DNA from: Candidatus Pollutiaquabacter sp. | GTDB taxonomy: Bacteria; Bacteroidota; Bacteroidia; AKYH767-A; 2013-40CM-41-45 | NCBI GenBank assembly: GCA_947465495.1 | Contig: CANIAS010000022.1 | Span: 1-39,447, forward strand | DNA: 39,447 nucleotides | Direction: 5' to 3' | Translations under genes and position numbers: made by a program | Shown here: piece after piece, positions 1-39,447 of the stretch | Layout of the letters: each line of letters starts with the position of its first letter | Numbering within the stretch: the stretch's first letter is position 1 | The notes under the pieces: model-generated | The model's database searches: none | What the model was told of the DNA's origin: nothing | The model's input: the letters and a program-made list of their open reading frames with translations, nothing else

Positions 1-2545
<2,545 letters not shown>

Positions 2546-3658
2546 TCAGCCCATTGATTCCAAAAGGTGGCGGTAGTCGATGTGGCCAAGTTTTTTAAGA
2601 AGGCGCACATGTGATCCAAGTGCTTCACCGAAGGTGTCAAATTGCAAATAGGTGACACCATACTCCTTAGCGGTTGCTGCTACGATGGGAGCAATCTGCG
2701 GATAGTGGACGTGGCAAATCCGAGGAAACAAATGATGAATCGCTTGGAAATTTAATCCGCCCAAATAAAACGTGAGTAGGGGATTCGTCTTGGCAAAATC
2801 AGCCGTAGTACGTAATTGATGGATGGCCCACTCCGTTTCGATATTTCCGTCCGCATTTGCCACAGGAAAGTCTGCCGGTTCTATTACGTGCGCCAATTGA
2901 AAGACGATGCTTAAGATCATGCCGGCAATGAGGTGTAGAAACAGAAAACCAAGTAGTACATACCAAGCAGGAACGTCTAAAACAACGATTGGCCAGATTA
3001 CCGTATAGGACCAATAAAACACTTTCCAAAGTATCATTTTAAGAAAGATGCTTGCTTTTTTAGCCCCCTGTTCTTTGATCAAGCCTTTGCGGCTATACCG
3101 GAAAAACTGGGTAATGTCTTTTAGAGTGACCCAAAAAAGACTAAGCAAAGAATACAGGAAAAAGGCGTAAATGAACTGAAAGCGGTGGGCCGATTTATGC
3201 GTAGCACCGGGTGAAAAACGAAGTCCGGGCTTGTTGATGATGTCTTCGTCAACCGGGTGAATGTTTGTATAGGTATGATGTAAAATATTGTGCTGCAGCT
3301 TCCAGTTGGCCGCATCTCCACCAACGAGGTTTAGGGAATAGCCGATAATGGTATTAATAAAATTATGCTTTGAATAGGCTTTGTGATTGGCATCGTGCAT
3401 CACGCTCATGCCTATGCCTGCAAGGCCGAAACCCATAAGTACCCAACACATCCAAAAGGCCCATCCGGTAGCAGTAGCTGATACCATTAGACTAAAAGGG
3501 ACGAAGTACAAGGCCAACATGAAGAAGGTCTTAAACATCATCGCGCCATTTGCGTGCGGTGAAATTTTGTTCTTGATAAAATACCCGTCGACACGTTCTC
3601 GGAGTACGTGAAAGAAATCAGTATGATTTGAATTCACGAATTTGATGGAATGGCTCAT
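2546..3658 (-). CDS. Membrane fatty acid desaturase (acyl-CoA/acyl-lipid type)
   Basis: Di-iron integral membrane desaturase that introduces a double bond into fatty acyl chains. The three histidine boxes are present: HDANH at residues 88-92, HNILHH at 123-128, and QAIHH at 305-309, the last in the Gln-x-x-His-His form typical of front-end and linoleoyl-CoA-like desaturases. Hydrophobic pairs at about 43-85 and 210-255 place it in the membrane. There is no fused cytochrome b5 domain. I start it at the ATG giving MSHSIKFVNS (370 residues); an in-frame TTG five codons upstream is less likely. It stands alone, with over 300 bp of non-coding DNA on each side. Regiospecificity cannot be read from the sequence. 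Confidence 0.9.
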   Translation of the reverse strand: MSHSIKFVNSNHTDFFHVLRERVDGYFIKNKISPHANGAMMFKTFFMLALYFVPFSLMVSATATGWAFWMCWVLMGFGLAGIGMSVMHDANHKAYSKHNFINTIIGYSLNLVGGDAANWKLQHNILHHTYTNIHPVDEDIINKPGLRFSPGATHKSAHRFQFIYAFFLYSLLSLFWVTLKDITQFFRYSRKGLIKEQGAKKASIFLKMILWKVFYWSYTVIWPIVVLDVPAWYVLLGFLFLHLIAGMILSIVFQLAHVIEPADFPVANADGNIETEWAIHQLRTTADFAKTNPLLTFYLGGLNFQAIHHLFPRICHVHYPQIAPIVAATAKEYGVTYLQFDTFGEALGSHVRLLKKLGHIDYRHLLESMG

Positions 3659-4022
3659 GGTGTTGGAGTCCAAATGTAGCCATTAATTCAACCGAAATAG
3701 AATAATGTTATTACCTCCAATTTATGATGATTTTCGTTGAATTGTGGCTTTTACTATGGCATTCTAAGGCAACAAAGCTGATACTTAGTACTTTCAGAAT
3801 GTAAAATAATTCAACTACTTATATTCATCTATACCTGAGTTTTAAAGACCACACAGCTCAATTTGAGATGGTCCCTTTCGAGATTGATGAATACCTCGTA
3901 CATTGACGAACATTTTGTAGTTAAGTAATATTCAGGAGTTCATGCCATTGTATAAAATTGATGGCGTCACCTCATTTAGTGGATAAAGAATTGACACAGC
4001 ACTTAGAACTAACATAAAACGT
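3659..4022. other. Intergenic region between divergent desaturase and Cache lipoprotein genes
   Basis: This 364-bp AT-rich stretch must hold the promoters of both flanking genes, which diverge from it. I found no exact TAnnTTTG box, no strong inverted repeat and no RNA gene. Short open frames here lack any protein-like character. Confidence 0.5.
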
Positions 4023-4532
4023 ATGACGATCAAACATCTGTCGCTTTCATTGCTTACCTCTTTGCTGATTTTTACAGCAGTTTCCTGCAATAAAGACACC
4101 GAAGAAACGACACCGCTTACCAATGAGCAAAACATTCAAATCGCATTAAATGAATTTGTAGCGATGCTGATTGCCAATCCGCCCACCGATGCGGATATCT
4201 CCGGTCGGGTAAAAGCCTACCTGCAAGCTCACCCAACTTATTTCTTTGGATCAACAGTGGCCATGTTGGATAGTGCTGGTTTGGCTACTTACAGCCCATA
4301 CTGGTATCGTTCAGGTGATAGCCTCCTGTTGTCCGATTTAGCGGCCGACACCTCATATCATATTAATGATCAATATTGGTTACGTCAGCCAATCGACAGT
4401 GGCATTGCCATTTGGACGCCTCCTTATTTTGATGCCGGTGGAGGTAATATCAACATGAAAACACGGTCTGTTCCGGTGGTAATCAATGGCAATATCATCG
4501 CTGTGGCGACTACCGATCTTTCGTTGGAATAG
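4023..4532 (+). CDS. Orphan Cache-domain lipoprotein
   Basis: A 169-residue exported lipoprotein. The signal peptide ends in the lipobox FTAVSC with the lipidated Cys at residue 22. The rest resembles the extracytoplasmic Cache (PDC) sensor domain that normally sits at the front of Bacteroidota histidine kinases and PP2C/SpoIIE phosphatases. It has a helical start (about 35-70), then YWYRSGDS, the DQYWLRQPIDSG stretch, the hallmark WTPPYFD (131-137), RSVPVV and the closing DLSLE. Here the chain stops at the point where a transmembrane helix and HAMP or kinase domain would follow. It may be a ligand-binding accessory protein or a remnant. No signalling gene is adjacent, so partner and ligand are unknown. 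The Cache call rests on motif memory, not a search. Confidence 0.75.
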   Translation: MTIKHLSLSLLTSLLIFTAVSCNKDTEETTPLTNEQNIQIALNEFVAMLIANPPTDADISGRVKAYLQAHPTYFFGSTVAMLDSAGLATYSPYWYRSGDSLLLSDLAADTSYHINDQYWLRQPIDSGIAIWTPPYFDAGGGNINMKTRSVPVVINGNIIAVATTDLSLE

Positions 4533-4577
4533 AAGGGGAGCCTTCGATCTGAATACAAAAATTGGACTTTATTTTGC

Positions 4578-4594
4578 AACAAAACACTTTTGTT
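4578..4594. terminator. Weak A/T hairpin after the Cache lipoprotein gene
   Basis: AACAAAA and TTTTGTT pair perfectly around a CAC loop, about 45 bp after the lipoprotein stop. The stem is almost all A-T, so termination would be weak. Confidence 0.25.
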
Positions 4595-4732
4595 TTATAG
4601 TTATAAGTTTCTATAAATAAGAGTTTTATAGTATTTTACCTTAATAAATTTAAAGGTTTACCTAAGCACATTTTGTATCGAGTCAGGAATCGGATTTTAG
4701 TACCTTGCTTCTATCATCTATCAATAAATTAC

Positions 4733-5332
4733 ATGCTACCCTTAAGGACACTAACCATTATTGCATTTTCATTTTTTACAGTCGCTTCCAAGACTTACGC
4801 GCAGGATGCCTTTATTCAGTCGCAGGCTTTCATGACTACAACGTACCAAGGACAGCAAATCAATGCTACTTCAGAAGATGCCATACTGGTGGTACAGGAA
4901 TCGTCGGGGGTAATCAACATTCGAATCGGATTCGATGGCTTTCAAACAGGCACTGATTCACTGGATCGTTGGCTCTACTCGTTACGTGGTAAATTTTTCT
5001 GGTTTTCCGGAACTATTCCTGCGGAGCAGGTTCAAGCTCTCGACCAAGAGAACTCCATTGAATTTGAATCAAACGGCACGCTTGGATTCACCGATCGGAT
5101 TACCGCCGATGCTACGATTCCAATGGCGGCCATGAAATTAGCACCTACACAGGGTCTGCTCAACGGACTAAATGCATGGAGTGATATCCGCATAGCGTGC
5201 ACGTTTAACATAGATCCAGTGGTTTTAGGGTTAAAATTGAAAGATGCAACCTTGCAAGATCCATTGGTCGTTGCCATTAAAATAGGTCGAGTCAATCCGT
5301 ACGTCATGGGACAACGGGATATTACGAAGTGA
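4733..5332 (+). CDS. Secreted protein of unknown function
   Basis: A 199-residue protein I do not recognise. The ATG at 4733 gives a clean signal peptide (MLPLRTLTIIAFSFFTVASK, cleavage after TYAQ). A TTG 20 codons upstream would bury this signal and is less likely. The mature part alternates beta-like segments and includes the near-repeat phrases INIRIGFDGF, GTLGFTDRIT and PMAAMKLAP. This layout is loosely reminiscent of small lipocalin- or YceI-like periplasmic proteins, but no diagnostic motif is visible. It has no transmembrane helix, cysteine cluster or sorting domain. It ends 10 bp from the convergent MoxR gene. It follows the Cache lipoprotein on the same strand, about 200 bp away, so co-transcription is doubtful. 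Confidence 0.7.
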   Translation: MLPLRTLTIIAFSFFTVASKTYAQDAFIQSQAFMTTTYQGQQINATSEDAILVVQESSGVINIRIGFDGFQTGTDSLDRWLYSLRGKFFWFSGTIPAEQVQALDQENSIEFESNGTLGFTDRITADATIPMAAMKLAPTQGLLNGLNAWSDIRIACTFNIDPVVLGLKLKDATLQDPLVVAIKIGRVNPYVMGQRDITK

Positions 5333-5342
5333 GTTGATTTTA

Positions 5343-6824
5343 TTACAACCCCTTCAAAACATCGCTCAGAAAGTCTGAATATCCCATGCCATCTTCCAGT
5401 TTTACCCGTGTCAGTTTTTTATTAGCAACGAGCCCCCAAAGGATGAGTTCTTTTAGAAACGATCTTTCGGCAGCTTCTTTCAAGGGGTAATGCTTATCGA
5501 TCAATGTATCCAAGGCAGGAATACGATCCAACTGCCCACGGTAGGCATTATCGCCCAAATCATCGGTCAATTCAAATTCTTCTGAATTATTGACAAACCA
5601 ATCAATGATGTCCTGATAAGCACCCCGCGCCTGTTGCTTTTCAAGCTTGGGTATCTTTGGAAAAATAGTTTCAAAAGTTGTTTTTACAGCTTCTTGTATT
5701 AAATGTTCAGCCACAAATCGAGCTCCTTCTTGCTCACCTTCATAAGCGATTTCTAATTTGCCTGTCAACGCTGGTATGATACCGTTGAAATCACTCAGCC
5801 GAACATGCGTTTTCTTGTGACCATGCTTCAGACACCGAAGTTCTGCTGTACTCATCAGGTTTTCATAGGCCGTAATACTCATCCGCGCACTAATACCGCT
5901 TTTAACATCGACGTATTCACTCTCACGTGCTACAAAGGAAATGCGTTCAATGAGCAATTCCGCCAAATGAGGAACAAGGACGGTTTTTACCTGACCGGCA
6001 CCAGGACGAATTTCCTGTGAGGTAATTTTAGCCGCTGTCTCTACGGTACTTGGATAATGCGTAAGAATCTGCGATCCGATGCGATCTTTTAAAGGAGTGA
6101 CGATGCTGCCACGATTGGTGTAATCTTCAGGATTGGCCGTAAACACAAAATGAATATCCAGCGGAAAACGCAATTTGAAACCACGAATCTGTATGTCGCC
6201 TTCCTGTAGTATATTAAACAAGGCCACTTGAATGCGCGCTTGAAGGTCAGGGAGTTCGTTGATGACGAAAATGCATCGGTTGGCACGTGGTATCATCCCA
6301 AAATGAATTACTCGCTCGTCAGCATACGATAATTTCAAGTTAGCAGCTTTAATGGGATCAACATCGCCGATCAAATCAGCTACCGTCACATCTGGTGTTG
6401 CCAACTTCTCAACAAATCGATCGCTACGATGAACCCATTCAATAGGGGTTTGATCTGCTTTCAATGCGATTAAATCTTTTGCATAACGCGATAAGGGTTG
6501 CATTGGATCGTCGTTCACTTCAGAGCCCTGAACAATAGGCATCCATTCATCCAACAGGTTCACCATGAGGCGTGCGAGGCGGGTTTTAGCCTGTCCACGC
6601 AGTCCCAATAAATTGATATTGTGACCCGATAAAATGGCTCGCTCAAGTTCAGGTATCACCGTGTGCTCATACCCGTAAATACCAGGGAATGGCTGTTGTT
6701 TTTTTTGCAATGATTCAATAAGATTCTCCCGCAGTTCTTCTTTAATCGATCGTGATCGGTATCCGGAATCTTGAAGTTCCTGTAGAGTATGTATGGTAGG
6801 TGATTTTTTTGTGGTGATGGTCAT
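5343..6824 (-). CDS. MoxR/magnesium-chelatase-I-like AAA+ ATPase
   Basis: A 493-residue AAA+ protein of the MoxR/BchI type, thought to remodel or activate partners together with a von Willebrand A protein. The Walker A position reads GLRGQAKT (residues 74-81), with Ala in place of the usual last Gly. The Walker B position reads IFVINELPDL (185-194), with Asn in place of the usual Asp. The sensor-1 Asn is in FVFTANPEDY (about 231), followed by TPLKDRIGSQ. The helical C-terminal half (about 330-493) resembles the lid and adaptor region of the family. The stop lies 10 bp from the convergent secreted-protein gene. The ATG overlaps the stop of the upstream VWA gene by 4 bp, so the two are translationally coupled. 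I recall the INELPDL variant in close relatives, so it is probably a subfamily trait rather than damage. Confidence 0.88.
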   Translation of the reverse strand: MTITTKKSPTIHTLQELQDSGYRSRSIKEELRENLIESLQKKQQPFPGIYGYEHTVIPELERAILSGHNINLLGLRGQAKTRLARLMVNLLDEWMPIVQGSEVNDDPMQPLSRYAKDLIALKADQTPIEWVHRSDRFVEKLATPDVTVADLIGDVDPIKAANLKLSYADERVIHFGMIPRANRCIFVINELPDLQARIQVALFNILQEGDIQIRGFKLRFPLDIHFVFTANPEDYTNRGSIVTPLKDRIGSQILTHYPSTVETAAKITSQEIRPGAGQVKTVLVPHLAELLIERISFVARESEYVDVKSGISARMSITAYENLMSTAELRCLKHGHKKTHVRLSDFNGIIPALTGKLEIAYEGEQEGARFVAEHLIQEAVKTTFETIFPKIPKLEKQQARGAYQDIIDWFVNNSEEFELTDDLGDNAYRGQLDRIPALDTLIDKHYPLKEAAERSFLKELILWGLVANKKLTRVKLEDGMGYSDFLSDVLKGL

Positions 6825-7927
6825 CCTTTGATGTTTTTTCTTCGGTTATTCTTATAATCTTCAAAAATCAATTGGCCCAAACCTTTCAGTCCGGCATAGT
6901 AAGCTTTCCCTTGATTTGCTTCTGTGAACCTGCTCACGAATTCCTGCAAGTATGAATCACGAGCAATCATAAAGGTGGTAATTGGTATATGCAACCTGCG
7001 CGCCTGTTGAGCAGCCCCGTAACAACGTTCAACGATATGACGATCCAGACCGTTCGAATTGAAGTAATAGGTTCCGTCGGATTTTTTTAAACAGCTCGGC
7101 TTTCCATCGGTAATCATGAAAATCTGTTTATTAGTATTCCGTTTACGTCGTAAAATGTCCATAGCTAATTCTAAGCCCGCCACCGTATTGGTATGGTAGG
7201 GACCGACTTGCAAGTAGGGTAGGTCTTTTAACTCAATCGGCCAGGCATCATTACCAAATACAAGGATGTCCAACGTATCTTTAGGATAACGCGTACGAAT
7301 CAATTCAGCCAATGCCATAGCTACTTTTTTAGCGGGAGTGATACGGTCTTCGCCATACAAAATCATACTATGGCTGATGTCAATCATCAGAACAGTACTC
7401 ATCTGTGCCTTGTGAAACGTATCTTCCACCACCAGATCATTTTCCTGCAATTGAAAATCGTCTATCCCGTGGGCTATTTGTGCATTCTTAAAACTTTCCG
7501 TTAAAGATATTTGATCCAACGGATCTCCAAAACGGAATTCACGGAGCTCACCCGTGTGCTCATCACCAAGCCCCGTATAGGCAGTGGTATGATTGCCGGT
7601 TCCGCTACGTTTCAAATTTCCAAAAATCTGTTCGAGAGCGGATTGACGAATCACTCGCTCCATCTTAGAGGTAATGGTGGCTCCGCCCGGACCATCATCA
7701 TTGCCATCACGGATAAATCCTTTCTTCTTCAGTTCAGCGATAAAATCATCTATGGTATAATCAGGAGTGGTTAATTTGTATTCCTGATCCAATTCCCGAA
7801 GCCATGCAATGGCTTCGTCGAAATCGCCGGATGTATGCACGATTAATTCTTTGAAAATACCAAAGAGTCGGTCAAAAATGGACTCTTCAGGAGCCTGATA
7901 GGGTACAAACGTATAGCCGGATCGCAT
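6821..7927 (-). CDS. von Willebrand factor A domain protein, partner of the MoxR ATPase
   Basis: A 368-residue cytoplasmic protein with no signal peptide. The N-terminal half (1-170) is mostly helical and charged. The C-terminal VWA domain (about 175-360) has the metal-ion-dependent adhesion site: DISHS at 183-187, a Thr in YHTNTVAG near 247, and the Asp in MITDGKP near 273. It is the first gene of a two-gene unit and overlaps the MoxR gene by ATGA. In known MoxR/VWA pairs the VWA protein is the adaptor that recruits the substrate, for example in metal cofactor insertion. The actual client here is unknown. Neighbouring envelope proteins do not point clearly to one. Confidence 0.88.
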   Translation of the reverse strand: MRSGYTFVPYQAPEESIFDRLFGIFKELIVHTSGDFDEAIAWLRELDQEYKLTTPDYTIDDFIAELKKKGFIRDGNDDGPGGATITSKMERVIRQSALEQIFGNLKRSGTGNHTTAYTGLGDEHTGELREFRFGDPLDQISLTESFKNAQIAHGIDDFQLQENDLVVEDTFHKAQMSTVLMIDISHSMILYGEDRITPAKKVAMALAELIRTRYPKDTLDILVFGNDAWPIELKDLPYLQVGPYHTNTVAGLELAMDILRRKRNTNKQIFMITDGKPSCLKKSDGTYYFNSNGLDRHIVERCYGAAQQARRLHIPITTFMIARDSYLQEFVSRFTEANQGKAYYAGLKGLGQLIFEDYKNNRRKNIKG

Positions 7928-8041
7928 GATAACAAGATAACAATGTTTGATGGATTAAGTTCCATGAAATCTCATTTGTTCCTTCGATGATGTTTATCAG
8001 AAAATGTATTTTTACAAAAAAAACATTCTCACCACACGATT

Positions 8042-8788
8042 ATGCGCTATTTCAGTCTCGTTGCTCTTTTAGTGATTTCCACCACCGCTTTTGCCGATAG
8101 TTCCACCAACCGTTGGTATATCCAATGGGGATGGAACCGGGAAGCTTATACCCGAAGTACGATTCATTTTACGAATGGCAGTGAATACGACTTCTATTGG
8201 GTGGACGCCCAGGCGAAAGACAAGCCCGATTTTTATGCGATTCCTTCCACGCAAGTAACGATCCCTCAGTTTAATTTTCGTATCGGATATCGCGTATCTC
8301 CCAACTGGTACTTAGAGTTAAATCATGATCATGCAAAATATGTCGTGACCCCAGGACAGGTAATGCACGTACAAGGCACCATTCATGGCGTCAGCATAGA
8401 TACTGATACGGTGCTTGATAATTCACAGTTTCACTTCGAACATACCAACGGAGCCAACTTCTGGATGTTGATGGCGGCAAGACGTTGGGATAATGGTTTT
8501 GGAAATGCACGCACGTCGTTTTTTGCAAAAGGTGGTGCCGGTGTTGTTTTTCCTCGCACGGATGTTACGCTGTTTGGCGAACGACTGAATAATCAATTTC
8601 ACGTAGCGGGCTACGTCGCTGGTATGGAAGGAAGTATTCGTTATCGTGTATGGCACGGCGGCTATTTGGATTTAGCCACTAAAGGTGGATTTGCCAATTA
8701 CTTGAATGCGCTTACCGTGGAAGGTGGTAAGGCAAGCCATTACTTTTGGTTTGTGGAAGGTATTTTTAGTCTGGGCTGGGAATTCTGA
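8042..8788 (+). CDS. Small outer-membrane beta-barrel protein
   Basis: A 248-residue exported protein. The signal peptide is MRYFSLVALLVISTTAFA. The mature part is rich in aromatic and glycine residues and shows alternating amphipathic strands (FNFRIGYRVSPNWYLELNHD, NFWMLMAARRWDNGF, SFFAKGGAGVVFP, YLDLATKGGFANY). The chain ends in SLGWEF with a terminal Phe, the usual signal for barrel insertion. This fits an 8- to 10-stranded barrel of the OmpA/OmpW size class. Function is not predictable. It is divergent from the VWA gene and ends 5 bp from the convergent Kelch gene. Confidence 0.75.
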   Translation: MRYFSLVALLVISTTAFADSSTNRWYIQWGWNREAYTRSTIHFTNGSEYDFYWVDAQAKDKPDFYAIPSTQVTIPQFNFRIGYRVSPNWYLELNHDHAKYVVTPGQVMHVQGTIHGVSIDTDTVLDNSQFHFEHTNGANFWMLMAARRWDNGFGNARTSFFAKGGAGVVFPRTDVTLFGERLNNQFHVAGYVAGMEGSIRYRVWHGGYLDLATKGGFANYLNALTVEGGKASHYFWFVEGIFSLGWEF

Positions 8789-8793
8789 TCCTG

Positions 8794-10047
8794 TCAGTAC
8801 GACTTGACCAATTTACCCGTAACCAAAAGTTCTCCTCGCTGAAGCAGCGAATAGATGTATACACCAGCAGACAAAGAACTCCAGTCGATGGAAGTAATGG
8901 CTGGATTTAATTCTTGCTCCAAACACACAATTCCGTTCATGGATATTAGTCTAATCCGTGACTGATACTTCATGTTATCCGGAACGTTTGAAAGGTTTAC
9001 CTGTAGTTGACCATTATTGAAAGCGATATTCAATTCGGTGGGTGAAATAGAGGAAATTTCAGTGGTGCTGTCTGGCGTATATTCCCAACAATCATTATGA
9101 AGTATTCCATTATAATCTTTTCCTGCTCCTACATATGCGCGGTTTCCAATGACAAATGCATAGGCATTGATGCGCGTTCCACCGCGGAATGGTGCAACAG
9201 AAGTCCATCGGTTTAAGGTAGGTAAGTAACACCAAACGTCGTTTGAATAGGCGCCATTATCGCCTCCACCGATATATCCCTTTCCCCAGAGCGAAAATGC
9301 AAATGCATTGGAACGGAATCCACCGCCAAAATCCGCAACCTGCGCCCACGAATTAATGGTCGGATCGTATCGCCAAACATCCTGCTTGATATCCTGTGAA
9401 TTGGTAAACCCTGTTCCGCAATAAACGGCGTTTCCAATCGCAAATCCAGAACCCCACCGACGACCACTCAATGAAAGGTCAGAAACATTGGCAAAGTTAC
9501 GAGCTAAGCTCCAGGTGGTATCGTTGGAAGGGTTAAAACGCAGTACTTGCTTTACATAGCCAGGTGAACCATCATAACCGCCCACTAAATAGGCAATAGT
9601 ATCCGTGGTAATTGCGGTAGCACTGGTGCGTCCTGGGAAATTTCCTGCTAAATAACTCCCGAGATCTTGCAGGCGTGTCCAAGAATCGTTACCAGCATCA
9701 TACCGCCAAATGTCTTTTAGTTCGTTCGAGCCATCAAATCCTGTGGCTACATACCCAGTATCTTTCACTGAAAAACCTACTGCACCCCGCCGACTTCCAC
9801 CGGGAAATGGAGCAAGGACTGTCCATACATCCGCTACCGGATCGTAGGACCAGCCATCGTTGAGGAGATTTCCTGCAGAATCGCTACCAGTGATGATATA
9901 TCCTTTTCCACCAACAGCGAAAAAGGCAGCTTCCTGCCTCGGAGTGCCCGGAAAAGATGCGCGTTGCTGCCAACTATCAGGAGACTGCGAAAATAATTTG
10001 GCATTGCAAAAAAACAAGATCGTCATTACAAGTAGGAGCTTTCTCAT
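8794..10047 (-). CDS. Secreted six-bladed Kelch protein with T9SS sorting domain
   Basis: A 417-residue secreted protein. The ATG at 10047 puts a normal signal peptide at the N-terminus (MRKLLLVMTILFFCNAKLFS); an in-frame ATG 14 codons upstream is possible but gives an awkward leader. Six Kelch units of about 48-55 residues follow, each with a paired-Gly strand and a conserved D-x-W-x-Y-x-P ending (DGWSYDP, DIWRYDA, DVWRYDP, DVWCYLP, DCWEYTP), which should close into a six-bladed propeller. The last 75 or so residues match the type A C-terminal domain of the type IX secretion system, including the phrase LSAGVYIY and the end GKLVKSY. It should be exported across the outer membrane and attached or released. 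Ligand unknown. Confidence 0.88.
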   Translation of the reverse strand: MRKLLLVMTILFFCNAKLFSQSPDSWQQRASFPGTPRQEAAFFAVGGKGYIITGSDSAGNLLNDGWSYDPVADVWTVLAPFPGGSRRGAVGFSVKDTGYVATGFDGSNELKDIWRYDAGNDSWTRLQDLGSYLAGNFPGRTSATAITTDTIAYLVGGYDGSPGYVKQVLRFNPSNDTTWSLARNFANVSDLSLSGRRWGSGFAIGNAVYCGTGFTNSQDIKQDVWRYDPTINSWAQVADFGGGFRSNAFAFSLWGKGYIGGGDNGAYSNDVWCYLPTLNRWTSVAPFRGGTRINAYAFVIGNRAYVGAGKDYNGILHNDCWEYTPDSTTEISSISPTELNIAFNNGQLQVNLSNVPDNMKYQSRIRLISMNGIVCLEQELNPAITSIDWSSLSAGVYIYSLLQRGELLVTGKLVKSY

Positions 10048-10161
10048 CGATCTGGTTTCAGTCGTATTCAATGGATGGAGATTCAACATATTGATAATGT
10101 CGCTAGTCGGGGCTTAAATTCAACGGATGAACTTGTAACGAAAAACAGTCAGCTTAATTGG

Positions 10162-10812
10162 TCAATGCAAGGTACCATCACTCATTACCAGTTTTCGATC
10201 GGCCATGGCAGCAAGTTCATCGTTATGCGTTACAATGACAAACGTGATGCCTTTTTGTTTTCTGATATCAAAGAAAAGCTCGTGTAGCATGCGTGCAGAG
10301 GAGGAGTCCAAATTGCCCGAAGGTTCATCGGCAAAGATGACAGCAGGTTCATTGATCAAAGCCCGAGCAACGGCAACGCGTTGCTGTTCGCCACCACTTA
10401 ATTCGGAAGGACGGTGGTGTGAACGATCCGTTAAACCAAGTAAGGCAAGCAGTTCATCTGCTTTTCTAGCAGAAGTAACTTTGGAATTCCCACCAATCAA
10501 TGCCGGCATCATAACGTTCTCGTGTGCAGTAAATTCCGGCAATAAGTGGTGAGACTGAAAGACAAATCCAATGCGCTCGTTGCGGAATTTTGCCAGTGCA
10601 GAGCCCTTCAGTTTACTGACCTCTACACCATCAATCATAAGCGAACCAGCATCGGCAGAATCTAAAGTTCCAAGAATATGCAGCAAAGAGCTTTTCCCTG
10701 CTCCGGAAGCACCAACGATGGAAACTACTTCGCCTTCCGTGATCTGAAGGTCGATGCCTCGGACCACATTCAAGGTGCCGTACGATTTTCTAATTCCAAT
10801 AGCAGAAATCAT
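10162..10812 (-). CDS. lolD: LolD-like ABC transporter ATP-binding protein
   Basis: A 216-residue ABC ATPase of the LolD/MacB class, which powers lipoprotein release or related envelope export with a LolC/LolE-type permease. Motifs in order: Walker [10 protein letters not shown] (34-42), Q-loop [10 protein letters not shown] (85-94), signature [15 protein letters not shown] (138-152), Walker [13 protein letters not shown] (158-169), and H-loop His196. Length and the GNLDS D-loop are typical of LolD. No permease gene lies in the window, so the specific partner and the lolD symbol are inferred from family resemblance only. The start is the ATG at 10812, immediately behind a candidate -7 box. 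Confidence 0.85.
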
Positions 10813-10816
10813 TCGA

Positions 10817-10824
10817 CGAAGTTA
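10817..10824 (-). promoter_or_regulatory. Putative -7 box of the lolD-like gene
   Basis: The minus strand reads TAACTTCG, one mismatch from TAnnTTTG, with only four bases before the ATG. If used, transcription would start at or inside the start codon. Confidence 0.35.
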
Positions 10825-10848
10825 GCAGTAATTTGATTCAGATGAAGA

Positions 10849-13335
10849 CTAATTATTGACGGCCCGGTTGCCTGTCAACCGTTCATGTATGCGCTCATAA
10901 TCCAAAAAATAAAGTACTTTCAACGTGAAGGATGTTGTTTGTGGGTCATTGAGCGTATTCGATAAATTTTGCAAATAGGGTTGTGTTACGTCACTATTGT
11001 CGCTGCTAACTTGGTTCTTGTAGGTTAAAATCAACGAACTACCTGGCGAAAACAACCAACTGAAAACTAAATCTACGTTGAAGTAATTAGTGTTGAAGTC
11101 TGTATTAAAAGGGAGATTACTAGGTTCACCGGTGCCGTAATCAGACAAGGTTCCTTCTTTCTCCAATTGAAAGTAATGATCATACGTTCCTTGCGACCAG
11201 TAATGACGCAAATTGAGAGCGATAGAGGTTTTGGGATTGAATTGATAACGAGATGTAATTCTATTCACAATTGTATTGATGTCTCGACGTCCAAATACTG
11301 GTGCATAAACACTGTCATAGGTACAAAAGCCTCGGTCGCCACGGTTGTACATGAATTCAGATTTCCATCGAACTGAAAAATGGTCGTTGAAGCGTATCAT
11401 CGGTTCTATAAAAAAAACTGTCAAACGACTATCGATTTCCGGTGATTGTCCAAAGCTAACTCCATAATTAAAGGCTAATGGCCAATTATAATTAGTAGAG
11501 CAATCGATATTTACGCCTGCATATTTAGGATTCCTGTAATATCTTCCATCCACACGTGGCTCAAACCAGTCTCGTCCGTCAACGAATAGACGATTGTAGT
11601 TCATGTAAAACGACCAGTTGTTATTGAATAATAGGAAAATGCTACTCCCGATTCCAAAGGAGGTAAGCTGATTATCCAAACTCCATTTTCCACCTCGATA
11701 AATATAAGCGTCGAGTGATCCTTGTCGGAAAATTTTCCAAAATGGATTGTATTTATTGTAACTCGCATACACGTTCATATCACTGTAGTCGTTGATGAAA
11801 ATGTATCCTAAATCGTTCTTGTCGAAATTTTTATCTCCAAATTCAAACGAAGATCCATATTGCATGACTCCGCTAATCTTATCCAAACTCATACTAAGTT
11901 GATGTCCGGATTTGTCTTCTTTTTGGGTAGAATTGTTTACTGTAACATAGTCCCAGACATGGCTATTGGCATAGCGACTACTGAGTCGGAAAGAATGAAT
12001 TTTATTTTCCAACGAGAGACCCGTGGAATAGACATTCGCGTCGCGGTTGGCGCCATCCCGCATGGTATTGCTATTCACAAACCAAATGCGGGAATTGTTT
12101 TTCAGTTGTTGGTCGAGTACCAGCATCGAATAATTGGAGAGTGGTTCAGTAAGCACACTGCGCGTAGCGCCATCTTCTCGCTGAAGAGTGGCATAGGTGT
12201 TTCCGGTCACTGCATTCAGTATTCCAATTCCCAATCCAGCATTCGTTCGGCCACTTACTTTGGTGGCGTTGATTAAATGAGCAGTCGTGGGATTTCGAAT
12301 TAGTTCTTCTCCAGGAAGCAGCGAATCGGTGACGGAATAAAATAAGGAAGGAGTACGGCCAATGCGTCGGGAGTAAAATAGTTTCCCCGTCTCAAAAAGC
12401 GATGTGCCTTCCTTAAAGAAAGGACGATTCTCCTCGAAGATTTGTTCGTATGCAGTGAGGTTCTTAACTTTATTATCGCTTTGTACTTGACTGAAATCGG
12501 GGAGGAGTGTTAAGTCTAAGGTGAAACTCTCATTCAACCCAAGTTTAAGATCGGCTCCACCGGCATAAGAATAGGAATTTTCGTAGTGATCAAGTAACTG
12601 ATTGTTATACACCGGCGCATTCTCATCATAAAAAGAAATGTAAGGGGTGATGGATAACCGCACTGGCGGATGAATATCTTGAATTCCAGTAAGCGTTCCC
12701 CAATCAATCATGGGATTACGGATATCCTTACGCACCAGACTCCATTGATCGTATTCTCGATTGCGTCGAATAAGTCGGGAAAATTGCAGTCCCCACGTTT
12801 GACTCGGTGAGTCAGGAAACCGAATAGCTGAATAAGGAATACGGATTTCAGCTACCCATCCGCTATCGTTGATTCGGGCGGCGCTTTCCCAGACGGCATC
12901 GAAAGCCGGATCCATATTGAAGGTTTCTGCTTGTACGCCAGAAGCCGATAAGTCAAATACATAGCCTTCCTGACGTTGGTTGTAGGGATCAATTCCTATT
13001 CGAAAGGCATCAGCATTTAATTCTATTACTTCATCACGGTTGCCTAACTGGTGCAAAATGCTGTCGGGATGCGTATCATACATCATGGCACCGATATAGA
13101 TGGACGTATTGTCGTACATCATCCGTACTTCCGTTCGCTGGGTAATGGAAGCCCCTTGCACGGGCTCATTTTGGGTAAAATCTCCTCCAATGGTTGCAGA
13201 TTTCCAGGCAGCATCATCCAGGCGGCCATCGATTTTAATAGTTCCGGTTACCCTGGTGGTAGTATAAATTTTGTCTGATGCCCGACTGGTCAGCGCGTAA
13301 ATTAGGATCAGCAGGAGCGTGAATAATCGTCTCAT
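10849..13335 (-). CDS. DUF5916 outer-membrane protein with N-terminal CBM9-like domain
   Basis: An 828-residue envelope protein. After a signal peptide (MRRLFTLLLILIYALTSRAS) comes a carbohydrate-binding family 9-like domain (about 27-215) with the typical opening GTIKIDGRLDDAAW and the phrases EVRMMYDNTSIYIGAMMYD and WVAEIRIPYSAIRFP. The rest (about 225-828) is a long series of beta-strand segments with many Tyr, Asn and Trp, matching DUF5916 and probably forming a large outer-membrane barrel. The family is common in Bacteroidota and has no settled function. The frame is intact. It has its own promoter region shared with the divergent DinB gene and lies 36 bp before lolD, so the two may be co-transcribed. 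Confidence 0.87.
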   Translation of the reverse strand: MRRLFTLLLILIYALTSRASDKIYTTTRVTGTIKIDGRLDDAAWKSATIGGDFTQNEPVQGASITQRTEVRMMYDNTSIYIGAMMYDTHPDSILHQLGNRDEVIELNADAFRIGIDPYNQRQEGYVFDLSASGVQAETFNMDPAFDAVWESAARINDSGWVAEIRIPYSAIRFPDSPSQTWGLQFSRLIRRNREYDQWSLVRKDIRNPMIDWGTLTGIQDIHPPVRLSITPYISFYDENAPVYNNQLLDHYENSYSYAGGADLKLGLNESFTLDLTLLPDFSQVQSDNKVKNLTAYEQIFEENRPFFKEGTSLFETGKLFYSRRIGRTPSLFYSVTDSLLPGEELIRNPTTAHLINATKVSGRTNAGLGIGILNAVTGNTYATLQREDGATRSVLTEPLSNYSMLVLDQQLKNNSRIWFVNSNTMRDGANRDANVYSTGLSLENKIHSFRLSSRYANSHVWDYVTVNNSTQKEDKSGHQLSMSLDKISGVMQYGSSFEFGDKNFDKNDLGYIFINDYSDMNVYASYNKYNPFWKIFRQGSLDAYIYRGGKWSLDNQLTSFGIGSSIFLLFNNNWSFYMNYNRLFVDGRDWFEPRVDGRYYRNPKYAGVNIDCSTNYNWPLAFNYGVSFGQSPEIDSRLTVFFIEPMIRFNDHFSVRWKSEFMYNRGDRGFCTYDSVYAPVFGRRDINTIVNRITSRYQFNPKTSIALNLRHYWSQGTYDHYFQLEKEGTLSDYGTGEPSNLPFNTDFNTNYFNVDLVFSWLFSPGSSLILTYKNQVSSDNSDVTQPYLQNLSNTLNDPQTTSFTLKVLYFLDYERIHERLTGNRAVNN

Positions 13336-13345
13336 GAATTTCCTG

Positions 13346-13353
13346 TAAAATTA
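13346..13353 (-). promoter_or_regulatory. Putative -7 box of the DUF5916 gene
   Basis: The minus strand reads TAATTTTA, the same sequence as the candidate katG box, 10 nt before the ATG. It is one mismatch from TAnnTTTG. Confidence 0.3.
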
Positions 13354-13375
13354 TCTCAAATACTGTCGGAAATGA

Positions 13376-13383
13376 GAACTTTG
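13376..13383 (+). promoter_or_regulatory. Putative -7 box of the DinB-like gene
   Basis: The plus strand reads GAACTTTG, one mismatch from TAnnTTTG, 17 nt before the ATG at 13401. It lies back to back with the candidate box of the divergent DUF5916 gene. Confidence 0.3.
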
Positions 13384-13400
13384 CTGGACTATTTCTTCAC

Positions 13401-13916
13401 ATGAGAACACCGCAACAGGAGCAGCTTCCGGAGTATTACAAAACGTATTTTCACTACTCGACATCTACAGATTTAATGGTGGCCTTGCGCGAACAGGCGC
13501 ACATCATTGCTGCTATTTCGAATTACCCTTCAGAAAAAGAACACTTTTCTTATGATATAGGGAAATGGACTGTTCGCGAGGTGATTGGTCATCTGCTAGA
13601 CACAGAACGGATATTTGCCTACCGGATATTACGGTTCTCTAGAAAGGATGCGACTCCGTTATCAGGATTTGATGAAAATGATTACATCCGGAATTCTCCC
13701 TTCAAAAATATTCCATTACGGCAGTTGTCTGCTGAATGGCTTTCCGTGCGGCAAAGTACAGTGATGCTGTTAGAATCGTTGACAGACGATTGCTTAGATT
13801 TTGAGGGGGTAGCCAATCAGGTTGTGGTTTCTCCTCGCATCCTGGCCTTTATGGTTTTCGTCCATGCGGAGCATCATTTTAAAGTATTAAAAGAGCGGTA
13901 TGGAGTTGGAGGGTAG
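13401..13916 (+). CDS. DinB-superfamily protein
   Basis: A 171-residue cytoplasmic four-helix-bundle protein of the DinB/YfiT superfamily, which holds a divalent metal and often acts as a thiol-dependent transferase. Candidate metal ligands are His64 in VIGHLLDTER and His155/His158/His159 in VHAEHHFKVLKERY. The phrase AYRILRFSRKDATPLSGFDE is characteristic of the DinB_2-like group. Full length with no truncation. The substrate is unknown. It is monocistronic, about 160 bp before sucC and separated from it by sucC's own promoter. Confidence 0.85.
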   Translation: MRTPQQEQLPEYYKTYFHYSTSTDLMVALREQAHIIAAISNYPSEKEHFSYDIGKWTVREVIGHLLDTERIFAYRILRFSRKDATPLSGFDENDYIRNSPFKNIPLRQLSAEWLSVRQSTVMLLESLTDDCLDFEGVANQVVVSPRILAFMVFVHAEHHFKVLKERYGVGG

Positions 13917-14019
13917 CCTTTCTGGAAATCCTGCGATTTTCTTGTTTTTCCGTAAAAACTTAGCATCGGATAGTTTCCTGTTTTTTTTCTTCAAAAATTC
14001 ATCAGCCACAGAAAATAGC

Positions 14020-14027
14020 TACTTTTG
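14020..14027 (+). promoter_or_regulatory. -7 box of sucC
   Basis: TACTTTTG matches the Bacteroidota -7 consensus TAnnTTTG exactly, 47 nt before the sucC ATG. A clear TTTG at -33 is not visible at standard spacing. Confidence 0.5.
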
Positions 14028-14074
14028 TAGCCGTCTGTAAAAGGCGATTTTACTCTAAAAAACCACAGTTTACC

Positions 14075-15268
14075 ATGAACATTCATGAATATCAGGGGAA
14101 ACAAATCCTCAAGTCATTCGGTGTAGGAATTCAGGAAGGTATTGTAGCCGATACTCCTGAACAAGCCGTTGCTGCCGCTCAGGAACTATCCAAACAGACC
14201 GGCACGCAGTGGTGGGTCGTAAAAGCTCAAATCCATGCCGGTGGCCGTGGTAAAGGCGGCGGTGTTAAACTGGCTAAATCACTCGATGAGGTAAAAGAAA
14301 AAGCCACCAACATCATTGGAATGAATCTGGTGACACCGCAGACGGGTCCACAAGGAAAGAAAGTCAATAAGGTGTTAATTGCTCAGGATGTATACTATCC
14401 AGGTGCTAATCCCACCAAGGAATTTTACATGAGCGTATTGCTGAACCGTCAGACTGGCCGCAACATCATTATGTATTCAACCGAAGGTGGTATGGATATC
14501 GAAGAGGTGGCTGCAAAAACTCCTCATCTTATTTTTAAAGAAGAAATTTCTCCGGCTACCGGACTGCAGCCTTTTCAGGCTCGCAAAATTGCTTTTAACC
14601 TGGGCTTGAGTGGAGAAGCATTCAAGCAGATGACAAAGTTCGTTGCTTCACTGTATAAAGCCTACGATACCATCGATGCCTCGATGTTTGAAATTAATCC
14701 CGTGCTGAAAACGTCCGATGATAAAATTATCGCGGTGGATGCTAAAGTGAATTTCGACGATAACGGCCTTATTCGTCATCCTGATTATCTCGCTATGCGC
14801 GATGTAACGGAAGAGGATGCTACGGAAGTTGAAGCAGGAGAACATAACCTTAACTACGTCAAGTTGGATGGAAACGTAGGTTGTATGGTGAACGGAGCCG
14901 GGCTTGCCATGGCGACCATGGACATGATCAAGCTTTCGGGCGGTGAACCTGCAAACTTTTTGGACGTAGGTGGAACGGCTAACGCGGCCCGTGTAGAACA
15001 AGCTTTCCGGATCATTCTAAAAGACCCGCACGTGAAAGCTATTCTGGTCAATATTTTCGGTGGCATCGTCCGCTGCGACCGTGTGGCCCAAGGTATTGTA
15101 GACGCCTACAAAAATATCGGTGAAATCCCTGTGCCGATTATTGTTCGTTTGCAAGGAACCAATGCCACCGAAGCTAAAAAGATCATCGACGAGTCAGGAC
15201 TTAAAGTAAGTTCTGCCATTGAGTTAAAAGAAGCGGCCGATCTTGTTAATCAAGTTCTGACCAAGTAA
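14075..15268 (+). CDS. sucC: Succinyl-CoA synthetase beta subunit (ADP-forming)
   Basis: ATP-grasp subunit of succinyl-CoA synthetase, which couples succinyl-CoA cleavage to ATP formation in the citric acid cycle. At 397 residues it is full length. It opens with MNIHEYQGKQILKSFGV, carries the Gly-rich nucleotide loop GGRGKGGGVKLAK (about 54-66), has a candidate magnesium-binding segment around SMFEINPVL, and ends with the CoA-ligase domain motif NIFGGIVRCDRVAQG. The phospho-His loop belongs to the alpha subunit SucD, which is not in this window. Six bases separate its stop from the agmatinase gene, so the two are co-transcribed. Confidence 0.96.
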   Translation: MNIHEYQGKQILKSFGVGIQEGIVADTPEQAVAAAQELSKQTGTQWWVVKAQIHAGGRGKGGGVKLAKSLDEVKEKATNIIGMNLVTPQTGPQGKKVNKVLIAQDVYYPGANPTKEFYMSVLLNRQTGRNIIMYSTEGGMDIEEVAAKTPHLIFKEEISPATGLQPFQARKIAFNLGLSGEAFKQMTKFVASLYKAYDTIDASMFEINPVLKTSDDKIIAVDAKVNFDDNGLIRHPDYLAMRDVTEEDATEVEAGEHNLNYVKLDGNVGCMVNGAGLAMATMDMIKLSGGEPANFLDVGGTANAARVEQAFRIILKDPHVKAILVNIFGGIVRCDRVAQGIVDAYKNIGEIPVPIIVRLQGTNATEAKKIIDESGLKVSSAIELKEAADLVNQVLTK

Positions 15269-15274
15269 TTTTTT

Positions 15275-16168
15275 ATGAAAGCACTACCGCACGAAGAAGC
15301 ATTCCTGGCTGTTCCAGAAGCTGATCTGGCTTCTTATGAAAAGGCTAAATACGTGATTCAGCAGGTTCCCTACGAGCATACTTCATCTTACCTGGAAGGT
15401 TCTGCAAAAGGTCCAGCTGCTATTATTAGTGCTTCTCATTTTGTCGAGTTTTACGACGAAGAATTGGATAATGAAACGTATAAGCAATGCGGAATTGCGA
15501 CGTTGCCCGAACTCCAGTTCAACGGAAAGGTAGATGCAGAGGCAGTAGCATTGATCGAACAGGAAACGTCCAAATTAATTGCCGACGGTAAATACGTTGT
15601 TTCATTGGGTGCTGAGCATACAGTAACCAACGGTTTCGTTCAAGCACACGCTAAGAAATACAACAACCTCTCGGTGTTACAAATCGATGCTCATTCGGAT
15701 CTTCGAATGGAATACCATGGCAATCCTTTTTCCCATGCTTCGGTCATGGCCAGAATACACGATCAAGGTATCAACCTGGTGCAAATTGGCATCCGTGCTC
15801 AGTGCAAGGAAGAAGCGGATTTAATTCGTTCCAGTAGCAATATTCATACGTATTACGCCCATGATATTCGCCGATCTCCCGACTGGATGGATCGCGCGTT
15901 GGCTAATTTATCCGAAAACGTGTACTTAACCATCGACGCCGATGGTTTCGACCCAGCCATTATGCCAGCAGTCGGTACCGCTGAGCCCAACGGTTTGTTT
16001 TGGGTGGAAACGCTGGACTTCTTGCGCCGTGTTTTTGAAAAAAGAAATGTAGTTGGCTTCGATATCGTGGAATGTGCTCCGATGGAAGGAACCATTTTGT
16101 CTGAATACACGTTGGCCAAACTGACCTATCGCCTGATTGGATATAACGAAAGTCATAACCAAAAATAA
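15275..16168 (+). CDS. speB: Agmatinase-family ureohydrolase
   Basis: Binuclear manganese ureohydrolase (arginase/agmatinase fold), 297 residues. All six metal ligands can be placed: His115 in LGAEHTVTNG, Asp138/His140/Asp142 in DAHSD, and Asp221/Asp223 in TIDADGFDP. The family's GGDH is GAEH here, but the His is kept. The substrate-loop region reads AVGTAEPNGL, closer to agmatinases than to arginases. Agmatinase would make putrescine and urea from agmatine. It sits 6 bp behind sucC. Guanidinobutyrase or another ureohydrolase activity is possible from sequence alone. Confidence 0.88.
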   Translation: MKALPHEEAFLAVPEADLASYEKAKYVIQQVPYEHTSSYLEGSAKGPAAIISASHFVEFYDEELDNETYKQCGIATLPELQFNGKVDAEAVALIEQETSKLIADGKYVVSLGAEHTVTNGFVQAHAKKYNNLSVLQIDAHSDLRMEYHGNPFSHASVMARIHDQGINLVQIGIRAQCKEEADLIRSSSNIHTYYAHDIRRSPDWMDRALANLSENVYLTIDADGFDPAIMPAVGTAEPNGLFWVETLDFLRRVFEKRNVVGFDIVECAPMEGTILSEYTLAKLTYRLIGYNESHNQK

Positions 16169-16207
16169 ATTAGCCGATTACCTTACGGCCAGCACTAAAA
16201 ATTGGCT

Positions 16208-16855
16208 ATGAAGGATTTCAAGATTGACAATAAAGGTTCCAGAACGATTTTCAATAATCACCTCTTGGAACGATTGACCCGAACGCATTTTGCGTTTCCT
16301 GTAATTCTTTACTATACCATTGGATTCGGATGCTTGGGGTATTCCATCTCCTTGACGGAGATACAGCTACTATCCAATTGGTGGTTATTCCCTATCGGGA
16401 TGTTATCCTTTACCTTGTTGGAGTATGTTATTCATCGTTTTGTTTTTCATTTTAAAACAACCACTCATTTCGAGGAAAAAATTCAGTATTACATGCACGG
16501 GGTGCACCATGAATTTCCTCGCGACAAAGACCGGCTCGTGATGCCACCGGTATTATCAATTGTCATCTCTTTCCTTTTTTGGGGCGTTTTTCAAGTAGCA
16601 TTCGGGGCAAAAGGATGGATACTTTTCGGAGGTTTCATCTCTGGCTATTCGTCCTATTTACTAATTCATTATGCATTGCATGCAATGCGACCACCCGCTA
16701 ATTTCCTGAAATACCTCTGGAAACATCATAGCTTACACCATTACTCAGAAAAAGGAGCTGCTTATGCAGTTTCACTTCCGGTTTGGGACTACGTATTCGG
16801 TACTATGCCGGATGTGAAAACGATTAAAACAGTTTCTGAACAAGTGTCTTCCTGA
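16208..16855 (+). CDS. Fatty acid 2-hydroxylase-like membrane protein
   Basis: A 215-residue di-iron membrane hydroxylase of the sterol desaturase/fatty acid hydroxylase superfamily. Histidine clusters appear in order: HRFVFHF (about 78-84), HGVHHEFPRDKDRLVMPP (98-115), HYALHAMRPP, and WKHHSLHHY, followed by VWDYVFGTMP. This order matches fatty acid 2-hydroxylase (SCS7/FA2H), which hydroxylates the acyl chain used in sphingolipids. Two helical hairpins at about 28-75 and 115-160 are hydrophobic. There is no cytochrome b5 domain. I choose the ATG at 16208 over a TTG two codons upstream. It suggests 2-hydroxy fatty acids or sphingolipids in this organism, which is an inference. Confidence 0.87.
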   Translation: MKDFKIDNKGSRTIFNNHLLERLTRTHFAFPVILYYTIGFGCLGYSISLTEIQLLSNWWLFPIGMLSFTLLEYVIHRFVFHFKTTTHFEEKIQYYMHGVHHEFPRDKDRLVMPPVLSIVISFLFWGVFQVAFGAKGWILFGGFISGYSSYLLIHYALHAMRPPANFLKYLWKHHSLHHYSEKGAAYAVSLPVWDYVFGTMPDVKTIKTVSEQVSS

Positions 16856-16902
16856 GCTTGAAAATCCATTTTAAGGCTCGTTTTTTCTTTTCCGTTAATG
16901 CG

Positions 16903-16910
16903 TACTTTTA
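16903..16910 (+). promoter_or_regulatory. Putative -7 box of accC
   Basis: TACTTTTA, one mismatch from TAnnTTTG, 20 nt before the accC ATG, in the short gap after the hydroxylase gene. Confidence 0.3.
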
Positions 16911-16930
16911 CAATAGTAAGAAACGGAACA

Positions 16931-18412
16931 ATGAAAAAAATCCTGGTAGCTAATCGTGGTGAAATCGCCATTCGTGTCATGCGCTCTGCGCGCGAGATGG
17001 GTATAAAGACCGTCGCTGTCTATTCTGAAGCCGATCGTGAAGCCCTCCATGTACGTTACGCCGATGAAGCTGTTTTCATTGGTCCAGCGCCTTCTTCCCA
17101 AAGTTACTTAGTGATGGACCGCATCCTGCAAGCAGCTAAGGATACCGGTGCAGATGCCATTCACCCCGGTTATGGTTTCCTTTCAGAGAATGCCACATTT
17201 GCTGATAGCGTAAAAGCAGCGGGGCTTATCTTTATTGGACCATCCGGAGATTCGATGCGGATGATGGGCAGCAAACTGGCCGCTAAAGCCACGGCCGAAC
17301 GCTACAACATTCCGCTAGTGCCAGGAACCGCGAAAGCCATTGAAAGTGTTGAGGAAGGTAAAAGTATTGCTCAAAAAGTTGGCTTTCCACTTTTAATAAA
17401 AGCCTCTGCAGGAGGTGGTGGAAAAGGTATGCGCATTGTACTGGCTGCTGACGAGTTTGAAGAACAGATGAAAATGGCGGTTAGTGAAGCCGTCAATTCA
17501 TTTGGTGATGGTGCAGTCTTCATCGAACGTTATGTCGGCTCACCTCGTCATATCGAAATTCAAGTGCTGGGTGATCGTCATGGAAACGTGGTACACCTTT
17601 TCGAACGGGAATGTAGTATCCAACGACGTCACCAAAAGGTAGTGGAAGAAGCTCCTTCATCGGTGCTAACTCCTGAAATACGAGATAAAATGGGAGCCTG
17701 CGCTGTTCAGGTTGCAAAAGCCTGTAACTACGAAGGAGCAGGTACGGTGGAATTTTTATTGGATGAAAACTTGGATTTTTATTTCCTGGAAATGAATACT
17801 CGTTTGCAAGTAGAGCATCCCGTCACTGAATATATTACTGGACTTGATCTTGTCAAAGAGCAAATCAACGTAGCGCGTGGTGAGAAATTATCCTTCACGC
17901 AGTCCGATCTGAAAATTCAAGGACATGCCCTGGAAATTCGTGTCTGCGCCGAAGATCCTACAAATAATTTTCTGCCAGATATCGGTCGTCTACAAACGTA
18001 TCGAATTCCTCAAGGCCCTGGTGTGCGGGTGGATGATGCCTACGAAGAAGGCATGGACATTCCCATCTATTATGACCCGATGATCGCTAAACTTATTGTG
18101 TATGGTAAAGATCGTCAAGAGGCCATCCAAAGAATGATCAGGGCAATCGATGATTATCACATTTCGGGTGTAAAGACTACCCTGGAATTCTGCCGCTTCG
18201 TTATGGAGCATCCAGCGTTCACCGGTGGACAATTTGATACTCATTTTGTAAAGAATCACTTTTCACCGGACTTATTACAAAAAAATGATTCGGGCGAAAT
18301 GGAATTAGCCGCATTTCTGGCCGTAAAAATGTTGCGAGAACACTCAACTCCAATGCAAGCAACTACGCAAGAGGCTGCCGGAAGCCGGTGGAAAAATAAT
18401 CGACTGAATTAA
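16931..18412 (+). CDS. accC: Biotin carboxylase (acetyl-/propionyl-CoA carboxylase subunit)
   Basis: ATP-grasp enzyme that carboxylates the biotin of a carrier protein, the first half-reaction of acetyl-CoA or propionyl-CoA carboxylase. It starts at the ATG giving MKKILVANRGEIAIRVMRSA. Key parts are the Gly-rich loop GGGGKGM (161-167), Lys238 in RRHQKVVEEAPS, and EMNTRLQVEHPVTE (287-300) with the catalytic Glu and Arg. At 493 residues it is about 45 longer than E. coli AccC; the extra C-terminus (NDSGEMELAAFLAVKMLRE and onward) is helical and lacks the biotin-attachment AMKM. Neither the carrier nor the carboxyltransferase gene is nearby, so whether it serves acetyl-CoA or propionyl-CoA carboxylase cannot be decided. 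Confidence 0.92.
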   Translation: MKKILVANRGEIAIRVMRSAREMGIKTVAVYSEADREALHVRYADEAVFIGPAPSSQSYLVMDRILQAAKDTGADAIHPGYGFLSENATFADSVKAAGLIFIGPSGDSMRMMGSKLAAKATAERYNIPLVPGTAKAIESVEEGKSIAQKVGFPLLIKASAGGGGKGMRIVLAADEFEEQMKMAVSEAVNSFGDGAVFIERYVGSPRHIEIQVLGDRHGNVVHLFERECSIQRRHQKVVEEAPSSVLTPEIRDKMGACAVQVAKACNYEGAGTVEFLLDENLDFYFLEMNTRLQVEHPVTEYITGLDLVKEQINVARGEKLSFTQSDLKIQGHALEIRVCAEDPTNNFLPDIGRLQTYRIPQGPGVRVDDAYEEGMDIPIYYDPMIAKLIVYGKDRQEAIQRMIRAIDDYHISGVKTTLEFCRFVMEHPAFTGGQFDTHFVKNHFSPDLLQKNDSGEMELAAFLAVKMLREHSTPMQATTQEAAGSRWKNNRLN

Positions 18413-18439
18413 TCGTTTATCATTAAGACGATTAAAGCA

Positions 18440-19042
18440 ATGATTAAATACCTCCTGATGCTTCCGTTGTTTGTGATGACTGCAGGGCAGGTCAGAGCTC
18501 AGGATTCTATTACCTTAAAGCCTGGATTTCGTTTGCCCTTTATTTTGGAAGGGCTTGACACTATACCCGTGGTAAATTTACCCGATGTAGTCATCGTGGA
18601 TAATGGTGATCCTGAATACATGAAGAACCTGCAGGCCTATTACCGCTTGCGGTACAATGTTATCAAGGTGTATCCGTATGCTCGACTAGCAGCCATCAAA
18701 GTCCATGAAATGAATCTCAGAATGGCTACCATGAGTTCGGACCGCGAACGACGACGTTATCGTAAATCAGTAGAAGAACAGGTTAGGAAAGATTTTGAAG
18801 AACAAATCAAACACCTATCCATCAATCAAGGAAAAGTACTGATCAAATTGATTGATCGGGAAACTGGATCAACTTCGTACGATCTGATCAAGAGCCTCAA
18901 AGGATCATTCAACGCGTTCTTTGCCCAAAGTCTTGCGCGATTATTTGGGCATGATCTTAAATCAGAATACAACCCTGACGGTGACGATAAAACAATCGAG
19001 ACGATTGTTCGTCAAATTGAAGCTGGCAAGATTACTTTTTGA
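18440..19042 (+). CDS. DUF4294 periplasmic protein
   Basis: A 200-residue exported protein with signal peptide MIKYLLMLPLFVMTAGQVRA. The mature part opens with a short beta region (DTIPVVNLPDVVIVDN), then a highly charged helix-rich stretch with YYRLRYNVIKVYPYARLAA and SSDRERRRYRKSVEEQVRKD. It matches DUF4294, a family found in Bacteroidota and of unknown function. It starts 27 bp after accC and is probably in the same transcript. Its last 11 bp overlap the end of the convergent 3-hydroxybutyryl-CoA dehydrogenase gene. Confidence 0.82.
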   Translation: MIKYLLMLPLFVMTAGQVRAQDSITLKPGFRLPFILEGLDTIPVVNLPDVVIVDNGDPEYMKNLQAYYRLRYNVIKVYPYARLAAIKVHEMNLRMATMSSDRERRRYRKSVEEQVRKDFEEQIKHLSINQGKVLIKLIDRETGSTSYDLIKSLKGSFNAFFAQSLARLFGHDLKSEYNPDGDDKTIETIVRQIEAGKITF

Positions 19043-19922
19043 ATTTAGGAGCCACAACAAGATCCTTGGATCCGGCAGCATATTGATAGAATCCTTGTCC
19101 AGATTTAACACCCAGTTGTCCAGCCATCACCATGTTCACTAGCAAAGGGCATGGTGCATATTTCGGCTGTCCAAAACCATCGTGCAGCACATTTAAGATG
19201 GATAAGCAGACATCCAATCCAATGAAGTCTGCTAACTGAAGTGGTCCCATTGGATGAGCCATACCCAATTTCATCACCGTGTCGATTTCCTCGACACCAG
19301 CAACACCTTCAAACAGGGTGTAAATGGCTTCATTGATCATCGGCATCAAAATACGATTCGCCACAAATCCGGGATAATCATTCACTTCCACAGGAACCTT
19401 GGCCAATTTTCGAGAAAGTTCAAAAACCGTTTGTGTTACTTCGTCGGATGTAGAATATCCGCGGATTACTTCAACCAACTTCATGACAGGTACTGGATTC
19501 ATGAAGTGCATACCAATCACTTGAGTCGGACGTTTGGTCTGCGCAGCAATCTTAGTAATGGATATCGATGACGTGTTGGTGGCAAGTATAGCCGATGCCG
19601 GTGCATGCGCATCCATGTCACGGAAAATTTTACACTTCAGATCTACATTTTCCGTAGCCGCCTCTACAACGAGGTCTGCATTCTTAACGCCTTCCGCCAA
19701 GGAGGTAAAAGTCGTCAAGTTGGATAATGTAGCCGTTTTCTCAGCAGCCGTTATTTTTTCTTTGGCAACCATCCGATCGAGATTCTTACTGATGGTGTCG
19801 ATTGCTTTTTGCAAGGAAGCTTCAGAAACGTCGATGAGCTTGACAGTAAAGCCGGATTGTGCAAAAACGTGAGCGATACCATTACCCATGGTGCCTGCTC
19901 CGATGACGGTGATGTTTTTCAT
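19032..19922 (-). CDS. hbd: 3-hydroxybutyryl-CoA dehydrogenase
   Basis: NAD(P)-dependent dehydrogenase that interconverts 3-hydroxybutyryl-CoA and acetoacetyl-CoA in beta-oxidation or related pathways. The 296-residue frame starts at the ATG giving MKNITVIGAGTMGNGIAHVF, with the dinucleotide loop GAGTMG at 8-13. The catalytic His139 is in MHFMNPVPVMKLVEVIRG, with its Glu partner near 151, and NDYPGFVANRI begins the C-terminal dimer domain. It lies 10 bp behind the sugar transferase gene and is the last gene of a four-gene unit that otherwise looks like surface polysaccharide biosynthesis. The functional link is not evident. Confidence 0.93.
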   Translation of the reverse strand: MKNITVIGAGTMGNGIAHVFAQSGFTVKLIDVSEASLQKAIDTISKNLDRMVAKEKITAAEKTATLSNLTTFTSLAEGVKNADLVVEAATENVDLKCKIFRDMDAHAPASAILATNTSSISITKIAAQTKRPTQVIGMHFMNPVPVMKLVEVIRGYSTSDEVTQTVFELSRKLAKVPVEVNDYPGFVANRILMPMINEAIYTLFEGVAGVEEIDTVMKLGMAHPMGPLQLADFIGLDVCLSILNVLHDGFGQPKYAPCPLLVNMVMAGQLGVKSGQGFYQYAAGSKDLVVAPKFKK

Positions 19923-19932
19923 GATGACTAAT

Positions 19933-21345
19933 TTATTTTCCTTTATGACGAACAATAATCAGTACGGTGTAAATCATGATTTTGAAATCCACCGCCAATG
20001 TCATGTTTTCAATATATATCAAGTCGAATTTCAGACGTTCTACCATCTGTTCGACGTTTTCAGCATATCCGAATTTTACTTGTCCCCACGAGGTGATACC
20101 AGGACGAACTTTATGAAGGTGCCGATAATGCGGCGCCTTTTTCATGATCTGGTCAATGAAATACTGGCGTTCCGGACGTGGACCTACGATGGACATATCG
20201 CCAATAAGTACATTCCAGAATTGTGGAATCTCATCCAATCGGATCTTACGCATCCATTTGCCGAAACGCGTCATTCGTGGATCGTCCTTACTCGATAGTT
20301 GTGGTCCGGCTTTCTCAGCATCCGTACGCATGGAGCGGAACTTATAGATGCGAAATGGTTTCCCGTGCCAACCAATTCGCTCGTGACTGTAAAAAATAGG
20401 CCCTGGCGAAGACAGCAATACTCCAATAGCTGTGAATAGATAGAGTGGGAAGAATAGGATTAGTACGAAAAGAGAAAGTACGATGTCCATCATTCGCTTG
20501 ACACTTTGTTGCCACGTAGGCATCAAGTCCGGGGAAATTTCGATCAGCGGAGCACCGAAAATTGCATTCATCTTGACAGATCCTGAAAGGATATCGTACA
20601 TATCGGGAATGATTCGCACGATAACAGAAGTGTCTTCCAATGCATTAATGACATTTCCAATGCTCACGTGCTCGGAAGATTCTAGCGCAATGATGGCTTC
20701 TTCTACTCGGTATTTTCGAATGATATTGGATAGTTCAGGTACAGTACCCAAATTTTTAAGGTGTGGAGCCAGCAGGTGATCGTTGTTACCATCAATATGT
20801 ACATATCCCACAAAGTAATGCCCCTCCGACTTGAACTCCGTATTTAGTTGATTCAATAAATCAAGTGCTTTCTGATTCGACCCGATCATGACGGTGTTGA
20901 AACCAATTTTACCGTGTTTGATATGACGGATAACACCGGTGGCAAGGATGATTCTGAAAACAGTGGTACAAATGTAATGCAGCGCAAAGAGTGTGAAGAA
21001 GGTGTAATAATAGGTAACGTAAGAGTTGACTGAGTCATCCAATAGCAATGCGAAAAAAATAATCAATACGCCGATTAAGGTTAGCAAGAACGTTTGACCA
21101 ATTTCTTTCAAACGACTTTTGCGAAACACATTAGTATATGCGCCCGTAAGTGCATAGAAAGTGACCCATAGTAATGGAAGTCCCATCCATCCAAGTACGA
21201 ATTTTTCGTCGTGTAGGAAGTGTAGGAAATTATAGTCAGTTAATTCAATCGATGTTTTACGATAATCATAAAACAAGGCCCAGGCAATGGCTGCTGAAAG
21301 CCAGTCAGCCACAATAAATCGTACTGTATAAAAACGCCTGTTCAT
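19933..21345 (-). CDS. Polyprenyl-phosphate sugar-1-phosphate transferase (WcaJ-like)
   Basis: A 470-residue initiating transferase of exopolysaccharide or capsule synthesis that moves a sugar-1-phosphate from a nucleotide sugar onto undecaprenyl phosphate. The N-terminal half has four or five membrane helices (about 8-25, 45-70, 83-103, 112-135) followed by a soluble CoA-binding-like domain (about 145-270). After a membrane hairpin (290-313) the catalytic bacterial sugar transferase domain has SPGPIFYSHERIGWHGKPF, YKFRSMRTDAE, LDEIPQFWNVLIGDMSIVGP and RPER. The start overlaps the upstream lipoprotein stop in TAATG, so translation is coupled. The sugar is unknown; glucose is usual for this subgroup. 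Confidence 0.93.
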   Translation of the reverse strand: MNRRFYTVRFIVADWLSAAIAWALFYDYRKTSIELTDYNFLHFLHDEKFVLGWMGLPLLWVTFYALTGAYTNVFRKSRLKEIGQTFLLTLIGVLIIFFALLLDDSVNSYVTYYYTFFTLFALHYICTTVFRIILATGVIRHIKHGKIGFNTVMIGSNQKALDLLNQLNTEFKSEGHYFVGYVHIDGNNDHLLAPHLKNLGTVPELSNIIRKYRVEEAIIALESSEHVSIGNVINALEDTSVIVRIIPDMYDILSGSVKMNAIFGAPLIEISPDLMPTWQQSVKRMMDIVLSLFVLILFFPLYLFTAIGVLLSSPGPIFYSHERIGWHGKPFRIYKFRSMRTDAEKAGPQLSSKDDPRMTRFGKWMRKIRLDEIPQFWNVLIGDMSIVGPRPERQYFIDQIMKKAPHYRHLHKVRPGITSWGQVKFGYAENVEQMVERLKFDLIYIENMTLAVDFKIMIYTVLIIVRHKGK

Positions 21346-22217
21346 TAATAAAGCACTTTAATATTATCGAAATACAATTGAGCGGATGTATATCCGTAAG
21401 GTAAATTGGAATAGATATACAGCTTGTAGCTGCTGATGTTGGGTCCGATAGCACCAAGATCCCTGAGATTGATAAAGATTTTTTTCCAAACCGAAGAACT
21501 ACGAACATTTAGCAATGGATTCTGGAGTACCGTTCCAGAAGTGGTGGTGATGAAGAGTCCAACCGTAAATTCAGTGTTGCCCTTGTAATTCATTTCAACG
21601 TATGGCGAAGATGTAGACGGCAAAACGAAAGGCAGATCAGTTGCCACTTCAAAGACTGGTTTGTTTTCAGTGATGTTAACAGCTCCAGAAGCTCCTTCAA
21701 ATGCGTTTGTATCGCCCTGAACAGTTAGTTGCAACGGCGCGTTGTCAGTATTCGTTGATACCAAACTCACTCCACCATCATCAAAATCTTCCTTTTGCAA
21801 GAAAACCAAATTGTTAAAGTACCGAACAACCGGTTTAATGGGTGTCGTTACATTGGGCGCAAGAACCACTGTTGTATCGTAGGTAGCTAATTTCATGTAC
21901 GCTGAACGCGTGGCCGAAACTCCATTTTCAATTATGCCTGCGCGCACAGAAATCTTGTGGCTGCCACTGGCTAATACAGGAAAAACAATGGGATTCTCAT
22001 AGGTGCCGAGGTAGTTGTTGTCAATATATACCCAGGAATCCGTATACGTGTATTTTGAACTTCCTTGCACCGGATAGTCGGTTTCAAAAAGAATGGAATC
22101 AATAGACACGTAACCTGGTATCGGTTCGACTGGATTGATGGTATCACATCCCGTCATGACCACTACGATGACTAGCAGCAGCAAGTGAATGGAAGGAAAC
22201 AATCGGAGGGAATACAT
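21345..22217 (-). CDS. Lipoprotein of unknown function in a polysaccharide operon
   Basis: A 290-residue lipoprotein with lipobox VVVMTGCD (Cys24). The segment SWVYIDNNYLGTYENPIVF with a following GSHKISVRAG resembles a PEGA-type beta domain (about 60-100), which is an inference. The C-terminal half (about 130-290) looks like a beta-sandwich with SSSVWKKIFINLRDLG and ends in LYFDNIKVLY, reminiscent of carbohydrate-binding jelly rolls. It starts in a TGATG overlap with the oxidoreductase gene and ends in a TAATG overlap with the sugar transferase gene, so it is locked into this operon. A role in surface polysaccharide handling is plausible but not shown. Confidence 0.8.
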   Translation of the reverse strand: MYSLRLFPSIHLLLLVIVVVMTGCDTINPVEPIPGYVSIDSILFETDYPVQGSSKYTYTDSWVYIDNNYLGTYENPIVFPVLASGSHKISVRAGIIENGVSATRSAYMKLATYDTTVVLAPNVTTPIKPVVRYFNNLVFLQKEDFDDGGVSLVSTNTDNAPLQLTVQGDTNAFEGASGAVNITENKPVFEVATDLPFVLPSTSSPYVEMNYKGNTEFTVGLFITTTSGTVLQNPLLNVRSSSVWKKIFINLRDLGAIGPNISSYKLYIYSNLPYGYTSAQLYFDNIKVLY

Positions 22218-23203
22218 CAGGCGAGAATATTCAAGGATGCTTGAATTTTTTCATTGATTTGATGAGCAACCTCCAATGCAGCCATTCCTGCTTCGGCAGT
22301 GACAGCTGTTTGTTCATCATTCATGATAGCGTCAGCAAAAAGTTCCAGTTCCATGCCGATAGCATTGGTATCGGAAACATTGAGCTGATCGAAATAAATT
22401 AGTTTTTTTCCTTTACCAGCACCTAATTCGATGGATACATCCAACGGACCAGGTTCGCCTTCGAGGTTTTTCAACCGCACAACTTCCGTTTTCTTTTTGA
22501 AGAAATCGACGGAGATGTAGGCATCCCGTTGGAAGACGCGTGTTTTACGCATATTTTTCAACGAGATCCTGCTTGAGGTAAGGTTAGCTACGCATCCGCT
22601 GGCAAATTCAATGCGAGCATTGGCAATATCCGGAGTATCACTCACGACGGCTACACCGCTGGCACTTATTTTACGTACATCTGATTTAACAACACTTAAG
22701 ACGATGTCGATATCATGAATCATTAGGTCGTGTACAACAGATACATCCGTTCCACGCGGATTGAATTCAGCCAATCGGTGTGTCTCAATAAATAGCGGAT
22801 GGTTGAAATAGGGAAGTGCAGCTATAAATGCAGGATTAAAACGCTCCACATGACCAACTTGCGCTTTAATGCGAGCTTCGTTTACTAAAGAAACCAGCTT
22901 CTTCGCTTCATCGACCGTATGCGTAATTGGTTTTTCAATGAAAATATGCTTGGAAGACCTAACAGCCATTTTAGCATATTCGAAATGATACAAAGTCGGC
23001 GTGACAATATCAATGGCATCACAAGCATCGAGTAGATCGTCGACCTGATCGAAGGCGAGTACCCCGTATTCCTCGGCAACCTTAGCTGCCTGCACAGGGT
23101 CAGCGTCGTAAAATCCGATCAAACGGAATTTTTGACTCTGTTTGAGCAATTTAATATGAATTTTGCCTAAGTGGCCTGCGCCAATGACGCCTATGTTAAC
23201 CAT
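22217..23203 (-). CDS. Gfo/Idh/MocA-family oxidoreductase
   Basis: A 328-residue NAD(P)-dependent sugar oxidoreductase. The Rossmann loop is in VNIGVIGAGHLGKIHIKLLK (about 2-21). The family Lys is in FIEKPITHTVDEAKKLV (about 93-109), and the C-terminal domain has VVHDLMIHDIDIVLSVV with candidate active-site His and Asp. Enzymes of this family modify nucleotide sugars and are common in polysaccharide loci. It is the first gene of the unit leading to the lipoprotein and sugar transferase, and its stop overlaps the next start in TGATG. The substrate cannot be assigned. Confidence 0.9.
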   Translation of the reverse strand: MVNIGVIGAGHLGKIHIKLLKQSQKFRLIGFYDADPVQAAKVAEEYGVLAFDQVDDLLDACDAIDIVTPTLYHFEYAKMAVRSSKHIFIEKPITHTVDEAKKLVSLVNEARIKAQVGHVERFNPAFIAALPYFNHPLFIETHRLAEFNPRGTDVSVVHDLMIHDIDIVLSVVKSDVRKISASGVAVVSDTPDIANARIEFASGCVANLTSSRISLKNMRKTRVFQRDAYISVDFFKKKTEVVRLKNLEGEPGPLDVSIELGAGKGKKLIYFDQLNVSDTNAIGMELELFADAIMNDEQTAVTAEAGMAALEVAHQINEKIQASLNILA

Positions 23204-23227
23204 CTGAAATAGTGCTATTTCGGAGCG

Positions 23228-23235
23228 CGAAGGTA
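23228..23235 (-). promoter_or_regulatory. Putative -7 box of the oxidoreductase operon
   Basis: The minus strand reads TACCTTCG, one mismatch from TAnnTTTG, 24 nt before the ATG. It lies in the gap shared with the divergent pcm gene. Confidence 0.3.
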
Positions 23236-23335
23236 AGCATTCAAAGAATGTGATAAAAGCCCATCAAACGAGCTGTTAACGTCATTTTGTTCATTATTTG
23301 AGGGTAGTACGAGGGGCTGTTCTCACTAATCCGAG

Positions 23336-23343
23336 TTCCTTTG
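23336..23343 (+). promoter_or_regulatory. Putative -7 box of pcm
   Basis: TTCCTTTG, one mismatch from TAnnTTTG, with only six bases before the ATG at 23350. If used, the mRNA would have almost no leader. Confidence 0.35.
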
Positions 23344-23349
23344 TGCTCT

Positions 23350-24081
23350 ATGACAATCGTACACCAAGAAGATTCTTTCAAGCATCAGGGCATGCGTCGT
23401 AAAATGCTGGAAGTCATGCAGGAAAAAGAAAAATACGATCCCGCTGTAATAGAGGCCATGATGAAGGTTCCGCGGCATTTTTTTCTGGATCCGATTTTTG
23501 TACAACAAGCTTATTCAGACATCGCTTTTCAAATTGGTGCCGGACAGACGATTTCTCAGCCGTCTACCGTGGCCTATCAGTCTACTCTGCTGGAAGTGAA
23601 AAAAGGGGATAAAGTACTGGAAGTAGGCACTGGTAGTGGTTACCAAACGTGCGTACTTCTTGCCTTGGGGGCAAAAGTATTTACCATTGAACGTCAGCAA
23701 GAACTCTTCGATAAAACCTCTGATTTTTTACCTAAAATCGGATATTCAGCCAAGTTCTATTATGGTGATGGTTACAAAGGACTACCAACCTATGGTCCTT
23801 TTGATAAAATCATTGTGACCTGTGGAGCACCTTTTATTCCGCCTGCTTTGCTTACACAACTAAAGCCTGGAGGTAGTATGATTGTCCCGGTTGGAGATGG
23901 AAAGGTGCAAATGATGACACGCATCGTACGCAAGGCCACCGATTCCACGTTACCCGATCGGCGATCCATTTATAGTCGTCCGACAGCTGAAATAGATTCC
24001 TTTCGTCACGAGGACATCGAATTTACCAGAGAAATTTTGAAGTCGTGTAGCTTCGTTCCCATGTTGGCGGATAAGGCTTGA
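23350..24081 (+). CDS. pcm: Protein-L-isoaspartate O-methyltransferase
   Basis: S-adenosylmethionine-dependent repair enzyme that methylates isoaspartyl residues in damaged proteins. The 243-residue frame starts at the ATG giving MTIVHQEDSF; a TTG three codons upstream is an unlikely start. Typical motifs are VPRHFFLDPIF, AFQIGAGQTISQPSTVAYQS (substrate and SAM region) and the SAM-binding loop VLEVGTGSGYQT, then IIVTCGAPFIPPALLTQLKP. Length is a little above the usual 210 because of the extended C-terminus (RRSIYSRPTAEIDS and onward). It stands alone, 18 bp from the convergent lipoprotein gene. Confidence 0.94.
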   Translation: MTIVHQEDSFKHQGMRRKMLEVMQEKEKYDPAVIEAMMKVPRHFFLDPIFVQQAYSDIAFQIGAGQTISQPSTVAYQSTLLEVKKGDKVLEVGTGSGYQTCVLLALGAKVFTIERQQELFDKTSDFLPKIGYSAKFYYGDGYKGLPTYGPFDKIIVTCGAPFIPPALLTQLKPGGSMIVPVGDGKVQMMTRIVRKATDSTLPDRRSIYSRPTAEIDSFRHEDIEFTREILKSCSFVPMLADKA

Positions 24082-24099
24082 TATTGTTTTTATAACATC

Positions 24100-24564
24100 T
24101 CAATGTAAATTGATCTTATTCAGCCGTCCCAAGCGTGCAGTAACTTTTACTTTCGTCACTCGATAAATAAAACCAATTCCAAGAAAAGGGCGAACAATTT
24201 TAGTTTCATATTGTGGATAGAATACCACATCGTACCCGGGATTGTCTTGCATTAACTCATACAAGGCGTAATTGGATGTTTGATCAAAAACATATCCACC
24301 AATTACAGGAATCATAGCAACACTGATGTTTGATGCACTGCCACCAATTGAGCCAGTTTTCTTGGTGAAAATGCGAGCCCAATCAATCAGAATAATTCGT
24401 GTGCTAGTTGCTTCTGCGATCAATTGATCGGACAAGGTGAAATCACTTTTCTCAAGATTCAACCTGATATCAGGTTCCCGCATGGATTTGTGAATTGAAG
24501 TGCAGGAAAACAAAAGCAACGAATAAAGTACAATAAAACAGACGTTAAGTGTATTTATTTTCAT
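24100..24564 (-). CDS. Small lipoprotein of unknown function
   Basis: A 154-residue lipoprotein with signal peptide ending in LLLFSC (Cys21). The mature part has a predicted strand region (KSDFTLSDQLIAEATSTRI), a Gly/Ser-rich central stretch (GSIGGSASNISVAMIPVIGG) and a conserved-looking end (NPGYDVVFYPQYETKI, then GIGFIYRVTKVKVTARLG). Similar small lipoproteins occur in Bacteroidota, but I cannot name the family. It follows the SusC/SusD pair on the same strand, but a strong terminator lies between, so it probably has its own promoter. It ends 18 bp from the convergent pcm gene. Confidence 0.75.
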   Translation of the reverse strand: MKINTLNVCFIVLYSLLLFSCTSIHKSMREPDIRLNLEKSDFTLSDQLIAEATSTRIILIDWARIFTKKTGSIGGSASNISVAMIPVIGGYVFDQTSNYALYELMQDNPGYDVVFYPQYETKIVRPFLGIGFIYRVTKVKVTARLGRLNKINLH

Positions 24565-24600
24565 AGTAGAATAATTTTTAAATCATCACAATAATACATA

Positions 24601-24635
24601 AAAAAAAGCTGCCCCATATAGAGGCAGCTTTTTTT
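24601..24635. terminator. Bidirectional rho-independent terminator after the SusD-like gene
   Basis: A perfect inverted repeat: seven A, GCTGCC, a 9-nt loop, then GGCAGC and seven T. It works in either direction and lies 18 bp after the SusD-like stop, closing the susCD transcript. Confidence 0.88.
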
Positions 24636-24652
24636 GTACAAATCGTACTGGA

Positions 24653-26053
24653 TCAATTATCCCACCACAGGCGCGGATTGAACAGAGAACTGTTACTGTT
24701 CGCGGAGTTAGGATTGTTTTGACGTTCACTGATTGGATAGATATAGCGACGAGGAATCTCATCACCAGTAACGTTTCCGGCATTCGGTGTTAGGTTCGGG
24801 AAACCTGTACGTCTCCAGTCGTTATAGGACTCAGGCTGCAGGTAATTAGCCATGTATTTCTGGAAGATAATAAGTCCCAGTTTTTGCTGCGTCGTTCCGC
24901 CCCAAATTACGTTAGCAGATTGGTAGGCAGCATCGTCGGCCGGATCTACACCCAACTTGGACATGCTGGCCGAAACTGCTTCGTGCAACGCTGATTCAGC
25001 ACCTGCGTCGTCACCGGTCCACAATTTGGCTTCAGCTTCGATGAACTTCTGTTCGTGATAGGTAAACAGTGCTACAGGAGCGCCATCAGCCATGTAGAAA
25101 GCAGAAGGGAAACCAGGTGCATAATAATCACCGTTTACATCGATCATCTTACCGAAGCGAGGATCGTTCAACGCTTGCATGGTATCAGTATGGAAACAAC
25201 CAATACCATAGTAGTAATCCAACGTTGAATACGAGATGTCAGCACGCTGATCAATGTATTGGAACCATGGGTTCTGGTACTCTGTACCAAAGTAGAATTC
25301 GGCATCGTCACCTGAACCTGTCAAAGCGCCAGCACTTAATGCAGCCAATGCTGCTGCTCCTGCTGAAGCACCATTGATTTTGGTTGTGTGAATGGCCAAA
25401 CGTGCAGTCAAGCCATTGGCCAATTGCTTCCACTTCGCCAAGTCGCCACCATAGATCAGATCATCTACTCCTGGTGAGAGGATGTCATCAGCGGTGTTGT
25501 CAAGATCAGCCATACCCTGTGACAACAAATTTGGAAGCGTTGTCGTGTAGAGCTCTTGCTGACTGTCGTACTTCGGCGTGAGATTATCATTGCCTTGGAA
25601 TGCTTGAGAATATGGAACATCACCGAACATGTCGGTCATCATACTCAAGGAATAAGCCATGGTAATGCGGGCAATGCCACGATAAGCATTGTATGATCCC
25701 TCGGCTGCATTAGCCTTCTGAATAATCCGGTTCAAGTCGGCCATGTTACCGGAGTACATGTTATTCCACAGATTGTCAAAATCACTTTCTGTAAAGGAAT
25801 ACTGGTTGTACCCGAAAAACTGACGGTAGGCACCGGTTACATTCTGATCCAACACTCCATTGTACCGAGCAATATCACCGCCTAACGTGTAGGCTAATGA
25901 GGCACTGGTAGAAGGAAGGAGGATATTGACCGGAACGTCGGACGGCTGGTTATTATTTACGTTGACATCCTTGAAATCCTTCTCACAGGATGTCATGAAT
26001 GCGACTGACGATATCAGTAGCATTCCGCTGACGATTTTATTGATTCTTTTCAT
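24653..26053 (-). CDS. SusD/RagB-family surface lipoprotein (SusD-like_2 type)
   Basis: Outer-membrane lipoprotein that forms the lid of a SusC-type importer and captures nutrients. The lipobox VAFMTSC puts the lipidated Cys at residue 23 when the ATG at 26053 is used; an ATG two codons upstream gives the same signal. The chain of about 466 residues is helix-rich, with YRGIARITMAYSLSMMTDMF, ADLDNTADDILSPGVDDLIY and LAKWKQLANGLTARLAIHTT as TPR-like helices. Its end (IPRRYIYPISERQNNPNSAN and the terminal WWDN) fits the SusD-like_2 subgroup. It lies 33 bp behind the SusC gene. No glycosidase, peptidase or sigma/anti-sigma pair is nearby, so the substrate is open. Confidence 0.92.
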   Translation of the reverse strand: MKRINKIVSGMLLISSVAFMTSCEKDFKDVNVNNNQPSDVPVNILLPSTSASLAYTLGGDIARYNGVLDQNVTGAYRQFFGYNQYSFTESDFDNLWNNMYSGNMADLNRIIQKANAAEGSYNAYRGIARITMAYSLSMMTDMFGDVPYSQAFQGNDNLTPKYDSQQELYTTTLPNLLSQGMADLDNTADDILSPGVDDLIYGGDLAKWKQLANGLTARLAIHTTKINGASAGAAALAALSAGALTGSGDDAEFYFGTEYQNPWFQYIDQRADISYSTLDYYYGIGCFHTDTMQALNDPRFGKMIDVNGDYYAPGFPSAFYMADGAPVALFTYHEQKFIEAEAKLWTGDDAGAESALHEAVSASMSKLGVDPADDAAYQSANVIWGGTTQQKLGLIIFQKYMANYLQPESYNDWRRTGFPNLTPNAGNVTGDEIPRRYIYPISERQNNPNSANSNSSLFNPRLWWDN

Positions 26054-26086
26054 GAACATTTGTTTTTAAAATTACCGTTTGAAGGA

Positions 26087-29000
26087 TTAAAGGGTGACAC
26101 GGACGCTGAATCCATAGCTCTTCGTACCAGGCATGTTGAAGTAATCCATACCCAAACTGTTGCTAGCTCCAGTCAAGCTGGTTTCTGGATCAACACCTGT
26201 ATAATCGGTTTTGAGCCATAGATTGCGGCCAATAACTGATACATCGATGCTTCCGAACGGAGTGCCTTTCAACCATTTTTTATCCAGTGAATACGATAGT
26301 GAAAGTTCGCGAAGACGGATAAATGATCCATCCTCAACGAATGGTTCTGCTGGTCCACTGAAGCCACTTCCAATACCCTGATAATACGACTGATCCAACG
26401 TAGCGGAAGTTGTGTTAGGGTCTGATGTAATCACAAGGTTGTTGTCAGCATCGTAGTAGCCGTTAACGCCTTGGAACACCGTAGTGCTTCCACGGTTTTC
26501 TGTTTCAGCGGCACGTCCAAAGAAGACAAGCGCTCCACGTGTGCCATTCCAAATGTCTCCACCCTGACGGATGTCGAACAAGGTATTCAATGTGAAGTTC
26601 TTATAGGTAAACGTATTGGTAATACCCATCAACCAATCTGGATTTGGATTACCAATGATACCTGTTTGATCGTCTTGAACAGGCAAGCCGTCCACTATAA
26701 CCAGATTGCCATTACCATCGCGAACGAAGCGTCCGCCATAGATCTGACCATACGGTTGACCAGCGACTGCATAAATAGCTGATCCTTCGAAACCACCAAG
26801 GAACAATTCATTAACGCCATCCGCCAGTGCAAGAACCTTATTGCGATTACGTGAATAGTTCATGCCGATGTCCCATTGGAAATCTTTCAACTTCACAGGA
26901 GTTGCATACAGCATGATTTCCCATCCTTTGTTTTCCATGCTACCCGCATTCTTGATCTGTGCCTGATAGCCGGTTGAACCAGCAATAGGAACAGCCAGAA
27001 TTTGGTCTTCAGACGTAGACTTGTAATAGGTAATGTCAACTCCTATACGGTTGTCGAGGAATTTTAAATCAGCACCAACTTCAAACGACTTGGTCTTCTC
27101 AGGCTTCAAGCCTGGGTTACCCAATACATTATCAATGGTATAACCGGAAAGTCCATTAAGTGGGAAGCTGATACCAGAAGTCCAACCATCATTAACAGTT
27201 GCTGATCCATAGTAGTTCTGCAAGACATACAATGGAGCGTCTTTACCTACAATAGCATAGGACATACGAACTTTACCATATGTGAAGTACTTGTTCTGAA
27301 GATCCATGGTCTCAGAGAATACCCAGCCAAGAGCGGCAGAAGGGTAGAAGAAGGTGTTATCGTCAGTTGGCAGTGTAGAAGAAGACTCCGAACGACCTGT
27401 CAATTCGAGGAACACCTGATCACGCCATGCTAAACGACCTTGTCCGTAAAATGCACGGGTCTGGTAGTTGTATTCAGATTGACGTGAAATGACTGAAGAG
27501 GCATTTGAAATATTATAGAAATCAGGGAAGTTTAAGATATCGCCCTGTACATAATTGTAATTCTTATAATAGCGGAAAGAGTTATGACCTAAGGTAATCG
27601 ACCCTTTAAGTTCATCCGTAAAGTCTTTCTTAGCATTCACAATCAGGTCTTGGTTCAAATGACGATAGAAAATGTCTTGGTTGTACACTTGTCCATCAGG
27701 ATTTGCACCAGAGCCAATTGCAAACTGCTGATTACGGCGATCGTTGTAGAAATCCAAACCAACACGGTAAGTTACATCCAACCAATCGTACACTTGATAA
27801 TTGGCCTGCACTGAACTGATCAAACGGTTGACTTCATCTTTAAACGGATTCTGGTTGATGGTCCAATATGGATTATCATATCCAACACCGCCGCGGTAGT
27901 TACGCTGACGACCGTCGGAAAGGATATACGCGCTAGAAGCTTCAGGATCATCATTTCCATTGGAATTGTCAAATGAAACAGGAGTACGAAGCAAGTCAAG
28001 CATCAAACCTGAAAGATTAGAACCTTGCTGAACACGACGACCTCCAGAATTGGAATAGGTGAAAGAACCCGTGGCAGAAAGTTTCTTTGACAAAGCACTT
28101 GTTCCAGCCAAAGCCAAAGTGTTACGTGTGAAATCTGAGGTTGGAACTACACCGTTGTCCTTTACACGAGAGTAAGAAACACGGAAGGTGTTACGATCGT
28201 CGCCACCAGAAAGTGAAACGTTGTTCTCGATGGCGAAACCTGTGCGGTAGAACTGATCCAGGTTATCAAAAGGCGTCATCTTGATTGCACCAGGAGTAGT
28301 ATCTGCTCTTGCTGAACCAATCATCTGTCCGTTTGCATTGAAAAGACTTGCCTGTGACGGATCCCAATAAGTGGTATCCACAGATGGTCCCCAAGAACCA
28401 GAAGTTGAACTTTCATAGCTACGGTAATTATTTCCGGTACCTTTTACCCATTGATCTTGCAGGTCAGGTAGTTTGTTAACCTGGCTCCAATTGAACTTGG
28501 TGCCTAATGTTACACTAACTCCACCGCCTTGACGGCCTTTACCTTTTTTAGTGGTAATGATTAAAGCGCCATTAGCAGCATTGATACCATACAGGGCAGT
28601 TGCAGATGGTCCTTTCAACACGTTGATAGATTCGATGTCGTCAGGGTTGATGTCAATTGCACGGTTGGAGTTGTTGACACTTTCCAAGAGATTGTTTCCG
28701 CCATTGTCTGGATTTCCGGAAGCATCGTAGGAATTATCAATAGGTACACCATCAATGATGATCAACGGACTGTTGTCACCCGTAATGGAAGTTACTCCGC
28801 GAAGACGAACACTAACAGAAGCACCAGGTGTTCCTGCAGTTGTGGTAATCTGCGCACCGGCAACTTTACCAGCAAGAGCCGATAAGGTATTGGTCTGACC
28901 TGCTTTTGTCAGATTATCACCCGATACGGTTTGCGTGGAATATCCCACTGCCTTTTTCTCCTGCTTAATACCAATGGCAGAAACTACCATTTCTTGCAGC

Positions 29001-29305
29001 TGAAGTACATCAGGATCCATGTTTACATCCACTGAATTGGATGCGCCCATGGTGACGTCTTTTGATTTCATTCCAACTCCCGAAAAACGCAGGGTCTTGG
29101 AATTACTAGGAACGGTCAATTTGTAATTACCGTCCATGTCTGTACTGGTACCGATGGTAGTACCCACCACCACCACGCTGACGCCGGGAACTGTGGAGTT
29201 GTCGCCCGACGAGGTGACCTTACCGCTGACGGTACGGTCTTGCGCGGATGCTTGCATCGTGAAGATGGCAAGCAGAAACGCTAGAAGCGTAAGCTTTTGT
29301 CTCAT
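26087..29305 (-). CDS. SusC/RagA-family TonB-linked outer-membrane transporter
   Basis: A 1072-residue TonB-dependent transporter. After the signal peptide (MRQKLTLLAFLLAIFTMQAS) comes a carboxypeptidase-like regulatory domain (about 24-105, with GKVTSSGDNSTVPGVSVVVV). The plug follows (about 115-250), with the family phrases LSALAGKVAGAQI, SVRLRGVTSITGDNSPLIII and INVLKGPSATALYGINAANG. The remaining 800 residues form the 22-strand barrel, closing with SYGFSVRVTL. The segment VSAIGIKQEKKAVGYSTQTV before the plug is common in this group. No STN domain is present, so direct signalling to an anti-sigma factor is unlikely. It forms a two-gene unit with the SusD-like gene. Confidence 0.95.
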   Translation of the reverse strand: MRQKLTLLAFLLAIFTMQASAQDRTVSGKVTSSGDNSTVPGVSVVVVGTTIGTSTDMDGNYKLTVPSNSKTLRFSGVGMKSKDVTMGASNSVDVNMDPDVLQLQEMVVSAIGIKQEKKAVGYSTQTVSGDNLTKAGQTNTLSALAGKVAGAQITTTAGTPGASVSVRLRGVTSITGDNSPLIIIDGVPIDNSYDASGNPDNGGNNLLESVNNSNRAIDINPDDIESINVLKGPSATALYGINAANGALIITTKKGKGRQGGGVSVTLGTKFNWSQVNKLPDLQDQWVKGTGNNYRSYESSTSGSWGPSVDTTYWDPSQASLFNANGQMIGSARADTTPGAIKMTPFDNLDQFYRTGFAIENNVSLSGGDDRNTFRVSYSRVKDNGVVPTSDFTRNTLALAGTSALSKKLSATGSFTYSNSGGRRVQQGSNLSGLMLDLLRTPVSFDNSNGNDDPEASSAYILSDGRQRNYRGGVGYDNPYWTINQNPFKDEVNRLISSVQANYQVYDWLDVTYRVGLDFYNDRRNQQFAIGSGANPDGQVYNQDIFYRHLNQDLIVNAKKDFTDELKGSITLGHNSFRYYKNYNYVQGDILNFPDFYNISNASSVISRQSEYNYQTRAFYGQGRLAWRDQVFLELTGRSESSSTLPTDDNTFFYPSAALGWVFSETMDLQNKYFTYGKVRMSYAIVGKDAPLYVLQNYYGSATVNDGWTSGISFPLNGLSGYTIDNVLGNPGLKPEKTKSFEVGADLKFLDNRIGVDITYYKSTSEDQILAVPIAGSTGYQAQIKNAGSMENKGWEIMLYATPVKLKDFQWDIGMNYSRNRNKVLALADGVNELFLGGFEGSAIYAVAGQPYGQIYGGRFVRDGNGNLVIVDGLPVQDDQTGIIGNPNPDWLMGITNTFTYKNFTLNTLFDIRQGGDIWNGTRGALVFFGRAAETENRGSTTVFQGVNGYYDADNNLVITSDPNTTSATLDQSYYQGIGSGFSGPAEPFVEDGSFIRLRELSLSYSLDKKWLKGTPFGSIDVSVIGRNLWLKTDYTGVDPETSLTGASNSLGMDYFNMPGTKSYGFSVRVTL

Positions 29306-29652
29306 AGAATTTGGTTTTGGTTAGTTAGTTGACTTTAAAACAGAGGTCAATCTAAATATTTTAAATCAACATTTAACATGTTTTAACGGTACTGAAAAAT
29401 AGCTTAGCTATTAAACTTCAGTAAATCAACCGTTTGAATTGTAAACAGCCTGTTAATAACCAAGAGTAAACGATTGATTATTTGTAAAAATTCGAGCCAT
29501 TTCGGGAATAACAAATGATCATAAATCAGGATCATACAATAAACTGTAGCTGGCCTATAGTAATTAACTGCACGCAATACTGAGTATTACTACAAGGCAA
29601 TAGATAAATCAGTTGTTAATACTAATTCAATAAAACGAGGGTCTTTGAAAAA
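29306..29652. other. Intergenic region upstream of the SusC-like gene
   Basis: This 347-bp AT-rich stretch separates the smpB stop from the SusC-like start on the same strand, so it should hold the susCD promoter. I found no exact TAnnTTTG box. A perfect palindrome AATACT-G-AGTATT sits at 29576-29588, and GATCATA occurs twice close together around 29517-29537. Neither can be assigned. No RNA gene is seen. Confidence 0.5.
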
Positions 29653-30102
29653 TCAATCACCGACTCGTCGAAGTTCCCGCTCTACGTCACGCTTCTTTAC
29701 ATCCTCGCGCTTATCGTAGTTTTTCTTTCCTTTCGCCAAGGCAATTTCGAGTTTGACAAATCCATTTTCATTAAAAAAAAGCTGTACAGGAATCAAGGTG
29801 ATGCCTTTCTCTTTTAGCTTCACGGAAATCTTCTTGAGTTCACTCCGATTTAAAAGCAGTTTGCGAGAGCGCCGTGGATCGTGATTATAATGCGAAGCCT
29901 GCTTCAATTCCTTGATGTACATGTTACGGATGAACAGTTCATCGTGCTCCAGCAAGCAGTAGGCATCCCCAATATTCGCTTCACCTGTACGAAGCGACTT
30001 CACTTCAGTCCCAGTCAAAACAATGCCCGCCGTATACGTCTGCATCAGATGATACTCGTAGGCGGCCTTGCGGTTTTTTATCACTGGTGATTGATCCGAC
30101 AT
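29653..30102 (-). CDS. smpB: SsrA-binding protein SmpB
   Basis: tmRNA-binding protein of the trans-translation system that rescues stalled ribosomes. At 149 residues it is the usual length. Hallmarks are NRKAAYEYHLMQTYTAGIVL, TGTEVKSLRTGEANIGDAYC, the ASHYNHDPRRSRKLLLNRSE segment and LVPVQLFF-type strands. The Lys/Arg-rich tail GKKNYDKREDVKKRDVEREL inserts into the ribosome channel. The ATG at 30102 follows an exact -7 box by seven bases. The ssrA RNA gene itself is not seen in the window. Confidence 0.97.
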   Translation of the reverse strand: MSDQSPVIKNRKAAYEYHLMQTYTAGIVLTGTEVKSLRTGEANIGDAYCLLEHDELFIRNMYIKELKQASHYNHDPRRSRKLLLNRSELKKISVKLKEKGITLIPVQLFFNENGFVKLEIALAKGKKNYDKREDVKKRDVERELRRVGD

Positions 30103-30109
30103 GTGATTG

Positions 30110-30117
30110 CAAAGGTA
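30110..30117 (-). promoter_or_regulatory. -7 box of smpB
   Basis: The minus strand reads TACCTTTG, an exact match to TAnnTTTG, with seven bases between it and the ATG. The transcript would start at or next to the start codon, so smpB mRNA may be leaderless. Confidence 0.5.
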
Positions 30118-30193
30118 CTTTTTAAAACCAAGTAGGAGGTAGGAATGGAAGGAGGATTTATTCCTACTTAAAAATAGTAATTACTACTGCTCA

Positions 30194-32083
30194 CTAACGT
30201 ACAATCAGCACGGGCATTTTTACTCGATGTCTGACCGCATCAACCGTGGAACCATAAACGAAATCTTTATACCCTTTGTGACCGTGCGCACCTAATACCA
30301 ACAAATCGGCATTAAAAGCTATTGCCATATCTGAAATGGCCTTTGAAGGGCGGCCAAAACCAATCATACTATCAACGCGATATCCTTTATCGCGAAGTTG
30401 CTGGCAATAGGCTTCCAGCAGCTTGCGATCGGATTGAAGTTCTAAATCGCTGATGTCGCTTGACATCATCATAGCGCCTGCAGATTCAAGCACGTGTATA
30501 AGTAAGTACTCAGCTTCCAGTCCACCTTGTGTTAAAGCGGCAGAAAGCGATCGCTGGTCTTTCGCTGAAAAATCAAGTGCTACGGCTATCTTTCGATACG
30601 ATTCGTGCGCCATAGCTTCCAATGGCTCTTGATGGGCATGGTTAGACTGTTTACGTGGAACTGGCTTATGTTTGCTTAACCATGGACGAATGGTGATGTA
30701 GACTAGCAATGCACCTACGCTAATGGTCAATGGTAGTACCAATCCATATATAACCAAGGGATGACCACTGGTAGTCATCCAATCATACAAATAGGAAGTA
30801 ACCAATCTGGCATTTAATCCAACGATAATCAAGGATGAAATCCACGCCAATACTTTCACCCAGTTCGAAATGACGAATTCTCCCATTCGTTGTCGGTCGC
30901 TGACGAAATGAATGAGAGGTATTACTGCAAAACCCAGCTGGAGACTGAGTATTACTTGCGATAGCACCAGCAATTTTCCTGTTGCCGCTTCACCATAATA
31001 AAAGATGGTTAGAAGGGCTGGCACAATGGCAATCAGTCGGGTAATCAGTCGTCGCATCCATGGTGCGATTCGTAAATTTAAATAGCCCTCCATCACGATC
31101 TGACCTGCTAAGGTGCCTGTGATGGTGGAGCTCTGCCCGGCGGCAATAAGTGCAATGGCGAATAAGGCAGGTGCAAGCTTGGATCCTAATAACGGTTCAA
31201 GAAATGCGTGTGCATCTTTAATATCGGCGACCTCAAACAGTCCGTTGCGGTAAAACGTGGCAGCTGCCAAAATCAGAATGGCAGCATTGACAAAGAAAGC
31301 AAGGTTTAAGGCGATGGTGGAATCAATCAGGTTATACTTCAATGCCCTGCGAATGGAAGTCGGGTTCTGTTCTACTTTTCGTGTTTGTACCAGAGAAGAA
31401 TGTAGGTACAAATTGTGAGGCATAACAGTCGCTCCGATAATGCCTATTGCAATGTATAAGGCAGTTTCATCGGGCAAGGAGGGAACGAACCCTTGAAGAA
31501 TTTCTCCAGTTACCGGCTGAACAATGATCATTTCCGCCAAAAATGCCATGCCAATTATGCCAATCAAGCAAATAATGAAGGCTTCAATCTTTCGCATTCC
31601 AAAATTGATCAAGAACAATAACAGGAACGTGTCGAGCACTGTAATACAAACTCCCCACATCAAGGGCAATCCAAAAAGTAATTGAATGCCAATGGCCATG
31701 CCTAGAACTTCGGCCAAATCCGTTGCAGCTATGGCAATTTCAGCCAAAAGGTATAGGAAGAGATTGATCGGTCGTGAATAGGTCTGTCGGGATGCTTGTG
31801 CAAGATCATGTCCGCTAACGATGCCAAGACGGGCACTCAGACTTTGCAATAAGACTGCCATCAAATTCGACATTAGTAATACCCAGATTAAGGTATAACC
31901 ATATCGACTTCCACCGGCAATATCCGTAGCCCAATTCCCTGGATCCATATAGCCGACACTCACTAAATAAGCCGGACCTAAAAACGCGAACAACCGACGG
32001 AAACCCTTCAGCTTCGTAGAAGTAGTATCAATGGATCCGTGGACTTCGGATAGCGAACGGTGTGGCTCGTGACGTTGATTCAT
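30194..32083 (-). CDS. Nramp divalent metal transporter fused to a universal stress protein domain
   Basis: A 629-residue fusion. Residues about 30-470 are an Nramp (MntH-like) proton-coupled importer of Mn2+/Fe2+, with about 11 membrane helices. The metal-site motif is DPGN (47-50) in helix 1 and MPHN (221-224) in helix 6, where Nramp usually has MPHN with a Met ligand. Residues about 496-629 are a cytosolic universal stress protein domain ([20 protein letters not shown]) with the nucleotide-binding signature [17 protein letters not shown] near the end. A charged linker (470-495) joins them. The domain could sense ATP or stress to gate transport, which is an inference. It is divergent from pyrD. 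Confidence 0.93.
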
Positions 32084-32188
32084 CGAAGTATAAATTTACA
32101 TACTATTCCATGGCAGGATTCTTTATTTATGCTAAAGCTTCAACAAGTTTTCAAGGTGGTGATTGCTTTTGTATTTTCGTCGCCAGAT

Positions 32189-33232
32189 ATGTACCAGCGC
32201 CTCCTTAAGCCTCTTTTATTTCTGTTCCAGCCGGAAACTGCTCACCATATCGTCTTTTTCTTACTTGAATCGATAGGTCGGATTCCGGGCGGGCGCTGGT
32301 TGATCAGAAAGCTACACAGACCCATTCAGCCAAAGGAAGCAGTGACCGTTGCAGGACTTCGTTTCCCCAACCGAATTGGGCTCGCAGCTGGTTTCGATAA
32401 AAATGCAAAAGTGTTCAGAGAATTAGGTGCCTTGGGTTTTGGATTCGTTGAAATTGGAACCGTAACCCCGGTAGCCCAGGCTGGAAACCCCAAGCCTCGG
32501 TTGTTTCGCCTACCTGCTGATAATGCACTGATTAATCGGATGGGTTTCAATAATGACGGATTGGCTGCTATCGTTCAACGACTGAAGGTAGACCATCCGG
32601 GTATCCTTATCGGTGGCAACATCGGTAAAAATAAAGCCACACCAAATGAACGTGCGGATGAAGATTACGGCATCTGTTTTAATGCCCTTTTTGAAGTGGT
32701 CGATTACTTTGTCGTAAATGTTAGTTCTCCAAACACACCAGGCTTACGCGCTTTGCAGGAGAAAAAACCACTTCAGGAAATCCTAAATAAGCTGCAGGTA
32801 TTCAATAATTTAAAGGCTTCTAAATTAAAAATTACTAAACGTCCTATTTTTCTTAAAATAGCACCTGATTTAACCAATGAGCAACTCGACGATGTGGTGG
32901 AAGTAATTCTAGAATCCGGCTGCGCAGGAGTAATAGCTACCAATACGACCATCCTGCGAAGTGGTCTAAAATCGGATAACCAGAAAGTACTTGAAATTGG
33001 TGCCGGAGGGCTCAGCGGCAAACCGCTCACTGACCGATCCACTGCCGTCATTCGTTATCTGCATACTAAATCAGATGGTCAATTTGCCATTATTGGCGTC
33101 GGAGGAATTCATTCAGCCCAAGATGCCTTGGAAAAGTTATCAGCAGGAGCATCGCTAGTTCAACTTTACACAGGCTTTGTCTATGAAGGACCACGTTTGG
33201 TTACACAAATCCGTAAAGCAATTATTCGCTGA
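32189..33232 (+). CDS. pyrD: Dihydroorotate dehydrogenase, quinone type (class 2)
   Basis: Membrane-associated flavoenzyme that oxidises dihydroorotate to orotate in pyrimidine synthesis and passes electrons to quinone. Starting at the ATG for [20 protein letters not shown] gives 347 residues with the amphipathic N-terminal helix pair typical of class 2. The longer open frame back to 32060 overlaps the divergent transporter gene and is unlikely. Motifs: [41 protein letters not shown], the catalytic Ser region [23 protein letters not shown], and the FMN-phosphate segment IIGVGGI near the end. It ends 25 bp from the convergent phoU. Confidence 0.94.
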
Positions 33233-33257
33233 ACCTCAGCCGTCAATCACAAGAAGC

Positions 33258-33917
33258 TTACTTTTCTAGGTGCTTCAACACTTTCGCCTCTAGGTAAAAA
33301 ATGATTTCTTCAGCCACATTCTTCGTTTGATCACCTGTCCGTTCCAGTTTCCGTATGGCTGAAACGATGTGTAGAGCAGGAGTAATACCATCCACGTTGC
33401 GTCGAATGACTACTTCAATAGCCGCATTCGCGGCGCCGTTAATTTGATCCAACAATTCATCTTTCTGGAAAACTCCCCTGGCAAGCTTTGCATTTTCATT
33501 CTGAAATGCAAGTTGCGTATCGTTCATCATCGAGATTGCTTGGTCAAACATTTCATTTAAACGAGTAATCTCCATCAATTCGGCACTAAATGGCGCTTGT
33601 GCTTCAATTACATATCGCGCAATTCCATCTGCAATATCCCCAACACGTTCCAGGTTGGAATTTATTTTTAAAACAGCCAATACAAATCGTAAATCAATGG
33701 CCACCGGATTAAACAACGCAAAGATATTTTCACAGTCTTTATCGATCTTAAGCTCCAGTGCATTGACGCGCTTTTCATTGAAGTTCACTTCGTGAGCCAA
33801 TTCTTTATCAAAATCAACCATGGCTAATTGAGCCTTGCGTAATTGCGAGGCGACCAGGTCGAACATCTCGATGCATTCTGACTTTAACCGCTTTAATTCA
33901 GTATCCAGGTGTGACAT
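33258..33917 (-). CDS. phoU: Phosphate transport regulator PhoU
   Basis: A 219-residue protein of two tandem three-helix PhoU repeats (about 1-105 and 110-219) with the metal-binding-type motif FALFNPVAIDLRFVLAVLKI and the parallel second-half segment RLNEMFDQAISMMNDTQLAF. It links the Pst transporter to the PhoR/PhoB pair and represses the Pho response when phosphate is plentiful. It is the last gene of the phosphate unit, 63 bp after pstB. Confidence 0.95.
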   Translation of the reverse strand: MSHLDTELKRLKSECIEMFDLVASQLRKAQLAMVDFDKELAHEVNFNEKRVNALELKIDKDCENIFALFNPVAIDLRFVLAVLKINSNLERVGDIADGIARYVIEAQAPFSAELMEITRLNEMFDQAISMMNDTQLAFQNENAKLARGVFQKDELLDQINGAANAAIEVVIRRNVDGITPALHIVSAIRKLERTGDQTKNVAEEIIFYLEAKVLKHLEK

Positions 33918-33980
33918 GTTGCAGTTTAATTGATAGGTAACTTGTTCTGTACAATTTCAAAATAAAGATGAAAGCAATGA

Positions 33981-34739
33981 TTACCCAAAACGTCCGGTAA
34001 CGTATGCCTGAGTTCTGGAATCGGTTGGATTGGTAAAAATATGAGGCGTTGTATCGTATTCAATCAGTTCGCCGAGGTAAAAGAAAGCAGTCTTGTCACT
34101 GACACGACCTGCTTGTTGCATGTTGTGTGTGACAATGATAATGGTATACTTTTCCTTCAATTCATAAATCAACTCCTCGATTTTAGCCGTCGAAATAGGA
34201 TCCAGCGCAGATGCTGGTTCGTCCATCAACAACACCGATGGTTCATTAGCCAATGCGCGTGCTATGCAAAGCCGCTGTTGCTGCCCCCCCGACAATTCAA
34301 AAGCAGACTTGTTCAGTTTGTCTTTGACTTCGTTCCAAAGTGCTGATTGTTTCAAGGAAGTTTCAACACGCTCTTCGATGTAATCTTTGTTCTTGATTCC
34401 ATTGACCCTTAAACCGTAAGCAACATTCTCAAAAATGCTCTTTGGAAATGGATTAGGTTTCTGAAAAACCATGCCCACTTTTTTCCGCAGTTCATCGATA
34501 CGCATTCCTAATCCTTTACCATAAATATCACGACCTTCTACCAGTACATCGCCTTCAATCCGCACATTGTCAATTAAATCGTTCATACGGTTGAACAAAC
34601 GCAGGTAGGTTGATTTACCACAACCGGATGGACCAATCAATGCCGTCACAGTATTAGACTCAATCTGCATTGAAATATCCTTCAGGGCGTGGAAATCCCC
34701 GTAGTAAAGCTGGACGTTCTTGGTTTCTATCATTCGCAT
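33981..34739 (-). CDS. pstB: Phosphate ABC transporter ATP-binding protein PstB
   Basis: The ATPase of the Pst high-affinity phosphate importer, 252 residues. Walker [10 protein letters not shown] (36-44), the Pst-type segment [11 protein letters not shown]-loop [20 protein letters not shown], signature [16 protein letters not shown] (148-163), Walker [13 protein letters not shown] (169-180), and the H-loop in [11 protein letters not shown]. The ATG at 34739 is taken; an ATG two codons in is also possible. It lies 14 bp after pstA. Confidence 0.97.
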
Positions 34740-34753
34740 CGTTTCGCCTTTCT

Positions 34754-35608
34754 TTAGTTCATTTTAACACGGTTGCTGAAATACCGACGTAGTGCGTTGG
34801 CTAGCAAGTTCAATAATAAGACAATCATGACCAGCACCAACGCCGTACCGTATGCCATATCTCTAGAGGCAGTAATGTTCGTACCACTGGTGGAAATAAC
34901 GTACAGGTGATACGGAAGCGCCATGACTTGATCAAATACGGAAGTCGGAAGTTGTGGTAAAAAGTAGGCCGCCACTGTAAAAAGGATCGGTGCAGTTTCG
35001 CCAGAAACACGTCCAATGGCAAGGATTAAACCAGTAATAATATTGGGCGTTGCAATAGGAAGCACCACTTTACGGATGGTTTGTAGTTTGGTAGCGCCTA
35101 GCGCAAGGCTACCTTGACGGAAACTGTTTTCAACCGCTAGCAAAGCTTCTTCCGTAACACGAATCACTACCGGTAATGCAAGCAATCCTAGCGTTAGCGA
35201 TCCAGCTAAAATAGAATCGCCAAAGTTGAGTTTCTTAACGAATAATGCCATACCAAACAAACCGAATACAATGGATGGTATACCCGCCAAATTATTGGTC
35301 ATAAGCTTTATGAAGCGCTTGAACCAATTATCTTTTGCATATTCATTAATATAAATACCTGCCAAGAGTCCAATCGGGAAAGCAAAGATCATTGATCCAC
35401 CAACCAGGCAAAGTGTTCCAATAATGGCAGGGTAAATACCCCCTTTAGTCATTCCGTCTTCAGGGATGGATGTTAAAAACTCCCAACTGATCGTCCTCCA
35501 ACCTCGAGAAAAGATGAAGTAGAGAATTCCTAATAATAATGCGACAACGCACCAAGCGAAAATCCGGAATATCCAGAAGGCGATCTGTTGTTTCGTCTGC
35601 TTCTCCAT
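34754..35608 (-). CDS. pstA: Phosphate ABC transporter permease PstA
   Basis: Inner-membrane permease subunit of the Pst importer, 284 residues and about six transmembrane helices. The permease coupling loop reads [20 protein letters not shown] (about 168-187) and pairs with PstB. Other family segments are [11 protein letters not shown] and [20 protein letters not shown]. It starts 2 bp after the pstC stop, so translation is tightly linked. Unlike PstC it carries no large periplasmic insert. Confidence 0.96.
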
Positions 35609-35610
35609 GA

Positions 35611-36816
35611 TTATTTCTTGAATTTACGTTTAGCTGAAATGCGTTCCACCCAAATGTTGATAATCAATGTGATGATGAAAAGTATGCAACCTAATGCAAA
35701 GAGGGCCTTGTAATGCACACCACCGTTCGGCGCTTCGCCAAGTTCAGCAGCAATCGTAGCTGGAATTGTACGTACCGGCTGCAAAATACTCTTGGGCATC
35801 ACTGCAGCGTTTCCAGTTACCATCAATACTGCCATGGTTTCACCAATTGCACGACCAATGCCAAGAATGGCGGCTGCTGAAATTCCAGACATAGAATAGG
35901 GTAGAACCACTTTTTGAATGGTCTGCCACTTATTGGCACCCAATGCCAACGATGCTTCACGCATACTTCTGGGAGTATTACGGATAGCATCTTCAGAGAC
36001 CGTAATAATAGTAGGTAAGGCCATAATGGCTAATACTAATGATCCGGCTAATGCTGTTTCTCCGACAGGCAAATCAAACACGTCGTGAATAAAAGGAACA
36101 ATGGTGATTAGTCCGAAAAATCCATAAACAACAGAAGGAATTCCAGCCAGTAATTCGATAACTGGTTTAAGCACTTTTCGTATTCGCTCATCCGCAATCT
36201 CAGCCATGTAAATCGCAGTAGCAAGTCCGATGGGTAAGGCTAATAATATCGCCAATAAGGAAACCATCAATGTTCCTAAAATCAAAGGCAATACACCAAG
36301 CTGAACAGCAGGCTCTGCAGTGGGAAACCATTCTTTTCCAGAAAGAAAATCTGGCAAATTATTTTTATTGACGTCAATGGTGTGGCCTTTAAAATAGCTG
36401 GTACGGTATGACTCATTAATTACGGCAAGCGCATTCGGGAGACTATCAACTAATCGACTGAAACAATCAGGCAAATGCTCGAACTCGGCGCCGATTTGTT
36501 CTTCAGAGTAATAGTTGCCAATATCATTGACGGTAATAATCAAAATGTCTTCATCCTTACCGCCAACCTCTTTCCAATTGGTGATTTTCTGGTCGAAAAT
36601 ATCTTTGATAGAGACCGCGCTTAGTTTTTGGACAGGATTACTTTCGTTGACCACCAACGCTGTTTTATTTTCCAATGGCGAAGTCCCGAAGAGTGATAGC
36701 CCTTCATTGAATAAGAAAACGACAATGAGCAGTACCGTCAGGGAAGTGACAGTACCGCTCAAGGCGAGCAATCCTTCGATGAATCGCTCCGTAAATTGTC
36801 TATAAGCTCTTTTCAA
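35611..36816 (-). CDS. pstC: Phosphate ABC transporter permease PstC with a PstS-like periplasmic insert
   Basis: Second permease subunit of the Pst importer. At 401 residues it is roughly 80-100 longer than common PstC. The membrane part is normal: one helix at about 22-42, five more after 172, and the coupling loop MREASLALGANKWQTIQKV. Between the first and second helices lies an extra periplasmic domain of about 120 residues (45-165). Its first part (53-98) clearly resembles PstS 104-145 next door: both have V-N-x-S-N-x-V-x-K-L, then an I-x-x-I stretch, then KI-x-NWKEVGG-x-D. The phosphate-loop SSGT of PstS is replaced by DIGN. It begins 11 bp after pstS. Confidence 0.95.
   Translation of the reverse strand: MKRAYRQFTERFIEGLLALSGTVTSLTVLLIVVFLFNEGLSLFGTSPLENKTALVVNESNPVQKLSAVSIKDIFDQKITNWKEVGGKDEDILIITVNDIGNYYSEEQIGAEFEHLPDCFSRLVDSLPNALAVINESYRTSYFKGHTIDVNKNNLPDFLSGKEWFPTAEPAVQLGVLPLILGTLMVSLLAILLALPIGLATAIYMAEIADERIRKVLKPVIELLAGIPSVVYGFFGLITIVPFIHDVFDLPVGETALAGSLVLAIMALPTIITVSEDAIRNTPRSMREASLALGANKWQTIQKVVLPYSMSGISAAAILGIGRAIGETMAVLMVTGNAAVMPKSILQPVRTIPATIAAELGEAPNGGVHYKALFALGCILFIITLIINIWVERISAKRKFKK
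36523..36660 (-). other. PstS-like segment within pstC
   Basis: Codons 53-98 of pstC. They align without gaps over most of their length to pstS codons 104-145 (37212-37337). Shared residues include the NWKEVGG block and the KI-x-N before it, with visible similarity at DNA level too (ctctttccaattggtgattt against cttctttccagtttttgatt). The wider insert spans 36322-36684. The second half may follow the same lobe, but the likeness there is weak. Confidence 0.7.
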
Positions 36817-36827
36817 GAAACAACTGA

Positions 36828-37646
36828 TTACTTACTCAAAGGAATATAGCCGACTTCATCCACTGTTTTCTGACCTTCTGGCGAAATTACATAATTCAAA
36901 AATGGTTTGACATAATTTTCCTTAGCAGTTGGATAGTAGAAATAGAGTGGACGAACAATTGGATAAGTTTTGTTTTTAGCAGTCTCCTTAGAGGCTAAAA
37001 TATAATTCTTACCGTTGTCATAAGAGACCGCAATATCCTTGACCTCATTATTTACATAGGCAAATCCTACATAACCAATAGCTCCTTTGGTCTGACCAAC
37101 CGATTGAATGATTGCACCGGTGGCAGGCATGTTCAAGACATTAGACGCATAATTCTTGCGGTTCATGACGAATTCTTTAAAAAATTCATACGTTCCGGAA
37201 CTTGTCTCTCTTGCATAAACGACAATCGTCATATCATCTCCTCCAACTTCTTTCCAGTTTTTGATTTTGCCCGTGTAGATGCCTTCGATTTGTTGACGGG
37301 TCAACTTTCCTACTTTATTGCTTGGATTAACAATGATAGAAAGTGCATCGTAACAAATTATCGTTTCTTTGACAGACTTGCCGGCATCTTGCAACTTTAG
37401 CCGCTCATCCATTTTTAATTTACGAGACGACATTGCAATATCCGTTGTGCCATCCATTAATGCAGCAATCCCTACACCGGACCCACCGCCCACAACAGTA
37501 ATTGGTTTCAATGGATTTGCTTTCATGTATTTTTCAGCCTCTTTCTGAGCCAAGGGTAATACAGTGTCACTGCCTTTCAAAACCACTTTTTGAGCAGAGG
37601 CCGTTAAAATGCTAGTTAGTGCTAGCAGAGCGATCAGTTTCTTCAT
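36828..37646 (-). CDS. pstS: Phosphate ABC transporter substrate-binding protein PstS
   Basis: Periplasmic phosphate-binding protein, 272 residues, with signal peptide MKKLIALLALTSILTASA. The phosphate-binding loops are visible: GSDTVLPL (25-32), MSSRKLKMDE (about 72-81) and ARETSSGTYEFF (145-156). The segment IKNWKEVGGDD lies between. It has no lipobox, so it is probably soluble or loosely held. It is the second gene of the unit, 26 bp behind the porin gene and 11 bp before pstC. Confidence 0.95.
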   Translation of the reverse strand: MKKLIALLALTSILTASAQKVVLKGSDTVLPLAQKEAEKYMKANPLKPITVVGGGSGVGIAALMDGTTDIAMSSRKLKMDERLKLQDAGKSVKETIICYDALSIIVNPSNKVGKLTRQQIEGIYTGKIKNWKEVGGDDMTIVVYARETSSGTYEFFKEFVMNRKNYASNVLNMPATGAIIQSVGQTKGAIGYVGFAYVNNEVKDIAVSYDNGKNYILASKETAKNKTYPIVRPLYFYYPTAKENYVKPFLNYVISPEGQKTVDEVGYIPLSK

Positions 37647-37672
37647 ACTATTTTTTTTATATTTTTTGTGGA

Positions 37673-39073
37673 TTAGAATCGTACTTGAATGCGCAGGGTA
37701 AATTGATTGTCAGACAAATCTTGGGTGTAACCAGACAAATTACCAGAGGTTTCATTGGTGACTAAATCATAGTAGGCCATAATACGTGCCGTTGACTCCC
37801 AACGGTACACCAATCCAAACCCCCAAGTGTTGTATCGAATATCACCAGCGCCCGTCTTTGTGAGTCCGTCGCCAACAGATTTTCCAATATCATCTCCTTT
37901 GACATCTGTATTCGGATCGAACCAATCATATTTAACAACTGCTTGCAAAGGGGTTTCCATGATATTTTGAAGGAAGTAAAATATAGCTCCATTGAATGGA
38001 CGCGTATAAACGTCGTATAAACCAGTATAACGTGTATTCATACTAGCGCTGCTACTGGATGATCCGGGCTGAGTACCTTGCCAGTATTCAGCACGTAATG
38101 TAGTCATTCCAGGACTCCATGTCACAGAAACCTGACCATCCAATCCTAAGTATTGACGATTAGTATAGGATCGATCCAAGTAGCTAATGGTTTTTTGCTC
38201 ATCTTTCAGAATATCCTTTTTATATCCATATACTCCATTTGCATCCTGAGCTAATTCAAAAGCATTTACGGTGTCAACACGAAAACCACCACTGTAAACG
38301 GAAGCTCCGATGCCGTATCGAACGGATTCCTCTCGATTGGCATGGGCGAAGCTTAGACGACCTACAAAATCCTTTTTAGTGTCCGTTTCGGAAACATCTC
38401 CCAAGAGGTAATAGTTCCCATATGATTTGTCATACGATAGCGAGGTATTTGCTACACCACTATTACCATTCACCAGCATCAAATCCAACCGCAAAGAATG
38501 ATATTTAGAAAATTTATGTGGGTTGATGGTCAGCATAGCACCTAGGTCACGTTCACTAGGAAAGAGCAATTGCGCCATGCGTGCGCGCTCCGGCGTCTCA
38601 CGAAGTCCGGACGAATAGGGAACCTCAAAACCGAATTGTCGGTTTTGTAAACCCATTGTAAGAGAGAACCATCCCAATTTTCGTTCAGAAAGTTTACAAT
38701 AGGCATCCATCAGTCGCACACCCTTTTCAGTCATATCTATCTGAAACATCATCGAACCCAAAGATAAACCTCGTTCGTCAGCTTGAGAATCGTACTGCAC
38801 ACGAAGTCGAGCACGGCGAATCATGAAACGTGATTTATCGCCAGGTGCAAAATTTCCACCATTGAACGACTGTTGACCAGCAGAGTCCGCTAATTGGTAT
38901 TGCGCCTGAACGTATCCGTTAATCTTTAAACGTTTTAGCACATCCAATTCCTGGCGAATCCCTGCAACGTGACTCGTTAGTGTATCCATCGGATTCAGCT
39001 CGAAATCTTGTGCGAATATATCCGCCATCGGATATGCAAGCAGCGCGATAATAAGTAGTTGTAGTTTTTTCAT
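37673..39073 (-). CDS. OprP/OprO-like phosphate-selective porin
   Basis: Outer-membrane porin of the phosphate-selective (OprO/OprP) family, 466 residues. I start it at the ATG giving MKKLQLLIIALLAYPMADIF, a clean signal peptide; an ATG-like start 14 codons upstream spoils it. A short coiled stretch (SHVAGIRQELDVLKRLKING) precedes the barrel. The first strands contain SRFMIRRARLRVQYDSQADE and MMFQIDMTEKGVRLMDAYCK, typical of the family. The chain ends in FTLRIQVRF with a terminal Phe for barrel assembly. Leading the pst genes supports a role in phosphate entry across the outer membrane. Selectivity for phosphate over polyphosphate is not readable. Confidence 0.9.
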   Translation of the reverse strand: MKKLQLLIIALLAYPMADIFAQDFELNPMDTLTSHVAGIRQELDVLKRLKINGYVQAQYQLADSAGQQSFNGGNFAPGDKSRFMIRRARLRVQYDSQADERGLSLGSMMFQIDMTEKGVRLMDAYCKLSERKLGWFSLTMGLQNRQFGFEVPYSSGLRETPERARMAQLLFPSERDLGAMLTINPHKFSKYHSLRLDLMLVNGNSGVANTSLSYDKSYGNYYLLGDVSETDTKKDFVGRLSFAHANREESVRYGIGASVYSGGFRVDTVNAFELAQDANGVYGYKKDILKDEQKTISYLDRSYTNRQYLGLDGQVSVTWSPGMTTLRAEYWQGTQPGSSSSSASMNTRYTGLYDVYTRPFNGAIFYFLQNIMETPLQAVVKYDWFDPNTDVKGDDIGKSVGDGLTKTGAGDIRYNTWGFGLVYRWESTARIMAYYDLVTNETSGNLSGYTQDLSDNQFTLRIQVRF

Positions 39074-39098
39074 GCCTTTGGTGGTTAAATTTACGTCG

Positions 39099-39106
39099 CA
39101 AATAAA
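39099..39106 (-). promoter_or_regulatory. Putative -7 box of the phosphate operon
   Basis: The minus strand reads TTTATTTG, one mismatch from TAnnTTTG, 25 nt before the porin ATG and directly next to the candidate Pho box. Confidence 0.35.
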
Positions 39107-39133
39107 TGAACCCAAAGTGAACCAATGTAAACA
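39106..39133 (-). promoter_or_regulatory. Candidate Pho box (PhoB-type direct repeats)
   Basis: On the minus strand three related 7-mers occur in order: TGTTTAC, GGTTCAC, GGTTCAT, separated by 3 and 4 bases, so the period is 10 then 11 bp. This is the spacing of PhoB/PhoP boxes (7-bp repeats with 4-bp spacers; the core TT-T/C-AC resembles the Bacillus form). It lies immediately upstream of the candidate -7 box of the porin-pst operon and downstream of a PhoB-like gene. Confidence 0.5.
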
Positions 39134-39235
39134 TTGATGTTAATTAAACATTAAATATTAACTGAACTAAAAATTATAGTAAACGTAGCGTTACAATTAC
39201 AGTGTAAACTATTGATATTTAGCTACTAGCAAATA

Positions 39236-39262
39236 AAAAAGCACCCATTTTTTGGGTGCTTA
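39236..39262 (-). terminator. Rho-independent terminator after the PhoB-like gene
   Basis: An inverted repeat AGCACCCA/TGGGTGCT with a 5-nt loop, followed on the minus strand by a run of six T. It lies about 35 bp after the regulator stop and separates that gene from the porin-pst operon. Confidence 0.85.
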
Positions 39263-39293
39263 CTACGTCTTATTAAATTAAAAGAGAATGTAT

Positions 39294-39447
39294 TTAGCTA
39301 AGAATCAATCGGTAACCAATTCCTTTTTGCGTAACAATGAATTCATCACCCAGTTTTTTACGAAGTCTTAATATGTGAACGTCGATAGTACGGTCCTTTT
39401 CATCACTGGTACGCTTCCACACTTTTTCAAAAATTTCCTCACGGGTA
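39294..39447 (-). CDS. phoB: OmpR/PhoB-family response regulator (C-terminal part only)
   Basis: The last 51 codons of a gene that continues beyond the right edge. They encode the end of a winged-helix DNA-binding domain: EEIFEKVWKRTSDEKDRTID, VHILRLRKKLGD (recognition helix) and the closing hairpin TQKGIGYRLI, then a TAA at 39294-39296. This is the OmpR/PhoB fold. The phoB symbol is inferred from its place beside the phosphate operon; another regulator of the family is possible because the receiver domain is not visible. Confidence 0.8.
   Translation of the reverse strand, partial: TREEIFEKVWKRTSDEKDRTIDVHILRLRKKLGDEFIVTQKGIGYRLILS

Follow-up and report, generated by a model that had tools for sequence, protein, structure and literature searches.

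The porin-pst locus

The stretch of DNA analyzed here (the window; 39,447 nucleotides) is the complete contig C22 of a draft genome of Candidatus Pollutiaquabacter sp., a 2.7-Mb assembly of 117 contigs. On its minus strand, a repeat array is followed by an operon in the order porin, pstS, pstC, pstA, pstB, phoU. The first gene (positions 37673 to 39073, with its ATG at 39073) encodes an outer-membrane porin-like protein. This protein had no match in Pfam or NCBIfam, and the name "porin" is putative, taken from a first-pass annotation of the DNA and from the context of the gene. pstS (36828 to 37646) was identified by Pfam and NCBIfam domain searches, and pstC (35611 to 36816) by Pfam; pstA (34754 to 35608) and pstB (33981 to 34739) were assigned from the Pfam domains BPD_transp_1 and ABC_tran, respectively, together with operon order. 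phoU (33258 to 33917) matched NCBIfam TIGR02135 above the cut-off and was also found by Pfam.

Upstream of the operon and on the same strand, positions 39294 to 39446 encode the C terminus of a winged-helix regulator of the PhoB/OmpR type (Pfam Trans_reg_C), the remainder of which is on contig C103. The best NCBIfam model for this fragment, NF053854, scored far below its cut-off. An intrinsic terminator (39239 to 39261, minus strand) ends the regulator gene and separates it from the porin-pst promoter.

Two other features of the window were recorded. The N-terminal part of PstC has a PstS-like stretch: residues 50 to 98 resemble part of PstS (PBP_like_2, E = 6e-7), a PstS query also matched PstC in many relatives, and a similar stretch was seen by eye in Flavobacterium PstC. 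At positions 30194 to 32083, an Nramp-type metal transporter is fused to a universal-stress-protein domain.

Repeats upstream of the porin gene

The first-pass annotation had read three direct repeats upstream of the porin gene as a Pho box. The repeats are present on the minus strand as described, TGTTTAC (39133 to 39127), GGTTCAC (39123 to 39117), and GGTTCAT (39112 to 39106), with spacers of 3 and 4 bp. They stop 32 bases short of the porin ATG and, as that annotation also held, abut a promoter element of the Bacteroidota -7 type, TTTATTTG (39099 to 39106, minus strand), with which the third repeat shares one base. Bacteroidota promoters also follow a spacing rule for a -33 element, and no -33 TTTG at the normal spacing was found in the window promoter. 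A sigma-70 promoter scan found no promoter, as expected for Bacteroidota. The consensus of the Bacteroidota -7 box is TAnnTTTG (PMC9723704), from which TTTATTTG deviates at the second base.

Taken alone, the three repeats are not significant, because an equally good triple of 7-mers (10- or 11-bp steps, mutual identity of at least 15/21) occurred in 27% of 2,000 dinucleotide shuffles of the 166-bp intergenic region.

TTAACAT repeats in related genomes

A search for porin homologues was positive in 38 of 120 relatives and, across the class, in 66 of 395 genomes. We collected 62 porin upstream regions. Second copies were included, whereas a single 5'-truncated copy and all matches with E values above about 1e-29 were set aside; gene starts were placed at a nearby ATG by script. 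Removal of one near-duplicate (G027) left 61 regions for analysis.

The dominant signal in these regions was TTAACAT repeated every 11 bp (TTAACAT plus 4 bp), in up to five units. Near matches to TTAACAT (6/7) numbered 142, versus 63 in shuffled sequences. Pairs of units exactly 11 bp apart numbered 37, versus 0.24 expected, and there were 6 on the reverse strand; a further 10 pairs were 22 bp apart and 8 were 33 bp apart. The distance from the second unit of a pair to a TTTGC or TTTGT was 41 bp in 21 cases and 30 bp in 9, which implies units at positions -52, -41, -30, -19, and -8 relative to TTTGC. Information content was highest at -52 and -41, and there was little at -8. When five units were anchored at TTTG, 42 of the 61 regions beat their own shuffles at p < 0.05 and 37 did so at p ≤ 0.01; the remaining 19 did not reach p < 0.05. 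In this test the best-scoring TTTG anchor was picked for each region, and the shuffles were handled likewise.

The first-pass annotation had named a lack of conservation upstream of orthologous operons as one observation that would refute its reading. Repeats were conserved there, and the Pho-box reading was not refuted. The motif that it had proposed, GGTTCAy, did not fare as well: in the same 61 regions there were 13 matches to GGTTCAC at 6/7 or better, versus 142 to TTAACAT, and 2 pairs 11 bp apart. GGTTCAC, TTCACAT, TTCACTT, and TTTACAT were also tried as the core unit, and by counts in the 61 regions all were weaker than TTAACAT. GGTTCAy is a local variant and not the motif.

The five-unit array in the window

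Read in the register of the relatives, the array in the window has five TTAACAT-like units, not three, and with the terminal TTTGC it extends over positions 39098 to 39154 of the minus strand as a putative Pho-type operator/promoter. Unit 1, TTAATGT (39148 to 39154), is at -52 relative to TTTGC, a position that is strongly conserved in relatives; unit 2, TTAACAT (39137 to 39143), follows after 11 bp, at -41, and is an exact match to the consensus. These two units had been overlooked in the first-pass annotation, the repeats of which correspond to units 3 to 5. Unit 3, TTTACAT (39125 to 39131), begins 12 bp after unit 2 and holds most of TGTTTAC; unit 4, TTCACTT (39115 to 39121), begins 10 bp later and overlaps GGTTCAC; and unit 5, TTCATTT (39104 to 39110), begins 11 bp after unit 4 and overlaps both GGTTCAT and the -7 element. 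The spacers are ttaa, caatg, tgg, and tggg, and a single a separates unit 5 from TTTGC. The unit register of the relatives is kept, with starts at 39154, 39143, 39131, 39121, and 39110, followed by TTTGC.

Because the units in the window are degenerate and their steps are irregular (11, 12, 10, and 11 bp), the window contains no pair of TTAACAT units exactly 11 bp apart at 6/7 matches. Nonetheless, the score of the five-unit array in 11-bp register upstream of TTTG, calculated with the consensus learned from the relatives, was reached by only 10 of 20,000 shuffles. Chance was therefore rejected as the source of the extended array, although not of the three repeats alone.

Profile search of this genome

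A search of this genome with a two-unit pattern gave 10 matches, versus 17 for the backward control; since there was no enrichment, we replaced the pattern with a profile. The profile, R1, is a 62-position sequence model made from 29 relatives, with this genome left out. From the 37 rows with p ≤ 0.01, G000 and G145 were removed, and 29 of the resulting 35 rows were given to R1, six (G007, G031, G135, G236, G348, and G384) having been dropped by eye. Because the best-scoring TTTG anchor was picked for each row, TTTG is enforced in the profile.

The sole R1 match at E ≤ 10 in the window was at 39157 to 39098 (E = 4.1e-4), and across all 2.7 Mb of the genome the same site again ranked first (E = 0.029). 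The second match (E = 0.065) precedes genes for a small protein and two response regulators on contig C103. The third precedes a gene for a secreted protein on contig C10 (E = 0.15), the fourth a canonical phoB-phoR pair on contig C31 (E = 0.19), and the fifth the DUF47-PiT phosphate transporter genes on contig C51 (E = 0.45); the sixth (E = 7.6) was taken as chance. A reversed-sequence control model gave a best match of E = 0.20 in this genome and several others at 0.26 to 0.7. By score, therefore, the C10, C31, and C51 matches (E ≥ 0.15) are at or near noise, and these sites are persuasive by gene context alone.

Profile searches of other genomes and gene sets

R1 had a match at E ≤ 0.5 in 10 of the 11 genomes of the family. 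The family search listed 47 places, and we annotated 24 match loci of this genome and its relatives. Among the annotated matches that do not precede a porin gene, some precede phoB-phoR (G003 and G000), regulator pairs (G006 and G010), or a degenerate regulator (G008), and others precede genes for TonB-dependent receptors (G010, G009, and G002) or a secreted protein (G004). Several weak matches among the 24 loci, mainly in G008, had no phosphate gene in view.

To these we add two observations on the genes downstream. TonB-dependent receptor-like genes lie directly after Pho-box-like matches at six loci (L128, L125, L121, L225, L226, and L230), and some of them adjoin the pst cluster; it is possible that they encode phosphate-regulated outer-membrane transporters. 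Secreted proteins that start with GLE(K/N)IIVEKYYVSD are encoded after Pho-box-like matches on contig C10 of G000, near position 52077 (L107), and on contig C10 of G004 (L130 and L135).

Among 80 named pstS loci, 41 had a plus-strand R1 match at E ≤ 0.01 and 39 did not; 5 had a minus-strand match, and the reversed-sequence control gave 2. Nine of the 80 loci have fewer than 1,700 bases before pstS and were counted nonetheless. Six loci share rows with the source list of the training set (L141, L142, L143, L144, L158, and L185, although the rows of L141 and L185 are absent from the final model); without these six, 35 of the remaining 74 loci had a plus-strand match at E ≤ 0.01. The carriers include Rufibacter hautae and Rufibacter latericius, Sabulibacter ruber, three Adhaeribacter, and five Flavobacterium species; many pstS loci labelled as Prevotellaceae or other Bacteroidales had no match at that threshold.

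When the complete sequences of F. degerlachei, F. enshiense, and R. hautae were searched, 10 matches at E ≤ 0.1 were obtained. The best sites in these three genomes were before pst genes or, in F. enshiense, before DUF47-PiT, and others were before pstC and TonB-dependent receptor genes. Seven of the 10 matches were annotated, of which one, in Rufibacter, had no plausible gene; the remaining 3 fall at porin-pst or pstS positions already matched in the pstS-locus search.

Pairs of TTAACAT units 11 bp apart were also counted upstream of single genes in relatives. They were found at 11 of 29 phoB loci (0.09 in shuffles; one 5'-truncated locus, L293, was excluded) and at 5 of 30 PiT loci (0.1 in shuffles), but at none of 30 loci of the control gene smpB (0.01 in shuffles).

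Candidate regulators

The first-pass annotation had pointed to a PhoB-like gene next to the repeats. A winged-helix regulator gene does adjoin them, but it is atypical. Contig C103 abuts C22 in frame, and across the junction the two give one gene, the product of which has a winged-helix domain and a receiver that, by eye, is without the usual acidic pair. A free-standing receiver that looks complete by eye precedes it; the two genes together occupy 3 to 909 of L106 (contig C103) and 39446 to 39294 of the window. The pair of receiver and atypical regulator is also found in G006 (L126) and G010 (L120), and G008 has a degenerate member (L123).

The ordinary phoB-phoR pair is on contig C31. The regulator of this pair has receiver and winged-helix (Trans_reg_C) domains, and PhoB was its best NCBIfam model, albeit below the curated cut-offs (228 of 296 and 217 of 270). 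The DNA-binding domain of this regulator could be aligned with that of E. coli PhoB, the structure of which is solved (1gxp, E = 8.8e-17). The gene that follows is histidine kinase-like (phoR), as seen in translation only.

Given the degenerate receiver and the ordinary phoB-phoR pair elsewhere, the adjacent regulator need not be the protein that binds the array. The recognition helices of the C31 PhoB and the atypical regulator are nearly alike (DRTIDVHILRLRKKL and DRTIDVHIRKLREKL), and both proteins may read the array.

DISCUSSION

The array upstream of the porin-pst operon is best read as a real regulatory element: a Pho box whose sequence is specific to the phylum and whose array is longer than the two-unit box of E. 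coli. Same-strand direct repeats with a period of about 11 bp (7 + 4), two units or more, are strong in the relatives and degenerate in the window. They recur before pst, phoB, and PiT genes and were absent before the control gene smpB. They hold a fixed position beside the core promoter, where they would replace a -35 or -33 element, with a register of 41 or 30 bp to a TTTGC that probably serves as the -7 element. The genome encodes a candidate PhoB and PhoR (the C31 pair, in which PhoB is below its NCBIfam cut-off). The unit is not the CTGTCAT of E. coli; the consensus of the relatives is TTAACAT. The conservation before orthologous porin-pst operons, the register to a -7-type element, and the identity of the other genes that carry the motif favor the original Pho-box reading, of which the three-unit extent has been given up. 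On the strength of these sequence patterns, the array is very probably a Bacteroidota-type Pho operator and the porin-pstSCAB-phoU promoter one that a PhoB-family regulator activates. Its TTAACAT core, found again ahead of phosphate genes in many other Bacteroidota genomes, is most likely the site to which the phosphate-starvation regulator binds.

PhoP boxes in Bacillus subtilis consist of TTAACA-type repeats with a period of about 11 bp, several of which lie upstream of the core promoter; the hexamer is nearly identical to the unit found here, but the promoter is a Gram-positive sigma-A promoter. The Pho box has been described as 11-nt direct repeats, with 7 conserved and 4 less conserved positions, and the motif in E. 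coli is CTGTCAT (PMC4415409). Like the Pho box of E. coli PhoB, the array has head-to-tail 7 + 4 units upstream of pst and beside the core promoter; unlike it, the array has TTAACAT units, up to five of them, that run into the -7 element of a TAnnTTTG-type core promoter. The PHO box motif of Streptomyces coelicolor, GTTCACC (PMC4415409), resembles GGTTCAC, but GGTTCAC is not the conserved unit in the relatives studied here.

Within the Bacteroidota, the nearest prior art is the PhoP motif of Riemerella anatipestifer, by which the motif described here was partly anticipated. DNA affinity purification sequencing (DAP-seq) gave 583 peaks and a motif whose most conserved nucleotides, TTTAACA, resemble the TTAACAT unit, and PhoPR was upregulated in phosphate starvation (PMC9603813). 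We found no unit count or core-promoter register for that motif, and the term "Pho box" is absent from the main text of that paper. In Bacteroides fragilis, PhoB binds a 512-bp fragment of the pstC promoter and is needed for pst expression; we found no box sequence defined for it, and "consensus" and "binding site" are absent from the main text (PMC3547664). Phosphate-depletion genes have been reported for F. johnsoniae in a paper that uses neither "Pho box" nor "binding site" (PMC8115612), and a paper on lipid remodelling mentions putative Pho boxes near plcP (PMC4796936). In the open-access literature, to which our survey was confined, we found no pst-associated Pho box defined for the Bacteroidota apart from the Riemerella PhoP motif.

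The array might be read not by the canonical PhoB but by the adjacent atypical regulator, together with the free-standing receiver as its partner, in which case the locus would be a local, autoregulated phosphate switch. The gene order across the abutting contigs (site, small protein, receiver, atypical regulator, site, porin-pst) fits this arrangement, as do the order receiver, atypical regulator, porin in G006, the sites upstream of the regulator genes in G000, G006, and G010, and the similarity of the two recognition helices. Yet the motif also precedes phoB and, in many genomes that belong to other families, porin-pst, and we consider a purely local switch unlikely, if still a serious candidate. 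It is a good deal less probable that the TTAACA repeats serve some other regulator of the OmpR/PhoB family, such as an ArcA-like redox regulator, with a main signal other than phosphate. A high similarity between the Riemerella PhoP motif and the ArcA motif of E. coli has been reported (PMC9603813), but the sites found here recur before porin-pst, phoB-phoR, and PiT, which are core phosphate genes, and not before smpB.

The three repeats noted originally, matched as they were by more than a quarter of the shuffles, could suggest chance, or an effect of base composition in an AT-rich intergenic region that has phased tracts. Such an origin is highly improbable given the strand-biased excess of 11-bp pairs in the relatives, their register to TTTGC, and the 41 of 80 named pstS loci matched by R1 versus 2 by the reversed model.

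If the array is a Pho operator, it could work as follows. Phosphate starvation, the presumed signal, would lead to phosphorylation of a PhoB-family response regulator, and dimers of the phosphorylated protein (PhoB-P, if PhoB is the binder) would assemble head-to-tail on the tandem units of about 11 bp (TTAACAT plus 4) that end at TTTGC. The -7 element is weak and has no -33 element, and bound PhoB-P would recruit RNA polymerase with the main sigma factor. The result would be transcription of porin-pstSCAB-phoU from a start predicted at about 39090 to 39093. The departure of the -7 element from TAnnTTTG is a counterpoint to reading this region as a Pho promoter.

A more elaborate model is that PhoB arrays in Bacteroidota are long, with five 11-bp units that follow one another without a gap from near -60 to within the -7 element, and that in this family the array is served both by a canonical PhoB and by a split pair of receiver and pseudo-receiver winged-helix proteins, the pair itself being under the same operator. 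We offer this model tentatively and think it doubtful in its full form.

Phosphate control in Bacteroidota has so far been studied by means of mutants and transcriptomes. With a searchable Pho-box model anchored on the -7 element, Pho regulons could be predicted in a large part of the phylum, and phosphate-starvation data sets already available would become testable.
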